Source of the DNA: Candidatus Methylacidiphilales bacterium
GTDB taxonomy: Bacteria; Verrucomicrobiota; Verrucomicrobiia; Methylacidiphilales; JAAUTS01
DNA length: 64,000 nt
Assembly: GCA_028713655.1 (NCBI GenBank)
Contig: JAQTNW010000014.1
Location: forward strand, 1 to 64,000
Direction of reading: 5' to 3'
Both the position numbers and the translations under genes were made by a program. The notes beneath the pieces are model-generated. The model searched no databases, was not told the DNA's origin, and saw only the letters and a list, made by a program, of their open reading frames with translations. Each line of letters opens with the position of its first letter. The stretch's first letter is position 1. Positions 1 through 64,000 of this stretch are shown piece by piece.

Positions 1-1
1 G

Positions 2-2029
2 ATCCTGCCCTACGCGCTCTACAGCGTGCTCTACGCCTCGACATCCGACTCCCGCTGGCACGAGGCCGGACACGGCACCGCCTTCAAAACCGACTGGATG
101 AACAACGCCCTCTACGAAATTGCCTCGTTCATGGTCATGCGCGAATCCACGGTCTGGCGCTGGAGCCACAATCGTCATCATAGCGATACCATCATTGTCG
201 GGCGAGATCCGGAGATCGCCGTCCCCCGCCCCCCAAACATCAAGACGCTCATCATGGGCTTTTTCAACCTTCCGGTGTATCCAAAATATTTCAGGCAAAT
301 CATAATGCACTCCTTTGGCCGGATGAGCGCCGATGAGAAGACTTTCATCCCCGAGAGTGAATTTCCAAAAATCTATTGGAAGGCCCGCATCTGCGTACTC
401 ATCTACGCCGATGTCATCGGCCTCGCGATCTGGACCGGCAGCATCCTGCCGCTTCTCTACGTTGGCCTTGCCAACCTTGTCGGCTCATGGCTCATGGTCA
501 TCTACGGCCTCACCCAGCACGCCGGGCTCGCCGAAAACGTCCTCGACCACCGCCTGAACTGCCGGACGGTCTATATGAATCTGATCCACCGCTATCTTTA
601 TTGGAACATGAACTATCATGTGGAGCATCACATGTTCCCGCTGGTGCCCTATCATGCCCTTCCGCAACTTCACGCCGCCGTCAAGGATGACATGCCGACG
701 CCTTACCCAGACATCCTCACCGCCTGGCGCGAGATCGTCTCGGCTGTGCTTCGTCAGGTCAAAGACCCCGCCTACCATGTGAGACGCAAACTGCCCGAGA
801 CCAAGGCGCGCCTCAACGAGGGCCTCCACAGATCCGACGCCATGCCTGATGCCGACGGTTGGATCGAAATTTGCGCCGCAGCGGATCTCGGACCCGCCGA
901 CGTCATTCGCTTCGACCACGGCAAGAAAACCTATGCCATCTGCCGCGACGACAAGGGGAATCTCCATGCCACAGACGGCATTTGCACCCACGGCAACACC
1001 CATCTCGGCGACGGCCTTGTGATTGGAAATACCATCGAGTGCCCGAAGCACAACGGACGCTTCAACCTGGCTGATGGTTCACCGGCGCGCGCCCCCATCT
1101 GCCGCGGACTCGCCACATTCCCCATCGAGGAGCGCAAGGGCCGTCTCTGGCTCAACATCGCCCACCCCGGCGGCGCTGGAACCCGCGAGCAAAAAACCTA
1201 TCATCTCCGCGTCGTCAGCAACAAGAACGTTTCCACCTTTATCAAGGAACTTGTTCTCGAACCCGTGGATCCGACGGAGAAAATCGCATTCACACCCGGC
1301 GACTACCTGCAATTGGATATTCCTGCCTACGAAAGCATCCCCTTTCGCGGGTTTGACATTCCCGAACCCTACGCCTCGGTCTGGGAGCGGCAACACATCT
1401 TCGACCTTGTCGCGCACAACCCCGAGACCGGCAGGCGCAACAACTATTCCCTCGCCTCCAATCAGGAATTCGAACGCATTCTGCGCTTTAATGTCCGCAT
1501 TGCCACGCCGCCGCCCGGGCAGGATTGCCCGCCCGGCGTCGGTTCCACTTACGTCTTCAACCTCAAGCCGGGCGACACCGTCTCCGCCATCGGTCCCTTT
1601 GGCGACTTTCATATCAAGCCCACGCAACGGGAAATGGTTTATATTGGAGGTGGCGCAGGCATGGCCCCGCTCCGCGCCCACCTCTCGCATCTTTTCGAGA
1701 CGGCAAAGACCGCCCGCAAGGTCAGCTATTGGTATGGAGCGCGCTCAAAGCAGGAGCTCTACTATCAGGACTACTTTGAAAACCTCGCCAGGTCCCACTC
1801 GAACTTCACGTTCCACTCCGCCCTGTCCTCTCCCCTGCCGGAGGACCAGTGGAGCAGCTACACCGGGTTTATCCACGAAGTCGTGCTGGACAACTATCTC
1901 AAGGGTCATGAGAACCCGAAGGTCGTCGAATTCTATCTCTGCGGCCCGCCCCTGATGATCAAAGCCTGCACGAAGATGCTCGCCACACTCGGCGTTCCCG
2001 CCAACCACATCGCCTACGATGAATTTTAA
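2..2029 (+). CDS. Fatty-acid desaturase / Rieske ferredoxin / NqrF-like reductase fusion (5' end outside window)
   Basis: The frame is open from base 2, so the gene starts upstream. Three modules follow in order. The first is a membrane desaturase/hydroxylase domain with His boxes HEAGH, HNRHH and HVEHH, which should bind a di-iron centre. The second is a Rieske [2Fe-2S] domain with CTH and CPKH ligand pairs (about bases 980-1060). The third is an FAD/NAD(P) reductase domain with YSLAS, GGGAGMAP and FYLCGPP motifs, closely resembling the reductase part of Na+-NQR subunit F. The set matches the separate hydrocarbon oxygenase, ferredoxin and reductase (MocD, MocE, MocF) of rhizopine catabolism, here in one chain. 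Inferred role: self-sufficient NAD(P)H-driven oxygenation or desaturation of a lipid or other substrate. The substrate cannot be told from sequence. Confidence 0.88.
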   Translation: MLPYALYSVLYASTSDSRWHEAGHGTAFKTDWMNNALYEIASFMVMRESTVWRWSHNRHHSDTIIVGRDPEIAVPRPPNIKTLIMGFFNLPVYPKYFRQIIMHSFGRMSADEKTFIPESEFPKIYWKARICVLIYADVIGLAIWTGSILPLLYVGLANLVGSWLMVIYGLTQHAGLAENVLDHRLNCRTVYMNLIHRYLYWNMNYHVEHHMFPLVPYHALPQLHAAVKDDMPTPYPDILTAWREIVSAVLRQVKDPAYHVRRKLPETKARLNEGLHRSDAMPDADGWIEICAAADLGPADVIRFDHGKKTYAICRDDKGNLHATDGICTHGNTHLGDGLVIGNTIECPKHNGRFNLADGSPARAPICRGLATFPIEERKGRLWLNIAHPGGAGTREQKTYHLRVVSNKNVSTFIKELVLEPVDPTEKIAFTPGDYLQLDIPAYESIPFRGFDIPEPYASVWERQHIFDLVAHNPETGRRNNYSLASNQEFERILRFNVRIATPPPGQDCPPGVGSTYVFNLKPGDTVSAIGPFGDFHIKPTQREMVYIGGGAGMAPLRAHLSHLFETAKTARKVSYWYGARSKQELYYQDYFENLARSHSNFTFHSALSSPLPEDQWSSYTGFIHEVVLDNYLKGHENPKVVEFYLCGPPLMIKACTKMLATLGVPANHIAYDEF

Positions 2030-2042
2030 GAGCAGCTTGGAA

Positions 2043-2498
2043 TTACTTGAGCCTTGTTTCGTAGAAGACGTATTTGCCGTCGGTCCGGACGAAGAAATCC
2101 TTGTTGAGCAGAATTATGGTGTAGGCCGGTGATGCCTCATTTGCGGGAGTGTATCCTTGTGATTCATAAATCCTGTTACCTTTCAGCAGCCAACGTCCAT
2201 GCAGGATACCCTCTTCAACCGGCAGCAGGGTCCATGTCCCGTCTTTTCGGTAAAGGTAATCGTGACGCGGAGATCGCCATGAGCCTGGCAGCAGCTTTGA
2301 AAAATCCGGATCCGCGGGCGCCGGGTGCTGGATCAGTTTTGCGTCGATCTCAAACGCCGCCGTCGCATTGCCGGCCTGGGCAAATTTTTCGCGTTTCGGA
2401 ATCAGGTCCAGAATGAGGCTGACGCGTTCAGACTCGGATTCGGCGAGGAGCACATGGCCTGTGAATAGAAACAACAACAGTAATATTCCGGTCTTCAT
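2043..2498 (-). CDS. Small secreted protein of unknown function
   Basis: A 151-residue protein starting at the ATG whose product begins MKTGILLLLFLFTG, a clear signal peptide; a longer reading from 2597 would put an unlikely extension before it. The mature part has a short charged helix (SESERVSLILDLIPKRE) and a C-terminal beta-rich section with GSWRSP, YRKDGTW and GRWLLKGNRIYES. These Trp/Gly strands recall lipocalin-like or copper-resistance NlpE-like barrels, but this is only a resemblance. It converges on the upstream fusion gene with 13 bases between the stops. No function can be assigned. Confidence 0.7.
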   Translation of the reverse strand: MKTGILLLLFLFTGHVLLAESESERVSLILDLIPKREKFAQAGNATAAFEIDAKLIQHPAPADPDFSKLLPGSWRSPRHDYLYRKDGTWTLLPVEEGILHGRWLLKGNRIYESQGYTPANEASPAYTIILLNKDFFVRTDGKYVFYETRLK

Positions 2499-2797
2499 GA
2501 TGAGAGACAATTGAACCACCAAGACACAAAGACACCAAGAAAACAATTTTACAGGAAGGTCGCGAAAAGCGCAGAGAATGGAGATTAATACGAGCACGGT
2601 TTTAAACGCGGATTTCGCAGATAAACGCAGTTGGGAAGCCTTAAGAATCGGAGTCCTTATTAGTGATCCTGTTCATCCTGTCAAAAATGTGCCAGTCATG
2701 CCAACTTTTCACAAAGCTGCGCGATGGAATCGCCTTGTTCTGTGTCAGGCAAAGGCGGCCGTTAGCTAACCTTGTGAGGTTATTCGGAAGAAAAAAA

Positions 2798-2836
2798 GCG
2801 GTGTCGCGCCCGGAGGGCTTGCCACCGCACTCCATA
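2798..2836. repeat. Dispersed repeat, GCGGTGTCGCGCC family, copy 1
   Basis: AAAGCGGTGTCGCGCC followed by GGCTTGCCACCGCACTCCAT. The same two blocks recur at 49704-49744 with a few bases missing between them. Both copies lie outside genes. Confidence 0.65.
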
Positions 2837-2934
2837 TCACATCCATCATACAAAGCGCATCAATGCGTCATCGCGAGAACCCAAACCTTCAAAGAAGGTG
2901 TTTTGAGCGGGAAAGAACGTGAGCTGTAGCTTAC

Positions 2935-3181
2935 CGCAACGCGGTTGCATCCTTCAGCCCAGGGTTGGCGCGAGTCAGCGAGAGCCTACCCTGGGTATCT
3001 GTCAAAAATGTTCCCAACTCTGAAGGAGTTCACTCGCGATGCCTATCGGAGTTGCAGCGGGGCGGCATGGGCGAGAGGAGGACGGAACCCATTCAGGGTT
3101 CGGGGTATTTTTTGATTTTACCCAGGGTAGCTCGTTCCTCGCAACCCTGGGCTGAAGGACGAAACGCCGTTGGCGTTTTAG
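2935..3181. repeat. Large inverted repeat around the CAGCCCAGGGTTG motif
   Basis: CCTTCAGCCCAGGGTT (2951-2966) and CCTACCCTGGGTA (2986-2998) reappear as reverse complements at 3143-3158 and 3120-3130. About 65 bases are thus present twice, head to head, flanking about 120 bp that holds a CACTCGCGATGCCTATCGGA repeat copy. The outer flanks (GCAACGCGGTTGC, ACGCCGTTGGCGT) are also related. This looks like a MITE- or REP-like unit with no transposase. Confidence 0.65.
3029..3053. repeat. ACTCGCGA/TCGGAGT dispersed repeat, copy 1
   Basis: Divergent copy (CACTCGCGATGCCTATCGGA then GTT) inside the larger inverted repeat. Confidence 0.5.
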
Positions 3182-3238
3182 CTAACATCATATATCTCAA
3201 CATCTTGTCACATCTGTTCATTAGGAGGTTCATCTGGA

Positions 3239-3262
3239 ACACTCGCGACGCATGTCGGAGTT
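3239..3262. repeat. ACTCGCGA/TCGGAGT dispersed repeat, copy 2
   Basis: Contains ACTCGCGACGCATGTCGGAG, preceded by CTGGAAC and followed by TT. This is the best match to the consensus in the window. Confidence 0.6.
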
Positions 3263-3478
3263 GGACCGTGGCGACCCATATATCTCTGGATTGCCGCGTT
3301 GTCCGCCACGGCGGACTCCTCGCAATGACGAAGCATGCCTGCTTCGTCTGGGATCACTGTAGCTTCAGTCAGCAGCTTTATGTTTTAAGCCTCCAGTTTC
3401 CCATCTGCGTCTATCCGCGTCCATCCGCGGTTCTATTTAAGTTCCTTCTGGATTCTGGATTTTCCTCCGCGCTCTAAA

Positions 3479-5488
3479 TCATTCAACCATTTCATCCAGC
3501 ACTTTATTCTCCAGCAGGATAACCGGGCACTCCGGCAGTTTACCCAGAAATGCCCTGCCATAGGACTTGGACAAAATCCGCGAGTCCAAAACAGCAATCT
3601 GTCCGGTGTCGGTGGCGGTGCGGATCAAGCGCCCGACTCCCTGGCGAAACTTCAGCACCGCTTCCGGCAATGAATATTCCTGAAACGGGTCGCCTCCGCG
3701 CGCTTCGATCCATTCCAGCTTGGCCTCGACCAACGGATGGTCGGGCACGGCAAAGGGCAGCCGGGTCAAGATCACGTTCTTCAAAAGGTCGCCCGGCAGA
3801 TCAACACCCTGCCAGAAGCTGTCGGTACCGAACAACACCCCGGATTTGCTTTTCTTGAACGCCTCGATCAGGCGACGGCGCGAGGTGCCTGTCCCCTGCA
3901 CCAGCAGTTCGATTTCATGTTTTTCAAAGCATCGCCTCATGGTGGCGGCCATGCGGTGCATCAGTCCGTAACTGGTAAACAAGACCAACGCCCGGCCCGC
4001 GGTCTGGCGTGAAAAATATTCGATCCAGCGCTCAAGAGCGGCCTCGTATTCCCGCGAAGCGGGCTCAGGCAGGCTTTTGGGGATAAACACCCGCATCTGC
4101 CGCGCGTAATCAAACGGCGAATCCAGTTGAAGGGCGTCCGCATCTTCCGCACCCACCCGATCCTGAAAATAGCCAAGCCCTTTCCCCACGGAAAGCGTGG
4201 CGCTGGTCAGGATTGCGGAATGCTCCGGTCTGAAAATGGTTTGGCGCAATACTTCAGCCAAATCAATCGGCGCGGCCTGCAATTGCAGGCTGGCATGATC
4301 CCTGCCTGTCCGCTCCACCCAATAGACATAATCGTCGCGCTCTTGCGAAAGAAACGTCTTGAGCTCATCCCGTACCGACGCAAAACGCCTCGCGAAGTCG
4401 CGCAGTTCAAGCTGCGTGCTTTCGTCCTTGGTGTCCGTGGCCAGTTCCAGCAACGACTGCCGTAATTGCATCAGCGGCAGCGCGAGCGAATCCTCGGCCA
4501 GCTCCGGCTGCCGTACGCGGAATTCGTTCCCCTTTTTGAAAGTGCAGGCCGTCTCGATTTTTCCAAAAAATATGTCCATTTCTTCCATCAGGTGCGACAC
4601 CTGCTTTTGCGCCTCGCCCGCGCGCAGGACCGAAAGCAAACCCTTGCGGGTCGAGGGATGATGCAGTCGCTGGAGCTGGTAACGCAGGGCCGAAGATGAA
4701 ACCGATAATCCAATATGCCGCGCCGCGGTCAGTTCGAGATTGTGCGCCTCGTCGAAGATCACGAAATCATTCGGGAACAGATAACCCTCCTGCGCCGCGA
4801 TTTCCTCGTCCATGCCGCCCAGGCAGGTGAAAAAGAGCGTGTGGTTGAGGATCACGAGGTCCGACTCCAAAAGCCGCTTGCGCGCACGCTGATAAAAACA
4901 TTTCGGATTCGATCCGCAAGTCCGCGTGGTGCAGGTATGCGGCTCGCTGCAAACCTGCGACCAGACCTTGAAATCCGGTTCGGTATCAAAATCGCTGAGC
5001 GTCCCCTCCTCGGTCTTTTGCAGCCACTGCCAGATCCGTTCCAGTTCCGCGCGCTCGCTGCTGACAAACAAATCGGCGGCCTGGGTCATGGCGCGCTGGA
5101 GGCGGGCCGGGCAAACATAGTTTTGCCGCCCCTTGAGAAGGGTTGCTTTGAAATCAAACGGCAGGATTTTTTCAGCCAGCGGAATGTCCTTGTGAAACAA
5201 CTGCTCCTGCAGATTGATCGTGTGCGTGGAAATGAGGGCCTTCCGGCCCTGCTCACGGGCAAAGCTGATGGCCGGAAGCAGATAGGCCAGGCTTTTGCCG
5301 ACACCCGTGCCCGCTTCGACCACCAGATGCCGCTGCCCTTCCAGCGCGCGGGCGACGGCGGCGGCCATGTCCTGCTGCACCGCGCGATGCTCGTACTTGC
5401 GCGCCTTTGAAAGCAGGCCGCCAGGGCCGAACATGGCGCGAATGCGTGCTTCGAGCCCGGAGCTGCTATGTTCGATCGGCAAAATCAT
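3479..5488 (-). CDS. dinG: DinG/XPD-family ATP-dependent DNA helicase
   Basis: A 669-residue superfamily 2 helicase of the DinG/Rad3 group, which unwinds D-loops, R-loops and damaged DNA 5' to 3'. Visible: Walker A GTGVGKS (60-66), an iron-sulfur cysteine set (C126, C180/C186, C191, C197), the DEAH box in VIFDEAHNLE (246-249), and C-terminal motifs GTDSFWQGVDLPGD and QGVGRLIRT. The Fe-S cysteines separate it from non-cluster helicases. It has no exonuclease domain, unlike the Firmicute DinG form. It is transcribed alone, followed downstream by a repeat-rich gap. The name is at family level; a YoaA-like role is equally possible. Confidence 0.88.
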   Translation of the reverse strand: MILPIEHSSSGLEARIRAMFGPGGLLSKARKYEHRAVQQDMAAAVARALEGQRHLVVEAGTGVGKSLAYLLPAISFAREQGRKALISTHTINLQEQLFHKDIPLAEKILPFDFKATLLKGRQNYVCPARLQRAMTQAADLFVSSERAELERIWQWLQKTEEGTLSDFDTEPDFKVWSQVCSEPHTCTTRTCGSNPKCFYQRARKRLLESDLVILNHTLFFTCLGGMDEEIAAQEGYLFPNDFVIFDEAHNLELTAARHIGLSVSSSALRYQLQRLHHPSTRKGLLSVLRAGEAQKQVSHLMEEMDIFFGKIETACTFKKGNEFRVRQPELAEDSLALPLMQLRQSLLELATDTKDESTQLELRDFARRFASVRDELKTFLSQERDDYVYWVERTGRDHASLQLQAAPIDLAEVLRQTIFRPEHSAILTSATLSVGKGLGYFQDRVGAEDADALQLDSPFDYARQMRVFIPKSLPEPASREYEAALERWIEYFSRQTAGRALVLFTSYGLMHRMAATMRRCFEKHEIELLVQGTGTSRRRLIEAFKKSKSGVLFGTDSFWQGVDLPGDLLKNVILTRLPFAVPDHPLVEAKLEWIEARGGDPFQEYSLPEAVLKFRQGVGRLIRTATDTGQIAVLDSRILSKSYGRAFLGKLPECPVILLENKVLDEMVE

Positions 5489-5588
5489 GAAACAAAATTC
5501 TACCGCGTAGCAAGCGCCTGTCCAACAGGGAAAAACACTATGACTTTAACCGCCAAGACACGAAGAATTTTGGATTACGAGAGCTGCC

Positions 5589-5635
5589 GGGCAAGATGCC
5601 CGCCAGTGCGGGCGGGACGCCAGCGCTCCTGTAAA
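5589..5635. repeat. Dispersed repeat GATGCCCG..GCGGGCGGGACGCC, copy 1
   Basis: AAGATGCCCGCCAGTGCGGG followed by CGGGACGCCAGCGCTCC. A second copy with the same layout is at 55707-55747. Confidence 0.55.
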
Positions 5636-5643
5636 GCAACCAT

Positions 5644-6432
5644 TTAAAGCAAATGCTCGGCGTGGAATTTTTCCACAAGGGCCAGAATCACATCCGCCAT
5701 TCCTGGTTCGGTACCAAGGGAAGGCGCAACCCAAAACCGTCGCCGATCCGTCGTGGCATCATTCGAGGCGGCTGCGGTTCCGCTTTCTCCCGATGCGAGC
5801 AGCGCCGGGATGTCCTCGGAAGCATGCAGGCCGTCGGAAACAAAGAACGGAACCACGATCATCTGCGGCAGGGCCGTCAAAGTCCTCCAATCGCGGATGA
5901 AAGGCGGTTCTTCAAGGAAAGCCGCCTCCACCTGGCCATACACGCCCAGTGCGCGAAGTTTTTCCACCTGCGCAACAATCACAGCCTTCGAGTTTTCATT
6001 CCTGGGCGTACCGTGCCCCGCGATCAGCAGGCATACATCCTTTTCCGACAACTTTTCGGTTTCCAGGATCGCCCGCGCGCGGCGCAGCAAAACCTCCGTC
6101 ATCGACGGATGGGTGCCGACCGGGTCGCAATGATAGATGCGATGCCCGCGAACTTCCGTGACCGGCCCTGTCAGGGAAAATTCGCGCGGCAGGATTTGTT
6201 TGGTGTAATAGCCCTCGCTGATAAAATTCGGGACCAGGTAAACCTCGCGGCTTTGGACGAGATTCAAGACGTCCTTGTAAAAAGGCGGCTCGAGCCAGAA
6301 ACAAACGTACACTTCCGCAAAAATCCCGCGTTGCCGAATCCGCTCCGCCTGCTCGCGCGTGGGCCGGCTGGAATCCTGGTTTTGGGTGGAACCGTGGGCT
6401 GCCAGAAGCAAGGCTGCATGCCGATAAGTCAT
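5644..6432 (-). CDS. CbiX/SirB-like chelatase family protein, two tandem domains
   Basis: A 262-residue protein with two homologous CbiX halves, each opening with the family signature: LLLAAHGST (His13) and LLIAGHGTPRNE (His140). CbiX/SirB proteins insert Co2+ or Fe2+ into sirohydrochlorin, using His side chains near the halves' active sites. Start chosen at MTYRHAALLLAAHGS, which puts the first motif at the usual distance from the N terminus; an upstream ATG at 6477 would add 15 hydrophobic residues. No cobalamin or siroheme genes lie nearby, so the metal and substrate are uncertain. No clear Shine-Dalgarno sequence was seen. Confidence 0.75.
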   Translation of the reverse strand: MTYRHAALLLAAHGSTQNQDSSRPTREQAERIRQRGIFAEVYVCFWLEPPFYKDVLNLVQSREVYLVPNFISEGYYTKQILPREFSLTGPVTEVRGHRIYHCDPVGTHPSMTEVLLRRARAILETEKLSEKDVCLLIAGHGTPRNENSKAVIVAQVEKLRALGVYGQVEAAFLEEPPFIRDWRTLTALPQMIVVPFFVSDGLHASEDIPALLASGESGTAAASNDATTDRRRFWVAPSLGTEPGMADVILALVEKFHAEHLL

Positions 6433-6843
6433 CGGAGGCAAGATAACCGGAAACCCAAAAAAAAACAATGGGAGCAAAAGGCAACGATTTTAACGCAAAG
6501 GCGCAGGGGAAAATGCAAATAAACTTAAAACTTACTCAGAACCACGGATGAACACGGATAGGCGCGGATAAAAAGGCCGCTATTTGTTTTAAATCGGACG
6601 AGACAAGCGCGTCCCTGGTTCCTGCCAAACTTTGGAGCAGGACACTTTGCAGGGGTTTTCAGAAGCGTGTGAAACATCCGGGCTAGTCATAAAAGTTTTT
6701 CAAAATATTCACACAATTGACTTCAAATACACCAGCATTTCGATAGAGTTGGCTCCATTATAAAACAGAGCAAGCAACAAAAACAAAGCCGTTCCCGCCA
6801 ACAAAACCCGGATGACAGCCCGTCGGCCAACAGGCAAACCTGC
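6433..6843. other. Gene-free gap with dispersed repeats
   Basis: Holds an A-rich tract (6457-6466), a CCACGGATGAACACGGAT motif (6541-6573) and a decayed copy of the three-hairpin element (6583-6686). The frame of the integrase remnant is open through the last 120 bases but has no good start. Confidence 0.65.
6583..6686 (+). repeat. Three-hairpin element, partial copy C
   Basis: Retains the conserved 3' part: GGACACTTTGCAGGGGTTTT, CAGAAGCGTGTGAAACATCC, GGGCTAG. The 5' arm of the last hairpin is degenerate (AAATCGGACG instead of TAGCCCGGAT), so the stem cannot form fully, and the first two hairpins are absent. Compare the full copies at 28180-28430 and 37762-38011. Confidence 0.7.
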
Positions 6844-7077
6844 ATGGATTGGTATGTGCGCTATTTAAAATTCCACAAGATGCGGAACCCGGAAAAGATG
6901 GGCGTAAAAGAGGTTGCGGCTTTTTTGGGCCATCTTGAAGGCAACGGCTCTACCGCAATCCATATCCAGAACCAGGCGCTTAATGCCCTGGCTTTTGTGT
7001 ACAGCCATGTTTTGGACAAGCCCTTGCCGGAACTGAACGCCTCGCGTGTGCGCGAAATGCATAAACATAGGAATTGA
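6844..7077 (+). pseudogene. Remnant of tyrosine recombinase (integron/phage integrase N-terminal SAM-like domain)
   Basis: The 77-residue product (MDWYVRYLKFHK, then MGVKEVAAFLGHLE, then IQNQALNALAFVYSHVL) matches the core-binding N-terminal domain of integron-integrase-like tyrosine recombinases. The frame ends at a normal stop and nothing downstream encodes the catalytic R-H-R-Y domain: bases 7078-7202 are repeat sequence. The frame is also open upstream to about 6721 without a convincing start, as expected for a decayed gene. It lies directly 3' of a partial three-hairpin element. A short functional DNA-binding peptide is possible but less likely. Confidence 0.65.
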
Positions 7078-7110
7078 GCCGCAAAAGTAAATCGCCACGG
7101 CGCGAAAGAC

Positions 7111-7132
7111 AACTCCGACATGCGTCGCGAGT
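7111..7132. repeat. ACTCGCGA/TCGGAGT dispersed repeat, copy 3 (inverted)
   Basis: AACTCCGACATGCGTCGCGA, then GT, immediately followed by the palindromic repeat at 7141-7171. Confidence 0.6.
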
Positions 7133-7140
7133 GGAATGAC

Positions 7141-7171
7141 CACACACCCCGAAGCGGTCGCCGCGGCGACC
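7141..7171. repeat. Repeat with 16-bp perfect palindrome GGTCGCCGCGGCGACC
   Basis: CACACCCCGAAGC leads into GGTCGCCGCGGCGACC (7156-7171). The reverse complement of nearly the whole unit occurs at 31450-31480. A small hairpin, CCCCTC-TTGATA-GAGGGG (7178-7195), follows and sits just past the end of the aldolase gene, where it might help end that transcript. Confidence 0.6.
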
Positions 7172-7202
7172 TTTCTGCCCCTCTTGATAGAGGGGATTGC
7201 TA

Positions 7203-8234
7203 TCAAACTTTGCCGAAGATGGATTTCCCGGTCGAGAGCAGGTCGTCACAGGCCTGTCCGAGCCGCTGGGCAAGGCCGAGTTCCGCTTTTTTCAGATAGG
7301 TCCTGGGGTCGTAAGCCTTTTTGTCGCCGATCTCACCGTCGATCTTGAGCACTCCATCATAATTTTTCATCATGTGATCCACGATCGGACGTGTGAACGC
7401 GTATTGCGTGTCCGTATCGATGTTCATCTTGACCACACCGTAGCCGAGAGTTTCCCGGATTTCGTTCAGAGGCGTTCCAGAGCCGCCGTGGAAGACGAGG
7501 TCGAATTCCGCCACTTTGCCATATTTGGCGACAACGGCGTCCTGTCCCTTTTTCAAAATGTCGGGGCGCAACTTGACGGCGCCGGGCTTGTAGGAGCCGT
7601 GCACATTGCCGAACGTGGCGGCAAACATGTAACGGCCGACACCCTTGAGATTCTCATAAACAGCGAGCATGTCCTCGGGCGTGGTGTAAAGTTTGTCGGA
7701 ATGATGGCCGGAATTATCGACGCCGTCCTCTTCACCGCCAACGACACCAGCTTCGACTTCGAGCACGATCTCGTTCTCGGCGCAAAGCTTGAGCAAGTCC
7801 TTCGACAGCGCGATGTTTTCCTTCAACGGCAATTCCGAGGCGTCGAGCATATGGGAGGTGAAGAGGTTCGACTGGCCGGCCTTGCGACGACGGGCAGTCT
7901 CCGTGATGAGCGGCTTCAGGAAATTGTCCACCTTCTTGGGCTGGCAATGGTCGGTGTGGAGCCCCACCAAGATGTTATATTTTTCTGCGAGGCGATGGGC
8001 CGCTTCGGCCAGCACCATGGCGCCGAAGGCCATGTCCTTGACATTCAAGCCCGAGGCAAATTCCCCGCCACCGGTGGAGAACTGGATGATGCCGTCGGAT
8101 TTTTTATCGGCAAAAGCCTTGAGGGCTCCGTTGATGGTGGTGATGGAAGTGACGTTGATGGCCGGGTAAGCGTAGTCGCCCTTCTGGGCGGCATCGAGCA
8201 TGGCGGCGAATTGTTTGGGAGTGGCGACTGGCAT
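7203..8234 (-). CDS. fbaA: Class II fructose-bisphosphate aldolase
   Basis: A 343-residue Zn2+-dependent aldolase that cleaves fructose 1,6-bisphosphate to glyceraldehyde 3-phosphate and dihydroxyacetone phosphate in the cytosol. Metal and substrate motifs are complete: GLHTDHCQ, EVEAGVVGGEEDG, ATFGNVHGSY and VFHGGSGTP. Length and motif order match the class IIA (E. coli FbaA/yeast-like) form. It lies 176 bases downstream of the HtrA-like gene on the same strand, separated by a copy of the TTTTACAGGAAGGACGC repeat, so it probably has its own promoter. It feeds the glycolytic cluster at 58-61 kb. Confidence 0.96.
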   Translation of the reverse strand: MPVATPKQFAAMLDAAQKGDYAYPAINVTSITTINGALKAFADKKSDGIIQFSTGGGEFASGLNVKDMAFGAMVLAEAAHRLAEKYNILVGLHTDHCQPKKVDNFLKPLITETARRRKAGQSNLFTSHMLDASELPLKENIALSKDLLKLCAENEIVLEVEAGVVGGEEDGVDNSGHHSDKLYTTPEDMLAVYENLKGVGRYMFAATFGNVHGSYKPGAVKLRPDILKKGQDAVVAKYGKVAEFDLVFHGGSGTPLNEIRETLGYGVVKMNIDTDTQYAFTRPIVDHMMKNYDGVLKIDGEIGDKKAYDPRTYLKKAELGLAQRLGQACDDLLSTGKSIFGKV

Positions 8235-8337
8235 AATGCGGGAAAGGCTAACGTCGCGCGACGGCTTGGAAAGCAGAAAAGCAAAAAGGGGGTTGCGATA
8301 TTAACCCTGTGAATGGGCTTATGAGCCGGAAGGTAAA

Positions 8338-8372
8338 ACGTTTTTTACAGGAAGGACGCAAAGTTAAAGAAA
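8338..8372. repeat. TTTTACAGGAAG..CGC dispersed repeat
   Basis: TTTTTTACAGGAAGGACGCA then AAGTTAAAGAAAA. Related copies are at 2547-2577, 16756-16790 and 18376-18405, all between genes. Confidence 0.5.
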
Positions 8373-8410
8373 ATAAAACTCTTTCTTTGCGCTGAACACT
8401 GGGAAGTGGA

Positions 8411-9517
8411 TCAGTTATGGGCATTGACCCGGACGGGTTGCACTTGGTTCGGTACCGCCTGTTTTCCAGGTTCGGTCACAAAGGGCAATGTCAACCCATC
8501 GGAAGAAGGGTCTTCCAGAATTTTGCGATCCACCACATTGGAGGAGGACGGACGCTCAACCACTTTGATGGCAAAAAGCCGCTCCTTGCCGTTGCGCAAG
8601 ACCTTGACCGGAACGCTTTCACCGATTCTGGAATAAAACGCCGCGTCGAGAATATCCCTCGGATCCGAGACGGGGTGCTTGCCAATGCTGAGAACCTGGT
8701 CGCCCTTTTTAAGGCCGCTGGTGGAAGCGGGTGTGTTGTCGTAAAGCGAATCCACCAGGACCGCCTGGGCCGGTTCCGCGTCCGAGGATTGGCCTTCGAT
8801 CACGCCGACTCCGACCCAGCCATGTTTGGCGTAACCGTAGGTTTTGATATCGGCCACAATCCGTCCGGCCGCCTTGATCGGGAGCCCGTAGCATTCCTTG
8901 CCATCCTGAATGGCCAGCACGAGCATGGCCACGACCTCGCCCTTGTCATTGAGAAGCGGCCCTCCAATTTCACCCGGGCTCACATCGACGCTGGCGCGGA
9001 TATGGGTTGTGGCAAAAAAACGGTTGAGATAGCGGACGTCGAAACCCTTGACCCAGCCGAAGCTTGGCGTCAGAGGGAGGTTATAAGGATAGGCGATCCC
9101 GATGACCCCGGAAGCCATCCTGACAGCATCGGAGTTGCCAAAAGGCAGATACGGCGTGCTGTGCTCATCGACTTTAAGCAGGGCAACGCCGCTGCGCTGG
9201 TCCCGTCCAAGAATCTTCGCCTGGAGTTTCTGCGCCTTGTATTCGATCCAAACTTCGGGCGAGTCCCGGACCACTTCATAACTGGTGAGCAGAGCGCCCT
9301 CGGAGTCGATGAAAAAACCGGTGCCGGCAAGGGGGCGGTAACCGCCTGTGGAGCGGACCTTGACAATGGCCGGGGCGGCTTTTTCAAAAACCTGTTGGAC
9401 TTCCCCGCTGATGGAGTCAATTACGCCACTGCGCGAGTCGGCTGCGGCGCTCAGAAAGATAATCAGACAAGCACAGAAACAGCCGTATCGGTGTTTAGAA
9501 TGCAAAAGCCTTCTCAT
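8411..9517 (-). CDS. HtrA/DegP-like PDZ protein lacking the catalytic triad (pseudoprotease)
   Basis: A 368-residue exported protein with an N-terminal signal region (hydrophobic stretch about residues 12-26), a trypsin-fold S1C domain (about 45-215) and one PDZ domain (about 240-335: LYDNTPASTSGLKKGDQVLS). All three catalytic positions are changed. The His of the usual TNxHVV is Glu81 (TSYEVV), the Asp of DLAVLK is Gly110 (GVALLK), and the Ser of GNSGGPL is Ile184 (GEIGGPL). It should therefore fold but not cleave. It overlaps the end of the putative anti-sigma gene by 23 bases, forming a sigma / membrane protein / HtrA-like operon that mirrors algU-mucA-mucD. A sensing or chaperone role is inferred. 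Confidence 0.85.
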   Translation of the reverse strand: MRRLLHSKHRYGCFCACLIIFLSAAADSRSGVIDSISGEVQQVFEKAAPAIVKVRSTGGYRPLAGTGFFIDSEGALLTSYEVVRDSPEVWIEYKAQKLQAKILGRDQRSGVALLKVDEHSTPYLPFGNSDAVRMASGVIGIAYPYNLPLTPSFGWVKGFDVRYLNRFFATTHIRASVDVSPGEIGGPLLNDKGEVVAMLVLAIQDGKECYGLPIKAAGRIVADIKTYGYAKHGWVGVGVIEGQSSDAEPAQAVLVDSLYDNTPASTSGLKKGDQVLSIGKHPVSDPRDILDAAFYSRIGESVPVKVLRNGKERLFAIKVVERPSSSNVVDRKILEDPSSDGLTLPFVTEPGKQAVPNQVQPVRVNAHN

Positions 9518-9962
9518 ACGACAGCGGGGTCTGGCCTGTCACGTAGCGGGGACTGGAAAAGTCCTTTTCAAACGCGGAGGCAGAAACCAACTGAAGATCA
9601 GGTTGAGACGCCGAGACGGCCTCGGGTTCCACATAGCCCTGTGAGGCGGTTGCGGGAACAACATGAGCCGCAGCCAAGGCTGTGTTCAAACCTCCCCTGC
9701 TCCAAGTTCCGTTCATTCCCAATCCGACCAACAGCACAACCAGCGCGAAGCTGCCACCCCAAGCCAGAACCTTGCGGGGCTCCAACGCAAAAACCTGGCG
9801 GATCGACTCCGTGACATTTTCAAGCCACGAGGATTTTTGAATCAAATCGGCCCGTTGATAACGGTGAAATTCGTCCAGAAAGGCGTCAAAATAGGCCTGT
9901 CCCGGAGTTTCCAGTTTTTTCAACCGCAACAGTTTCTGAAGTGCTTTGTCGTTCAATTCCAT
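9495..9962 (-). CDS. Single-pass membrane protein, probable anti-sigma factor
   Basis: A 155-residue protein with a charged N-terminal cytoplasmic half (about 1-65, including LRLKKLETPGQAYFDAFLDEFH), one membrane segment at about 68-86 (LAWGGSFALVVLLVGLG) and an Ala/Ser-rich extracytoplasmic tail. Its position is the main clue: it begins 2 bases after the ECF sigma stop and ends inside the start of the HtrA-like gene. Size and topology fit an anti-sigma factor, but no zinc-binding HxxxCxxC motif is present and no known family is recognised, so the role is inferred from context. Confidence 0.65.
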   Translation of the reverse strand: MELNDKALQKLLRLKKLETPGQAYFDAFLDEFHRYQRADLIQKSSWLENVTESIRQVFALEPRKVLAWGGSFALVVLLVGLGMNGTWSRGGLNTALAAAHVVPATASQGYVEPEAVSASQPDLQLVSASAFEKDFSSPRYVTGQTPLSYEKAFAF

Positions 9963-9964
9963 AC

Positions 9965-10573
9965 TTATTTATTTCCCAAGTAATTTGCCAACGATTTTTG
10001 AAGGTATTGGTGCGCGTAATGCAATCTGGACCGCACCGTTCCCTCCGAGCAGTTCATGGTCTTAGCTATATCAGCATGGCTCATGCCGTCAATATCGTAT
10101 AAAACCACAACCGCTCTGTGAGACTCAGACAATTTTTGGAGCGATTCGTTCAATTTATTTTGCAGCTCGCCCAGTTCCGAACTCCTCTCTCCGGTCAGAG
10201 CTCCTTCATCCGCCAGCTCTTTTTCGGTGGATTCATCCAAATTCATCTCGTTCAGGCTGAAGTCCTTAGACCGTTTTTTATTCTTATTTATATGGTTGAT
10301 CGTACGGTTCAAAGCGATGCGATAAACCCAGGTATAAAAAGATGCATTTTTTTTGTAGCTCCCCAAGCTTCGGAAGGCCTTGTCAAAAGCTTCCATCAGG
10401 AGGTCATTCGTATCGTCATGGTTGGAGGTCATGTTGTAAATGACGCCATATAAGCGTTCCTTATACCTCAAAACCAGCCAGTCAAAGGCTTGAATGTCGC
10501 CCGCCAAAACACGGTCAACCAGCGTCTCATCCGGTACCTGGGGTTCGCCGGGTCTGAACTCGCCTCCTGCCAT
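9965..10573 (-). CDS. ECF-type RNA polymerase sigma factor
   Basis: A 202-residue sigma-70 family member with region 2 (AFDWLVLRYKERLYGVIYNM to FYTWVYRIALNRTINHI, about 28-95) and region 4 (LSESHRAVVVLYDIDGMSHADIAKTM and SEGTVRSRLHYA, about 140-190), but no regions 1 or 3. It resembles the RpoE-like group. It heads the operon with the membrane protein and the inactive HtrA homologue, so an envelope signal probably controls it, and autoregulation is likely. The target regulon cannot be read from this window. Confidence 0.9.
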   Translation of the reverse strand: MAGGEFRPGEPQVPDETLVDRVLAGDIQAFDWLVLRYKERLYGVIYNMTSNHDDTNDLLMEAFDKAFRSLGSYKKNASFYTWVYRIALNRTINHINKNKKRSKDFSLNEMNLDESTEKELADEGALTGERSSELGELQNKLNESLQKLSESHRAVVVLYDIDGMSHADIAKTMNCSEGTVRSRLHYAHQYLQKSLANYLGNK

Positions 10574-10679
10574 TGTGGGTGCAACTTATTCGCCCCGGCA
10601 GGCAAAGGGAAGGCTAAAACCAAGAGATCGTGAATTAAAGCCTGTGCGGACGCACAATACGTTTTTGATTCTGCCCCTC

Positions 10680-11780
10680 TTACGATTTCAAAACTTCCAG
10701 TTCGCGGGCAAACCCAAGGGCAAATGTTTTAAGCGTCTCGACAAAACCGTTCTGAGGCACGCCGTCCAGGATGCGCGCCGCCTTTTCCAAATAATCCTGC
10801 GCCTTGCGCACCGAATAGGTATGCCCGCCCATATCGACAATTCTCCGCCTCAGTTCATCACGCCCCGAATCGTCTCCATGCAAAATGGATTCGGAAACTT
10901 TTTCCATCTCACTCCCGCCCAATTGCTGCAACATATGCAGCATCGGCAGAGTCAACTTGCCCTTTTTCAAATCGGTTCCCAGGGTTTTTCCCGAGCCGTC
11001 TTCCGAGCCAAACAAATCCAGGCAGTCATCGTAGATCTGGTACGCGATGCCGATGCTGTCTCCATAAATCCGATAGGCTTCGACACCCGCGGAAGGCAGG
11101 CCGTTCAAATACGCCGAGAGTTCGGTCGAAACCCGGAACAAGGCCCCGGTCTTCATGGCGATCATGCGCAGGTAGTCGGACACCGGCAGCTTCAAGTCAA
11201 AACGGCGCTGGGTTTGCAGGATCTCCCCCGCGCACACTTCATTGGCGGCATCGGCAATCTGGCGGCATATTTGATTGTCGTCAAAATGAGTGCATAACTT
11301 CAAGGCATGGGCGAAAAGGCAGTCCCCCAGCAAAACGGAAAGTTCGGTTCCCCATTTGGAGTTGGACGTCGGTTTGGCGCGCCGGATTTGGGCATTGTCG
11401 AGCACATCGTCATGCACCAGGGAGGCCAGGTGGATCAATTCAATAATGACGGCCAGATCGATATGCTCCTCCTTGCAACCGCCTGTCGCATGGCTGGCAA
11501 GAAGAACCAAAGCCGGGCGGATGCGTTTCCCGCTGGTCTCGGTGGCGTATTCGATGTAGCCGTGGATTCCGGGATCAAAAAAATCAGCCTGCTGTTTGAT
11601 CCGGCTTTCCACCCGCTGCAAATCAGGCTGTACCGGCGCAAAATGCTGCTTCAAAACCAATTTTTTGGCCAGCTTGGGCACGCTTAGCCTTGCGGTCTTG
11701 TCCGTCAGGTGCGATATTCTCTGTGAATCGGCCACGCATGAGGCTAAGGCATCGACTTTTATTGTCAAACTGTGGTTCAT
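10680..11780 (-). CDS. Long-chain polyprenyl diphosphate synthase
   Basis: A 366-residue trans-prenyltransferase. The first Asp-rich motif LVHDDVLD (Asp124-125) and the second YQIYDDCLD (Asp251-252) bind Mg2+-diphosphate; GKRIRPALVL and the lysine-containing GTDLKKGK are also present. The IspB/HepT type makes the C35-C50 side chain of quinones. The start is set at MNHSLTIKV; an ATG at 11831 would add 17 residues lacking family similarity. The N-terminal 45 residues are longer than usual. It diverges from the marR gene across a 100-bp region. The product chain length cannot be deduced. Confidence 0.88.
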   Translation of the reverse strand: MNHSLTIKVDALASCVADSQRISHLTDKTARLSVPKLAKKLVLKQHFAPVQPDLQRVESRIKQQADFFDPGIHGYIEYATETSGKRIRPALVLLASHATGGCKEEHIDLAVIIELIHLASLVHDDVLDNAQIRRAKPTSNSKWGTELSVLLGDCLFAHALKLCTHFDDNQICRQIADAANEVCAGEILQTQRRFDLKLPVSDYLRMIAMKTGALFRVSTELSAYLNGLPSAGVEAYRIYGDSIGIAYQIYDDCLDLFGSEDGSGKTLGTDLKKGKLTLPMLHMLQQLGGSEMEKVSESILHGDDSGRDELRRRIVDMGGHTYSVRKAQDYLEKAARILDGVPQNGFVETLKTFALGFARELEVLKS

Positions 11781-11880
11781 TTGGCAAAGGGAACGATGAG
11801 GGGCACAGGGAAAGCAGGGCTTGCGGGGCAAGATAAATTTTTAGCAAACTAGAGAAGTTGTGTTACCATACATTTAAGGC

Positions 11881-12354
11881 ATGGAAACCAATAAATCATA
11901 TCCCGCCGGCTCTCCGCAAATCCAGCGGCTGGCCGATATTGTCATGTACGTGCAGCGCAATTTCATTGTCTCGATCACCGAAAAGGTTTCCGAGCGGAAA
12001 TTGTCGATTCCCCAATACACCCTGCTCGGCTTTCTCTCCGTCAATGATTCGCTGAACATGGGGAAACTGGCGGCTCTCATGGGGCATACGACCCCCGCCA
12101 CCACGGGCTTGGTGGATCGTTTGGCTCAAGCGGCGCTGGTCGAACGCTTCACCACTCCCACGGACCGCCGCCAGGTACTCGTCCGCATCACAGCCAAGGG
12201 CCGCTCGCTGGTGGAGGACATGAAGTCGGATGTGGCTCAATGCCTCTCCAAAATCATGGTCCTTTTGCAACCGGAAGACCAGGCCGCATGGCTTCGCATC
12301 TACGAAACCATGTACCAATATTGCTCCCAAAAAGCCGACTCCGAAAGCAAATGA
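11881..12354 (+). CDS. MarR-family transcriptional regulator
   Basis: A 157-residue winged-helix regulator: helical dimerisation N terminus (to about 40), DNA-recognition helix region LNMGKLAALMGHTTPATTGL (about 59-78), and wing with the hallmark TDRRQVLVRITAKG (about 97-110). MarR proteins usually bind near their own promoter and respond to phenolic or other small ligands. Here it is divergent from the prenyl synthase gene and overlaps the next gene by ATGA, so it and the PgeF-like protein are co-translated. The ligand is unknown. Confidence 0.88.
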   Translation: METNKSYPAGSPQIQRLADIVMYVQRNFIVSITEKVSERKLSIPQYTLLGFLSVNDSLNMGKLAALMGHTTPATTGLVDRLAQAALVERFTTPTDRRQVLVRITAKGRSLVEDMKSDVAQCLSKIMVLLQPEDQAAWLRIYETMYQYCSQKADSESK

Positions 12355-13007
12355 CCCAACCCCATGCTCCGTTTCACATGAAACGAGCGGCGGGCTTACG
12401 GCCTGCAGATTGCCTGCAATTTTCCGCTCTTGACTGTCCCGGCCTGCAGCATCTTTTCACGCTCCGCAGTTCCACCTGGAAAAGTCCGGAATCCGCAGTC
12501 AGCCTGCTGGATTCGGCGCCTCCGCCCTTTGTTCAGGCCGCTCAGATTCACGGCAACGGCGTGGCGCGTGTCGGCCCCACCCATGCCGGACAGAGCATTC
12601 CGTCCGTCGATGCCCTGGTGACGGACTCCACGGGATTGGCCCTGCTGGTCCGGGTTGCGGATTGCGGCCCGCTTTATTTTTATGACCCGGTGCGGAGGGT
12701 GATCGCCCTTGCGCATTCGGGGCGAAAGGGCACGGAACAAAATATCGCGGGGGCCACGCTCCAAAACCTGAAGCGGCATTATGGCAGCCGGCCGGAGGAT
12801 GTGATTACCGTGTTAGGCCCTTGCATCCGCCCTCCGCACTATGAAGTGGATTTTGCCCGCGAGATTTGCCGCCAGGTGCGGGCGGAAGGCGTTGTGCAGG
12901 TCCACGACTGCGGGCTGAACACCGCTTCAGACCGGGAGCGGTTCTATTCCTATCGCATGGAAAAAGGCGAGACAGGGCGCCACCATGCCGTTTTAAGAAT
13001 GATTTAA
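12351..13007 (+). CDS. pgeF: PgeF/YfiH-family multicopper polyphenol oxidase (purine nucleoside hydrolase/phosphorylase)
   Basis: A 218-residue protein with the family's metal-site pieces: QIHGNGV, VADCGPLYFYDP and ALAHSGRKGT, then LGPCIRPPHYEVD near the C terminus. Members act on purine nucleosides (FAM118B/LACC1-like chemistry) or edit muropeptides; older annotation calls them laccases. The usual HAGWRG block is HSGRKG here, a visible departure. The ATG at 12351 overlaps the marR stop (ATGA), which decides the start; a second in-frame ATG is at 12378. The 3' end overlaps the convergent DUF2062 gene by 15 bases. Confidence 0.8.
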   Translation: MTQPHAPFHMKRAAGLRPADCLQFSALDCPGLQHLFTLRSSTWKSPESAVSLLDSAPPPFVQAAQIHGNGVARVGPTHAGQSIPSVDALVTDSTGLALLVRVADCGPLYFYDPVRRVIALAHSGRKGTEQNIAGATLQNLKRHYGSRPEDVITVLGPCIRPPHYEVDFAREICRQVRAEGVVQVHDCGLNTASDRERFYSYRMEKGETGRHHAVLRMI

Positions 13008-13622
13008 CCCGCCTGAATGAGACTTCTTTGAATTGGAGCCGCCATATTTTGAGGCGGTTTTGCTTTTTCCCATTCCATTCGCCGTTTTACTGCGCCAAAA
13101 CACGAGCACCAGGACTGCGCTGAGCGCGCCGGCGGCGAGGCCGATCAGATTGCAGCCCAGGAACAGGGGCCAGAGGATATCCTGAAAAACCGCCATGGGA
13201 GGCCCGAGATGATCCTGCACCGGCCTGAGCAGAAGGTGGTTCCAAATGTTCTCACAAAACACCTGGATTTCAGCCGCATTTCGGTGGGATTTGCGGAGCA
13301 TCACACAACCCAGCAAATAGGCGGCCGGATAAAAAATGGGGGCTGTAAAAATATTGGTCACCCATTGCAGAGCAAAAGCCACCGGCATGTTGGCCCGGAA
13401 CCAAAGACACAGCCCTATGGCCAGGAAAACATGAAGCCCGATGAAGGGAGAAGTTGCCACCCAAAACCCGATCAGGCAGGCCTTGGCAACCGAATCCCGC
13501 TCCAACATCCAGAGCCCCTTGTGAAAAATATGCTTCCCGCCCAAATGACGCATCCATCCGCGCCGCATTTTACGGCGGGAGATGCCCATTTTACGGAGGC
13601 GGCGGAAAAATTTCAGCGACAT
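12993..13622 (-). CDS. DUF2062 membrane protein
   Basis: A 209-residue protein with a basic N terminus, the DUF2062 opening (SVAKACLIGFWVATSPFIG), and three to four membrane segments (about 52-80, 86-106 and 160-185), ending in a Ser/Lys-rich tail. The family is widespread and functionally uncharacterised; some members are fused to or lie beside glycosyltransferases. The start at MSLKFFRRLRKMG is preferred over the ATG 21 bases upstream, which gives a Cys/Gly leader. The stop codons of this gene and pgeF overlap head-on. Confidence 0.75.
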   Translation of the reverse strand: MSLKFFRRLRKMGISRRKMRRGWMRHLGGKHIFHKGLWMLERDSVAKACLIGFWVATSPFIGLHVFLAIGLCLWFRANMPVAFALQWVTNIFTAPIFYPAAYLLGCVMLRKSHRNAAEIQVFCENIWNHLLLRPVQDHLGPPMAVFQDILWPLFLGCNLIGLAAGALSAVLVLVFWRSKTANGMGKSKTASKYGGSNSKKSHSGGLNHS

Positions 13623-13701
13623 GGAACCAATACCCAAACACAAGCCGTGTCATCCGGCAACTGTTATACTTGATTTCATGCGAAGGCTTCCGTGGCCGCA
13701 A

Positions 13702-14619
13702 TCACGGCTGATTTTTCGGCTCCTCGCGTTTTTCCGCAAACTGGCGCGCCTGCGCAGCGGCCAGTTGGATGTTCTCGGGTTTCATTATGGCGGACAACCT
13801 TTGTTTGTCTTCGACAGCCTGGGGGTCGGAGTTGTTGGCGCTGATCATATACCATTTCAGGGCCTCCACAGTGTCGGCCTTGACGCCCTTTCCGATTTCA
13901 TAAATCACTCCGAGGTTGTATTGCGAATTGACGTTCCCCTGGCCAGCAGCCCGCTTGAGCCAATCAACCCCCGTCTGGACGTTCTGAACCACGCCGTTGC
14001 CCTCGAGATACATCATCCCCAGGTCGTTTTGGGCCTTTTCATTCCCGGCATTCGCCGCTTTTTCATACCACCGCGCGGCCTCCCTGGCATCCGCAAGAAC
14101 GCCCCTCCCCTTCATATAACAACCCGCAAGAAGCATCTGCGCGTCGGAATCCCCTCCCTCGGAGGCCCGGCGAAGCCACTCCGCGGCGGTTTTGGGGTCC
14201 GGCGTGGTTCCAATTCCCTCCATATAAACTTTGGCGAGATTAAACATGGCGGGCGCATAACCCGCATCGGCTGACTTCCGGTACCAGGCCACGGCCTTTT
14301 CAAGGTCGGGAGCGGCGCCATACCCGTTGGCCAGGCAAACTCCCGCCACATTCATGGCTTTGGGCTGGCCTTTTGCCGCGGCTTTCAGGGTGTACTCAAA
14401 GCCCTTTTTCAAATCTTTGGGCACTTGCCTGCCCTCCCAATAAATCATGCCAAGCGCCGCCAGGGCATCCGCATCGCCTGAACCCGCCGCTTTGGTGACT
14501 TCTGCCAGGGGTTTCTGGCGCCATGCTTCCATTTTGTCCTCCGCCGAAATCAGGACGGACGGCGCCAGCAGGACTGTGGCGGCCATTGTAAAAATCAAGG
14601 CTTGTACTTTGGAGTTCAT
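13702..14619 (-). CDS. Secreted Sel1-like (SLR/TPR) repeat protein
   Basis: A 305-residue exported protein. The first 27 residues form a signal peptide (MNSKVQALIFTMAATVLLAP), which selects this start over one 36 bases upstream. The rest is about six Sel1 repeats of 36 residues, e.g. ALAALGMIYWEGRQVPKD, AMFNLAKVYMEGIGTTPD, AQNDLGMMYLEGNGVVQN and SQYNLGVIYEIGKGVKAD. These form a helical scaffold for protein-protein contacts. It follows the phosphoesterase gene by 32 bases on the same strand, so the two may be co-transcribed. Its partner is unknown. Confidence 0.85.
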   Translation of the reverse strand: MNSKVQALIFTMAATVLLAPSVLISAEDKMEAWRQKPLAEVTKAAGSGDADALAALGMIYWEGRQVPKDLKKGFEYTLKAAAKGQPKAMNVAGVCLANGYGAAPDLEKAVAWYRKSADAGYAPAMFNLAKVYMEGIGTTPDPKTAAEWLRRASEGGDSDAQMLLAGCYMKGRGVLADAREAARWYEKAANAGNEKAQNDLGMMYLEGNGVVQNVQTGVDWLKRAAGQGNVNSQYNLGVIYEIGKGVKADTVEALKWYMISANNSDPQAVEDKQRLSAIMKPENIQLAAAQARQFAEKREEPKNQP

Positions 14620-14651
14620 GCTCGCGTTGCGGAGGCTGCGGCTGGGCGCTC

Positions 14652-15398
14652 TCACGCCCCGATTTCAATTCGGATCGCCAGCGGCTCAGGCAGTCCCACA
14701 TCCAAAATTTTTCTTTGGGCCAGCTCCAGATTGTATGGCACCCGGCGGTACTCCACCGTTTGCGATAATGGCGTATAAACCACATAACTGGCCCGCCAAT
14801 CGCGATCGCGAGGCTGGCCCACCGCCCCGACATTGATCAAATAGCGGGAACCCCGGGTGATCTCCAGCTTGTTGGTTTTTGGAATTTCCCGCACCTCGCG
14901 GTCCCGGACAAAAATTTTCGGGATATGGGTGTGCCCGCAAAAACAAAGCGGCGTGTTCTGGTAGGTGAAACTGCTTCTCGCCTCAAGATCCGATGTCACA
15001 TAATTCCAATTTTCGGGATCATCCAGCGACGCATGCACCACGGTAAAACCGCCGATCCGCAAAATAAAGGGCAATCCCCCCAGAAACGCCTTGTCCTCCG
15101 CCGAGAGCCTCTTTTTGGAATAAGTAATGCCTTCGCCCGCCAATGCGTTAAAATTTTTTGCTTCCTTGGGACCCGACACAATTTCGTCGTGGTTGCCCTT
15201 GATGACCGGACAGTTCAACTGCTGAACCAGCCGGATGCACTCCCTCGGGCTCGCATTGTAACCCACGATATCGCCCAGGCAGATGGGATGGGTGACTCCC
15301 TGCGCATACATGTCCAGCAAGACAGCCACCAGGGCCTCCATGTTGCTGTGAATATCACTAAAAATGCCGTATTTGACCTTCACAAGATTGAGACTCAA
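14652..15398 (-). CDS. Calcineurin-like metallophosphoesterase
   Basis: A 248-residue phosphodiesterase of the YfcE/MJ0936-like class. All five metal-binding blocks are present in order: FSDIHSN (about 13-19), GDIVGYN (about 42-48), KGNHDE (about 66-71), VVHAS (about 119-123) and CGHTHIP (about 153-159). Such enzymes hydrolyse phosphodiesters with Mn2+ or Ni2+; the natural substrate is usually unknown. It is transcribed away from the tRNA-His gene and is followed by the Sel1 gene. Confidence 0.88.
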   Translation of the reverse strand: MSLNLVKVKYGIFSDIHSNMEALVAVLLDMYAQGVTHPICLGDIVGYNASPRECIRLVQQLNCPVIKGNHDEIVSGPKEAKNFNALAGEGITYSKKRLSAEDKAFLGGLPFILRIGGFTVVHASLDDPENWNYVTSDLEARSSFTYQNTPLCFCGHTHIPKIFVRDREVREIPKTNKLEITRGSRYLINVGAVGQPRDRDWRASYVVYTPLSQTVEYRRVPYNLELAQRKILDVGLPEPLAIRIEIGA

Positions 15399-15500
15399 AT
15401 AATAATGAAGTCACAGGCCAGCGCTAGAGAAATTATGTTTTTTTTCTGCCCGAGGCGAACAACCCCCTGAAAGGCACCCGTTCCTGAAATTATTTTTCTA

Positions 15501-15528
15501 TTGTATGAGACGGCAAGCAGGGTAAATT
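15501..15528 (+). promoter_or_regulatory. Candidate promoter of tRNA-His
   Basis: TTGTAT (15501-15506), 16-base spacer, TAAATT (15523-15528), with the tRNA starting 15 bases later. The match to the housekeeping consensus is moderate. The octamer TCGCCCAT just after it (15531-15538) also occurs at the tRNA 3' end. Confidence 0.35.
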
Positions 15529-15542
15529 AATCGCCCATCGAT

Positions 15543-15615
15543 GGCGGCCATAGCTCAATGGTAGAGCTCCAGATTGTGGTTCTGGCTGTTGCGGGTTCGA
15601 ATCCCGTTGGTCGCC
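15543..15615 (+). tRNA. tRNA-His (GTG anticodon)
   Basis: Folds into a full cloverleaf: 7-bp acceptor stem GCGGCCA/TGGTCGC, D stem GCTC/GAGC, anticodon stem CCAGA/TCTGG with loop TTGTGGT (anticodon GTG at 15576-15578), and T stem GCGGG/CCCGT with loop TTCGAAT. The extra G-1 (15543) pairs with C73 (15615), the identity element of tRNA-His. A full CCA is not encoded at this register (the bases after C73 read CAT). Its T arm and 3' acceptor strand are repeated downstream. Confidence 0.95.
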
Positions 15616-15816
15616 CATTTTTACGAACCCGCCTCATTTTGTTGGCTGCCCCGACATTCGTCGGGGGGCCGACTCCTTGTCGGCCTTGCGGGTTCGAATC
15701 CCGTTGGTCGCCCATTTTTACGAACCCGCCTCATTTTGTTGGCTGCCCCGACATTCGTCGGGGGGCCGACTCCTTGTCGGCCTTGCGGGTTCGAATCCCG
15801 TTGGTCGCCCATTTTA
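15589..15816 (+). repeat. 97-bp tandem array carrying the tRNA-His 3' end (2 full units + partial third)
   Basis: Unit 1 is 15589-15685, unit 2 is 15686-15782 and is identical to it, and a third begins at 15783 and stops after about 34 bases. Each unit opens with the tRNA T arm and 3' acceptor strand, then a 64-bp spacer. In the spacer CGAACCCGC (15624-15632) is complementary to the T-arm GCGGGTTCG. Two back-to-back hairpins follow: CCCCGAC-ATTC-GTCGGGG (15649-15666) and GGCCGAC-TCCTT-GTCGGCC (15667-15685). Unit 2 repeats all of this. The period is not a multiple of three, and the short frames across it are not genes. Confidence 0.95.
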
Positions 15817-15848
15817 AGATTTGCATATCTTGACCCTTGCAGGCCAAG

Positions 15849-16727
15849 ATGAACCGCATGTTCCTTGTAATCGGCAGCAGCGGGTATGTGGGTTCGGCAT
15901 TCCGCCGCTATCTCGGAACCAACAACCTTCCCCACACCTGCCTGTCCTTAAAAAATCCCAGCCGTCCGCACCGGGAAGTTCTCACAGAAGCCTTGAAAAA
16001 CTGCCGGCCGGACTTTGTAATCAGCGCCGCCGGTTATGTCGGAACTCCCAATGTCGATGCCACTGAAACCCACAAGTTAGAATGCCTGGATGCCAACATC
16101 TCCATTCCTGTGTTGATCGCGGATGTCTGCCGGGAACATGGTGTACCCTTCGGGCATGTTTCCACCGGATGCGTCTATTCGGGCTCCAAACCGGGAGGTG
16201 CCGGCTTCAACGAAGACGATCCGCCCAACTTCGATTTCCGCCACAATAACTCGGGCTTTTACAGCGGATGCAAAGCCTTGGCTGAAGAAATGCTCGCGGA
16301 ATACCCCGCCGTTTATATTTGGCGGCTCAGATATCCCTACAGCGCATTCAACCACCCCAAAAACTACCTCTCGAAATTGTTGCGCTACTCAACCCTCGTC
16401 GAGGCCAGAAATTCCATATCCGAAATCGAGGAATTCGCCGCCGCTTGCGTCCAGTGCCACCTGAAAAAAATCCCGTTTGGGAAATATAACATCACCAATC
16501 CGGGCTCTGTGACCACACGGGAAGTCGTGGCTCTCCTTCAAAAATACAACATGGCGCCGGGAAAAGAGTTCCGTTTTTTTGCCGACGAAGCCGAGTTCCT
16601 CAGAACTGCCGCAAAAGTACCGCGCGCAAATTGCGTTCTCGATTCCAGTCGGATCACCGGCAGGGGAATCCATCTGACCGAAGTTCATGAAGCCATCGAG
16701 TCCTGCCTGAAAAACTGGCGGGCATGA
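15849..16727 (+). CDS. NAD(P)-dependent sugar-nucleotide reductase (RmlD-like SDR)
   Basis: A 292-residue extended short-chain dehydrogenase: Rossmann motif VIGSSGYVG near the N terminus, STGCVYSG, and catalytic YSGCK (YxxxK). Overall it resembles dTDP-4-dehydrorhamnose reductase and the plant NRS/ER type, which finish nucleotide-rhamnose synthesis for surface glycans. ATG 15849 is preferred; a TTG at 15837 or an ATG at 15858 are alternatives. It follows the tRNA array by about 33 bases with no other rml genes nearby, so the sugar is unproven. Confidence 0.78.
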   Translation: MNRMFLVIGSSGYVGSAFRRYLGTNNLPHTCLSLKNPSRPHREVLTEALKNCRPDFVISAAGYVGTPNVDATETHKLECLDANISIPVLIADVCREHGVPFGHVSTGCVYSGSKPGGAGFNEDDPPNFDFRHNNSGFYSGCKALAEEMLAEYPAVYIWRLRYPYSAFNHPKNYLSKLLRYSTLVEARNSISEIEEFAAACVQCHLKKIPFGKYNITNPGSVTTREVVALLQKYNMAPGKEFRFFADEAEFLRTAAKVPRANCVLDSSRITGRGIHLTEVHEAIESCLKNWRA

Positions 16728-17001
16728 TTTTAAGGCCAAGGCGCGGAAAAAACACTTTTTTACAGGAAGATCGCAAAGCAACGCGAAGAAAAATATTTTA
16801 AACCACGAATGAACGCTGATTAACACCGATGGGAACTGCTGGCGGGAAGCCGGGAAGGCTGGGCCGCGAAAATGCTTTGTATCCGCGTTTATCCTTGTCC
16901 ACCTGCTCGCGACGGATGTCGGAGTCCGCGGTTCGATCCGGGTTTTAAGTCTTAAGTTTCTGAATTCCGCATTCTGAATTCTTCATTTTCCCCCGCGTTC
17001 C
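16728..17001. other. Intergenic repeat cluster
   Basis: Convergent gap containing the TTTTACAGGAAGATCGC repeat (16756-16790), an AACCACGAATGAACGCTGAT motif (16800-16830), ATCCGCGTTTATCCTTGTCC (16881-16900) and a CTCGCGACGGATGTCGGAGT copy (16906-16925). No gene seen. Confidence 0.6.
16906..16925. repeat. ACTCGCGA/TCGGAGT dispersed repeat, copy 4
   Basis: CTCGCGACGGATGTCGGAGT, in the same orientation as the 3239-3262 copy. Confidence 0.6.
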
Positions 17002-18309
17002 CTACGGCTGCTCGGCGGAGGTCGCCGTCTTCTGCCGGCCGGGCCTCAGCATCGTCCTGGAATTTTCAAGACTGACAATCATCTCCCGGTAATCGGCATA
17101 CTCCGACTCGCCCGTGTCCACCGGATAATTCACCATGACATAGTCCAGATAATCGCGAACCTGTCGCATATACCCCCCGATTCCCTTCTGCATCGCGTCC
17201 GCCCGTTCGATGGCCTTCCGGTAGCCGCGCAGGTCCGGCTGCAGCCAGGCCGTTACGGCCGCCCGATACATTTCAATGACCGGCACCCACGCCGCGTGGG
17301 CCTTGGTCTCCAATAGCGTCAATTCTTCCAGCTTCCTGCTCAGCGGTTCGGTCGAAACCACCTGGGAAGGCTCCGGCAGGTTCGAGATCGACAAAATCCG
17401 GCTTTCCTTTTCATCTTTGGCTGTCAAACCCACCTGCAACGCCTCCGTCAACGCGGCCACCGTCGCATCCCAATCATAAAACCAAAAGGAACGCTTGGCG
17501 GTACCATCGGATTCCTTCCACCAGGCTTCGTTGCGTTGGTTGGGATCCAGAAACGGCTTCGATATGTTTTTGGCGTCCGAAGTCAGCCAGAGAACCAGCG
17601 TTTGCTTGTCAGCCGCCGCCATGGTCAAAGATCGGACCAGCCCATAGGCAAATGCCTGCTGCCAGCGCGCCTCCAGGGAATTGTCACTGAGTTCGCTCCA
17701 TTCCTGAACCGTTTTAAGCGGAGGCATGCGGTCAAGACGCTGGTAGCGCCGTACAATCGCGTCGAATGTCTCCTCCCGCGACTTGAGCGCCAACTGGGTC
17801 AGCCCCTCGCTCAACCAAAGCGGGGGTTCCGGAACGGCCTGAAGGTCCGCGGGCAGTTTCCCTTGAAATTCAAGCGACTGGAGATAACAAATCATGCAAC
17901 TGCGGTAGATTTGCTCCCGCTGCGCCTGCAAAGGCCCCTGCGTGGAAATACGAAAACGAAGATCGCCCACATCCAACCCCATTCTTCGGGGGAAGGAATC
18001 AAAGGCATCCGGTTTGTATTTTTGCGGGGCATCGCTCCACTCCAGGACCAATTTGAAGTTCTCCAGCTTGGGCAACCCCAGGCGCTCCAAAAAAACCGCA
18101 TAAGAGCTTTCCGCCATTTGCAACAGGTCCGCTGCCGCGGATGAATCCACACTCCGGGCTTCAATCGGATAATCGCCGCTGGGTTGGACATAAACCTTGC
18201 GTGGCTGGGGCCTGGTCTCGGCCTCAAGATTGCAACCCGCGCACAGGAACAGGCACCCCGACAACAAAATAGCCGGCCAAACCCAACCGCGTGAAAAAGT
18301 CGCCTTCAT
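17002..18309 (-). CDS. Lipoprotein resembling a degenerate gluzincin-type peptidase
   Basis: A 435-residue protein with a lipobox (LFLCAGC, Cys26) after a hydrophobic signal, so probably lipid-anchored in the envelope. The central part contains PPLWLSEGLTQLAL (about 163-176), which matches the third-ligand WLSEGL motif of M1/MA-clan-like peptidases. At the place where HExxH should lie it reads YRSCMICYL (SCMIC, 137-141), so the zinc-binding catalytic helix appears lost. The C-terminal third is helical. No firm family is recognised; the pseudoenzyme reading is inference from a single motif and its spacing. Confidence 0.65.
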   Translation of the reverse strand: MKATFSRGWVWPAILLSGCLFLCAGCNLEAETRPQPRKVYVQPSGDYPIEARSVDSSAAADLLQMAESSYAVFLERLGLPKLENFKLVLEWSDAPQKYKPDAFDSFPRRMGLDVGDLRFRISTQGPLQAQREQIYRSCMICYLQSLEFQGKLPADLQAVPEPPLWLSEGLTQLALKSREETFDAIVRRYQRLDRMPPLKTVQEWSELSDNSLEARWQQAFAYGLVRSLTMAAADKQTLVLWLTSDAKNISKPFLDPNQRNEAWWKESDGTAKRSFWFYDWDATVAALTEALQVGLTAKDEKESRILSISNLPEPSQVVSTEPLSRKLEELTLLETKAHAAWVPVIEMYRAAVTAWLQPDLRGYRKAIERADAMQKGIGGYMRQVRDYLDYVMVNYPVDTGESEYADYREMIVSLENSRTMLRPGRQKTATSAEQP

Positions 18310-18675
18310 GAATGTGCATCCACTCTGCCAGCCGAATTGCCAAGATCAAGAAACCTCGAAAAAGCCACGGAACAAGGGTTTACAGTAAGATCGCGAAGAA
18401 CGTAAAAGAAGGCTGAAATCAAACTGTTTTAACAACGAGAGCACAGAGGTTCAGGAGAGGTTTATGAATCTCAAACAAACTCCGTGACCTCTTTGTGAAA
18501 AAACTTCTGTTCCATTTTTGCGTCTTTAGCGGGCAAACCTGTTCGAGTCTTGGATTTTAAATCTTCGGTTCTCCATCCGCGTGAATCCGTGTTTATCCGT
18601 GGTTCTACCTGAGTTTCAGGAGGCTTTATCTGCGCTTATCTGAGTCATCTGCGGTTAAAAACCCTGATATCAGGC
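18310..18675. other. Gene-free gap with dispersed repeats
   Basis: Contains a GTTTACAGTAAGATCGCGAA copy (18378-18397), a CGTGAATCCGTGTTTATCCG TGG motif (18580-18602) and GCGCTTATCTGAGTCATCTG (18633-18652). No promoter for the following prenyl transferase stands out. Confidence 0.55.
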
Positions 18676-19593
18676 TTGCCATCACGGGAGCCTTCCTTAA
18701 AACATTTTGCCGTGGATATTCATCATTATTGGCAACAGCGTCAGGCAACTTTTGAAAAGGCCCTCCACGCGGCCCTCCCGCCCGCAAGCACCAAACCCGC
18801 AACAATTCACAAAGCCATGCGCTACAGCCTTTTTGCCGGCGGCAAACGCCTGCGCCCGATCCTCTGCCTCGCCGCTGCGGAATCCGTCGGGGGCAAAGTC
18901 CAGGCCGCCATGCCCCTGGCCTGCGCGCTGGAATGCATCCATACCTATTCCTTGATCCATGATGACCTGCCCTCCATGGACGACGACGATTTGCGCCGCG
19001 GCAAGCCGACCTCGCACAAGGTTTTCGGCGAGGGCGTGGCCGTGCTTGCCGGGGATGCCCTGTTGACCCACGCCTTTGAGCTGGCCGCGCGCGTGCCGGG
19101 TTGGCCGCGTTATTCCGTGGCCGCTGTGGTAAGTGAACTGGCCCGCGCCTCCGGCAGCAAAGCGCTCATCGCAGGACAAGTGGCTGATTTGGAATGCGAA
19201 GGCAAAAAAATCAGCCCGGCTGAACTGGCCTACATCCACCGGAACAAAACAGCAGCCCTCATTTCCGCTTCCATCCGCCTCGGCGCCATGTCGGGCAATG
19301 CAAGCTCCGCCGATTTAAAAACCCTCACCCGCTTCGGAGAAGCACTCGGCCTTGCCTTCCAGGTCATCGACGACATTCTCGACATCACGCAGACCAGCGA
19401 ACAACTGGGCAAAAGCGCGGGCAAGGATCTGAAGGCGCAAAAAGCCACCTATCCGGCCATTCTCGGAATGGAGAAGGCCCAAAAGGAAGCCAAACGCCTG
19501 ACCCGCCTGGCACAAAGCACCATCAAATCGATGGGCCCCAAAGCCGCCCCGCTGCAGGCAATTGCGGAATATCTTCTAAGCCGGAAGAATTAA
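18676..19593 (+). CDS. ispA: Farnesyl/geranylgeranyl diphosphate synthase
   Basis: A 305-residue short-chain prenyl synthase joining isopentenyl units to C15 or C20. Visible: GGKRLRPILC, first Asp-rich motif IHDDLPSMDDDD (about 95-106) with the two-residue insertion of the bacterial FPP-synthase type, RRGKPTSHK, and second motif FQVIDDILD. No ATG lies at the expected N terminus. The frame can begin at TTG 18676 or GTG 18712; TTG is given because it leaves a normal-length protein. With the longer-chain enzyme at 10.7 kb and HpnH, it supports an active isoprenoid/hopanoid branch. Confidence 0.9.
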   Translation: MPSREPSLKHFAVDIHHYWQQRQATFEKALHAALPPASTKPATIHKAMRYSLFAGGKRLRPILCLAAAESVGGKVQAAMPLACALECIHTYSLIHDDLPSMDDDDLRRGKPTSHKVFGEGVAVLAGDALLTHAFELAARVPGWPRYSVAAVVSELARASGSKALIAGQVADLECEGKKISPAELAYIHRNKTAALISASIRLGAMSGNASSADLKTLTRFGEALGLAFQVIDDILDITQTSEQLGKSAGKDLKAQKATYPAILGMEKAQKEAKRLTRLAQSTIKSMGPKAAPLQAIAEYLLSRKN

Positions 19594-19628
19594 TTTACAC
19601 AGACGGCAAGCAACAAAAATTTAACGCA

Positions 19629-19649
19629 ACTCCGACATCCGTCGCGAGC
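19629..19649. repeat. ACTCGCGA/TCGGAGT dispersed repeat, copy 5 (inverted)
   Basis: ACTCCGACATCCGTCGCGAG in the 254-bp gap between the FPP synthase and lpxB genes. Nothing else coding is seen in that gap. Confidence 0.6.
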
Positions 19650-19847
19650 ATGAGAGCATAAGACGCCAAGCCGCAGAAAAAGGCAAAACAACATTCTTTG
19701 GCTTAAAACAAGCGCCATTTTGCCACCGTTGGGTGCGCATTTGGAACAACCACAAAAACAAAGGGGGTTTTTAATTTAGTTTCCCCTGCGCCTTACGCCC
19801 TTTGCGATTTGCGTTAAACCTTGTTGTTCTCGTCCTCTGGATTCCGC

Positions 19848-20993
19848 TCACGTTGGCGGGATGATTTTTTCGATCTCCTGCACCGCACGCTGATTCGCGC
19901 CGGGGCCGCCGAGTTTTGCCACCACAAGCTTGAGGTCTTCCTTCATGCGCGCAGCCAGCTCGGGCCTCGACAGCAGTTGCCTGCCCGCCTCCGCAAGAAT
20001 TTCCGGATCGGCCCGGTCCTGCAGGAATTCAGGAACCACTTTGCGTTCCGCGATCAAATTGACAATGCTGATGGCGTCGAGTTTGACGAGCCTTCGACCC
20101 ACCGAGTATGTGAGCGGGTGCGTCTTATAAACCACTATCATGGGAATGCCGGCAAGGGCGCATTCCAACGTGGCCGTACCCGATGCAACCAGGGCCAGAT
20201 CCGAGCGGCTGAGCTGCGTGAGCTGGTAGCCGCATTGGATTTCCACGTTCAGGCCGCGGGCAGAAGTGGAATCGATGATCCGTTCCATCAGGCCCCGCGT
20301 TTCCGCATCCGTGGCCAGAATCAAAAATTTTAAATCGCCCACGACTTGAGCCAGCTTCAGCGCGGTCCGGAGCAGGATCGGCAGATGGATTTTGATTTCG
20401 CGCTCACGGCTGCCCGGCATGAGCACGACTTTGCGCCGCCCATCCGGATTCGCTCCAGCGGATTTCACAACGCGCCAGCGGTCCATGACCGGATGACCGA
20501 CCCAGACGGTTTTTAAATCCGGAACATGTTTCTGGAACCAATCCTTCTCAAACGGGAAAATCACGAGCAACAAGTCCAGAATTTCCTGCATCCGCCGCGC
20601 GCGGCCGGCTTTCCAGGCCCAAACCTGCGGGCTGATGTAATAAATCTGCTTGGTTTCGGGCATTTGGCGCCGCACGGCCTCAGCCAGCCTCAGATTGAAA
20701 CCCGGGAAATCCACCAGAATCAGAGCGTCCGGGCCCAGTTGTTTGAGGTCATCCAGGATTTTCCGGAAGAACCCGCGGAACTTCCAATAGTGCAGCAAGA
20801 CATCTGTCAGGCCGACCACCGCATGCTGGGCCATGTCAAAAAGCTGTTCCTGGCCCGCGGCCTTGAGATGGCGTCCGCCCACGCCGCAAAACAGCGCATC
20901 GGGATAGCTTTTCCTGAGCTCCTTCAACAGCTCCGCCGCATGGCGGTCTCCGCTGGCCTCGCCCGCCACAATGTAAAATAATTTTTTGGCCAC
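19848..20993 (-). CDS. lpxB: Lipid-A-disaccharide synthase
   Basis: A 381-residue GT19 glycosyltransferase that condenses UDP-2,3-diacylglucosamine with lipid X to make the lipid A disaccharide at the inner membrane. Clear landmarks: N-terminal AGEASGDRH, ILVDFPGFNLRLA, YYISPQVWAWKAGR, LMPGSREREI and VASGTATLECALAGIPMIVVYK. Length is standard. It is the last gene of the minus-strand lpxI / Gfo-Idh / lpxB set, 65 bases after the oxidoreductase. Confidence 0.96.
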   Translation of the reverse strand: MAKKLFYIVAGEASGDRHAAELLKELRKSYPDALFCGVGGRHLKAAGQEQLFDMAQHAVVGLTDVLLHYWKFRGFFRKILDDLKQLGPDALILVDFPGFNLRLAEAVRRQMPETKQIYYISPQVWAWKAGRARRMQEILDLLLVIFPFEKDWFQKHVPDLKTVWVGHPVMDRWRVVKSAGANPDGRRKVVLMPGSREREIKIHLPILLRTALKLAQVVGDLKFLILATDAETRGLMERIIDSTSARGLNVEIQCGYQLTQLSRSDLALVASGTATLECALAGIPMIVVYKTHPLTYSVGRRLVKLDAISIVNLIAERKVVPEFLQDRADPEILAEAGRQLLSRPELAARMKEDLKLVVAKLGGPGANQRAVQEIEKIIPPT

Positions 20994-21058
20994 AAGCTTG
21001 GTTTAAAAACGGCTTTTAAATAAATACAGTTTCCAACATCCGGTCAGTCCAGGCGGCA

Positions 21059-21997
21059 TCAGGCCAGGGCGGGAACGATGCTCTGGCTTTCAATCAACTC
21101 GACCACGCGGGCCGCCAGCTTGAGCGCTTCAGTCGCATGATCGCCTGAAACCACCGGGGCCGAGCGGGTCGCCACGCAATGCACAAAGGATTCAAGTTGC
21201 CGCTTGAGCGGCTCGTCCTTCGCCACCGGAATGCGTTCGCGCGTGATCTGGCCGCCGTGCTTCCGGTAAATCTCACCCTCCTGTTTCTGATAATCAAGCG
21301 ACAAATAAGCATCGTCCTGAAAAACCCGGATCTTGCGCATTTTGTCCGGGCTGATCCGGCTGGTCGTGATGTTCGCCACACAGCCGTTCTCAAAGCGGAT
21401 GCGCGCATTGGCGATATCCTCGGCCTTGCTCAACACCGGCACCCCGACCGCATCAACCGACGCCACCGGCGACCGGACAATATGCAAAATAATCTCAAGG
21501 TCATGAATCATCAAATCCATCACCACGCCGATATCCGTGCTGCGGCCCGGATAGGGTGAAAGTCGATGGGCTTCGATAAATCGGGGGTGCGTCAACCGTT
21601 CCTCCAATGCTTTCAAAACCGGATTGAACCGTTCGATATGGCCGACTTGCAGTACGAGGTTGTTTTGCCGGGCCAGTTCCACAAGGCGGGTGGCTTCCGC
21701 GGTCGTGTTGGTAATCGGTTTTTCCAGCAACAGATGGCGCCCCTTGCCCAGGAACGCCTGCGCCAATTCAAAATGAGAACTCGTCGGGGTGGCAATCGAA
21801 GCCGCCTCCACTTCGCCGATCATCTCTTCCAGAGAACCAAAAAGTTTGCAGCCATGGTGCTGGGCGATCTTGCGCCCGGTTTCGCGGTCCGCGTCATAGA
21901 CCCCCACCAGTTCCGCCGACGGCAATGCGGAATAAATCCGCGCATGTTCCCGGCCCATATGACCGACTCCCGCAACACCCACTTTGATTTTTGACAT
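21059..21997 (-). CDS. Gfo/Idh/MocA-family oxidoreductase of the lpx cluster
   Basis: A 312-residue NAD(P)-dependent oxidoreductase: Rossmann motif VGVAGVGHMGREHAR at the N terminus, ATPTSSH, the family's EKP motif (LLLEKPITNT) and a C-terminal alpha/beta domain with MDLMIHDLEIIL. It starts 4 bases after the lpxI stop and precedes lpxB, an order seen in several phyla, so it likely acts on a UDP-sugar or a lipid A-linked step. The exact reaction is unknown. Confidence 0.88.
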   Translation of the reverse strand: MSKIKVGVAGVGHMGREHARIYSALPSAELVGVYDADRETGRKIAQHHGCKLFGSLEEMIGEVEAASIATPTSSHFELAQAFLGKGRHLLLEKPITNTTAEATRLVELARQNNLVLQVGHIERFNPVLKALEERLTHPRFIEAHRLSPYPGRSTDIGVVMDLMIHDLEIILHIVRSPVASVDAVGVPVLSKAEDIANARIRFENGCVANITTSRISPDKMRKIRVFQDDAYLSLDYQKQEGEIYRKHGGQITRERIPVAKDEPLKRQLESFVHCVATRSAPVVSGDHATEALKLAARVVELIESQSIVPALA

Positions 21998-22001
21998 AAA
22001 C

Positions 22002-22808
22002 TTATGACTCTTTCGCCCAGACCGTGATTCGATGATGGGAAGCTAGCTGTCTAAGTTCATCAGCCCCCAAGAGCAATGTTTTTCTTGCCTCAACCGCAAT
22101 ACAGGAAACCCCACACTCTGCCGCGATTTTCACGGTATCAGGCCCGATCACCGGCACGTCAAAGCGCATATCCTGCCTGGGTTTCGACACCTTGATCAAA
22201 ATCGAATCCCCCTGTCCGATGCCACCACCCCGGCGAAGCGTGGCATTGGTTCCGTCATATCCCTCGACGGCCAGAACGGTGCCTTTTTTGACCACCACGG
22301 ACTGGCCGATGTTCATCCGGCTGATTTCCCTGGCCAGCGGCCAGCCAAATTCCACGTCTTTCAACTGGCTCTTCGACAGCTTAGGGCCCGCAACCAGACC
22401 CGGCGCGGCAAGAAAATCCTCCATAAATGTGGTCGCAGGCAACAGTTTGATTCCGGCTTTTTCCAAAGCGTCCGCCACCGCGCCAAAAAGCGACTCGGCA
22501 TTGCGCTCCTTAAGCCGGGCCAGCAGAACCACCGCCTTCAAATCCGGTCTCAGGTCAAAAAGCCGGCCCGGCGTGATTTGTCCGGCCATGATCGCCCGGT
22601 CCACTTTTGCGTCCTTGAAAAAACGCAGCAGTTTGCCCAACTGCCCGACGCGCATCCAGCAATGCGCTTCCGCCGCCGAGGCAAGCTCCGGGTCTGTTTC
22701 CCCCTCAAAAGCCGCCACGGCAATCCGGGAAACGCCCTGCCTGCGGGCCTGTTCCAGCACCAGCCGGGGATAAGTCCCTTTGCCTGCGATCAATCCTAAT
22801 GCGCCCAT
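22002..22808 (-). CDS. lpxI: UDP-2,3-diacylglucosamine pyrophosphatase LpxI
   Basis: A 268-residue protein of the LpxI (DUF1009) family, which hydrolyses UDP-2,3-diacylglucosamine to lipid X in bacteria lacking LpxH. Typical pieces: LGLIAGKGTYPRLV at the start, MAGQITPGRLFDLRPD, GWPLAREISRMNIGQSVVVK and a terminal VPVIGPDTVKIAAECG. The start at MGALGLIAG fits the family; an upstream start would add 21 residues. It heads the three-gene lpx unit and diverges from nusA. Confidence 0.93.
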   Translation of the reverse strand: MGALGLIAGKGTYPRLVLEQARRQGVSRIAVAAFEGETDPELASAAEAHCWMRVGQLGKLLRFFKDAKVDRAIMAGQITPGRLFDLRPDLKAVVLLARLKERNAESLFGAVADALEKAGIKLLPATTFMEDFLAAPGLVAGPKLSKSQLKDVEFGWPLAREISRMNIGQSVVVKKGTVLAVEGYDGTNATLRRGGGIGQGDSILIKVSKPRQDMRFDVPVIGPDTVKIAAECGVSCIAVEARKTLLLGADELRQLASHHRITVWAKES

Positions 22809-22855
22809 AAAATGTCCGTTCGTCACAATCTTTGTAAGTGGCTTAAATTCAATAC

Positions 22856-22894
22856 TTGACCCTATCCGCAATTCACCTAACCTCCTAGGAGGTT
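22856..22894 (+). promoter_or_regulatory. Candidate nusA promoter with overlapping 16-bp palindrome
   Basis: TTGACC (22856-22861), 16 bases, then TAACCT (22878-22883) as a weak -10. The perfect palindrome AACCTCCTAGGAGGTT (22879-22894) overlaps the -10/start region and could be an operator. It also contains AGGAGGT, an anti-SD-like sequence, although no start codon follows closely. Confidence 0.4.
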
Positions 22895-22913
22895 TACAAG
22901 CGGGAAAGCTTGA

Positions 22914-22945
22914 GTGGGAACCAGAAAGGTTTCCACTTTTTTTTT
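22914..22945 (+). terminator. Intrinsic terminator-like hairpin in the nusA leader
   Basis: GTGGGAACC (22914-22922), loop AGAAA, GGTTTCCAC (22928-22936): a 9-bp stem with one G-T pair, followed at once by nine T residues. It lies 45 bases before the nusA ATG on the coding strand, so it would act as an attenuator rather than as the end of a known gene. Confidence 0.7.
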
Positions 22946-22990
22946 CCTGTAAAGACTATTGATAACATTCATTTTAAGCAGAATACGAGC

Positions 22991-24247
22991 ATGAGCCAGG
23001 AATTTTTAGCCGTCCTTGAGTACATGGAAAAGGAGAAGGGCATCGACCGCAAGCAAATGATGCTGGCAATCGAGCAGGCCCTTCTGTCCGCGTCGAGAAA
23101 AAGTTTTGGCACCGCCAAGGACTTACGCTTCCAAATGGACCCCAAAACCGGTCAAATCCGGGCCTTCGCCACCATGAAGGTGGTCGAGCGCTCCACCAAG
23201 CCCTACGAGGAGATCTCCCTCACCAAGGCCCGCCAGAAAAACAGCAGCATCCACCTCGGCGAAGAGATGGAAGTTGAAGTCACCCCCTCCGATTTCGGGC
23301 GCATTGCCGCCCAGGTCTTCAAACAGACCATCAACCAAAGCATCCGCAGCATCGAAAAAACGATGATCTTTGACGAATTCAAAGACCGCGTGGGAGACGT
23401 CGTCACCGGCGTCGTCCGGCGCTTCGAACGTTCGGATGTCCTGATCGACCTCGGTAAATTCGAGGCGGTGATGCCCTCCAAAGAACGCGTTCCCACCGAG
23501 GAGTATTCGCCCAACGAGCGCATCCGCGCGCTGGTCCTGGCCGTCGAGAGCACCCCCCGCGGCCCGCAAATCATCCTCTCCCGCAGCCATCCGAATTTCG
23601 TCCGCCGCCTGTTTGAACTGGAAGTCAACGAATTGCATGACGGCACGGTGGAGATCAAGGGCCTGGCCCGCGAGGCCGGTTACCGCACCAAAATCGCGGT
23701 CTGGTCCAAGGATGAAAAAATCGATCCGGTCGGCGCCTGTGTCGGCCTCCGCGGCGCGCGCGTGAAAAACATCGTCCGCGAACTCAACAACGAAAAGATC
23801 GACCTCTTTCGCTGGTCCGACAACATCCGGGACCTCGTCATTGAGGCCCTCAAACCCGCCAAGCTCAAGAGCATTGAAGTCGATGCGGAGAACAAACGCA
23901 TCAAAGCGCTTGTGGATGAGGAAAATCTTTCCCTCGCCATCGGACGCCGCGGCCAGAACGCGCGCCTCACCGCGAAGCTGACAGGCTGGGAAGTTGACAT
24001 CTCGAAGGAAGAAATCGTTGTCAAAAGCTTTGAAAACAAAATCGAGGAAGCCACGCAAAAACTCATGACGGCCCTCGAGACCGACCACGAAACAGCCGCG
24101 CAAGTCGTGAAATGGTTCCCGAGCGTGGAAGTTTTGGCGGAGGCGGAAGAGTCTGACTTGAAAGAAGCCATCCCCGATCTGCCGGAAGAAACGATTCAAA
24201 AGATCCTGGCAAAGGCCAGGCAATCAATGGGAGGCGCCGTTTCTTGA
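22991..24247 (+). CDS. nusA: Transcription termination/antitermination factor NusA
   Basis: A 418-residue RNA-binding protein that rides on RNA polymerase and controls pausing, termination and antitermination. Order of domains: N-terminal polymerase-binding domain (1-125), S1 domain (about 135-200: VGDVVTGVVRRFERSDVLID), and two KH domains with EKIDPVGACVGLRGARVK and SLAIGRRGQNARLTAKLTGW. A short C-terminal helical tail (about 370-418) follows. Start at MSQEFLAVLEYME. No rimP homologue precedes it. The stop overlaps the infB start (TTGA), and a hairpin with a T tract lies in its leader. Confidence 0.96.
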   Translation: MSQEFLAVLEYMEKEKGIDRKQMMLAIEQALLSASRKSFGTAKDLRFQMDPKTGQIRAFATMKVVERSTKPYEEISLTKARQKNSSIHLGEEMEVEVTPSDFGRIAAQVFKQTINQSIRSIEKTMIFDEFKDRVGDVVTGVVRRFERSDVLIDLGKFEAVMPSKERVPTEEYSPNERIRALVLAVESTPRGPQIILSRSHPNFVRRLFELEVNELHDGTVEIKGLAREAGYRTKIAVWSKDEKIDPVGACVGLRGARVKNIVRELNNEKIDLFRWSDNIRDLVIEALKPAKLKSIEVDAENKRIKALVDEENLSLAIGRRGQNARLTAKLTGWEVDISKEEIVVKSFENKIEEATQKLMTALETDHETAAQVVKWFPSVEVLAEAEESDLKEAIPDLPEETIQKILAKARQSMGGAVS

Positions 24248-26349
24248 GCGACACGGCCCAATTATCCACTATGGCTTCCGACGCAACAAAAAAAACCGGG
24301 GCGCCCGCCGCAAAAGGCAAAGCCAAAAAAACAGCCACTGACACTCCGGTTGAAGAAGCCGCCTCTGCGCCTAAAAAGGCGGCAGCCAAAAAAACAGGCG
24401 AGGCCAAAGCCGCGCCAAAAGCAGCCAAGCCAAAAGCGAAGAAGAGCGAGGAAACCACCGCCGCTCCCGCTGCCGAGGGCACTGAAGCCCCTGCGCTTGT
24501 CGAAATAAAGGCCGCACCCAACTTGGCAAAAGAGGAAGCTTCCGCGCCCGCTTCCAATGTCATTACCATGAAGCCTCCTGTCATAGCAAAAGAACTTGCT
24601 ATGAAACTCGGCCTCAAGCCGTTCCAGATCGTCCACGCCCTGATGGAAATGGGCATCTTTGGCGCCCTCACCACGCCCATCGACGAGCCCACGGCCAAGA
24701 AAATTTGCGAAAGCCGCGGGTTCCAGTTCGAACTGGAACGCCGCAAGGAAGGACAGGGCGTCCATAAACCCGAACCTGTCGTTGTCGAAGTCCCGCCGCC
24801 GCCCGTCGAAACCGGTAACCTGACCCCCGTCCGCCCGCCTGTCATCACGTTCATGGGGCATGTGGATCACGGAAAAACCTCCCTGCTCGACGCGATCCGC
24901 AAAACCCGTGTGGCCGCCGGTGAAGCCGGAGGAATCACCCAGCACATCGGCGCCTATCATATCGAGCGCAACGGCCACAAAATCACCTTCCTGGACACCC
25001 CCGGCCACGAGGCCTTCACCGCCATGCGCGCCCGAGGAACAAATGCGACGGACATCGCCGTCATTGTGGTGGCTGCGGACGACGGCCTCATGCCGACCAC
25101 TCTGGAAGCCATTTCACACGCCAAGGCGGCCCTGGCCGCGCATCCGCATCATTTTGCCATCATGGTCGCCATCAATAAAATCGACCTGCCTGGCGCCAAT
25201 ATCGACCGCGTCAAAGGCCAGTTGCAGGAGCAAGGCTTGGTCCCGGAAGACTGGGGGGGAACCACCATCTGCTGCGCGGTTTCGGCCACCAAGGGCACCG
25301 GCATGGACAAGCTTTTGGAAAACATGCTGCTGCAGGCCGAGGTTTTGGAATTGCGGGCCGACACCGAATGCCCCGCGCGCGGTGTGGTCATTGAAAGCCA
25401 GATCGAGGTCGGACGCGGCCCGAACGCAACCCTCATCGTCCAACACGGCACACTCCGTGTCGGCGACGCCTTCATCAGCGGGCCTTTCTGGGGCAAAGTC
25501 AAAGCCTTGATTGACGACAGCGGACGCAGCCTCAAGGAGGCGGGTCCTTCAATCCCTGTCAAAGTGCTGGGCTTCAACGGCAATCCCTCCCCCGGCGAGG
25601 AGTTCACCGTCATGCGCAACGATCGCGAGGCGCGCCAGGTCGCGGAAGAGCGTTCCGATTCCAACCGCATGGACAAGCTGGCGCCCAGCCGCCCTGTCAC
25701 CCTCGAAAACCTTTTCGATTCCATCGCCGACGGCCAGAAAAAAACCCTCAATCTGATTCTCAAAACCGATGTCCAGGGTTCGCTCGAAGCCATCATCGAG
25801 GCCCTGAAAAAAGTACCCAACGACAAGGTCGATATCAATTTTGTGCTCAGCGCCATCGGCCCGATCTCGATCAACGACGTGCTCTTGGCCAGGGCCTCCC
25901 AGGCCGTCATCATCGGATTTGGAACCAAGACCGACAATGCCGCCGCCACTGCCGCCAAACGCGAACAGGTCCAGATCAAGCTCTTCAGCGTCATTTACGA
26001 GTTGATCGACCAGGTGAAGGAAGCCATGGCCGGCATGCTGGATCCCGAACTACGCGAAAGCCAGGTCGGCAAGGCCACGGTTAAAAAAGTTTTCACCCTG
26101 TCCAAGTATCCCGTGGCCGGCTGCCTTGTGGATTCCGGACGCATCGCAAGAAACGGCCACGCGCGCGTGGTCCGCAAAAACCAGCCCATTTACGACGGCA
26201 CCATCCAGACCCTCAAACGTTTCCAGGACGACGCCAGCGAAGTCCGCGCGGGAATGGAATGCGGCATCCGCCTCGGGAATTTCGACGACTACATGGAAAA
26301 CGACACGATCGAATGTTATGTTTTGGAAAAAATCCCGCAGTCGCTGTGA
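24244..26349 (+). CDS. infB: Translation initiation factor IF-2
   Basis: A 701-residue GTPase that places initiator tRNA on the 30S subunit. The N-terminal 100 residues are Ala/Lys/Pro-rich low-complexity sequence. Then come an IF2_N domain ([19 protein letters not shown]), the G domain with GHVDHGKTS (about 205), DTPGHEAF and NKIDLPGA, and the beta-barrel and C-terminal tRNA-binding domains. Two starts are possible: TTG 24244, which overlaps the nusA stop by 4 bases, or ATG 24271. The protein is shorter than the E. coli long form because the N terminus is reduced. Confidence 0.95.
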
Positions 26350-26392
26350 CGAACTCCAATCGTGTTGAGCCCCCTGTGTTATATTCCAGTTT

Positions 26393-26752
26393 ATGGCAAC
26401 GCGCCGCACCATCCGACTCTCCGCGCTCGTCCAGTCCGAACTGGGCCGTCTGGCGGCGCGTGAAAAATCGCTCGACGGCGAATTACTGACATTCACCGCC
26501 GTCGAAGTCGCCCCCGATCTGCACAACGCCTTCATTTACGTCAGTTCCCTGAATCCAAACCTGGACGAAGAGAACCTGCTCAAAAAACTGTTCCGTCTGG
26601 CGCCCGAATGGCAGCACGAAATCGGTTCCCGCCTCAAAATCAAATACACCCCAAGGCTGAATTTTCGTTATTCGGAGCACATCAAACGCGGCGACCGCGT
26701 GATGGAAATCCTCCATGAACTGGAGGAGGATAAACCCGAGGAACCCGTTTGA
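26393..26752 (+). CDS. rbfA: Ribosome-binding factor A
   Basis: A 119-residue single KH-like-fold protein that assists maturation of the 16S rRNA 5' end in the 30S subunit. Recognised by length, position after infB and family sequence: TIRLSALVQSELGRLAAREK at the start, FIYVSSL, and PRLNFRYSEHIKRGDRVMEI near the end. The 43-base gap after infB suggests one transcript nusA-infB-rbfA. Confidence 0.93.
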   Translation: MATRRTIRLSALVQSELGRLAAREKSLDGELLTFTAVEVAPDLHNAFIYVSSLNPNLDEENLLKKLFRLAPEWQHEIGSRLKIKYTPRLNFRYSEHIKRGDRVMEILHELEEDKPEEPV

Positions 26753-26766
26753 ATAAGCTTCTTGTA

Positions 26767-26778
26767 TTGTAGCTACAA
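26767..26778. promoter_or_regulatory. Palindromic operator candidate of the RelB/YafQ module
   Basis: TTGTAGCTACAA is a perfect 12-bp palindrome 18 bases before the antitoxin ATG, and GGGCTACA half-matches it just after. Antitoxins of this family usually repress their own promoter through such a site. Confidence 0.5.
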
Positions 26779-26796
26779 TGGGGCTACATTTATCTC

Positions 26797-27057
26797 ATGA
26801 GTAAAACCGCCACCATACGAGCCCGAATCGAGCCCGGCTTAAAAAATGAGGTGGAACACATCCTCGCCGACATTGGCCTGACTGCCTCGGAAACAATCCA
26901 TTTGCTTTACCGGCAGATTAAATTGCGCCAAGGGCTGCCTTTTGAAGTCGCCATTCCAAATCATCTGACAGCCCAAACCCTGCGCGACAGCAAAGCTGGC
27001 AGGAATGTAAAACATTTTGGAAACAAAAAGGAACTCTATAACGATTTGGGTCTGTGA
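26797..27057 (+). CDS. RelB/DinJ-family antitoxin
   Basis: An 86-residue antitoxin with an N-terminal ribbon-helix-helix (TIRARIEPGLKNEVEHILAD, then IGLTASETIHLLYRQI) typical of DinJ, and a charged flexible tail that would wrap the toxin. It overlaps the toxin start by four bases (GTGA), so the pair is translationally coupled. It probably represses its own promoter through the palindrome upstream. Confidence 0.9.
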   Translation: MSKTATIRARIEPGLKNEVEHILADIGLTASETIHLLYRQIKLRQGLPFEVAIPNHLTAQTLRDSKAGRNVKHFGNKKELYNDLGL

Positions 27058-27329
27058 GAACTTTCAGCCGCGCAAGCCAGTTTAAGAAAGATGTCAAACG
27101 GGCTGGGAAACGCGGCGAAGACCTTTCAAAACTCCGCTTTCTCATGGATTTGCTTATCGAAGGCAAACCACTGCCCCAGGAATTTAAAGACCATCCGTTG
27201 CGCGGCAATTTCTCTGGAAGCCGCGATTGTCATATCAACCCGGACTGGGTTTTGATTTATACCTTCACACAAATGGGTTCGCACGTCTGCTTCGAACGAA
27301 CCGGCACACACAGTGACCTGTTCCGCTGA
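27054..27329 (+). CDS. YafQ-family mRNA interferase toxin
   Basis: A 91-residue toxin of the RelE superfamily, YafQ branch, which cuts mRNA in the ribosomal A site. The GTG start overlaps the antitoxin stop. Family residues are visible: KDHPLRGNF, SRDCHINPDWVLIY and the terminal GTHSDLF, matching the His/Asp set used by YafQ for cleavage. All look intact, so the toxin is probably active. Confidence 0.9.
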   Translation: MRTFSRASQFKKDVKRAGKRGEDLSKLRFLMDLLIEGKPLPQEFKDHPLRGNFSGSRDCHINPDWVLIYTFTQMGSHVCFERTGTHSDLFR

Positions 27330-27344
27330 TCGCATGCCGAAGTT

Positions 27345-27366
27345 CACTCGCGGTGCCTATCCGAGT
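27345..27366. repeat. ACTCGCGA/TCGGAGT dispersed repeat, copy 6
   Basis: CACTCGCGGTGCCTATCCGA then GTT, closest to the copy at 3029-3053. Confidence 0.5.
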
Positions 27367-27455
27367 TCGCGGCAGACTCCGGGTTAAATTTGTGCCTATA
27401 ACCGGGCTGCTTTGTGTTGTGAAATCCACCGGGAACACATAAATTCACCCCCATA

Positions 27456-28181
27456 ATGCCCTGCCGCCGCCATTTCAACCTCAGCGAACGGGAACTCATG
27501 GACGACCCCGCCGTGGATACTTCCGCGCTGGCCGCAGGTCTTGAAAACCTGACAACCATCAATCACTATTTTGGCGGCCATGTGGTTTGCGACCTGATCC
27601 TCGAACACATCGCATCCGGCACTCGAGAACCGGCACTCAAAAACCGGGAACTCATGTGGCTGGATTGCGCCACGGGCGCGGGCGATCTTCCCGTCTATTT
27701 CTCAGCAAAAACAGGCCCATCCGCACGCTTTGTCCTGCTCGACCTGCATGCCGGCACGCTCCAAATTTCAAAACAAAGGGCTCCGACCACCGGATTCCAC
27801 GGCTCCTGGTTGCAAGGCAACATGCTCAAACTCCCGTTCGGAGACGGCAGCTTCGACATCGTAACCTGCCAACTGGCCCTCCACCATTTCAGCGAACCCG
27901 ATGCCATCCGGATTTTGCAGGAGCTCCGCCGCGTCAGCCGCCACTGGGTGTTCGTCAGCGATCTTACCCGCTCCCCCCTCGCCCGGGTGGTGGTCTGGTT
28001 CCTGGTCCAGTTCTGGCTGCGGGATCCCATGACACGTTACGATGCCAGACTCTCCATCCGCCACGCCTACACCCCTGCCGAATTTCAGTCGCTGGCCCGG
28101 GAGGCAGGCTGGGAAAAATTCCATCATAAGGCCTTGCCGTTATGGTTCCGGCAATTACTCTGGCTGGACAAGACACCCTAG
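27456..28181 (+). CDS. Class I SAM-dependent methyltransferase
   Basis: A 241-residue methyltransferase: motif I LDCATGAGDLP (about 69-79), an acidic motif II (VLLDLHAG), motif post-I around LPFGDGSFDIVTCQLALHHF, and a C-terminal lid rich in Trp/Phe. It belongs to the UbiE/Methyltransf_11 group. It precedes the SRPBCC-ketosynthase-oxidoreductase set on the same strand, 287 bases away with a three-hairpin element between, so it probably methylates the product of that set. The acceptor is unknown. A second in-frame ATG lies 15 codons in. Confidence 0.82.
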   Translation: MPCRRHFNLSERELMDDPAVDTSALAAGLENLTTINHYFGGHVVCDLILEHIASGTREPALKNRELMWLDCATGAGDLPVYFSAKTGPSARFVLLDLHAGTLQISKQRAPTTGFHGSWLQGNMLKLPFGDGSFDIVTCQLALHHFSEPDAIRILQELRRVSRHWVFVSDLTRSPLARVVVWFLVQFWLRDPMTRYDARLSIRHAYTPAEFQSLAREAGWEKFHHKALPLWFRQLLWLDKTP

Positions 28182-28430
28182 CCTGCTTATCTCACACATG
28201 TCATGAAAATTCCCCACTGGTCCTTTCACCCGTCGATGGAAGGAAATGCACAGGGGGATAAGCAGGCTGTTGCAAAACCGCTTCAAAATAAGGAAGTTCC
28301 ATTTCAAAAAGAATTTTCAATTCAAGCGGTTTTGCTTGTAGCCCGGATCTTGTCATCGCGTCATTTTGCCCGGCCTTTTGACAAAACACTCCGCAAGGGT
28401 TTGCAGAAGCGCGTGAGGCATCCGGGCTAG
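28180..28430 (+). repeat. Three-hairpin element, full copy A
   Basis: Three successive stems: AGCCTGCTTATC (28180-28191) with GATAAGCAGGCT (28257-28268); GCAAAACCGCTT (28272-28283) with AAGCGGTTTTGC (28324-28335); TAGCCCGGAT (28339-28348) with ATCCGGGCTA (28420-28429). All are perfect. It sits between the methyltransferase and SRPBCC genes. Copy B is at 37762-38011. Confidence 0.88.
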
Positions 28431-28468
28431 TTCCGCAAAATTTCCAAGCCATATCCGCTCACACATTT

Positions 28469-28915
28469 ATGCATTCCGAGCTGAGCATTCTGATCCGTGC
28501 CCCTCGCACCGAAATTTTCCGTACCGCCGCAAATCTCGAACGCTGGCCGGAGTTCCTGCCCCATTATATCCGCAATCACTTCACTTCAGGCTCTGCCTAT
28601 GATGGAATTGTGGACATGTCCTGCCACCGTCCGCCGTGGGTGTTGAAATGGACCTCCCAATTCCGCGCAGACCCGGAGAAATTTGAATTGCACTTCCACC
28701 ACCTGCGTCCAACCACCCGCGGCATGATCGTGATCTGGACCATGGAAGAAACTCCGGGCGGCGTTGAAGTCAAGATCACCCATGATTTTACGCTCAAATG
28801 GCCTCTCATCGGAGCTCTCGTGGCCAACTGGATTATCGGGCGATACCTGATCGATTCCGTCGCCACCCGCACCTTGCGGCATCTCAAACAAACTGTCGAA
28901 AGCCGGACGAAATGA
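28469..28915 (+). CDS. SRPBCC (START/cyclase-like) protein
   Basis: A 148-residue helix-grip protein of the polyketide cyclase/coenzyme Q-binding group: SILIRAPRTEIFRTAANLER at the start, a beta-sheet core with WTSQFRADPEKFELHFHH, and a long C-terminal helix (LIDSVATRTLRHLKQTVES). Such proteins bind hydrophobic ligands and may guide cyclisation. It overlaps the ketosynthase start by four bases (ATGA), which ties it to that pathway. No catalytic residues can be pointed to with confidence. Confidence 0.8.
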   Translation: MHSELSILIRAPRTEIFRTAANLERWPEFLPHYIRNHFTSGSAYDGIVDMSCHRPPWVLKWTSQFRADPEKFELHFHHLRPTTRGMIVIWTMEETPGGVEVKITHDFTLKWPLIGALVANWIIGRYLIDSVATRTLRHLKQTVESRTK

Positions 28916-30147
28916 AGCGCCGCGTCGTCGTTACAGGCCTGGGAATCGTCTCCGCCGCCGGCAATTCAGTGCCCGCCTTTTGGAAATTTATCCGGGACGG
29001 GCGCTGCGGCATACGCCGCCTCAGCCATTTTAACGAAAAACGTTTCACCTCGCAGAATGCCGCCGAGGTTTCGGACTTTCGCCTGAACCCACCCCTGCCC
29101 CCGCTTCATGTCAAACGGCTGGACCGTTACGCCGAATTTGTACTCGAAGCCGCCTGGCAGGCCCTGCAGCACTCGCAATTGGAATTGTCCACGGCGCGGC
29201 AACGGGATGATGTCGGCATTTCCTTCGGCACCGCGCTGGGCGGCCTTTGCAATGCGGAACCGGAAATGCGCACCCTGCTGGAAAGCAACAAAAACAGCAT
29301 ATCGCCCTACCTGGCCCTGCAGGTTTTTGGCGGCGCGGCGCACAGCAACATCGCCATCGCCTTCGGCGCCCGCGGTTATGCCACGACCAATTCCAACAGT
29401 TGCGCCTCTGGAACCGTCGCAATCGGCGAAGGCCTGCGCGCCATCCGGGACGGCCTCGCCGACGTGATGATCACCGGCGGCGCGGAAGCCCCGCTTTATC
29501 CGCTGACCTATGGCGCATTCGACGTCATCCGGGCCATGAGCCGCCAGGACGATCCCTCCCTTGCCTGTCGCCCGTTTGACGCCAACCGGGACGGCTTTGT
29601 CATGGGCGAAGGCTCGGCTGCTTTGATTCTGGAAGAACTCAACCACGCCTTGCGGCGGGGAGCGCTTCCCCTGGCGGAAGTTTGCGGATACAGCCTGAAC
29701 AACGACGCCCACCACATGACCCAATCACGGCCTGACCTCGCCTGCACCACACGCGCCATGCAGGACGCCCTCCGCGATGCGAATGTCGGACCGGAACAAA
29801 TCGACCTGATCAACGCGCACGGATCGGGAACAAAGCTCAACGACGAAAACGAGGCCCGCTCCATTGCCGCCGTGTTTGGGGCCAGGAAAGTCCGGGTTCA
29901 CGCCACGAAGGGATACTACGGGCATCCCTTGGGGGCCAGCGGCGCCATCGAAGGGCTCCTGGCGACCCTCATGCTGCAGGAAGGCTGGGTCCCCCACACC
30001 CTGGGCTGCAACAACCCGGAATATCCGGATTGGATCGATTTGCTCTGCGAAAAAGGATGTACACAACCGGTAGGTAGTATAGTATCGAACTCATTCGGAT
30101 TTGGCGGTATCAATTCCTGCCTGGTCTTCAAAAAATTCGTGAAGTGA
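28912..30147 (+). CDS. FabF-type beta-ketoacyl synthase
   Basis: A 411-residue ketosynthase of the KAS II type, which condenses acyl chains with malonyl-ACP. The catalytic triad is complete: Cys164 in NSCASGT, His303 in NAHGSGT and His338 in YYGHPLGA, almost the same positions as E. coli FabF. The start at MKRRVVVTGLGIVSAAGN overlaps the SRPBCC stop; its own stop overlaps the next start (GTGA). It lies away from other fatty-acid genes and without an ACP in view, suggesting secondary or specialised lipid metabolism rather than housekeeping. Confidence 0.92.
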   Translation: MKRRVVVTGLGIVSAAGNSVPAFWKFIRDGRCGIRRLSHFNEKRFTSQNAAEVSDFRLNPPLPPLHVKRLDRYAEFVLEAAWQALQHSQLELSTARQRDDVGISFGTALGGLCNAEPEMRTLLESNKNSISPYLALQVFGGAAHSNIAIAFGARGYATTNSNSCASGTVAIGEGLRAIRDGLADVMITGGAEAPLYPLTYGAFDVIRAMSRQDDPSLACRPFDANRDGFVMGEGSAALILEELNHALRRGALPLAEVCGYSLNNDAHHMTQSRPDLACTTRAMQDALRDANVGPEQIDLINAHGSGTKLNDENEARSIAAVFGARKVRVHATKGYYGHPLGASGAIEGLLATLMLQEGWVPHTLGCNNPEYPDWIDLLCEKGCTQPVGSIVSNSFGFGGINSCLVFKKFVK

Positions 30148-31217
30148 AAAAGTACGATGCGATAGTAGTCGGAGCCGGGCCTGCCGGCAGCCTGTTTTCG
30201 TATTTGACGGCCAAGGCCGGCCTTCACACCTTGCTGATCGATAAAGCCGTTTTCCCGCGCTCCAAGGTGTGCGGCGACTGCCTGAATCCCCGTTGCTGGA
30301 ACATTTGGGAGCGTCAGGGACTGGCCGACTCGTTCCGCACACTGCCCCATTCGGTCATCAAATCGTTTTCGCTCTCGTTTGAAAATAATCCGCCATCCCG
30401 GTTCCCGCTGCCGGACGGCATCGGAGAGCTGCGTGCGGTGACCCGTGAGGTATTGGACGAATGGCTGCGGCAGCAGGCCATCGAGGCCGGGGCGGAATGC
30501 CTGACCGGCATCCGGGGCCAGTCGATTGATTACAGCCAGAGGCTGATGACGGACGCCGGGGAATTCCAGGGCAAGGTGCTCATTGGAGCGGACGGACGCA
30601 CCTCCTGGGTGGCGCGCATGGGCGGTTTCCCCTCGATGGCCTTCAAATGCCGCCGCATCGCCTGGCAAACGACACTGCCGGGGGATGCGACGGATGAATC
30701 CATTCACATGAAATTTTTCCGGGAAGGGTACTTTGGCTTGGTGCGTTATTCGCCTCAATATGCCAATCTTTGCATGACTTTGTCCGGGCGGCGCACCGGC
30801 GCCACGCCGCAGAAAATCATGAACCGCCTTTTCCCGGGGCACGAACATCTGACCTGGCACAGCACCTATCCCATCAGCCGCCAGCCGAGAGTGCCGGCCC
30901 GGGACAACATTTTGTTGCTCGGCGATGCGGCCCGGGTCGTGGAACCCTTCACGGGCGAAGGCATTTACCTTGCGCTGCGGACGGCGGAGATTGCCGCCCA
31001 GCTCGTGATCGACACCTACCGCAAGGGCGGCTGGAGCACCCTGGACCGTCATTATATCCAGGAACATGCCAGGCTTTATCAGGGCATGAGCTTTCATAAC
31101 AACCTCACGCGCTTTCTCGGAAAACATCCCCGGACCGGGATGCTGACCGCAAAATCCCTCACACAAGTCCCCACGGTCTTCCGCGCCCTTGCGTCCTCGT
31201 TTTTTAAGAAGCAGTAA
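30144..31217 (+). CDS. FAD-dependent oxidoreductase, geranylgeranyl-reductase-like
   Basis: A 357-residue flavoprotein with the dinucleotide motif VVGAGPAGS near the N terminus, the KVCGDCL block of geranylgeranyl reductase-like enzymes, an internal LIGADGRTS, and GDAARVVEPFTGEGIYLAL, which contacts the FAD. Relatives hydrogenate isoprenoid or polyene double bonds or hydroxylate aromatics. It is the last gene of the coupled SRPBCC-KS-oxidoreductase set. The substrate is inferred to be the ketosynthase product. Confidence 0.85.
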   Translation: MKKYDAIVVGAGPAGSLFSYLTAKAGLHTLLIDKAVFPRSKVCGDCLNPRCWNIWERQGLADSFRTLPHSVIKSFSLSFENNPPSRFPLPDGIGELRAVTREVLDEWLRQQAIEAGAECLTGIRGQSIDYSQRLMTDAGEFQGKVLIGADGRTSWVARMGGFPSMAFKCRRIAWQTTLPGDATDESIHMKFFREGYFGLVRYSPQYANLCMTLSGRRTGATPQKIMNRLFPGHEHLTWHSTYPISRQPRVPARDNILLLGDAARVVEPFTGEGIYLALRTAEIAAQLVIDTYRKGGWSTLDRHYIQEHARLYQGMSFHNNLTRFLGKHPRTGMLTAKSLTQVPTVFRALASSFFKKQ

Positions 31218-31341
31218 GGCAAAACAAGGTTCACCGCAGTCGCCGAGAACGCAGAGCGGAAAAATATTTTCGGATTGGCACCATCTGTATTTATCCCCCT
31301 GAAAAGAGGGAAGACAAGGGGGTTTGTGTTTGGATGAATGC

Positions 31342-31362
31342 AACTCCGACAGGCGTCGCGAG
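31342..31362. repeat. ACTCGCGA/TCGGAGT dispersed repeat, copy 7 (inverted)
   Basis: AACTCCGACAGGCGTCGCGA then G, in the convergent gap. Confidence 0.55.
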
Positions 31363-31449
31363 TAAAAAGCGCTGGATCACCATGTGACAAATTTGGACTG
31401 CGGCGGCACGACGCCGCTTTCCCTGCGGGCGACATGTTCTTAATGCAAA

Positions 31450-31480
31450 GCGTCCGCCGCGGCGACCGCTTCGGGGTGTC
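31450..31480. repeat. Second copy of the CCGCGGCGAC/CCCCGAAGCGG repeat (inverted)
   Basis: GTCCGCCGCGGCGACCGCTT then CGGGGTGTC, the reverse complement of 7141-7171 with one substitution in the palindrome. Confidence 0.6.
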
Positions 31481-31594
31481 TGGTCTTCCGGGCCGTGCCG
31501 ATCCAATCTTCCCAAGTCTTAAATGGGACGACACGGCGGTCGTCCCTCCATCTCCGTTTTGACGTCTGCGGTGAACCGTTTTCTTGCGTCGGCG

Positions 31595-33232
31595 TCAAGG
31601 ATGCCGGAATCCCTGAGCAATCGGCATCCGGCGGCCGATGCCGAAAGCCTTCGTCGTCACTTTCAAGCCCGGCGCCGCCTGCCGGCGCTTGTATTCGTTC
31701 TGGTCGAATTTTTTAATCAAGTCCCGCACCACGTTCTCCTCAAAACCCGCCGCCATGATCTGTGACACGGTCCGGCCTTTCAGCACATACAAATCCAAAA
31801 TGCCGTCCAGAATTTCATAGGGCGGGAGGGAATCCTGGTCGGTTTGATGGGGCCGCAATTCCGCGCTGGGCGCCTTTTCAATCGATGACCGCGGAATAAT
31901 CTCCTGGTGCCGGTTGATCCAGCGGGCCAGTTGATAGACCTGGGTCTTGGATACGTCGCTGAGCACGCCCAGGCTGCCGCACATGTCGCCATACAGCGTG
32001 CAATAACCCGAGGCCAACTCGGATTTGTTGCCGGTCGTCAGCACCAACCTCCCCGTCTTGTTGGAAATGGCCATCAGGGTCACGCCTCGGATCCGGGCCT
32101 GCAGATTTTCCAGGGTCAGGTCCGGCCCGTCGCTTTCCTGCACAAACGGCCCCAGTTGTTTCAACAACGCCTGGTAGGAGTCGTCGATCCGCAGCGTTTT
32201 CCATTCAATTTCCAAAATTTTAGCCAGGGCTTCGGCGTCCGTGATGCTGCCCTGGCTGGAATAGCGCCCCGGCATCAGCACCCCCAGCACATTGTCGGGC
32301 CCGAGCGCCTCCACGGCAATCACCGTCGTCAAGGCCGAATCTATCCCGCCGCTCAACCCAATCGCCACCTTGCCGAAACCGCATTTCCGGACATAATCGC
32401 GCGTACCCAGGGAAAGCGCGGAAAAAAGCAGTTCCTCCTCGCAGGGCCAGGCGGGGTCGCATTCCTCGCCCTCCGTGTCCAGCACGAGGATTTGTTCCTC
32501 AAACGAGCGTCCGCGCGCGATGAGCCTGCCCTTGCTGTTGAACGCCATGCTGTGGCCGTCGAAAATCAGCTCGTCGTTCCCGCCCACCACGTTGACCTGC
32601 ACCAGAGGCAGCTTTTCCGTCTCCGCCACCTTTTGCAGCATGGCATAACGCAGCATCTCCTTGTTCTGGGTCCAGGGCGAGGCGGAAATGTTGACCAGCA
32701 GATCGATCCCCTTCCCGGCCAGTTCGCGGACCGGATCGACTTGATACAGCCGCTCGCGCCAGAAATCAGCGTCATTCCAGATGTCTTCACAAATCGTTAT
32801 CCCTATCTTTTTCCCGTTCCACTCAAACGGAATGCAGGCCGTGCCCGGCTCAAAATACCGGTCCTCATCGAAGACGTCGTACGTCGGCAGCAGGCATTTG
32901 TGGATCAGGTGCCGGATTTCACCCTCCTGGAAGAAAGCGCCGGAGTTCCGCAACGGCTTGCCGGGGCGGGTTTCATTGCGCGTCAAAATCCCGCAGATCA
33001 GCGGCACCTCTCCAACCCATGACGCGAGCTTGGCGTTGGTCACATCGTTGGCTCTTAGGAAATCTTCATGCACGAGAAGATCCCGCGGCGGGTAGCCTGT
33101 TAAAAACAGCTCGGGTGCCAACACCAAATCGACTTCCTTCAGAACCGCCTTTTGATACGCCTCCCGTACTTTCTGAAGGTTCCCCTCAAAATCACCGACG
33201 GTGGCGTTCAACTGAAGACAGGCTATTTTCAT
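31595..33232 (-). CDS. nadE: Glutamine-dependent NAD+ synthetase
   Basis: A 545-residue two-domain enzyme that amidates nicotinate adenine dinucleotide to NAD+. The N-terminal nitrilase-type glutaminase (about 1-270) keeps the Glu-Lys-Cys triad: ELFLTGYPPRD, HKCLLPTYDVF and GITICEDIW. The C-terminal synthetase has the ATP-binding SGGIDSALT and TTGNKSELA. The start MKIACLQLN is normal for the family; an upstream start would add 14 residues. It diverges from hpnH. Confidence 0.95.
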   Translation of the reverse strand: MKIACLQLNATVGDFEGNLQKVREAYQKAVLKEVDLVLAPELFLTGYPPRDLLVHEDFLRANDVTNAKLASWVGEVPLICGILTRNETRPGKPLRNSGAFFQEGEIRHLIHKCLLPTYDVFDEDRYFEPGTACIPFEWNGKKIGITICEDIWNDADFWRERLYQVDPVRELAGKGIDLLVNISASPWTQNKEMLRYAMLQKVAETEKLPLVQVNVVGGNDELIFDGHSMAFNSKGRLIARGRSFEEQILVLDTEGEECDPAWPCEEELLFSALSLGTRDYVRKCGFGKVAIGLSGGIDSALTTVIAVEALGPDNVLGVLMPGRYSSQGSITDAEALAKILEIEWKTLRIDDSYQALLKQLGPFVQESDGPDLTLENLQARIRGVTLMAISNKTGRLVLTTGNKSELASGYCTLYGDMCGSLGVLSDVSKTQVYQLARWINRHQEIIPRSSIEKAPSAELRPHQTDQDSLPPYEILDGILDLYVLKGRTVSQIMAAGFEENVVRDLIKKFDQNEYKRRQAAPGLKVTTKAFGIGRRMPIAQGFRHP

Positions 33233-33421
33233 GACATCCCGCAGCCATTTTGCTTCTCTCTGCGCCGGAAGCAAGAACCTGTTTTAAAAAAATCACGTAC
33301 CCGCCTGCTGTAAAGGGCTTTGCATTAGTTTTCCTAAACAAAATCCGCCGTGTATTAGTTTTAATCTCTTTATCAACGCTGCATTGACAGGATCGATGCC
33401 TGCTATATTGTTTCGCAAATT

Positions 33422-34432
33422 ATGGCAGTTCCCATCTCTCAGGCATGGACCGTTGCGAGTTACGTCATCGGACAAAAACTCAAGGGCAACAAACATTATC
33501 CGCTGGTTCTCATGCTCGAACCCCTCTTCCGCTGCAACCTGTCCTGCGCAGGCTGCGGTAAAATCCAATACCCCGATCACATCCTCAACAAACGCCTGAC
33601 CCCCGAGCAATGCTGGGCCGCTACGGAAGAATGCGGCGCCCCGATGGTCAGCATCCCCGGCGGCGAGCCCCTGATCCACCCGGAGATCGGCGAAATTGTC
33701 CAGGGCTTGGTTGAACGCAAAAAATACATCTACCTCTGCACCAACGCCCTCCTGCTGAAGCGCAAGCTCGATCTCTTCAAGCCCAGCAAATACCTGACAT
33801 TCAGCATCCACATGGACGGCTTGAAAGACGAACACGATGTCGCAGTCTGCCGCGACGGCACCTATGATGTCGCTGTCGAAGCCATCGTTGAAGCGGTCAA
33901 GCGCGGTTTCCGCGTCACCACCAACACGACGCTTTTTGACGGGACCGAACCCGCCCGTGTGCGCGAGTTTTTTGATGAAATGATGAAGCTCAAGGTCGAA
34001 GGCATGATGGTCTCGCCCGGTTACAGCTATCAAAAAGCCCCCGACCAGGAGCACTTCCTGCACCGTTCAAAAACCAAGAAGCTCTTCCAGGAAATCCTCA
34101 AGAACCGCAAAAAATCCTGGCACTTCAATCTTTCACCCAATTTCCTGGAATTCCTCCAGGGCAATGTCGATTACGACTGTACGCCTTGGGGCAATCCCAC
34201 CTACAACATCTTCGGCTGGCAGAAACCCTGCTACCTTTTGCAGGACGGCTATGTGCCCACCTTCAAACAGTTGATCGAGGAAACCGAGTGGGAAAAATAC
34301 GGGCAAAAGAGCGGTGAAGCGCGCTGCAAGGATTGCATGGTGCATTGCGGCTATGAAGCCTCATCGGTGGACGATACTTTCGGCTCGCTGCCCGGCTTTC
34401 TCCGCACGGTCAAGGCCACCTTGGCCGCCTGA
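33422..34432 (+). CDS. hpnH: Adenosyl-hopene transferase HpnH (radical SAM)
   Basis: A 336-residue B12-independent radical SAM enzyme that attaches an adenosyl group to diploptene, the first step to extended C35 hopanoids. The [4Fe-4S] cysteines are Cys38, Cys42 and Cys45 (CNLSCAGC), followed by SIPGGEPLIHPEI and the family's C-terminal cysteine-rich SPASM-like end (CKDCMVHCGYEAS). The match is strong along the full length. Squalene-hopene cyclase and other hpn genes are not in this window. Confidence 0.92.
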   Translation: MAVPISQAWTVASYVIGQKLKGNKHYPLVLMLEPLFRCNLSCAGCGKIQYPDHILNKRLTPEQCWAATEECGAPMVSIPGGEPLIHPEIGEIVQGLVERKKYIYLCTNALLLKRKLDLFKPSKYLTFSIHMDGLKDEHDVAVCRDGTYDVAVEAIVEAVKRGFRVTTNTTLFDGTEPARVREFFDEMMKLKVEGMMVSPGYSYQKAPDQEHFLHRSKTKKLFQEILKNRKKSWHFNLSPNFLEFLQGNVDYDCTPWGNPTYNIFGWQKPCYLLQDGYVPTFKQLIEETEWEKYGQKSGEARCKDCMVHCGYEASSVDDTFGSLPGFLRTVKATLAA

Positions 34433-34475
34433 TCCCCGCACCGTAACCGCCAGTTTTCTCCATTGATTATTGCTT

Positions 34476-34871
34476 ATGCCGCAGTCTGAAAAAAATCACG
34501 CCGCTTCCGGAAACACCCGCCTGGAAGGCAAAGAATTTCATCCCGCCACCCGCGCGGAACTCGAAGAAGCCCTGCGCCTGGCTTTTGATTACCGGGGCGA
34601 CACCACCCTGCAATTGAAGGATGGAAGCACGGTCGAGGGCTACCTCTACAACGTCGATCCCAAAAACGGCCTGGCCCACATCTTTGTCAAGGAAGCCAAG
34701 GATTCGGTTCCCAAGGCCGTGAGCTACGACACGGTCAAAGGCGTCCTGTTCACCGGGGACGACAAAGCCTTCGGCAAATCCTGGGACGATTGGTCGGCCA
34801 AAAGCGCCAAGCAGCGCGAAGAAGAAGCCGAGCGCGCCCGCCGTCTGGCCGCCCAGCTCGGTCATCTGTGA
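34476..34871 (+). CDS. Small conserved protein following hpnH
   Basis: A 131-residue protein with no signal peptide or membrane segment. The middle (TTLQLKDGSTVEGYLYNVD, then VSYDTVKGVLFTGDD) has the strand pattern of an Sm-like or similar small beta barrel, and the C terminus is a charged helix (SAKQREEEAERARRLAAQ). Starts at ATG 34476, 43 bases after hpnH on the same strand, so it may be co-transcribed and act with HpnH. The fold is only suggested by pattern. Function unknown. Confidence 0.7.
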   Translation: MPQSEKNHAASGNTRLEGKEFHPATRAELEEALRLAFDYRGDTTLQLKDGSTVEGYLYNVDPKNGLAHIFVKEAKDSVPKAVSYDTVKGVLFTGDDKAFGKSWDDWSAKSAKQREEEAERARRLAAQLGHL

Positions 34872-34879
34872 TTATTTCA

Positions 34880-34904
34880 GATTTGAGATTTCAAATCTCA
34901 AATC
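34880..34904. terminator. Perfect inverted repeat between convergent genes
   Basis: GATTTGAGATTT-C-AAATCTCAAATC: 12-bp arms in a 38-base gap between the hpnH partner and glgA stops. Symmetry suits a bidirectional terminator, but there is no T tract and the stem is A-T rich. Confidence 0.45.
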
Positions 34905-34909
34905 CGCCA

Positions 34910-36442
34910 CTATCCCAGACTCTCCAGCATGGGATTGAGCGCTAGTCTCGGTTTTCCACTGGCAACGCCTTCAGCCTCCAGCAGCTTGCGCCGGTTTTCA
35001 ATGGCCTGCCGGTACACCTTGAGATATTCCCCGGCCGGTTTTTCCCAGGAAAAATCCTGTTCCATTGCCTGCCGCATCAAACGCGCTATCCTGTCGGGCC
35101 GGGCGTTCCACGTTTCCAGGGCGCGGCGCAACACCGCCTCCAACGCTTCCGGCGCGGGATCGTCAAACGCAAAACCCGTTCCCAGCCGCGTTTCAGGATC
35201 GTAGTCTTCCACCGTGTCCCGCAGGCCGCCGGTCGAACGCACTATCGGCAGGGTGCCGTAGCGCATCGCATAAATCTGGGTCAGCCCGCAGGGTTCATAC
35301 AGCGACGGCACCAGGAAAAAATCGCTTCCCGCCGTGATCCAATGGCTCAGCTCGTTGGAAAAACCGATAAAGGCCCCCGCCCTGCCCGGAAAACGCAGCG
35401 GCAACTTCTGAAAATAATCTTCCAGGCCGGCATCGCCCGAACCCAGGACAACAAGTTGAAATGGCAGCGAAGCCAGCAAGCGGTCCAGGACGGCAACGGC
35501 CAGATGCAGCCCCTTCTGCTCGACAAAGCGCGACACCACCCCGACGACGGGGCTGTCGTCCTCATCCAACCCAAAACGTTCTTTGAGCCGGCGGCGGCAC
35601 TCGGCCTTGCCTGACAAGTCATGAATGGAAAAATTCTCCGGAATCAGACGGTCGGACTCCGGGCTCCAATGCGAGTAGTCCGCGCCGTTCAGGATGCCGG
35701 AAAAATCCGCCCGGCGGCGGTTCAAATACGGCGCCAGCCCGCGCCCGCCTTCGGGACTGAGGATTTCCTCCGCATGCGCGGGCGAAACTGTCGTGATCGC
35801 ATCGGCAAAGTACACGCCCATTTTTAAAAAATTCACCCGGCCATGGTCTTCGCACACGTCCGGCACAAACCACTGCTTCCCGAGGCCGAGAAAAGGCATG
35901 ACATCCGCGGGATAAACGCCCTGGTAACCAATGTTATGGATGGTCAGCACGGTGGCAGTCGCGGCAAGCGGGGAAAGCACCCGGTCCCAAGTCTTCAAAT
36001 AAGCCGCCACCGGGCTGCCTGGCCAGTCATGCGCATGCATCACATCCGGCAGGAAATCCCGGTCCTTGCAGACCTGCAGGACAGCTTTGGAAAAAAATGC
36101 GAAGCGAAAGGCATTGTCGCCGTACTCCCGGTTGTTTTCATTGTAAATCCCGGGCCTGCCAAAAAATTCTCCATGCTCCAAGAACCAGATTGGAATCAGG
36201 TTGTCCAGCAAGCCCTCATAAACTCCAGCCCAAAGCTCCTGACGTCCGCCCAGATGGACGCAAACCGGGCCCATGAATTTTAACGCCGTTGTTTTAGGGT
36301 CGATCTGCCCATAGAGCGGCATCACAATCCTCACATCGTGCCCTTCCGAGCGGAGCTGTTTGGCCAGGCCGGAAACCACATCCCCCAAGCCGCCGACCTT
36401 TGCCAGCGGGGCGCATTCCGAAGCGATAAATAAAATTTTCAA
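34910..36442 (-). CDS. glgA: Glycogen synthase (ADP-glucose type)
   Basis: A 510-residue GT5 enzyme that extends alpha-1,4-glucan from ADP-glucose. Typical features: N-terminal KVGGLGDVVSGLAKQL with the ADP-glucose-binding Lys15, HAHDWPGSP, VSRFVEQKGLHL and the C-terminal PSLYEPCGLTQIYAMRYG nucleotide site. It has about 30 extra residues at the C terminus compared with E. coli GlgA. No other glycogen genes adjoin it. It diverges from the FecR-domain gene. Confidence 0.95.
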   Translation of the reverse strand: MKILFIASECAPLAKVGGLGDVVSGLAKQLRSEGHDVRIVMPLYGQIDPKTTALKFMGPVCVHLGGRQELWAGVYEGLLDNLIPIWFLEHGEFFGRPGIYNENNREYGDNAFRFAFFSKAVLQVCKDRDFLPDVMHAHDWPGSPVAAYLKTWDRVLSPLAATATVLTIHNIGYQGVYPADVMPFLGLGKQWFVPDVCEDHGRVNFLKMGVYFADAITTVSPAHAEEILSPEGGRGLAPYLNRRRADFSGILNGADYSHWSPESDRLIPENFSIHDLSGKAECRRRLKERFGLDEDDSPVVGVVSRFVEQKGLHLAVAVLDRLLASLPFQLVVLGSGDAGLEDYFQKLPLRFPGRAGAFIGFSNELSHWITAGSDFFLVPSLYEPCGLTQIYAMRYGTLPIVRSTGGLRDTVEDYDPETRLGTGFAFDDPAPEALEAVLRRALETWNARPDRIARLMRQAMEQDFSWEKPAGEYLKVYRQAIENRRKLLEAEGVASGKPRLALNPMLESLG

Positions 36443-36499
36443 CGGCGGGGTTGTATCATAAAATCATGGATTGGCAAAACCGAAGCTTAAATACAAGGC

Positions 36500-36536
36500 T
36501 TGACTGGACATAGTGACAAGCGCTATGTTTTATAAT
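36500..36536 (+). promoter_or_regulatory. Candidate promoter for the FecR-domain gene
   Basis: TTGACT (36500-36505), 18 bases, TATGTT (36524-36529). A perfect TATAAT follows at 36531-36536, but its spacing from the TTGACT (25 bases) is too long, so two -10 options exist. The ATG is 34 bases further on. Confidence 0.45.
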
Positions 36537-36569
36537 GTAAATCAAGCTTGGCTTTTTAGGTATATTTTT

Positions 36570-37763
36570 ATGAAATCCATTCATTATTTGCTTCTGGCAG
36601 GCGCACTTGCATTTGCCTGTTCCAACGCATTCTCAGCAACCCAGTTACACATCAACGGCCTCCAGGAACTTGAGATCGCCAATCAGGACGGCAAACTGAT
36701 CAACAGCCTCACAAGCGGAAGCATCAGCCAGCTTATTAAGTCCGATAATCAGGCCTTCAAGGTTTCTTACGGCAAAGACCTCAAAGGCCGCCAAACTGTT
36801 ATTCTGTATCCGGACCCTGCCAAGCCTCAATCCATTTCAGTCAATTTCATGGGACAGGACATTAATCTATCCCCTGATTCTGTTCTGACCATTGTCATCG
36901 ACAAGTCCGCCACCATTTTTCAAGCCGGTATTCTCGGTACAATCAGTGTCGGCGGGCAAACAGTGGCCTCGGGCACAAGCGTACAATTGCAAAACGGAGC
37001 TGTAGTCAGCGCTTCCACCGCTGCTCCTGCTCCTGAGCCTCCGTCCGCACCGCCATCGCTTGCGCCGAAAATAACCAAAATTGCCAACCAAGAAGCTCCG
37101 CCTGCCCCCGTCGCCGCGGGAAATTTCACCGGACCGACAGTTCTGTCCGTGCAAGGTGATGCGTTTATTGCGCCTCCGGGGAAAGACGTTGTGCAAGTGG
37201 TCAATGAATCCGCCATCCCTCCCCGCATCAGCAAGGGCGCCCAATTGACGCCCGGCAATACGATTCAAACAGGCCCTAACAGCACGGTTATCATCACGCC
37301 CTTCCCGGGAACACAAGCCACCATCCAACCCAACACAACCGTCACACTGGACCAAATGGCCTACACACCGGGCGCTTCGGTGGAACGAAAATTCCACGCC
37401 AATTTGAAATCCGGATCGGTTTTTTCAAACATCAACGGCTTCAAACCCGGCAGCACGTCTTATGAAATTGAGACGCCTTTCGGCGTTGCGGCTGCCCGCG
37501 GCACCATTTTCAATGTGACCTACGATGGCATAAAGTTCAAAATCGAAGTGGTCGATGGCCATGTCCGCGTCACCAACGAGACTACGGGCAAAACCTATGA
37601 TATTACCGTCAATACCGGCGAAATGGCCGTCATTACCAAGGACATTGCGGACGGTAAGGATCCTGCCACAGTAACAGCCAACTTGGAGCGCGTTCTGGAT
37701 TCCTTCCAAACCCTTTTTGCTCCGCGCTTGAACGATCTGCCCATTACGCCCACCACCCCCTAA
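36570..37763 (+). CDS. Secreted FecR-domain protein
   Basis: A 397-residue exported protein with signal peptide (first 23 residues, ending SNAFSA), a low-complexity Ala/Pro linker at about 150-190, and a C-terminal FecR domain (about 215-360: GNTIQTGPNSTVIITPFPGT, ETPFGVAAARGTIFNVTYDG, VVDGHVRVTNETTGKTYDI, TGEMAVI). No membrane anchor or adjacent sigma factor is seen, unlike the iron-dicitrate FecR pair. It may be a surface or periplasmic protein that borrowed the fold. The stop codon TAA overlaps the first base pairs of a three-hairpin element. Confidence 0.8.
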   Translation: MKSIHYLLLAGALAFACSNAFSATQLHINGLQELEIANQDGKLINSLTSGSISQLIKSDNQAFKVSYGKDLKGRQTVILYPDPAKPQSISVNFMGQDINLSPDSVLTIVIDKSATIFQAGILGTISVGGQTVASGTSVQLQNGAVVSASTAAPAPEPPSAPPSLAPKITKIANQEAPPAPVAAGNFTGPTVLSVQGDAFIAPPGKDVVQVVNESAIPPRISKGAQLTPGNTIQTGPNSTVIITPFPGTQATIQPNTTVTLDQMAYTPGASVERKFHANLKSGSVFSNINGFKPGSTSYEIETPFGVAAARGTIFNVTYDGIKFKIEVVDGHVRVTNETTGKTYDITVNTGEMAVITKDIADGKDPATVTANLERVLDSFQTLFAPRLNDLPITPTTP

Positions 37764-38011
37764 CCTGCATATTCCATACTCATTTTGATCATCGGATCGT
37801 TGGCGCCGTGCCACAACAGTGGGAAGACTTACGCAGTACCTATGCAGGTTATTACAAAACCGCCTCAAAATTAAGGCGGTCCCAATTCAAAAAAATCCCA
37901 TCCAGGCGGTTTTGTTTTTAACCCGGATGTGAATTCGCTACTGATTCTGCCCGGACTTTTGGCTGGACACTATGCGGGGGTTTTCAGAAGCGTATGAACC
38001 ATCCGGGTTAA
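37762..38011 (+). repeat. Three-hairpin element, full copy B
   Basis: Stems: AACCTGCAT (37762-37770) with ATGCAGGTT (37842-37850); ACAAAACCGCCT (37854-37865) with AGGCGGTTTTGT (37904-37915); TAACCCGGAT (37919-37928) with ATCCGGGTTA (38001-38010). Compared with copy A each stem carries paired changes that keep it perfect. The last stem reaches into the stop end of the hlyIII gene. Confidence 0.88.
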
Positions 38012-38679
38012 CAGCAATACAGGTAAATAGCCGTGAAATGGCAGCCCGTGCCCGCCATCACGAAAAGGTGCCAGATAAAATGGCTGTAGCGGAGGCGCTC
38101 TGCCGCGTAAAATACCACCCCGCCCGTGTAAGCGAGCCCACCGGCCACCAGCAAAATCAGGCCCGGCGCCGGCAAATGCAGCCAAAGAGGCCGGATGGCA
38201 ATCACGATCAACCATCCCATGGCCAGATAGAGCGAGTTTGACAGGATTCCATGTCGGAGCCCGCCCGCCAATTTGGCTATCATGCCAAAAATCGCCAATC
38301 CCCAGACAATTCCGAACAGTGTCCAGCCCCACGCGCCGCGCAATACGCCAAATGTAAACGGAGTGTAGGAACCTGCAATCAAGAGAAAAATCGCCGCATG
38401 GTCGAGCAGTTGAAAGGCGCTTTTCCACACGCTCTTCGGCAGGGCATGATAAAACATCGAGACGAAATACAACAGCAGCACGGAGATGGAAAAAATTGAG
38501 GCCCCGGCCACCGATAATACGCTGCCATGCCGCGCAGAGGCCAAAATGAGAAACGGAGCGGCAGCGGCGGCCGCAAAAAATCCAATGCCATGGCTGACAC
38601 TGTTGGCGATCTCCTCTCCAATCGTCTGCCCGGGCCGGGGTGTCGCAGCCGTCCGTCCCATGCTCGTGGGATGATTCAT
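38008..38679 (-). CDS. Hemolysin III / PAQR-family membrane protein
   Basis: A 223-residue seven-helix membrane protein of the HlyIII/YqfA group (progestin and adipoQ receptor relatives). Diagnostic blocks: VSMFYHA, LLDHAAIFLLIAGSYTPF and C-terminal HFIWHLFVMAGTGCHF, the conserved His/Asp set likely to bind a metal. Its start overlaps the kinase stop (ATGA), so it is translated with the hybrid sensor kinase. Members are proposed to be hydrolases or membrane homeostasis factors; haemolysis is a legacy name. Confidence 0.88.
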   Translation of the reverse strand: MNHPTSMGRTAATPRPGQTIGEEIANSVSHGIGFFAAAAAAPFLILASARHGSVLSVAGASIFSISVLLLYFVSMFYHALPKSVWKSAFQLLDHAAIFLLIAGSYTPFTFGVLRGAWGWTLFGIVWGLAIFGMIAKLAGGLRHGILSNSLYLAMGWLIVIAIRPLWLHLPAPGLILLVAGGLAYTGGVVFYAAERLRYSHFIWHLFVMAGTGCHFTAIYLYCC

Positions 38680-40277
38680 AAAACGCGGCTCAGAACCTCG
38701 CGCAAACGGTCGCGGTTAAACGGCTTGGCTATGACGGCGGTAAACCCGAACGGCTGGGGGTCCATCATGGCCGGTTGGTCGGTATAACCGCTGGATGCAA
38801 TGGCGAGCACTTCAGGATCAATCTGGCGCAGACTGTGAATGACCTCCGCCCCTCCCATGCCGTTAGGCACCATCAGATCCAGAATCACAGCATTGAATTT
38901 TTGCCCCATCGCGATTGCCTCTTCATAAATGCGGATGGCTTCTCCTCCGTCCTTCGCCGTCATCACTTGATACCCCAATTGCTTGAGCATCGTGCCAATA
39001 AAATTGCGCACAAGCTCTTCGTCGTCCATCAGCAGGATGCGCTTTTCCCTGCCGGCGGCTTGCGGCGCGGCAACAGTCTCCCTTGCCTGCACAGGCCCGT
39101 GCACAGGTATGTATATTTTAACCACGGTGCCGACGCGGGGTTTGGAGTCGATCAAAATGGTCCCTTTGTGCCGTGAGATGATCGACAAAGCGGTGGTCAG
39201 GCCCATGCCCTGGGCTTTTTCCTTTGTTGTAAAATAAGGTTCGAACGCCCGTGCGAGATGCTCCTGCTCAATCCCTTTGCCCTGGTCTCGAATCTCGATG
39301 TTGACGTATGCTCCCGGGGCCAGTTGTGGCGGGCGGTTTACCGAGTTGAGCGAAAAGGTGGCAACATCGGCCGTGATCCGAATGACCGAGCGGCTGGTGA
39401 TGGATTCAACCGAATTCGTGAGGATATTTTTCAGCGCCTGGATAAAGCCCTGCTGTTCGACCAAAATACTGGGTATTCCGGGAGCAATGAAAAGATCGCA
39501 GCGGGCCAGCGTGTTGGCAAGCACGGCCTCCGAAATACCGCGAAGCAACGGCCCCACCATCAATTCCTTCTTTTCCACTTCATCCGTTTCGCCTCCCAAC
39601 CCCATCAGGCGGTTCACCACCTGCTGGGCTTGCATGGCCGCAGTTTCCGCCTGCTCGAGGTCCGCTGCAAAATCACGCCCTTTCTGGGCTGAGTTCTTGC
39701 GCGCCTTGCGAATGTGCTCCACCACATTTTTCAGGATGCTGTCGAATTCATGCCCGACTCCCGTTGCCAGGTTTGAAACAGCCTCGATCTTTTTGGCTTT
39801 GATCAACTCCTCTTCCATTTTTTTCCGCATGGTAATGTCGCGCGATACCAGAACCAGGCACTCGACATCCCCTTTTTCATTCGCCACCACACGCGCCACC
39901 GATTCCAGCAGAACCCAGTCTCCCTTTGCATGGCGGATGCGGTACTCGATTTTCCGTCCCATCCCTGTGCGGATGGATTCCTCAAAAACCGATTGCACCA
40001 TCGCCATGTCGTCCGGATGCACCTCGGCCAGGGAATAACTGCCCTCCATCGCTTCGGGATCGTAGCCCAGTGTTTTTTGATAGGCGGAATTGTTCCAGAG
40101 CCGCAGTCCGGTCGGGCTCACCACCGCGATCAGATCCGCAATATTGTCGGTGACCAGCTTGAAGAGGGTTTCGACCTTTTTGATTTCAAGCCGCTCGTCA
40201 TGGAGTTGCTTGAGTTCGCGCAGAAGATGCGCAAGCTCTTCTTTGGACACAAAACCCGAATCCTCGGCTTCACCCAT
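38676..40277 (-). CDS. PAS-domain hybrid histidine kinase with receiver
   Basis: A 533-residue soluble hybrid kinase without membrane segments. Order: short coiled helix (10-40), PAS domain (about 38-150), dimerisation/phosphoacceptor helix with His176 in GVGHEFDSIL, ATPase domain with KNILTNSVES, RDQGKGI, FEPYFTTK and GMGLTTA, then a receiver domain (about 412-533) with LLMDDEE, phospho-acceptor Asp in VILDLMV and the switch Lys in AKPFN. The signal is cytoplasmic or passed through PAS. It is translationally coupled to the HlyIII gene; no separate DNA-binding partner is adjacent. Confidence 0.92.
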   Translation of the reverse strand: MGEAEDSGFVSKEELAHLLRELKQLHDERLEIKKVETLFKLVTDNIADLIAVVSPTGLRLWNNSAYQKTLGYDPEAMEGSYSLAEVHPDDMAMVQSVFEESIRTGMGRKIEYRIRHAKGDWVLLESVARVVANEKGDVECLVLVSRDITMRKKMEEELIKAKKIEAVSNLATGVGHEFDSILKNVVEHIRKARKNSAQKGRDFAADLEQAETAAMQAQQVVNRLMGLGGETDEVEKKELMVGPLLRGISEAVLANTLARCDLFIAPGIPSILVEQQGFIQALKNILTNSVESITSRSVIRITADVATFSLNSVNRPPQLAPGAYVNIEIRDQGKGIEQEHLARAFEPYFTTKEKAQGMGLTTALSIISRHKGTILIDSKPRVGTVVKIYIPVHGPVQARETVAAPQAAGREKRILLMDDEELVRNFIGTMLKQLGYQVMTAKDGGEAIRIYEEAIAMGQKFNAVILDLMVPNGMGGAEVIHSLRQIDPEVLAIASSGYTDQPAMMDPQPFGFTAVIAKPFNRDRLREVLSRVL

Positions 40278-40357
40278 AAAATCATTAGACCTGTTACGGC
40301 CTGTTTGGGCCGTACTAGCGGTCTATGCTGAAGCTTAAATTATGCCAATTCCAATTT

Positions 40358-40987
40358 TCAGCGAAATGGCCCTAAAGCATGCTCTTTCAGGTAATTCAGG
40401 AGCGTCTGCGTAATTAATTCACCGGTTTCCCGGCACTCATCCTTTAATGAAATATCGGCCGGTGGCGCAGTATCCGCCGCCGTATCCTCGGCGATCTTGC
40501 GCCTGCCGGTCACCCGGAATGTCATAAACGGTTGGACCTGCGATTTTCCCAAATCATACACAAAAACCGTGCACTCAATCCTGTTTTGCCTGGCGCTGTC
40601 AGGATTCAACAAAATCGATTGCGCATCCGCCATGGATAACAACCGGATACGACCACTCACCAGCCAGCCGTCCGCGGCAAATGGCTGGGTTTTGTCCTGG
40701 CGCTGCACATCAAACCCTTCCTGTGCCAGACGCTCCTTAAGACGATCACCCAATTCATGCACCACACCCGACTCAAAATCAGCAGCGGCAGCCTGCTCCA
40801 TATCCATGGTCAAAACCACACCATCCGTTTCAAAATCCCGGATAAAGATCGAAGTGGGCCTTTTCTCGGGTACCGGCAAATTTTGAAGTTCCATGTCATG
40901 GGTGGAAACCGTACCGCAGCCCGAAATAAGGAGCCCGGAGCCTGCCAATAGGCTGAAAGCGACAAGGTAAGCCGATATTGTTTTCAT
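40358..40987 (-). CDS. Putative lipoprotein (DUF4410-like)
   Basis: A 209-residue protein with a signal sequence and lipobox (GLLISGCG), so probably anchored in the outer or inner membrane. The mature domain (IFIRDFETDGVVLTMD, LGDRLKERLAQEGFDV, DGWLVSGRIRLL, FRVTGRRKIAED) follows the pattern of DUF4410-type envelope lipoproteins, which look like small nucleotide-hydrolase-free alpha/beta folds. The start at MKTISAYL is chosen because it puts the lipobox in the usual place. Function unknown. Confidence 0.7.
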   Translation of the reverse strand: MKTISAYLVAFSLLAGSGLLISGCGTVSTHDMELQNLPVPEKRPTSIFIRDFETDGVVLTMDMEQAAAADFESGVVHELGDRLKERLAQEGFDVQRQDKTQPFAADGWLVSGRIRLLSMADAQSILLNPDSARQNRIECTVFVYDLGKSQVQPFMTFRVTGRRKIAEDTAADTAPPADISLKDECRETGELITQTLLNYLKEHALGPFR

Positions 40988-41183
40988 GTCAAAAGCCCTG
41001 GGTGAACGTGGACACATGGAAAATCCAGCCAGAGCGGCACTTTGGCAAGCAGAAAGAAAAATCAAATCTTTGAAAATACGGCCAAAGCAGGCAGAATATC
41101 ACTTATGTCAGGCGCAAAACTGGCCAAGCCACAATGCCGGGACACCCCTTTTCACAGCTAAACAACCGTAAAGCAACCCCATC

Positions 41184-41543
41184 ATGATTCGACTCATCCT
41201 GGCCTTGCTCAACCTTCTGGGATTCCCCGGCATTGGAACCCTGCTGGCCGGACATAAACGCACCGGACTCATCCAACTGGCCCTCGCTTTCATCGGAGGC
41301 GCCCTCACCCTGCTTCCGATTCTTCCAATAATCCATACTGTTTCACCCTATCTTTCCGACAGCAACCAATTGACGGAAAAACTCGAAAGCGGTGAATTGG
41401 TTTCCCTGCCTACCCTTGTGATAACACTGCTCCTCAGCCTCATCGGCGTGTTGATTTTCTCCTGCACCTGGCTCTGGTCCTCCGTGACAACAGCCCCGCG
41501 CAAAAAGACCCCACCCCCGCTGCCCGGTTCCACTACACCTTAG
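41184..41543 (+). CDS. Small membrane protein
   Basis: A 119-residue protein with three likely membrane helices (about 2-21, 30-50 and 75-97) and a Pro/Thr-rich C-terminal tail. The start MIRLILALLNLLGFPGIGTLL resembles TM2-like small membrane proteins that begin with a Gly-rich turn. No specific motif or function is recognised. It diverges from the lipoprotein gene. Confidence 0.6.
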   Translation: MIRLILALLNLLGFPGIGTLLAGHKRTGLIQLALAFIGGALTLLPILPIIHTVSPYLSDSNQLTEKLESGELVSLPTLVITLLLSLIGVLIFSCTWLWSSVTTAPRKKTPPPLPGSTTP

Positions 41544-41766
41544 AAGCCGCTTGACGAATTATCTATGGGATCACAGTCAGATTACCACAACCCAAGTGTA
41601 CACCCGCGTTGTGCCGGTCGATCTAAAAGTGCCTCTGGAGTCAGCCCTCGACTCCTGACAGATTTTATCCTGGCTTAGCTTTTGAATCGGGAGAGGTTGC
41701 TTCGGGGCGTTTCCCAACATCAGATGAACATGGTTCAACATCAGCAAGAGGCATGCATCGAAAGAT
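41544..41766. other. Non-coding gap
   Basis: A small GGAGTC-AGCCCTC-GACTCC hairpin (41637-41655) lies between two convergent genes. Nothing else is seen. Confidence 0.4.
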
Positions 41767-42201
41767 TCAAATCACTGACAAATTCCCCGCCTTCGCATTG
41801 CGGACGGCGGAAACCAAAATTCCAGTGTCAAAAGTCGCCAACTTTCCGCCGTGCTTCACCGCCAGCGCGAGCAGATAAAGATCGGTCAGATGGCGCGAGC
41901 TGTGAATCCGCTCCGCTGAAAAAATGGCATCGTCGCGAATCGAAAGGTCGTCCGGCCAGAATTCATGGTTGGTCTGGCCGGCGAATTTTTGCAGCCTTGA
42001 AATCAAATCACCCGGCATGAAATGCGCGTTCCGGCTGTAACTCCGGTTTGACATGATGCGGACAACGCCGCTTTCAGTAAGCGGGCAGCTCGCCCAACCG
42101 CGCTTCGCATGGGCCGCCCACCAGGCATGCGCCCGATCATGAAAAGCGTGGTCGGGGTCAAGCAATGCAATGACGACATTGATATCCAGCAAAGTTCGCA
42201 T
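41767..42201 (-). CDS. vapC: PIN-domain toxin, VapC family
   Basis: A 144-residue PIN nuclease. The acidic metal-binding residues are present: Asp6 in LLDINVVIALLD, Glu near residue 43 (LTESGVVRI), the Asp of HLTDLYLLALA and the Asp of TFDTGI. VapC toxins cut tRNA or rRNA. It starts 3 bases after the antitoxin stop, a standard VapBC layout on the minus strand. Likely functional. Confidence 0.88.
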   Translation of the reverse strand: MRTLLDINVVIALLDPDHAFHDRAHAWWAAHAKRGWASCPLTESGVVRIMSNRSYSRNAHFMPGDLISRLQKFAGQTNHEFWPDDLSIRDDAIFSAERIHSSRHLTDLYLLALAVKHGGKLATFDTGILVSAVRNAKAGNLSVI

Positions 42202-42204
42202 GAT

Positions 42205-42444
42205 TTAGATGCCTTCTTCGTCGCGCAGTTTTTGAACATGCTCAAGCGTGACGACTTCACCGCGCGAAGGCAGTACCGGCACGCCGCCGCGCAAAGTCGG
42301 ACGATTTTTTTTCTGCGCTGCAGGCGCAGTCAAACCCCGGCGCGCAAGGTTGGAAATGACCTCCCCGGCGGTACAGCCTTCGGATTGGGCCAGTTCCTTG
42401 GCCGCCTGCAACACGTCATCTTCAATGTTCAACGTCGTTCTCAT
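42205..42444 (-). CDS. vapB: VapB-type antitoxin
   Basis: A 79-residue antitoxin with N-terminal MRTTLNIEDDVLQAAKELA (ribbon-helix-helix DNA-binding part) and a polar C-terminal tail for toxin binding. It precedes vapC by 3 bases. A good promoter lies immediately upstream, and its spacer holds two TTGATGC repeats that may be the autorepression site. Confidence 0.85.
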   Translation of the reverse strand: MRTTLNIEDDVLQAAKELAQSEGCTAGEVISNLARRGLTAPAAQKKNRPTLRGGVPVLPSRGEVVTLEHVQKLRDEEGI

Positions 42445-42451
42445 GCATCTG

Positions 42452-42480
42452 ATGTTATTGCATCAAGGCATCAACGTCAA
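42452..42480 (-). promoter_or_regulatory. vapBC promoter/operator candidate, probably leaderless
   Basis: On the minus strand TTGACG (42475-42480), 17 bases, TAACAT (42452-42457). Transcription would start at about 42445, right at the vapB ATG. The spacer reads TTGATGCCTTGATGCAA, a tandem pair of TTGATGC. Confidence 0.55.
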
Positions 42481-42630
42481 ATTTCTTCGTCCCGGAAATC
42501 GGGCGCGGCGACCGTCTCCCCCTGCCCAAGTGCGGACACGGAAATAAACCGGGTTGAGATTCAAGTCCCTTGCAGTCAGCCGCTGAATTTGCTTTTGTCT
42601 TCCGGCGTCTGCTTTTAACTTCAATCCCTT

Positions 42631-44145
42631 ATGGCCAATGACACCGCAATCAAACCCACGCGCTCTGAAGATTTTCCCGAATGGTACCAGCAGGCCGTCG
42701 CCGCCGCCGATCTGGCTGAAAATTCAGATGTCCGCGGCTGCATGATCATCAAACCCTGGGGCTACGGTCTCTGGGAACAAATCCAGCGCCCGCTCGACCG
42801 GATGTTCAAGGAAACCGGGCATGACAACGCCTATTTTCCTCTCTTTATCCCGCTCAGCTACCTGCAAAAAGAAGCCGACCACGTCGCCGGGTTCGCAAAA
42901 GAATGCGCCGTTGTCACCCACCACCGCCTGGAAACCGATGCTTCCGGTCGCCTGGTACCCAAGGGTGAGTTGACCGAACCGCTCATCGTCCGCCCCACCT
43001 CGGAAACCATCATCGGCGCCTCGTTCGCACGCTGGGTGCAGTCCTACCGCGATCTGCCTCTGCTGCTGAACCAATGGGCCAACGTGGTCCGCTGGGAAAT
43101 GCGGCCCCGGCTCTTTTTGCGCACCACCGAATTCCTCTGGCAGGAAGGCCACACCGCGCACGAAACGGCGGATGAAGCCCGCGAAGAAACGGAAAAAATG
43201 CTGGGTGTCTATGAAACCTTCGCCAAGGAATACCTCGCGCTGCCCGTGTTGACCGGTGAAAAAAGCGAAAGTGAACGCTTCCCCGGCGCGAACCGGACGC
43301 TTTGCATCGAGGCCATGGTTCAGGACCGCAAGGCCGTCCAGGCCGGCACCTCGCATGACCTCGGCCAGAATTTCGCCAAGGCCGCCAACATCCAGTTTTT
43401 GTCGCGCGATAACAAGCAGGAATTCGCCCACACCACAAGCTGGGGCGTCAGTACGCGCCTGATCGGCACGCTCGTCATGGCCCACGGGGATGACAACGGC
43501 ATCATTCTTCCTCCTCGCGTCGCGCCGTCCCAAATCGTCATCCTGCCTGTCATTCCAAAAGAACCTCAACGGGCCGATATCCTCTCGGCCTGCGAGCAGC
43601 TCGCGGCGGAACTCCGCGCCCAAAACTGGCATGGCGAACCCTTGCGCGTCAAAGTGGATGCCCGCGAAAAAACAGGCGGCACAAAAAGCTGGGACTGGAT
43701 CAAAAAAGGAGTGCCCCTGCGCGTCGAGATCGGGCCTCGCGACCTGGCGTCGGGCAGCGTTTTTGTCGGACGCCGCGACCGCGAAGCCAGGGACAAGCAG
43801 TCGCTGCCGCGCAACGAATTCGTCGCCAAAGCCGCCGCACTATTGCAGGAAATCCAGCAGGGACTGTATGACCGTGCGCTGGCATTCCGCAATGAGAACA
43901 CACGCAGGATCGACTCGAAAGAGGAGTTCTACGCCTACTTCACGCCGAAAAATCCCGAAAAACCGGAGATCCACGGCGGCTTTGCCCTCGCCCACTGGTG
44001 CGGGTCACTGGAAGTCGAGGAACAATTGAAAAACGACCTGAAAGTCACCATCCGCTGCCTGCCCTTTGACGAAAAAGAGCCCGGCGCCTGCATCTTCACA
44101 GGCAAGCCCAGCAAACAGCGCGCCGTCTTCGGCAAATCGTATTGA
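42631..44145 (+). CDS. proS: Prolyl-tRNA synthetase, archaeal/eukaryotic type
   Basis: A 504-residue class II synthetase. Landmarks: LIVRPTSETIIGASFARWVQ (motif 2 region), RTTEFLWQEGHTAH, GTSHDLGQNFAKA, and the C-terminal zinc-like extension ending in KSY. The editing (INS) domain of the long bacterial ProRS is absent, so this is the short archaeal-like form found in scattered bacteria. It is transcribed alone, convergent with pabC. Confidence 0.95.
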   Translation: MANDTAIKPTRSEDFPEWYQQAVAAADLAENSDVRGCMIIKPWGYGLWEQIQRPLDRMFKETGHDNAYFPLFIPLSYLQKEADHVAGFAKECAVVTHHRLETDASGRLVPKGELTEPLIVRPTSETIIGASFARWVQSYRDLPLLLNQWANVVRWEMRPRLFLRTTEFLWQEGHTAHETADEAREETEKMLGVYETFAKEYLALPVLTGEKSESERFPGANRTLCIEAMVQDRKAVQAGTSHDLGQNFAKAANIQFLSRDNKQEFAHTTSWGVSTRLIGTLVMAHGDDNGIILPPRVAPSQIVILPVIPKEPQRADILSACEQLAAELRAQNWHGEPLRVKVDAREKTGGTKSWDWIKKGVPLRVEIGPRDLASGSVFVGRRDREARDKQSLPRNEFVAKAAALLQEIQQGLYDRALAFRNENTRRIDSKEEFYAYFTPKNPEKPEIHGGFALAHWCGSLEVEEQLKNDLKVTIRCLPFDEKEPGACIFTGKPSKQRAVFGKSY

Positions 44146-44183
44146 CCCAGCCACCTGGGAAATGGCACATGGATATCCATGTG
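44146..44183. terminator. Hairpins between convergent proS and pabC
   Basis: CCCAG-CCAC-CTGGG (44146-44159) and the perfect 18-bp palindrome CACATGGATATCCATGTG (44166-44183) fill the gap between the two stop codons. No long T tract follows on either strand. Confidence 0.45.
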
Positions 44184-44199
44184 AATAAAGGAATCGCAG

Positions 44200-44985
44200 C
44201 TAGGGCTCCTCGTCTTCGAGAAGTCCGGGCTCGTTGATGTCTTTAAATGCACGCGTGTCGGAGGCTGCTGACAATTGTTTTTCAACCTCCGCATGATAGA
44301 GCTTGCGCAGAGTCTCGGTATCCGGGCCTATCCTCAGATTGCGCCCCCGCCACAGGATCACCGGCATGATGCCAATCCGGCTGTTGGTGACGAAGATTTC
44401 ATCGGCGGCCTCCAACTCCTCCACCGCCCAGCGCCCCTGCTCCAATTCCCCCCTCCAGTTTTCCATCACCCAGTGCCGGACAACCCCCGCCCGGCAGCCG
44501 CAACTGTGATCGGGCGTGAACAGCGTTCCCTCCTGGAGCCAGAACACATTCGCCATCGAGGCCGACGCAATTTCCTCCCGTTCGTTCAGCAGGATCGTTT
44601 CATCATAACGTGTCTCATGCCTGGCTTGGTAGTGGAGCAAATAACTCAGTGTTTTCAAGCGCGAATCCCAGGCCTCGGACGAAACCCGCAGGCGCGAAAG
44701 ATCCAGCGTGTAATTTGCCGGCACATGGTCGATCCCTTCCTCAAACATCGTGTTCAACCCGGAGGAGGTCAAAAACCAGCGCCAGATCCCATCCCCTTCC
44801 GGAACCGCCCCGTGATTATCGGCGCCATCAATCGGCAACCCGATAGATTTCGCGCCTGTGATGAGATTCCTAAGGTGGGATTCATAAAAGAGCGCCACGC
44901 CTTTGCGCACCACAACGGTTTCAAAAACACCCAGGCCATAGCGGAATCCCGAGTCTGATAGCTCCACTCTGGGTTTTTCACTCAT
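44200..44985 (-). CDS. pabC: Aminotransferase class IV, probable aminodeoxychorismate lyase
   Basis: A 261-residue PLP enzyme of fold type IV. The pattern RYGLGVFETVVVRKG, YDETILLNEREEIASASMAN and EIFVTNSRIGIMPV fits the class, in which a conserved Lys binds PLP. The position directly after pabB (ATGA overlap) points to aminodeoxychorismate lyase, which yields p-aminobenzoate for folate. A D-amino acid or branched-chain aminotransferase cannot be excluded by sequence alone. Confidence 0.82.
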   Translation of the reverse strand: MSEKPRVELSDSGFRYGLGVFETVVVRKGVALFYESHLRNLITGAKSIGLPIDGADNHGAVPEGDGIWRWFLTSSGLNTMFEEGIDHVPANYTLDLSRLRVSSEAWDSRLKTLSYLLHYQARHETRYDETILLNEREEIASASMANVFWLQEGTLFTPDHSCGCRAGVVRHWVMENWRGELEQGRWAVEELEAADEIFVTNSRIGIMPVILWRGRNLRIGPDTETLRKLYHAEVEKQLSAASDTRAFKDINEPGLLEDEEP

Positions 44986-46148
44986 GGCAAGGCGCCCGTT
45001 TTTCGCGCGGGAATCGGCCGCCGGGCCTGATAAATCGAAAAAGCCTGGCATAACGCCCGCGCCTTATGCTCCGTCTCTTCAAATTCCAGGACCGGGTCCG
45101 AATCGGCGGTAATGCCGCTCCCGGCAAAGAAGGAAAGCTTTCCGCGGTGGTATTCCGCCGTACGGATCGCGATGTTAAACTGGGCGCTGCCGTCAAACCC
45201 AAAGTACCCGATGGCCCCCGTATAAAACCCGCGCCGGAACGGCTCGAGCTGCGCGATGATTTCACGGGCCCGTTTCTTTGGGGCGCCCGTGATCGAGCCG
45301 CCGGGAAAACAGGCCCTGACAGCCTGCACAGGCGAGACATCCCCGCGCAACTGCCCCTCAACAGTCGAAATCAAATGAAACACATGCGAAAAAGCCTCGC
45401 AATGCAGCAGGCTCGGCGCCGTCACGCTGCCATACTCGCATATCGCGCCCAGATCGTTCCTCTCAAGGTCCGTAATCATGATAAGCTCGGCGATTTCCTT
45501 CGGGGAAGTGGCCAGCTCGAACGCATTCTGCCGGTCGCGCAGGCTGTCCCGGTCGCGGGGCCGCGTGCCTTTGATCGGCTGCGTGCGGATACGCCCGCCT
45601 TGCAGGCTGATGAACAGTTCCGGCGAAGCCGAGCATAAAATCCTATCCTGACATTCGAGATAAGCCGAAAGCGGCGCGCCCGTCGCCTGCCAGAGGGCCT
45701 GGAAAAAACGGCGTGCGTCAAAATCCGGCACCGCACGGCAAAAGCGGCGCGCGAGATTCGCCTGATAAATGTCCCCGCTTCGAATGTGTTCCTGCGCCGC
45801 CTCGATCATCCGGCAGTATTCTTCCAAACCCGGTTCCCCGGCCCAGTCCTCGTCCAGGGCCGCCTGGGAACGTTCGACCTCTTCCGGGAACAACGGGTCC
45901 TGCGAAACCGGTTCCAGCTCCGGATAAAACGCAAAATCAAAATCGCCATCGTAGGAAAAATAGCCCACGGCCGCCCCCGGCGGATGCAGGCAGTCCGGAC
46001 CGGATTTTGTCCGTTCTTTCAAGGCTTCATCCAGCCGACCCCAGTCGTCCCAGGAACCGGACAGGCGAAAATCCGGGCGCCCGAACAAATAAACCGTGTC
46101 GGTCAGGTCCGCCCGCAACAATGCCGCGCTGCATTCGCCGAAGTTCAT
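44982..46148 (-). CDS. pabB: Aminodeoxychorismate synthase component I
   Basis: A 388-residue chorismate-using enzyme: LARRFCRAVPDF, YQANLARRF, PIKGTRPRDRD with the PIKGT motif of PabB, ITDLERNDLGAICEYGSV and CFPGGSITGAPKKRA. It adds ammonia to chorismate to make aminodeoxychorismate for folate. The N-terminal 100 residues are trimmed compared with longer PabB. The start overlaps the M16 peptidase stop, and the stop overlaps pabC. Confidence 0.92.
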   Translation of the reverse strand: MNFGECSAALLRADLTDTVYLFGRPDFRLSGSWDDWGRLDEALKERTKSGPDCLHPPGAAVGYFSYDGDFDFAFYPELEPVSQDPLFPEEVERSQAALDEDWAGEPGLEEYCRMIEAAQEHIRSGDIYQANLARRFCRAVPDFDARRFFQALWQATGAPLSAYLECQDRILCSASPELFISLQGGRIRTQPIKGTRPRDRDSLRDRQNAFELATSPKEIAELIMITDLERNDLGAICEYGSVTAPSLLHCEAFSHVFHLISTVEGQLRGDVSPVQAVRACFPGGSITGAPKKRAREIIAQLEPFRRGFYTGAIGYFGFDGSAQFNIAIRTAEYHRGKLSFFAGSGITADSDPVLEFEETEHKARALCQAFSIYQARRPIPARKTGALP

Positions 46149-47425
46149 AGGTCCTGGAGCGGTTTTGCCGCTTCCTTCAGCAGCGTGTCATTGACTTCCG
46201 GCCCCACAACGGCGAGCGCCATCCGGCCCGGTCGGAACAAATCGCGCGCCACGGCCTGCACCTCACTGGGAGTCACTTCTTCAATGGCGCGGATCACGTC
46301 GGCGGGCTGCAGCATAACGTTGAGCCCAACCAGCGATTCCCCCATCCACATCATGCGGCTAGTCGTGCTCTCCAAATGCAGTTTCATCTGGCCGATGATG
46401 TAATCCTTCGCCCGGCGCAACTCGACCTCGTCCGGCTTTTTCCGGGTGATGCGCTCCAGTTCCACGGCCACCAATTTCATGGCCTTGACAAGCTTGGGTG
46501 TATCGACTCCCGCCTGCACATAAAACGCGCCGGTTTCATGAAAATGCGCCGTAGCAGAATTGATCGAGTACGCCAACCCGTGCTTTTCGCGCACCATCTG
46601 AAAAAGCCGCGAGCTCATGTTTTCGCCCAGCATGACGCTCAGGAGCTTGAGGGCGTAGCGGCGTTTGTCGCCTTTGGGATAGGCAAGCACGCCGAGAGAA
46701 AGGCTGCATTGTTGAACGGGACGGGGCACGGAAACCAATGCCACGCGGCTGCGGGACGGGGCCTTGAAAACAGGCGCGGAAAATTTCGAGCCGGTGCGGC
46801 TGACATTCACATAGCGCTTGGTCAGGGAGTGTATCCGTTCGCGCGTGACCCCGCCTGCCACCGAAACCACCAGGGTCTCCGGACTGTAATGGCTGCGCCA
46901 AAAATTCATCAGGTCTCCGCGCTTCATGGCCGACACCGACCCCGGGCTCCCGGTGATCGGCCGCCCCAATCCGTGCCCAGACCAAAGAGCCTGGTTGAGT
47001 TGCTCCATCACAAGCGATGAAGGCTGGTCTTCGTACATGCGGATTTCTTCGAGGATGACCCCCCGTTCGCGTTCCAATTCCTCCTTGGGAAAATTGGATT
47101 TCCAAAGCATGTCAAAAAGGACATCCAGCACCAGCTCCAGATGGTCGGCATCCAGACGGGCGTAATAGCAGGTCATTTCCTCTGCTGTGAAGGCGTTCAA
47201 GTCGCCGCCCTTGCTCTCGATTTCCTGGGAAATCTGAAGGGCGTTGCGGCGGGCGGTACCCTTGAACAGCATGTGTTCCAGAAAATGCGCGCCGCCGTGG
47301 AGGCCGGGGGTTTCATAGCGCGCGCCGGTCCGGAACCAGAGTCCGACCGAAACACTGTCCACCTGCGGCATGTGGCAAAATGCAAAATCCGAACGCCCAA
47401 CCGCCTCGCGGTCATAAGAAACCAT
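46145..47425 (-). CDS. M16-family zinc peptidase
   Basis: A 426-residue inverzincin protease related to mitochondrial processing peptidase. The zinc motif HFLEH is intact (His47, Glu50, His51), and the third-ligand region follows at the expected distance (ERGVILEEIRMYED). Two M16 halves are present; the C-terminal half is inactive, as usual. Translated just before pabB with a 4-base overlap. Role in peptide turnover or maturation; the link to folate genes is probably operon convenience. Confidence 0.93.
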   Translation of the reverse strand: MVSYDREAVGRSDFAFCHMPQVDSVSVGLWFRTGARYETPGLHGGAHFLEHMLFKGTARRNALQISQEIESKGGDLNAFTAEEMTCYYARLDADHLELVLDVLFDMLWKSNFPKEELERERGVILEEIRMYEDQPSSLVMEQLNQALWSGHGLGRPITGSPGSVSAMKRGDLMNFWRSHYSPETLVVSVAGGVTRERIHSLTKRYVNVSRTGSKFSAPVFKAPSRSRVALVSVPRPVQQCSLSLGVLAYPKGDKRRYALKLLSVMLGENMSSRLFQMVREKHGLAYSINSATAHFHETGAFYVQAGVDTPKLVKAMKLVAVELERITRKKPDEVELRRAKDYIIGQMKLHLESTTSRMMWMGESLVGLNVMLQPADVIRAIEEVTPSEVQAVARDLFRPGRMALAVVGPEVNDTLLKEAAKPLQDL

Positions 47426-47686
47426 AACAGAACAGCTTACGCTTCCCTGTCAACCTGTCAAACAGGCTTCTCACGGGATTTCCGACGCCGCTTTGGGAAT
47501 GCACGCCCGGATAAAAATAAAGCATTTGAGCCGTATCTGTTCCATTGCAAAGCCGGAAAATTAACCTTACGGTTTTTGCGGATGAAACCAGCTCCGCCGC
47601 CTGCCAGCTTCCATTTCTTTTATCGACAGCCCGCAGATGGAGCCTTCTGTAACATGTTAAAATCTTAATAATGGAACGATGAAAAA

Positions 47687-49696
47687 ATGACTGAGAAACT
47701 ACGTTACGGAACTTGGGGCTCTGACGAAGCCGGACTGCCTTGTTTTAACCTCACTGCTGGCGACAATGACGCGCGCGAAGCGCCCTTCCGGCATCTGATC
47801 GGCACGGGTCGGCTCCTGGCAATGGCGGATCGCTGGGGGCGGGCACATCTGTTCACGACCGAAGGCGGCTTTCTCTGGCTCAACAAACCCGGCGATGCGC
47901 CGGTCAATGGTTCGTTGTATTTAAAGATGGAGTCGGACGGGAAGGCGCTTCCCCTGCTACACGGCGCGTTAACGCAGAAAAACGGAATACGGATCGGGGT
48001 CGGACATATTGAATACTCCGGTGAAGTACAATCCGAAGGAGTCCATCTGCGGGTTGTGCAACAATTTTATGCAAGACCGGACCGGGGACGTGTTCTTTTT
48101 GCCCGTTTCTCGCTCACCAATCTTGGAAATACACCTCTCCAGACCCGTCTAAAAATCTGCAGCGATGTCACCTGCGCGCAGGCCGGATTGCACCCGATTC
48201 TGCAACCCGGATTGGCCGGGTTCAGCAAAGCCCATGAACAGCTTGGTGATGTTTTTTTGGCTGCCGCTCCGGAATGGCAGCCTTCTGCCGAACAGCAAAC
48301 GCTGGCCCTGGGCCATGATGCAGTCCTTGCACCCGGTAAAACATGGACTGCGGACGTTGCCACGGGTTATGGCAGCGCCGGAGCGGTTCAAATTCCTCCG
48401 CTGGATGAAGTCAGGAAACAATGGAGCAGCAAACTGGAGCCTTTTCGCGTCGATGCGCCCGAGGAATGGATGCGGCAGGAATGTTTGTGGAATGCCGGAC
48501 AGTTGCTTTCCTTCACCTGCTACGATGGCTCGGTGGACGAATATTTCATCGCACTCGGCGGCTATGGTTGGGGCGAATTCGGAGTCAGGGAAGTCGCAGA
48601 AACCAGCATGGTGCTGGCGGACTGCGACTGGGAGTTGGCGGCCTGTTCGCTTCGCTTCGTCGCCAAAACACAACTGGCCAGCGGCGACATCCCCAAAATG
48701 CACTCGATGCGCCGCGACCGCAAGGTGCGCGAGTTCGAAAGTGACAACGAACTTTGGTTCGTGATCGGCTGCTGTGAAAGCATTGCGAGCGCCGGAAAAA
48801 CACAGTTTTGGGATGAACCGTGCAGCTTTTGGGACCAGGGCGAAGGCAGCATCTGGGAACACGCCAGGCGCGCCTTTTATTGGGTGCGCGACGGCATCGG
48901 CCTCGGCAGCCACGGGTTGATCCTTATGCGGCAGGGCGACTGGAATGATTACCTCTCGCTGGTGGGAGCCGGAGGCCGGGGCGAGTCCGTGATGAATTCC
49001 GGCATGGCCTGCTTCGCATTCACGGCGATGGCGGATCTTGCGCGCCGCCGCGGTGAAACACAGTTTGTAGCCGAACTCGAAGCCTACACGGCCAAACTTC
49101 GCCAAGCCGTCAACGCTGTGTTCGACCAAGGCTGGTTTCTGCGGGGCTACACCGACAATGGCAAGCCGGTCGGCTCCTATGAAGAGGGCCGCCTTTTCAT
49201 CAATGCCCAAAGCTGGTGTTCCCTGGCAAAATGCGGCACGCCCGAGCAGCGGAAAACCGCCCTCAAAAATGCCGTGGCCCGCTGCCACACCGACATCGGC
49301 CTGATGCTCATGAGCCTGCCTTACAGCGGCCCCGCACCCGAAGGCATTTCCGTCTGCGCCTTTCCCGATGGCGAAGGCGAGAACGCCGGGATTTGGCCGC
49401 AGACAATCTACTGGATGGTTTGGGCGCTGGCGGAAGAGGGCCTCGTTGAAGAGGCATTCAGCGAATGGATCTGCGGCACCTTGCGCAATCATTCCCGCCG
49501 TTTTCCGGAAGTTCCCTACGGCATCTTCAATGGCCCGGATTGTTTTTCCTCGAAGTGCGCGGGGGAACGCGAGGGCTGGACCCAGCTTGAACTCGTGGAC
49601 CGCGCCCGCACGGTACCCATGAATCCCATGATCGCCTGGCAAGGCTTCGCGATGAAGAAAATCAACCGGGCGAAAAAGGCTCGCAGTATGGTGTAA
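47687..49696 (+). CDS. GH94-like glycoside phosphorylase
   Basis: A 669-residue protein: beta-sandwich N terminus (to about 250) and an alpha/alpha-barrel. The general acid sits in GDWND (about 417-421), with FINAQSWCSLA and GIWPQTIYWMVWALAEE downstream, as in cellobiose/chitobiose phosphorylases. These cleave a beta-glucoside with phosphate. It is about 130 residues shorter than typical GH94. The sugar specificity is unknown. It is well separated from the preceding gene. Confidence 0.78.
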   Translation: MTEKLRYGTWGSDEAGLPCFNLTAGDNDAREAPFRHLIGTGRLLAMADRWGRAHLFTTEGGFLWLNKPGDAPVNGSLYLKMESDGKALPLLHGALTQKNGIRIGVGHIEYSGEVQSEGVHLRVVQQFYARPDRGRVLFARFSLTNLGNTPLQTRLKICSDVTCAQAGLHPILQPGLAGFSKAHEQLGDVFLAAAPEWQPSAEQQTLALGHDAVLAPGKTWTADVATGYGSAGAVQIPPLDEVRKQWSSKLEPFRVDAPEEWMRQECLWNAGQLLSFTCYDGSVDEYFIALGGYGWGEFGVREVAETSMVLADCDWELAACSLRFVAKTQLASGDIPKMHSMRRDRKVREFESDNELWFVIGCCESIASAGKTQFWDEPCSFWDQGEGSIWEHARRAFYWVRDGIGLGSHGLILMRQGDWNDYLSLVGAGGRGESVMNSGMACFAFTAMADLARRRGETQFVAELEAYTAKLRQAVNAVFDQGWFLRGYTDNGKPVGSYEEGRLFINAQSWCSLAKCGTPEQRKTALKNAVARCHTDIGLMLMSLPYSGPAPEGISVCAFPDGEGENAGIWPQTIYWMVWALAEEGLVEEAFSEWICGTLRNHSRRFPEVPYGIFNGPDCFSSKCAGEREGWTQLELVDRARTVPMNPMIAWQGFAMKKINRAKKARSMV

Positions 49697-49703
49697 AATC
49701 CAA

Positions 49704-49744
49704 AGCGGTGTCGCGCCTCCGGCTTGCCACCGCACTCCACATCG
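49704..49744. repeat. Dispersed repeat, GCGGTGTCGCGCC family, copy 2
   Basis: AAAGCGGTGTCGCGCCTCCG then GCTTGCCACCGCACTCCACA, matching 2798-2836, in the short gap before the Nudix gene end. Confidence 0.65.
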
Positions 49745-49782
49745 GACATGGCGATCCATGCCTGTTGGATTCACGCAGGCGT

Positions 49783-50367
49783 TTATTCCGAAACCAAGCC
49801 TGCAAGATAAGCCAGTACCTTGCTGTCGAACTGCAGCCCGGAGTCCATCGCGCGCGCCAGATAATCCGGCACTTCAGCGCGTCTGAGGAGCAGGACGCTG
49901 ATTTCCTCGTCCTCGCCCAAGCCGGGGACCGGGTATATATTTTCAGGAAGGGTTTCATCAATCTCAACCAGCACCACATGCGTGCGTTCGCTGCTCAGGC
50001 CGGGCGTGTTGTATCCTGCGGGCAGCAACCGGACCACGCGCCCATGATACCCCGTTTCCTCCTTCAGTTCCCGAAGAGCCGCGATTTCGGGCGTTTCGGA
50101 GCCGTCGATCAGGCCGGCCGGGAATTCAATCACCAGTCCCTGCGCAGGCGGGCGGTACTGTGAAATCAGCAAGAGGCGGTTTGACGGCATCAACCAGGAG
50201 ATCAGGAGAACAGCCCGGCATTCGCCGTTGCGCGCCGCCATTTCCCATACCCGTTCGGATCCCCGCGCGTCCTTCCAGCGAATGGACTGCAGGTTCAGAA
50301 ACCTGCCCGAGGCGAGTGTTTCCCGGGAAAGTTCACGGCTGGGATCGTTTTTACCTGTGGAGCTCAT
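49783..50367 (-). CDS. Nudix hydrolase (ADP-ribose pyrophosphatase-like)
   Basis: A 194-residue Nudix protein. The Nudix box is complete: G at the start of GLIDGSET, then PEIAALRELKEETGY, matching GX5EX7REUXEEXGU. IEFPAG before it fits ADP-ribose diphosphatases. The start MSSTGKNDPS is chosen because the 16 upstream residues to 50415 are poor. It runs opposite to its GH94 and GH38 neighbours. Substrate not determined. Confidence 0.88.
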   Translation of the reverse strand: MSSTGKNDPSRELSRETLASGRFLNLQSIRWKDARGSERVWEMAARNGECRAVLLISWLMPSNRLLLISQYRPPAQGLVIEFPAGLIDGSETPEIAALRELKEETGYHGRVVRLLPAGYNTPGLSSERTHVVLVEIDETLPENIYPVPGLGEDEEISVLLLRRAEVPDYLARAMDSGLQFDSKVLAYLAGLVSE

Positions 50368-50505
50368 ATCAATATATGAAGTTGGAATTAGGACGGAGTG
50401 TCCGGCTTCTACCATGGAAATACAAACAAATTTCGGTTTTCATGGAAAAGACTTTCGTCTAGCGTGAACTCCACTTATAACAAAAACCATTCCGTTGATG
50501 GATTT

Positions 50506-50534
50506 CACAGACGGGCGCAAGTCCGCACCCTGTG
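50506..50534 (+). other. Weak hairpin in the GH38 leader
   Basis: CACAG...CTGTG with an inner CGG...CCG in the 100-base leader of the next gene. Possibly a regulatory fold; no riboswitch class is recognised. Confidence 0.25.
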
Positions 50535-50565
50535 TTCTCGGGAAAAATCGGATTAAAACGCCAAC

Positions 50566-53406
50566 ATGAGCACTCAATCAAAAAAAACAAAAGTTTATCT
50601 TGTCGCCAACAACCATATCGACCGGGAATGGACCTATGACTCGCAGTTGACGCGGGTCCTGACCACGCAGTTCTTTGAGGATTTGATCACCACTTTCAAA
50701 AAAATCCCCGATTTCCAGTTTGTCCTCGATTCCCAAACTGTGCCCCTCGACGATTTCCTGGAGTTGTATCCGGAAAAAAGGGGGGTGCTGAAAAAATATG
50801 TCGCCGAGAAAAGATTATGGGCGGGCCCCTGGTACACGGCGCCCGATTGCTTTTATTTGAGCGGCGAATCGGTGGTGCGAAACCTGCTGGTGGGCCATGA
50901 GGTCGCGGCCTCTTTCGGCAATGTCTCCAAATTCGGCTATACACCGTTCGGATGGGGCCAGCTTTCCCAGCTCCCGCAGATATATGCGGGCTTCGGCATC
51001 GACAGCGTGTTCTTTTACCGCGGAGCCGACACGATCAAGAGCAACTATTACAAATGGGTCGGCGCCGATGGAACAAAGGCCTATTGCATCAAATATCATC
51101 GGACAAACTTCTTCGACAAGGTGTTCCGCCCGATGACAAAAAACCGGGAAGCGGTTCCGTGGGACCGGGAGTTGAATTATACCGGGGACGAAGTGCCGTT
51201 CATGTTCGGCAGCGACGACTACAAATATGAACACGGTTTTGTCGCGGGCGGCAAATACCACATCAAGCAGGACAAGATCGGGGACGCCATCGAGAAGTTC
51301 ACCGAGGAGCACCGGCCTCATTTCCCAGGCAACATCGTTCTGGGCATGAATGGCATGGACACCTGCTTCCCTTCACTCAAAGGACTTCTGGCAATCGATG
51401 AAGTCAAAAATGAAAAGAAGGGCAAGCCCCGGAATTACGACCTGTTTTACAGCAGCCTCGACCGCTTTTCAGCCGACTTGAAAAAAGCGGTGGCAACCGC
51501 CCGGGTGAAGTTGGAGGAACATTCCGGGGAAATGCGGCGCTTTTTGCCCGGGTTCGGCGGCCCTAACAAATCGGAGCTCAAGAGCACGCATTTCTACCTG
51601 GCCGCAACACGCCCGCGCCAGAAATCCAGGAATGCAAAGGCCGAGAACCTTCTCGCCCGCTACGCGGAGCCGTTTGCCGCCGTCAGCCACATGCTCGGAA
51701 AATCCTATCCCCAGGAATACCTGACTTCCGCGTGGAAACATCTCCTGAAATGCCACCCGCACGACACCATCGCCGGCTGCGGCGTCGATGCCATCGAAGT
51801 CGATATGCTCAACCGCCTGGACCAGGTGATCCATATTGCCAGGGCGGTTCTGAATGTGTCGGCCCAGCATATCGTGACCCGGATCGACAATTCACAGCTC
51901 AGCGACAATGAACTGGCGCTTGTGGTCTTCAATCCCTCGCCTTTCATGCGCAAGGAAGTTGTCAGCACCTGGCTGCACCTGCCGGAAAAACTGGGCATCA
52001 ACGACTTTGAAATTGTCGAAAAGCAAAGCGGGCAGAAGGCGGAGTTCGAGATTGTGGAACGCGGGGAGATGACCGACCGGATCTTCAGAGACCTCACCGA
52101 CACCAGCCTTTACATTTATGGCGAACTGGTCCAGATCCGCCTGAACGCCTCGGTGGACGCGCTCGGATACAAGACCTATATTGTTAGGAAATCGGCCTCA
52201 AAGCTGTCGTTTGGCTCCGAAGTGCGCTTGATGGACAACCGCATGGAAAATGAGCACCTGCAGGTGACCATCAACGACGACGGCACCTTCAATATCCTTG
52301 AAAAGGAAAGCGGCAAATCCTACGCGGACCTGCATTACTTTACCGATACCGGCGACAACGGCGATTCATGGGTCCGCTTTGTTCCCGACCGGAACCGGCT
52401 TCATTCAAGCCGCGGCCTCACGGCGGACATTCACAGGATCGAAAGTTCAAGTTTGGCGACCCGCTACCAAATCGACTACCAGATGATGGTTCCGAAGGGG
52501 CTCGAAAAGAAAAATTACATCATGGAAGGGTATTATGATTATGCGGAAAGTTCGAAGGAGCTTGTGCCTTTGAAGATCCGCTCGGTTCTGACTTTGTCAA
52601 AAGGCTCCAGAAGCCTTGATATCCAAACTGAGATCGACAACCGTTCGTTCGACCATCTGGTGCAGGTTGTTTTCCCGACGAGGTTGAAGACCGATAAAGT
52701 ACACGCGGAATCGGGCTTTGATGTCGTGGAGCGCAGCATTGTCCGGAACGAAAAGAAGGCGGACCCCAGCCTGGTGAACGGCGAGGACCCCTTCATCCGC
52801 TTTGTGGATATGTCCGGACCCGACGGCGGGCTGGCGATTCTGAGCGACAGCGTGAAAGGCTATGAGCCCCTGGGAGACGAGGACAACAGCCTGGCGCTCA
52901 ACCTGATCCGGGCCTACACCTCGCAGCTCGTCACCATCTATGGTCGCAAGGAACGGCGCACCGATTCCGCGCTCACCCAGGCGCAGGGAATCCACAAATT
53001 CCATTATGCCGTGTATCCCCATGCCGGGAACTGGGAAAACGGTTGTCTCGAGCAGGCTGAGAAGACAAACTATCCGCTGGTCCCGGTGCAGACGCATCGC
53101 ACCTTCGGAAAACTGCCTTCCGAATCAGGCTTCATCAAGGTCGCATCAACGGCGCTTGTGCTCAGCGCGCTCAAAAAAGCCAATCGCGAAGACGCCGTCA
53201 TTCTGCGACTTTACAATCCCTCGACAAAAGCTGTGGAATCCGAAGTCGAGTTCATGCAGGAGCTTGCGGGCGTCGATGCGGTCAATTTGAACGAGGAAAA
53301 GCTCAAGACCGGAGGCCGACCCGACTTTAAAGGCCGCAAACTCAAAGTAAACATCGGGCCGAAAAAAATCGTCACCTACAAACTCAAATTCAAATCAAAG
53401 TCTTAA
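50566..53406 (+). CDS. GH38-family protein (alpha-mannosidase-like) lacking the canonical nucleophile
   Basis: A 946-residue protein with the GH38 layout: N-terminal catalytic fold (about 1-300), a helical middle domain and beta-sandwich C terminus. Zinc ligands HID (His17, Asp19) and HPHDTIAG (His399) are kept. In the block that normally reads PDSFGxxxxxPQI this protein has TPFGWGQLSQLPQI, so Phe128 stands where the catalytic and zinc-binding Asp should be. The alignment is by eye, but the flanking residues fix it. It may be a divergent or inactive enzyme. The HAD and LysE genes follow on the same strand. Confidence 0.85.
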   Translation: MSTQSKKTKVYLVANNHIDREWTYDSQLTRVLTTQFFEDLITTFKKIPDFQFVLDSQTVPLDDFLELYPEKRGVLKKYVAEKRLWAGPWYTAPDCFYLSGESVVRNLLVGHEVAASFGNVSKFGYTPFGWGQLSQLPQIYAGFGIDSVFFYRGADTIKSNYYKWVGADGTKAYCIKYHRTNFFDKVFRPMTKNREAVPWDRELNYTGDEVPFMFGSDDYKYEHGFVAGGKYHIKQDKIGDAIEKFTEEHRPHFPGNIVLGMNGMDTCFPSLKGLLAIDEVKNEKKGKPRNYDLFYSSLDRFSADLKKAVATARVKLEEHSGEMRRFLPGFGGPNKSELKSTHFYLAATRPRQKSRNAKAENLLARYAEPFAAVSHMLGKSYPQEYLTSAWKHLLKCHPHDTIAGCGVDAIEVDMLNRLDQVIHIARAVLNVSAQHIVTRIDNSQLSDNELALVVFNPSPFMRKEVVSTWLHLPEKLGINDFEIVEKQSGQKAEFEIVERGEMTDRIFRDLTDTSLYIYGELVQIRLNASVDALGYKTYIVRKSASKLSFGSEVRLMDNRMENEHLQVTINDDGTFNILEKESGKSYADLHYFTDTGDNGDSWVRFVPDRNRLHSSRGLTADIHRIESSSLATRYQIDYQMMVPKGLEKKNYIMEGYYDYAESSKELVPLKIRSVLTLSKGSRSLDIQTEIDNRSFDHLVQVVFPTRLKTDKVHAESGFDVVERSIVRNEKKADPSLVNGEDPFIRFVDMSGPDGGLAILSDSVKGYEPLGDEDNSLALNLIRAYTSQLVTIYGRKERRTDSALTQAQGIHKFHYAVYPHAGNWENGCLEQAEKTNYPLVPVQTHRTFGKLPSESGFIKVASTALVLSALKKANREDAVILRLYNPSTKAVESEVEFMQELAGVDAVNLNEEKLKTGGRPDFKGRKLKVNIGPKKIVTYKLKFKSKS

Positions 53407-53426
53407 CATCCCAGAAAGAATTATTC

Positions 53427-54419
53427 ATGAGTCATTCAATCAAAATTCCGGACATCGGTTCATTCGGCGCGGATTCCGGCCTCATTCCGTTGCAGGCTTG
53501 CAGCGACGGATTTTACAAAACCGGAAGCAATGGCGTCGTCTCCATTACGGCGACCGGCGATAAAAAAGTGGAGTTCATCGCCTTCGAAAAACATACGATC
53601 GCCTATGTCAAGTCGGCCATGGGTTATCCGGCCTATTATCCGGTCCACCCGATCCGCCTGGAAAGGCCCGTCAAAGCCGTGCTGATGGATTTGGACGGCA
53701 CCAGCGTCCGCAGCGAAGACTTTTGGATTTGGATCATTCAAATGACCACCGCAAGCCTGCTTGGGAATCCGCGCTTTGAGCTGGAGGAAGCCGACATGCC
53801 CTATGTGTCCGGGCACAGCGTCTCGGAGCATTTGAAGTATTGCACCAAAAAGTATTGCCCCAATAAGACGGTGGAAGAGGCACGCGATTTTTATTTTCAG
53901 CATACCCACCATGAAATGCAGGAAATCATGGAAGGCCGCGGCAGGGAGAACGCCTTCGTGCCGACCGAGGGCGTGAAGGAATTCCTTCTGGAGCTGAAAT
54001 CCATGGGGATCAAAATCGGCCTGGTAACATCCGGGCTTTACGAAAAAGCCTGGCCGGAAATCCTTTCGGCATTCAAGACCTTGAAGATGGGCGATCCCCT
54101 GGATTTTTACGACGCCGTCATCACCGCCGGTTTCCCGCTGCGCAAAGGCGTCAGCGCCGGAACCTTGGGCGAACTTTCCCCCAAGCCGCACCCCTGGCTC
54201 TATGCGGAAACCTGCCGGGTCGGATTGGGGATCGAGTTCAAGGACCGCCATTCCGTGATCGGCATCGAAGACAGCGGGGCCGGGGTCTGTTCCATCCGCC
54301 TTGCGGGCTACACCACCATCGGCATCGCCGACGGCAACATCATTGAAAGCGGCACCAAGGGGTTATGCGATCATTATTGCAATAACTTCAACGAAATCCT
54401 GAAGGTGATCAAAGGCTGA
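53427..54419 (+). CDS. HAD-family hydrolase with N-terminal extension
   Basis: A 330-residue HAD phosphatase of the beta-phosphoglucomutase-like subclass. Motif I MDLDGTSV (nucleophile Asp88, acid Asp90), motif II VTSG, motif III Lys in SPKPHPWLYAE and motif IV GIEDSGAGV are complete. The first 80 residues are an uncharacterised extension. Starts 20 bases after the GH38 stop, so probably one operon acting on sugars. Confidence 0.85.
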   Translation: MSHSIKIPDIGSFGADSGLIPLQACSDGFYKTGSNGVVSITATGDKKVEFIAFEKHTIAYVKSAMGYPAYYPVHPIRLERPVKAVLMDLDGTSVRSEDFWIWIIQMTTASLLGNPRFELEEADMPYVSGHSVSEHLKYCTKKYCPNKTVEEARDFYFQHTHHEMQEIMEGRGRENAFVPTEGVKEFLLELKSMGIKIGLVTSGLYEKAWPEILSAFKTLKMGDPLDFYDAVITAGFPLRKGVSAGTLGELSPKPHPWLYAETCRVGLGIEFKDRHSVIGIEDSGAGVCSIRLAGYTTIGIADGNIIESGTKGLCDHYCNNFNEILKVIKG

Positions 54420-54432
54420 ATTGGCATTGTCT

Positions 54433-55050
54433 ATGGCGCTCAATTTTCTATTCAAGGGCGTTATCATTGGATTCTCCATCGCCGCGCCGGTTGGGCCGAT
54501 TGGCGTTCTCTGCATCCGCCGCACTTTGAGAGATGGAAAACGGATCGGATTGGCCATCGGTTTGGGCGCGGCGATTGCTGATACCGCCTATGGCGCAGTT
54601 GCAGCTTTTGGTCTTACGATCATATCCAACTTTTTGGTTGGCGAAAAATTGTGGCTTTGCCTTCTTGGCGGCTTATTCCTCTGCTATCTCGGCATTCAAA
54701 CCTTTATCAGCAAACCTGCCGGGAAGGCTCCGGAAGTTCGTGTCGGCGGATTCTTCTCAGCCTGCCTCAGCACGTTGTTCCTTACGCTTGCAAATCCGCT
54801 GACCATTCTGTTTTTTGTTGCCGTGTTTGCCGGGTTTGGTCTTGGGACATCGCGGGACTATTTCAGCGCGAGCACGTTGGTTGCAGGCGTATTTCTCGGT
54901 TCAATTCTTTGGTGGCTGTTGCTCAGTAGTTGCGTCACCTTATTTCGATCACGAATTACCGGGCGCTGGATGCGCACCATAAACCAATTGTCGGGCGGTG
55001 TTATCGTCGCGATTGGGCTTTATTCGCTGTCGCTGTTTTTCTTCAGATGA
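54433..55050 (+). CDS. LysE-family amino-acid exporter
   Basis: A 205-residue membrane protein with six predicted helices. The opening VIIGFSIAAPVGPIGVLCIR has the Gly/Pro-rich first helix of LysE/RhtB transporters. ATG 54433 is preferred, with TTG 54421 as an alternative that lies 1 base after the HAD stop. It follows the HAD gene closely and is likely co-transcribed, but LysE proteins export amino acids, so the link to the sugar genes is unclear. Confidence 0.85.
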   Translation: MALNFLFKGVIIGFSIAAPVGPIGVLCIRRTLRDGKRIGLAIGLGAAIADTAYGAVAAFGLTIISNFLVGEKLWLCLLGGLFLCYLGIQTFISKPAGKAPEVRVGGFFSACLSTLFLTLANPLTILFFVAVFAGFGLGTSRDYFSASTLVAGVFLGSILWWLLLSSCVTLFRSRITGRWMRTINQLSGGVIVAIGLYSLSLFFFR

Positions 55051-55358
55051 TGTCTCCGGAGCGCGGGTCAAGGAGTCGCCGGGGAGACCATCCTGCCTGC
55101 ACCGCTGCGCATCTGGAACACTCACGATTTATCGGAGCTGCGCAGCGGATGTTTTTCAGCTCCCGCTTTGGGGGGTGTGGTATTTTTGATTATGCCTAAT
55201 TTTCAGGATTGGAAAAACAAACACATCACCTCTCACAAAGCCACAAAGAACACAGGGGGTGAAAGCACATACATCGAAGGAAGAAAATGTATTTCGCGCC
55301 AAGCTCGCTAAGCCCGCAAAAAATTCAAAGGGCAGGATGAATGCTTGCGCTATCGAAC
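55051..55358. other. Gene-free gap
   Basis: Holds a degraded ACTCACGATTTATCGGAGCT copy (55116-55140) and A-rich sequence around 55280-55330. No gene seen. Confidence 0.5.
55116..55140. repeat. ACTCGCGA/TCGGAGT dispersed repeat, copy 8 (degraded)
   Basis: CTGGAACACTCACGATTTAT then CGGAGCTG. The CTGGAAC flank matches the 3239-3262 copy. Confidence 0.45.
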
Positions 55359-55628
55359 TCATTTCAGATTTCTATTTGATGTATAGTATGTCGTGAAGTC
55401 GCGTTGAATGCGGTTGCGCTTATGTAAGTTGTCATAGTAGCCAAGAAATTCTGTGGCCAAGGATGTTTCTTCAACCGTTTTACCATCTTCATCATTCAAC
55501 TGAACAAGACATGGGAGGTTTACGTGAATTCCGCCAATCGTAGTAAAGCGATTCACAGCCTCTAAATACCCAGCGCGCGCAAAAGAAACTTTTTCTGATA
55601 TTACCTCTCTTAGGTGTAATCCACGCAC
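55359..55628 (-). CDS. Hypothetical protein or gene fragment
   Basis: An 89-codon GTG-start frame that stays open a few codons further upstream (the extra residues include WHNYVRGLHLRE). The sequence (KVSFARAGYLEAVNRFTTIG, then HVNLPCLVQLNDEDGK) looks like real protein rather than repeat, but no family is recognised. It may be the tail of a broken gene. Low certainty. Confidence 0.35.
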   Translation of the reverse strand: MRGLHLREVISEKVSFARAGYLEAVNRFTTIGGIHVNLPCLVQLNDEDGKTVEETSLATEFLGYYDNLHKRNRIQRDFTTYYTSNRNLK

Positions 55629-55683
55629 ATAATTATGCCAGATTCCAGTCTACACTTTTTGATCCGATACTGGTTCGCCGGGC

Positions 55684-55705
55684 AACTCCGACATACGTCG
55701 CGAGT
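55684..55705. repeat. ACTCGCGA/TCGGAGT dispersed repeat, copy 9 (inverted)
   Basis: AACTCCGACATACGTCGCGA then GT, followed by GTTCCAG, the reverse complement of the CTGGAAC flank at 3235-3240. Confidence 0.6.
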
Positions 55706-55706
55706 G

Positions 55707-55747
55707 TTCCAGATGCCCGGCTGTGCGGGCGGGACGCCCGCGCTCCC
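55707..55747. repeat. Dispersed repeat GATGCCCG..GCGGGCGGGACGCC, copy 2
   Basis: CAGATGCCCGGCTGTGCGGG then CGGGACGCCCGCGCTCCC, matching 5589-5635. Confidence 0.55.
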
Positions 55748-55903
55748 ATCGAGCACAAATGCAAATCCGCATTCATCCGTGTAATCCGTGGTCAAAGTAT
55801 ATTTCCTCTGCGCTCTCTACGGCTCAGCGGTGAGTGATTGCTTTGGCTAAATAATTTGTGAACGGGGCCTAGACTTTAAAAATGAATCCCACATCATGCA
55901 CGC

Positions 55904-57061
55904 ATGGCTCTGCAGGCACGTCTCCAGTGGGAATCGAAAGAACGCCAAATCCTGGCCCCTTACGCCCAGTACAGCTCGGAAAGCCGCGGCCGGCACCATG
56001 CCGAACCCGTCCATGTTTTCCGGTCCGAATACCAGCGCGACCGCGACCGCATCATCCACAGTTCCGCCTTTCGCCGTTTGGAATATAAAACCCAGGTCGT
56101 CCTGAACGGCACCGGCGACCACTTCCGCACCCGGCTGACCCACACAATCGAAGTCGCCGCCATCAGCCGCACCACCGCCCGCGCCCTCGGGTTGAATGAA
56201 GATTTGTCGGAGGCGGTTTCCCTGGCCCATGACCTCGGCCATCCGCCCTTCGGCCACCCCGGCGAGCACACCTTGAACCAGCTCATGACCGAGCACGGCG
56301 GGTTCGAACACAATCGTCAGAGCCTGCGCGTGGTTGAGGAACTCGAGATGAAATATCCCGAATTCAACGGGCTGAATCTTTCATGGGAAGTCCGGGAAGG
56401 CCTGTGCAAGGGATTTCTGGAAGCATTCGGCGACGGCCCCCAGCCGAGCCTCGAAGCCCAGATCGCAGATGCGGCGGATGAAATCGCCTATTGCTGCAAC
56501 GACCTCGACGACGCGCTGGAAAATTGCCTGATTGCGCCGGAAGACCTGCGGGACATCGCGCTTTGGAGTAAAATCGAAGAGGACGTGGCGCAAAACTATT
56601 CCAAGCTCGAATTTTCCCGCAAGCGCCGCTATCTCATCCGCTGCCTGATCGACATGCTGGTCGAGGACCTCTGCCGGCAGTCGGATGCCAATATCGAGGA
56701 ATCGGGGGTCAAGACCGCTTCACAAGCCCGCGCCCAAAACAAACGCCTGATCGGGTTTTCCATGCCCATGCGTTCCAATATCCAGAATTTGCGCGACTTC
56801 CTCATGCAACATTTTTATTATCATCCCTCCGTGAGCCAGATCAACCAGCGCGCGTGCAAAGTTCTCCAAGCGTTGGTTGAGTTCTACCACAAACATCCGC
56901 ACCTGATCGGCCAGAAGGCGGCCCTGCGCATCAAAAAGGACGGCCCGGCCCGCGCCGTCTGCGATTACGTTTCCGGCATGACCGACGGCTACGCGCTCAA
57001 GATGTACGCCAAGCACATTGGGACTGACAACTTGCTGACAGAACTTTTGCCGAAGTCCTGA
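55904..57061 (+). CDS. dgt: dGTP triphosphohydrolase-like HD-domain protein
   Basis: A 385-residue member of the dGTPase family, which removes triphosphate from deoxynucleotides. HD-domain metal residues: RTRLTHTIEVAAI, AVSLAHDLGHPPFGH and DAADEIAYCCNDLDD. RSEYQRDRDRIIHSSAFRRL at the start is the family signature. The length matches the short (type 2) form. It precedes rsmD by 9 bases and the two are probably co-transcribed. Confidence 0.92.
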   Translation: MALQARLQWESKERQILAPYAQYSSESRGRHHAEPVHVFRSEYQRDRDRIIHSSAFRRLEYKTQVVLNGTGDHFRTRLTHTIEVAAISRTTARALGLNEDLSEAVSLAHDLGHPPFGHPGEHTLNQLMTEHGGFEHNRQSLRVVEELEMKYPEFNGLNLSWEVREGLCKGFLEAFGDGPQPSLEAQIADAADEIAYCCNDLDDALENCLIAPEDLRDIALWSKIEEDVAQNYSKLEFSRKRRYLIRCLIDMLVEDLCRQSDANIEESGVKTASQARAQNKRLIGFSMPMRSNIQNLRDFLMQHFYYHPSVSQINQRACKVLQALVEFYHKHPHLIGQKAALRIKKDGPARAVCDYVSGMTDGYALKMYAKHIGTDNLLTELLPKS

Positions 57062-57070
57062 AGCGCCATC

Positions 57071-57634
57071 ATGAAATCCTCCGGTCGCATCCGAGTCACC
57101 ACCGGTTCCGCCGGCGGCCTGTATTTGAAAGTCCCGCCAGGTTTCACGTCCCGCCCGACCCAGGACCGCATCAAGCAGGCCATTTTTTCCAGCTTCGCCG
57201 CCAAAGTACCCGGCGCGCAGGTGCTCGACCTGTATGCGGGAACCGGATCGCTCGGCATCGAGGCGCTCAGCCGGGGCGCGGCTTCCGCCACCTTCGTTGA
57301 ATCCAATGCGGCCGTTTGCGCGACGCTCAAGGAAAATTTGGAGTATTGCCGTTTGAAGGGCAACATCGTCTGCCGCGACGTTCCGGCTTATCTCGCAGAG
57401 GGCAGCGGCCCGGCCTTCGACATCATTTTGGCCGACCCGCCCTACCTCAAGGGCAAGCATGAGGCCGTCCCAAGCGAGATGATCCGGCTTCTGGCCGGCA
57501 AATTGAACCCGGGAGGGTTGCTGGTCTGGGAACATGACAGCCGCAACTCCTGGCCCGCCCAGACCACGCTCAAGCTGTTGAAAACCACGCGCTACGGCGA
57601 AACCGCAGTCACTTATTTTGAATTAGAGGGCTAG
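57071..57634 (+). CDS. rsmD: 16S rRNA (guanine(966)-N2)-methyltransferase
   Basis: A 187-residue SAM methyltransferase acting on the 30S subunit. Landmarks: SRPTQDRIKQAIFS, the SAM motif LDLYAGTGSLGIEALSRGA and the catalytic DPPY in ILADPPYLKG. Length and motifs are standard for RsmD. Confidence 0.92.
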   Translation: MKSSGRIRVTTGSAGGLYLKVPPGFTSRPTQDRIKQAIFSSFAAKVPGAQVLDLYAGTGSLGIEALSRGAASATFVESNAAVCATLKENLEYCRLKGNIVCRDVPAYLAEGSGPAFDIILADPPYLKGKHEAVPSEMIRLLAGKLNPGGLLVWEHDSRNSWPAQTTLKLLKTTRYGETAVTYFELEG

Positions 57635-59013
<1,379 letters not shown>

Positions 59014-59093
59014 ACAATAAAACTGTTCTCCGGACGCAGCCTGCGGCAACACCGCGGGCTGCCGTTCCAATAAAAACCAACCGCCCCGCGCTT

Positions 59094-60338
59094 ATGGCCA
59101 AAAAATCAATCCGCGACGTCGCCCTCAAAAACAAACGTGTTCTGATCCGCGTCGATTTCAACGTGCCGCAGGACAAAACCACCGGCGCCATCACCAATCC
59201 CCAGCGCATCGCGGCCGCGTTGCCGACCATTCAATACGCCCTCGAACAAGGCGCCTCGGTCGTGCTCATGAGCCATCTGGGCCGCCCCGACGGCAAGCGC
59301 ATCGAGAAATACACTCTCAAGCCGGTAGCCGATAAACTGCAGGAACTGCTCGGCAAACCCGTAAAATTCCTGAATGACTGCGTGGGTCCTGAAGTCGAAA
59401 AAGCCTGCACCGCCCTCAAGCCCGGTGAAGTTGTCCTCCTGGAGAATCTGCGTTTCCATATCGAGGAAGAAGGCAAAATCAAGAACGAGGACGGAACCTC
59501 CGTCAAAGCCGACCCTGAAAAAGTCAAAGCCTTCCGCGCCGGTCTCACCCGCCTCGGAGACGTATATGTAAACGACGCTTTCGGCACAGCCCACCGCGCG
59601 CACTCCTCCGTCGTCGGCGTGGAACTGCCTGAAAAAGTCGCCGGCTTCCTCATGCTCAAGGAACTGGAAGCATTTGCGGCCGTGCTCGACAACCCGAAAC
59701 GCCCCCTGCTCGCGATCCTCGGCGGCGCAAAAATCGCCGATAAAATTCCGCTCATCAAAAACCTGATCGACAAGGCGGACGCCATCATCGTCGGCGGCGG
59801 GATGTCCTTCACGTTCAAAAAAGTGCTCGAGGGCATGGAAATCGGCGACAGCCTTTTCGACGCCGAAGGCGCAAAGCTCGTGCCTGAACTTGTGGAAAAG
59901 GCCAAGGCCCGCGGAGTCAAACTCATCCTGCCTGTCGATTTTCTCTGCGCCGACAAATTTGATGCCAATGCCAACACCCGGATTGCGGAAGCCGCCAACG
60001 GCATTCCCGCGGGCTGGATGGGGCTGGATGCCGGCCCCAAATCGATTGAGTTGTACCGCGCCGCCATCCTCGACGCCAAGACCATCGTCTGGAACGGGCC
60101 TCCCGGCGTGTTTGAGTTCGATAAATTTTCAGGCGGCACCAAGGCCATGGCCAATGCGGTGGCCGATGCCACGGCAGCCGGAGCCATCAGTGTCGTCGGC
60201 GGCGGAGACACCGCGACAGCCGCCAAAAAATTCAAGGTGGTGGAAAAGATGACGCATTGCTCCACCGGCGGCGGCGCCTCCCTCGAACTTCTGGAAGGCA
60301 AAGTCCTGCCCGGTGTGGCCGCGCTCAGCGACAAATAA
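59094..60338 (+). CDS. pgk: Phosphoglycerate kinase
   Basis: A 414-residue kinase that makes ATP from 1,3-bisphosphoglycerate. [23 protein letters not shown], the internal [16 protein letters not shown] and the C-terminal [14 protein letters not shown] are typical. Start at [11 protein letters not shown]; the frame is open further upstream to 58962 only as the tail of the gap region. The second glycolytic gene of the operon. Confidence 0.97.
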
Positions 60339-60393
60339 AAATCTTCAACCGCCTCTCCCAAAACCCAACTCTCAATTCATAACTACAAATCCT

Positions 60394-61176
60394 ATGGCTT
60401 TTCGCAGAAAAATCATTGCTGGCAACTGGAAGATGAACAAGACCGCCACCGACGCCAAAAGCCTCGTGGCCGAGCTGGACGAAAAACTGGCGAAAGTTGA
60501 CGAAATCGAGGTTGTCATTTGCCCCCCGTTCACCGCGCTTCATACCGCCCAGGAAACGCTCGGATCACACTCTCATCTGATTCTCGGCGGACAAAATATG
60601 CATCAGGAAACCTCCGGAGCCTACACCGGGGAGATTTCCGCCGGCATGCTGCGGGATCTGTTTTGCCGCTATGTCATCCTGGGCCATTCCGAACGGCGGC
60701 AGTATTTCCATGAAACGGACGAGTTGGTCAATAAAAAGGCCCACGTTGCGCTCAAGGTCCTTTTGAAACCCATCATTTGCGTCGGCGAAACCCTGGCTGA
60801 ACGCGAAGGCGGCAAAACCGAGAAAGTCGTGACCACCCAGGTCAAGGGTTCCTGCGCCGGGTTTTCAGATGAAAATTGGGACGATGTGGTCATTGCCTAT
60901 GAACCCGTCTGGGCCATCGGAACCGGAAAAACCGCCACTCCCGCCCAAGCCCAGGAGGTTCACGCCCTCATTCGTTCCACGATTGAAAAAATCGCCTCCA
61001 AAGCCGTGGCCGACAAGATCCGCATTCAATACGGCGGAAGCGTCAAACCCGAGAATGCCAGGGAACTGCTGAACCAGCCCGACATCGACGGCGCCCTGGT
61101 GGGGGGTGCCAGCCTGGATGCGGACTCCTTTGTGGCGATCATTAAAAACGCTTGTCAGGACAGCGAAGCCGCGTAA
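60394..61176 (+). CDS. tpiA: Triosephosphate isomerase
   Basis: A 260-residue TIM barrel interconverting dihydroxyacetone phosphate and glyceraldehyde 3-phosphate. Visible: AGNWKMNKT (catalytic Lys), ILGHSERR (catalytic His), AYEPVWAIGTGKTA (catalytic Glu) and the C-terminal YGGSVKPENA. Length is standard. Third gene of the glycolytic operon. Confidence 0.97.
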   Translation: MAFRRKIIAGNWKMNKTATDAKSLVAELDEKLAKVDEIEVVICPPFTALHTAQETLGSHSHLILGGQNMHQETSGAYTGEISAGMLRDLFCRYVILGHSERRQYFHETDELVNKKAHVALKVLLKPIICVGETLAEREGGKTEKVVTTQVKGSCAGFSDENWDDVVIAYEPVWAIGTGKTATPAQAQEVHALIRSTIEKIASKAVADKIRIQYGGSVKPENARELLNQPDIDGALVGGASLDADSFVAIIKNACQDSEAA

Positions 61177-61189
61177 TTTATAAACCCCT

Positions 61190-61621
61190 ATGGTTACGAT
61201 CCTGATTTACATCATTACCGGCTTTTTCGTGGTCTGCAGCCTCCTGCTGACCTTCGTCGTGCTCATGCAACGGCCCCGTTCCGAGGGTCTTGGCGCCGCT
61301 TTTGGAGGCGGCATGACCGAATCGCTCTTTGGCGCCCAGACTACCGACGTGTTGACCAAGATTACAATTTGGTTGGCGGCCCTCTTTTTTCTCTGCACCC
61401 TTTCCCTCGCGGTTCTGCATGCCAAACGCAGCTCCACCAGCGACTTGGCAAAAGCGCTGAAGGCCAAGGCCGCTATTGAACAGAAGACCCGTGAATCCAA
61501 TAAGGCTGAAAACCCTGCTCCGGTTGAAACTCAAGCTGCAAAAGCTCCTGCCACCTCCACGGCGGCCGGCGCCTCAGTTCCCCCGGCGCCTGCCACTGCT
61601 CCTGCCCCGGCCAAAAAATAG
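61190..61621 (+). CDS. secG: Preprotein translocase subunit SecG
   Basis: A 143-residue membrane protein of the Sec translocase. Two helices (about 4-26 and 58-80) flank the conserved loop QRPRSEGLGAAFGGG, and an Ala/Pro-rich tail follows (residues 100-143), longer than usual. secG after tpiA is a known bacterial order. The next gene's frame overlaps its 3' end. Confidence 0.92.
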   Translation: MVTILIYIITGFFVVCSLLLTFVVLMQRPRSEGLGAAFGGGMTESLFGAQTTDVLTKITIWLAALFFLCTLSLAVLHAKRSSTSDLAKALKAKAAIEQKTRESNKAENPAPVETQAAKAPATSTAAGASVPPAPATAPAPAKK

Positions 61622-61643
61622 CACCCCGCTTCTTTCTCTGGGC

Positions 61644-63203
61644 TTGCCGTTGGTTCTGCTCCTGACCGGAGCCTGCTCCAACCGTTCCACACAGGCGGAC
61701 TTGGTCTTCATCAACGGCGCCGAACCCCAAACTCTCGATCCGGCCCTCATCAGCGGCCAGCTTGAAGGACGGCTTTCCTATTGCCTTTTCGAGGGCCTGA
61801 CACGACACAATGCCAAAGGCGAAGCTATTCCCGGAATCGCCGAGCGCTGGGAAATCTCGCCCGACAGGCGCACTTACACGTTTCATCTGCGCCCGGACGC
61901 ATTCTGGAGCAATGGAGATCCTGTCACCGCGGGCGATTTTGCGGATTCCTGGCGCCGCGTGCTGGAACCGTCCACCGACGCTGTTTATGCGGAAATTTTA
62001 TTCTTTATCGAAAACGCGGAAGCCTATCAAAAAGGTAAAATCACCGATTTCAACTTGGTAGGCATCAAGGCCCCGGATTCAAAAACCGTGCAGGTGCGGC
62101 TCACGTCGCCCACTCCCTTTTTTATAGATCTGACCGCTTTCACCACCTATCTGCCCGTTCACATGCCTTCCGTCAGGAAATACGGGGAATCCTGGGCTCG
62201 TCCGGGAAACATGATCTGCAACGGCCCGTTTCTTTTGAAAGACTGGCGGATCAATGACCGGGTCATCATGGTCCGCAATGAGCGTTACTGGGACGCGGTT
62301 CACGTCGCTCTGAGGCGCGTGGATGCCCTGGCCACCTCCCAGGGAAATACAGCCCTGAACCTTTATCTGACCGGCGAAGCCGATTTGCTCCTCGATAAGG
62401 GGCTCATCCCCTCCCAAATTTTGCCGGAATTGCGAAAACGCCGCGATTTCCATGTCTTCAATTTTCTCGGAAGTTATTTTTACCGCTTCAACACGACCCG
62501 CCCGCCGTTTAATAATCCGCTCGTGCGCAAGGCCTTTTCCGCATCCATCGACCGAAATGTCATCGTGCAAAAAATCACGCGCGGCGGCGAGGCGCCCGCC
62601 CGGTCCCTTGTTCCAGACGGCATTTCCGGCTATCAACCCTACCCCGGCATCGGTTACAACCCGGAACAGGCCAGAAAATGGCTGGCCGAGGCCGGATATC
62701 CCGGCGGAAAAAAATTCCCAAGTGTCAGCATCATGTACAACGCCTCCCAGCAACATGCCGCAATTGCCGTGGAAGTACAGGCCATGTGGAAACGGGAGCT
62801 CCGGGTGGATGTCGAACTGCGACAGCAGGACTGGCCCACTTACCTGCGCGATATGGACCTGCTCAACTTTGATGTGGTTCGTTCCAGTTGGGTGGGCGAT
62901 TATGCAGACCCCAATACCTTTCTGGATTGCTTTGTCACCGGACGCGGAAACAACCGGACCGGCTGGAGCAACCCGCGCTACGACCAATTGCTCGGCATGG
63001 CCGGTGTGGAAAGCAATCCGCAAAAACGCTTCGACGATATGCGGGAAGCTGAAAAACTTCTGGTGAGCAAAGATCCTCCCATCGCGCCACTCTATTTTTA
63101 TGTCGGCATGCTCTGCTTCGATCCGGACCGGCTGGGCGGAATCGAAGGCAATATCCTGGATGAGCATCCCATCCGGACCCTCTACCGAAAGGATGCAAAA
63201 TAA
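61644..63203 (+). CDS. oppA: Oligopeptide ABC transporter substrate-binding protein (start uncertain)
   Basis: A peptide-binding lipoprotein of SBP family 5: FINGAEPQTLDPALISG at the N terminus of the mature domain, PDRRTYTFHLRPDAFWSNGD, NPLVRKAFSASIDR and DVVRSSWVGDYADPNTFLD. A lipobox (LLLTGACS) is present. No ATG or GTG lies where the signal peptide should begin; the frame is open back to 61476, overlapping secG, and the nearest option is TTG 61644, which leaves too short a leader. A sequence error or unusual start is possible. Its stop overlaps the permease start by one base (TAATG). Confidence 0.82.
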   Translation: MPLVLLLTGACSNRSTQADLVFINGAEPQTLDPALISGQLEGRLSYCLFEGLTRHNAKGEAIPGIAERWEISPDRRTYTFHLRPDAFWSNGDPVTAGDFADSWRRVLEPSTDAVYAEILFFIENAEAYQKGKITDFNLVGIKAPDSKTVQVRLTSPTPFFIDLTAFTTYLPVHMPSVRKYGESWARPGNMICNGPFLLKDWRINDRVIMVRNERYWDAVHVALRRVDALATSQGNTALNLYLTGEADLLLDKGLIPSQILPELRKRRDFHVFNFLGSYFYRFNTTRPPFNNPLVRKAFSASIDRNVIVQKITRGGEAPARSLVPDGISGYQPYPGIGYNPEQARKWLAEAGYPGGKKFPSVSIMYNASQQHAAIAVEVQAMWKRELRVDVELRQQDWPTYLRDMDLLNFDVVRSSWVGDYADPNTFLDCFVTGRGNNRTGWSNPRYDQLLGMAGVESNPQKRFDDMREAEKLLVSKDPPIAPLYFYVGMLCFDPDRLGGIEGNILDEHPIRTLYRKDAK

Positions 63204-64000
63204 TGCCCGCCTTTATTTTCAAGCGCATCGTTCAGGCATTGCTGGTCCTGGTCGTCGTCGTCTCCGCGACTTTTCTCATGGTTCGCCTCGCCCCCGGCAG
63301 TCCGTTCGGGGCCGAGCGCAAACTGGACCCAGCCGTCGAGCAGCGCCTCAATGCGCACTATCATCTCGACGGCACGATCCCGGAACAGCTTCTCTGCTAT
63401 TGGCGCAACCTGCTCCAGGGAAATCTCGGCGAATCGCTCAAATACAAAAACCGTACCGTTGTTGAAATTCTCGCCCAGGCACTGCCCAAATCGGCCCTCG
63501 TCGGAAGCTGCGCACTTGTGCTTGCGCTCGGGGTCGGCATTGTTGCGGGCAGCCTGGCCGCCGTTTATCATAATGGCCCCCTGGACCGCGCCGCCATGCT
63601 GCTGGCACTCAGCGGCATCTGTCTGCCCCCTTTCCTGCTCGCGCCCCTGGCCATCCTCGTATTCGGCATTTACTTCCAGTGCTTCCCGGTCGCTGGCTGG
63701 GGTTCTCTCGATCATCTCGTCCTGCCGGCCCTCTGCCTTGCAGCACCCTATGCGGCCTACTGCAGCCGCTTGATGCGGTCCAGCATGCTCGATGTACTCG
63801 ACCAGGATTACATCCGGACCGCGCGCGCCAAAGGCGTCGGCGAGAGTACGGTTGTTTTCCGCCATGCCCTGAAATCCGCCATTTTGCCCCTTGTCAGCTT
63901 CACCGGGCCTCTTGCCGCCAACATTTTGACAGGCAGCATGGTGATCGAGGATGTCTTTAAAATCCCGGGGCTTGGGCCTTTCTTTGTAAACAGCGTATTG
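63203..64000 (+). CDS. oppB: Oligopeptide ABC transporter permease OppB-type (3' end outside window)
   Basis: The frame opens with ATG 63203, overlapping the preceding stop, and is still open at the last base; 266 codons are visible. It has several membrane helices, the DppB/OppB N-terminal pattern (FIFKRIVQALLVLVVVVSAT, MVRLAPGSPFG), YHLDGTIPEQLLCYWRNLLQ and the EAA loop DYIRTARAKGVGESTVVFRH. It forms the inner-membrane channel for the binding protein just upstream. The gene is incomplete here. Confidence 0.93.
   Translation, partial: MPAFIFKRIVQALLVLVVVVSATFLMVRLAPGSPFGAERKLDPAVEQRLNAHYHLDGTIPEQLLCYWRNLLQGNLGESLKYKNRTVVEILAQALPKSALVGSCALVLALGVGIVAGSLAAVYHNGPLDRAAMLLALSGICLPPFLLAPLAILVFGIYFQCFPVAGWGSLDHLVLPALCLAAPYAAYCSRLMRSSMLDVLDQDYIRTARAKGVGESTVVFRHALKSAILPLVSFTGPLAANILTGSMVIEDVFKIPGLGPFFVNSVL

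Follow-up and report, generated by a model that had tools for sequence, protein, structure and literature searches.

An array of tRNA-His 3' ends in a Methylacidiphilales genome and its possible origin from an attachment site

Two perfect 97-bp repeats at tRNA-His

The window, by which we mean the whole 64-kb stretch of DNA that we analyzed, contains a single tRNA gene. This is tRNA-His (GTG) at 15544-15616 on the + strand, as identified by ARAGORN and by Rfam (RF00005, 66 bits). G-1 is at 15543, and the full CCA is not encoded. Two units of 97 bp, at 15589-15685 and 15686-15782 on the + strand, are 100% identical to each other. The first 33 nt of unit 1 (15589-15621) are the T arm and 3' acceptor strand of tRNA-His itself and 5 nt beyond. 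This 33-nt block, TTGCGGGTTCGAATCCCGTTGGTCGCCCATTTT, starts at the 5' edge of the T stem and takes in the last 28 bases of the tRNA and the 5 that follow the gene; it is found again at 15686 and at 15783. The last of these is a third, partial copy (15783-15815, + strand), and the sequence is not repeated from 15816 onwards. In all, the tail of tRNA-His occurs three times with a spacing of 97 bp.

The sequence itself, ARAGORN, a repeat finder, and TRF were all concordant on this arrangement. An earlier, sequence-only reading had described a tRNA-His followed by two perfect 97-bp repeats of its own 3' end, and both its coordinates and its anatomy are right; "tRNA-derived repeats" is a true description. 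TRF gave the array a score of 454, while the two other rows in the 64 kb scored 50 and 52. A pattern for tail repeats had 2 matches in the window and none in 100 dinucleotide shuffles.

The array lies between two chromosomal genes, which encode a calcineurin-like metallophosphoesterase (14652-15398, - strand; PF12850 and PF00149) and an RmlD-like NAD-dependent epimerase/reductase (15837-16727, + strand; PF04321 and PF01370). Base composition is flat across the array. An antisense open reading frame (15621-15935) crosses the array and has no Pfam match; because 97 is not divisible by 3, it reads the two units in different frames, and we judged it to be spurious. Rfam found only the tRNA.

The genome is a 3.29-Mb draft in 90 contigs, and the copy number of the array rests on this assembly. 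The genome has no other array of this kind and no further copies of the 97-bp unit. (A weak match on another contig, C29, is an ordinary tRNA-Glu-like gene.) The spacing of 97 bp leaves no element with an integrase between the tails, and no match to the integrase family PF00589 was found on the window's contig. We found no homologs of the 64-nt spacer in the source genome, in plasmids or phages, or in the 97 relatives for which the unit was the query, and no exact piece of the unit was found in viral contigs.

Hairpins and a T-arm complement in the spacer

As the sequence-only reading had noted, each spacer contains two perfect 7-bp hairpins. Hairpin 1 (CCCCGAC-ATTC-GTCGGGG) is at 15649-15666 and again at 15746-15763, and hairpin 2 (GGCCGAC-TCCTT-GTCGGCC), which is not followed by a run of T, is at 15667-15685 and 15764-15782 (all on the + strand). 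Two or more such hairpins occurred in 0.4% of spacer shuffles (P = 0.004), which is moderately unlikely; this P value and those below overstate the significance of the array's features, which were chosen post hoc at a single locus.

The spacer also contains CGAACCCGC, a stretch of 9 nt that is exactly complementary to the T arm (15624-15632 and 15721-15729, + strand). Its presence was reported correctly, but it is only weakly significant, as it arises in 1.5% of shuffles (P = 0.015). The suggestion that it could compete with folding of the tRNA is not supported: a complement of this length is close to what chance would give, and the cloverleaf is outdone by the predicted misfold by only ~2 kcal/mol. 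For the same reasons, we found no support for the idea that the repeats are regulatory decoys. The T-arm complement and the hairpins are mildly unlikely to arise by chance, but a role for them as regulators is unsupported. The octamer said to precede the tRNA, TCGCCCAT, is indeed present at 15531-15538, but the signal is weak (P = 0.03), with four copies per strand in the window.

The folding z-score of the array is -6.2, which is owed largely to the repetition. No intrinsic terminator (a hairpin followed by a run of U) was found on the + strand from 15300 to 16000. The hairpins do not seem to belong to a REP-like family: the genome has 33 occurrences of CCGAC...GTCGG, as against 58 of a control with the pattern reversed. 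The exact core of hairpin 1 is also found on contig C17, where the surrounding stretch has no further likeness to the 97-bp unit.

Tail arrays behind other tRNAs

An array of tails behind a tRNA is a rare but already known kind of feature. In E. coli K-12, tyrV/tyrT has copies of the tRNA's tail at 0, 178, 356, and 534, with rttR and tpr annotated. The locus has been known for decades as the 178-bp repeat of tyrT, with its RtT RNA. Both E. coli's tyrT(V)/RtT (RF00391) and the window have an intact tRNA, tandem units behind it that each open with the 3' end of the tRNA, and a final partial copy. The window differs in having tRNA-His instead of tRNA-Tyr, a 97-bp unit instead of a 178-bp unit, identical instead of diverged units, and no annotated ORF or RNA. 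The RtT model did not match the window's array, but it did match the E. coli control.

The E. coli unit (L170:1067-1623) holds GGGGAAGGAT, a 10-nt complement of the tail of tRNA-Tyr (P = 0.0025, as compared to P = 0.015 for the 9-nt complement in the window). Nearly all of the other arrays that we tested lack a significant complement, and E. coli's rtT is the only one with a clearly significant one, so we do not regard such a complement as typical of tail arrays in general.

We scanned the GTDB genomes with a generic pattern (T arms 44-74 bp apart) and examined 81 groups among the matches listed. At least about a dozen of these groups have an intact tRNA with true tail copies, some of which are perfect and multiple; the remaining groups include ordinary tandem tRNA genes. 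The arrays include tRNA-Ser in Cryobacterium (3 x 73 bp) and Subtercola (2 x 58 bp), tRNA-Leu in Holophagales (91-bp units), and tRNA-Gln in Granulicella (2 x 56 bp). These have the same anatomy as the array in the window, and several are perfect, but the tRNAs are different and the spacers are unrelated. No tRNA-His array with units of 79-109 bp was found in 85k genomes.

Within the Microbacteriaceae, repeats of 58-73 bp are found behind tRNA-Ser(GGA) in Cryobacterium, Herbiconiux, Agromyces, and Subtercola (L054, L056, L059, L078, and L093), and some of the spacers carry copies of the tRNA's variable-arm sequence. That these repeats recur in several genera suggests that the process behind them is old or has acted repeatedly.

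These results extend rtT-like arrays beyond E. coli, with at least about a dozen clear cases behind tRNA-Ser, tRNA-Leu, tRNA-Gln, tRNA-Gly, and others. As a class, they are dropped by island finders on length. If the arrays are scars of integrase activity, then they are a record of past insertions; if some of them are functional, then they form a comparative set for the old question of rtT's role.

Displaced tails of tRNA-His in related genomes

Among 62 genomes from the same order, most have one copy of the tRNA-His tail, and extra copies were found in four: the source genome, with three tails in all, and G051, G036, and G039. One of the extra tails in these three other genomes is 3.5 kb away and one is on another contig; in the third (G039), 226 N's in the scaffold separate the tRNA from its extra tail. 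The interval between the two tails in G051 (L042:5859-6867) holds an HTH/nucleotidyltransferase gene and, next to it, a gene with a sub-threshold match to HEPN; together they resemble a toxin-antitoxin pair.

A search of 388 genomes from the phylum identified two members of the same class, G169 and G220, that each hold two tails on a single contig, separated by 20.8 kb in G169 and by 78.6 kb in G220. In both, the duplicated block begins at the T stem and ends a few bases beyond the tRNA, with limits that are nearly those seen in the window. G169 has a 396-aa integrase (PHROG_1, 3e-21) that begins ~64 bp after tRNA-His, and a TrwC relaxase follows the integrase within the 20.8-kb interval; this is the kind of element that the sequence-only reading had thought worth seeking at this tRNA in relatives. 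G220 has a 173-aa ORF that by eye looks like the N-terminus of an integrase, with no match to any Pfam or PHROG family. We view G169 as the stronger case of an element that uses tRNA-His, and G220 and G051 as weaker cases.

In G001, from the same family, a homolog of the window's gene at 17002-18309 lies downstream of tRNA-His, with its orientation unchanged. G001 is the closest genome with a conserved downstream flank, and it has no tail array downstream of tRNA-His; its contig begins inside the tRNA.

Displaced 3' fragments of tRNA genes that result from integration are widespread in prokaryotes (PMC9897764). As at the sites of islands with tyrosine integrases (PMC4383910, PMC9897764), the window has a direct repeat of the tRNA's 3' segment, starting from the T stem, downstream of the gene and in the same orientation. 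In contrast to those islands, there is no island or integrase between the gene and the fragment. Islander accepts only fragments that lie at least 2 kb from the tRNA gene and are accompanied by an integrase (PMC4383910), so arrays of tails spaced by 97 bp, which is far below 2 kb, are filtered out.

The origin of the array

Because the displaced tails in G169 and G220 share nearly the same limits, and G169 has an integrase and a relaxase, the tail of tRNA-His is probably the attachment core of tyrosine integrases in this class. Of the sequence-only reading's three suggestions for the array, recombination attachment sites is the best supported, given these displaced tails. However, the array itself holds no element and its contig has no match to an integrase, which makes the array a remnant at best. 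Our favored explanation, which we consider somewhat probable, is that the array is specific to this lineage, derives from a decayed attL/attR pair, and grew when slippage or unequal exchange amplified the pair's 33-bp direct repeats. An integrative element would have taken the segment from the T stem to the 3' end of tRNA-His as its attachment core, as the relatives suggest; its integration would have rebuilt the tRNA and left a second 3' tail further downstream. A deletion would then have removed the element and left two tails ~97 bp apart. Finally, the 100% identity of the units suggests that the 97-bp unit was doubled when the 33-bp repeats slipped or recombined unequally. An origin from an attachment site is also consistent with the tail arrays behind other tRNAs in other phyla, and with the source genome's own integrase behind tRNA-Asn (on contig C12) and tail fragment near an integrase (on C11). 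Since the contig has no integrase match and the spacer has no homolog, we infer the element at this locus rather than observe it. Because the tRNA-His gene has stayed intact, the array is likely to be close to neutral, and it may still be a target for integrases.

A small primary duplication, with no element, would look identical, and we think there is a modest chance that the 3' end of the tRNA was duplicated by replication slippage or by templated copying, without a mobile element ever being involved. The units are short and perfect, arrays with units of 47-91 bp lie behind many types of tRNA, and in three of these (L054, L074, and L075) the spacers repeat the variable arm of their own tRNA, which indicates local duplication there. 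The lack of a match between the window's spacer and anything that was searched would also fit with slippage alone. On the other hand, the window's spacer does not derive from adjacent sequence, and the limits of the block nearly match those of the integrase-type tail duplications in related genomes. Alternatively, the array might be functional and akin to rtT, with read-through from tRNA-His being processed to repeat RNAs and the hairpins or T-arm complement affecting maturation. This would fit with the parallel to E. coli's tyrT/rttR and its 10-nt complement, the folding z-score (in so far as it is not due to repetition), and the lack of a terminator-like site on the + strand after tRNA-His. 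But the array was not found in the other genomes searched, which leaves no basis for covariation; nearly all other arrays lack a significant complement; there is no Rfam match to RtT; and the misfold's advantage is slight. We therefore consider an rtT-like function to be unlikely. The broader idea that tail arrays across phyla are convergent functional loci, with the unit's T-arm antisense tuning tRNA maturation and with E. coli's rtT and this array as examples, seems very improbable to us. We give slightly less credence still to an assembly artefact, that is, a false expansion or a wrong copy number. The assembly has 90 contigs, and the 227-bp array is longer than a typical short read, but the flanks are single-copy chromosomal genes, and short-read assemblers usually collapse perfect repeats instead of expanding them.

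As for integrases elsewhere in the source genome, the one on C12 is a tyrosine integrase whose gene closely follows tRNA-Asn (L189:886-2223), and this locus is a probable integrated element. The fragment on C11 (L188:940-970), GGGGTTCGAATCCCCGCGGGCCCAT, resembles a T arm and a 3' acceptor strand, with an integrase a few hundred bases away. ARAGORN did not find a tRNA there, and the fragment is probably a displaced attachment fragment.
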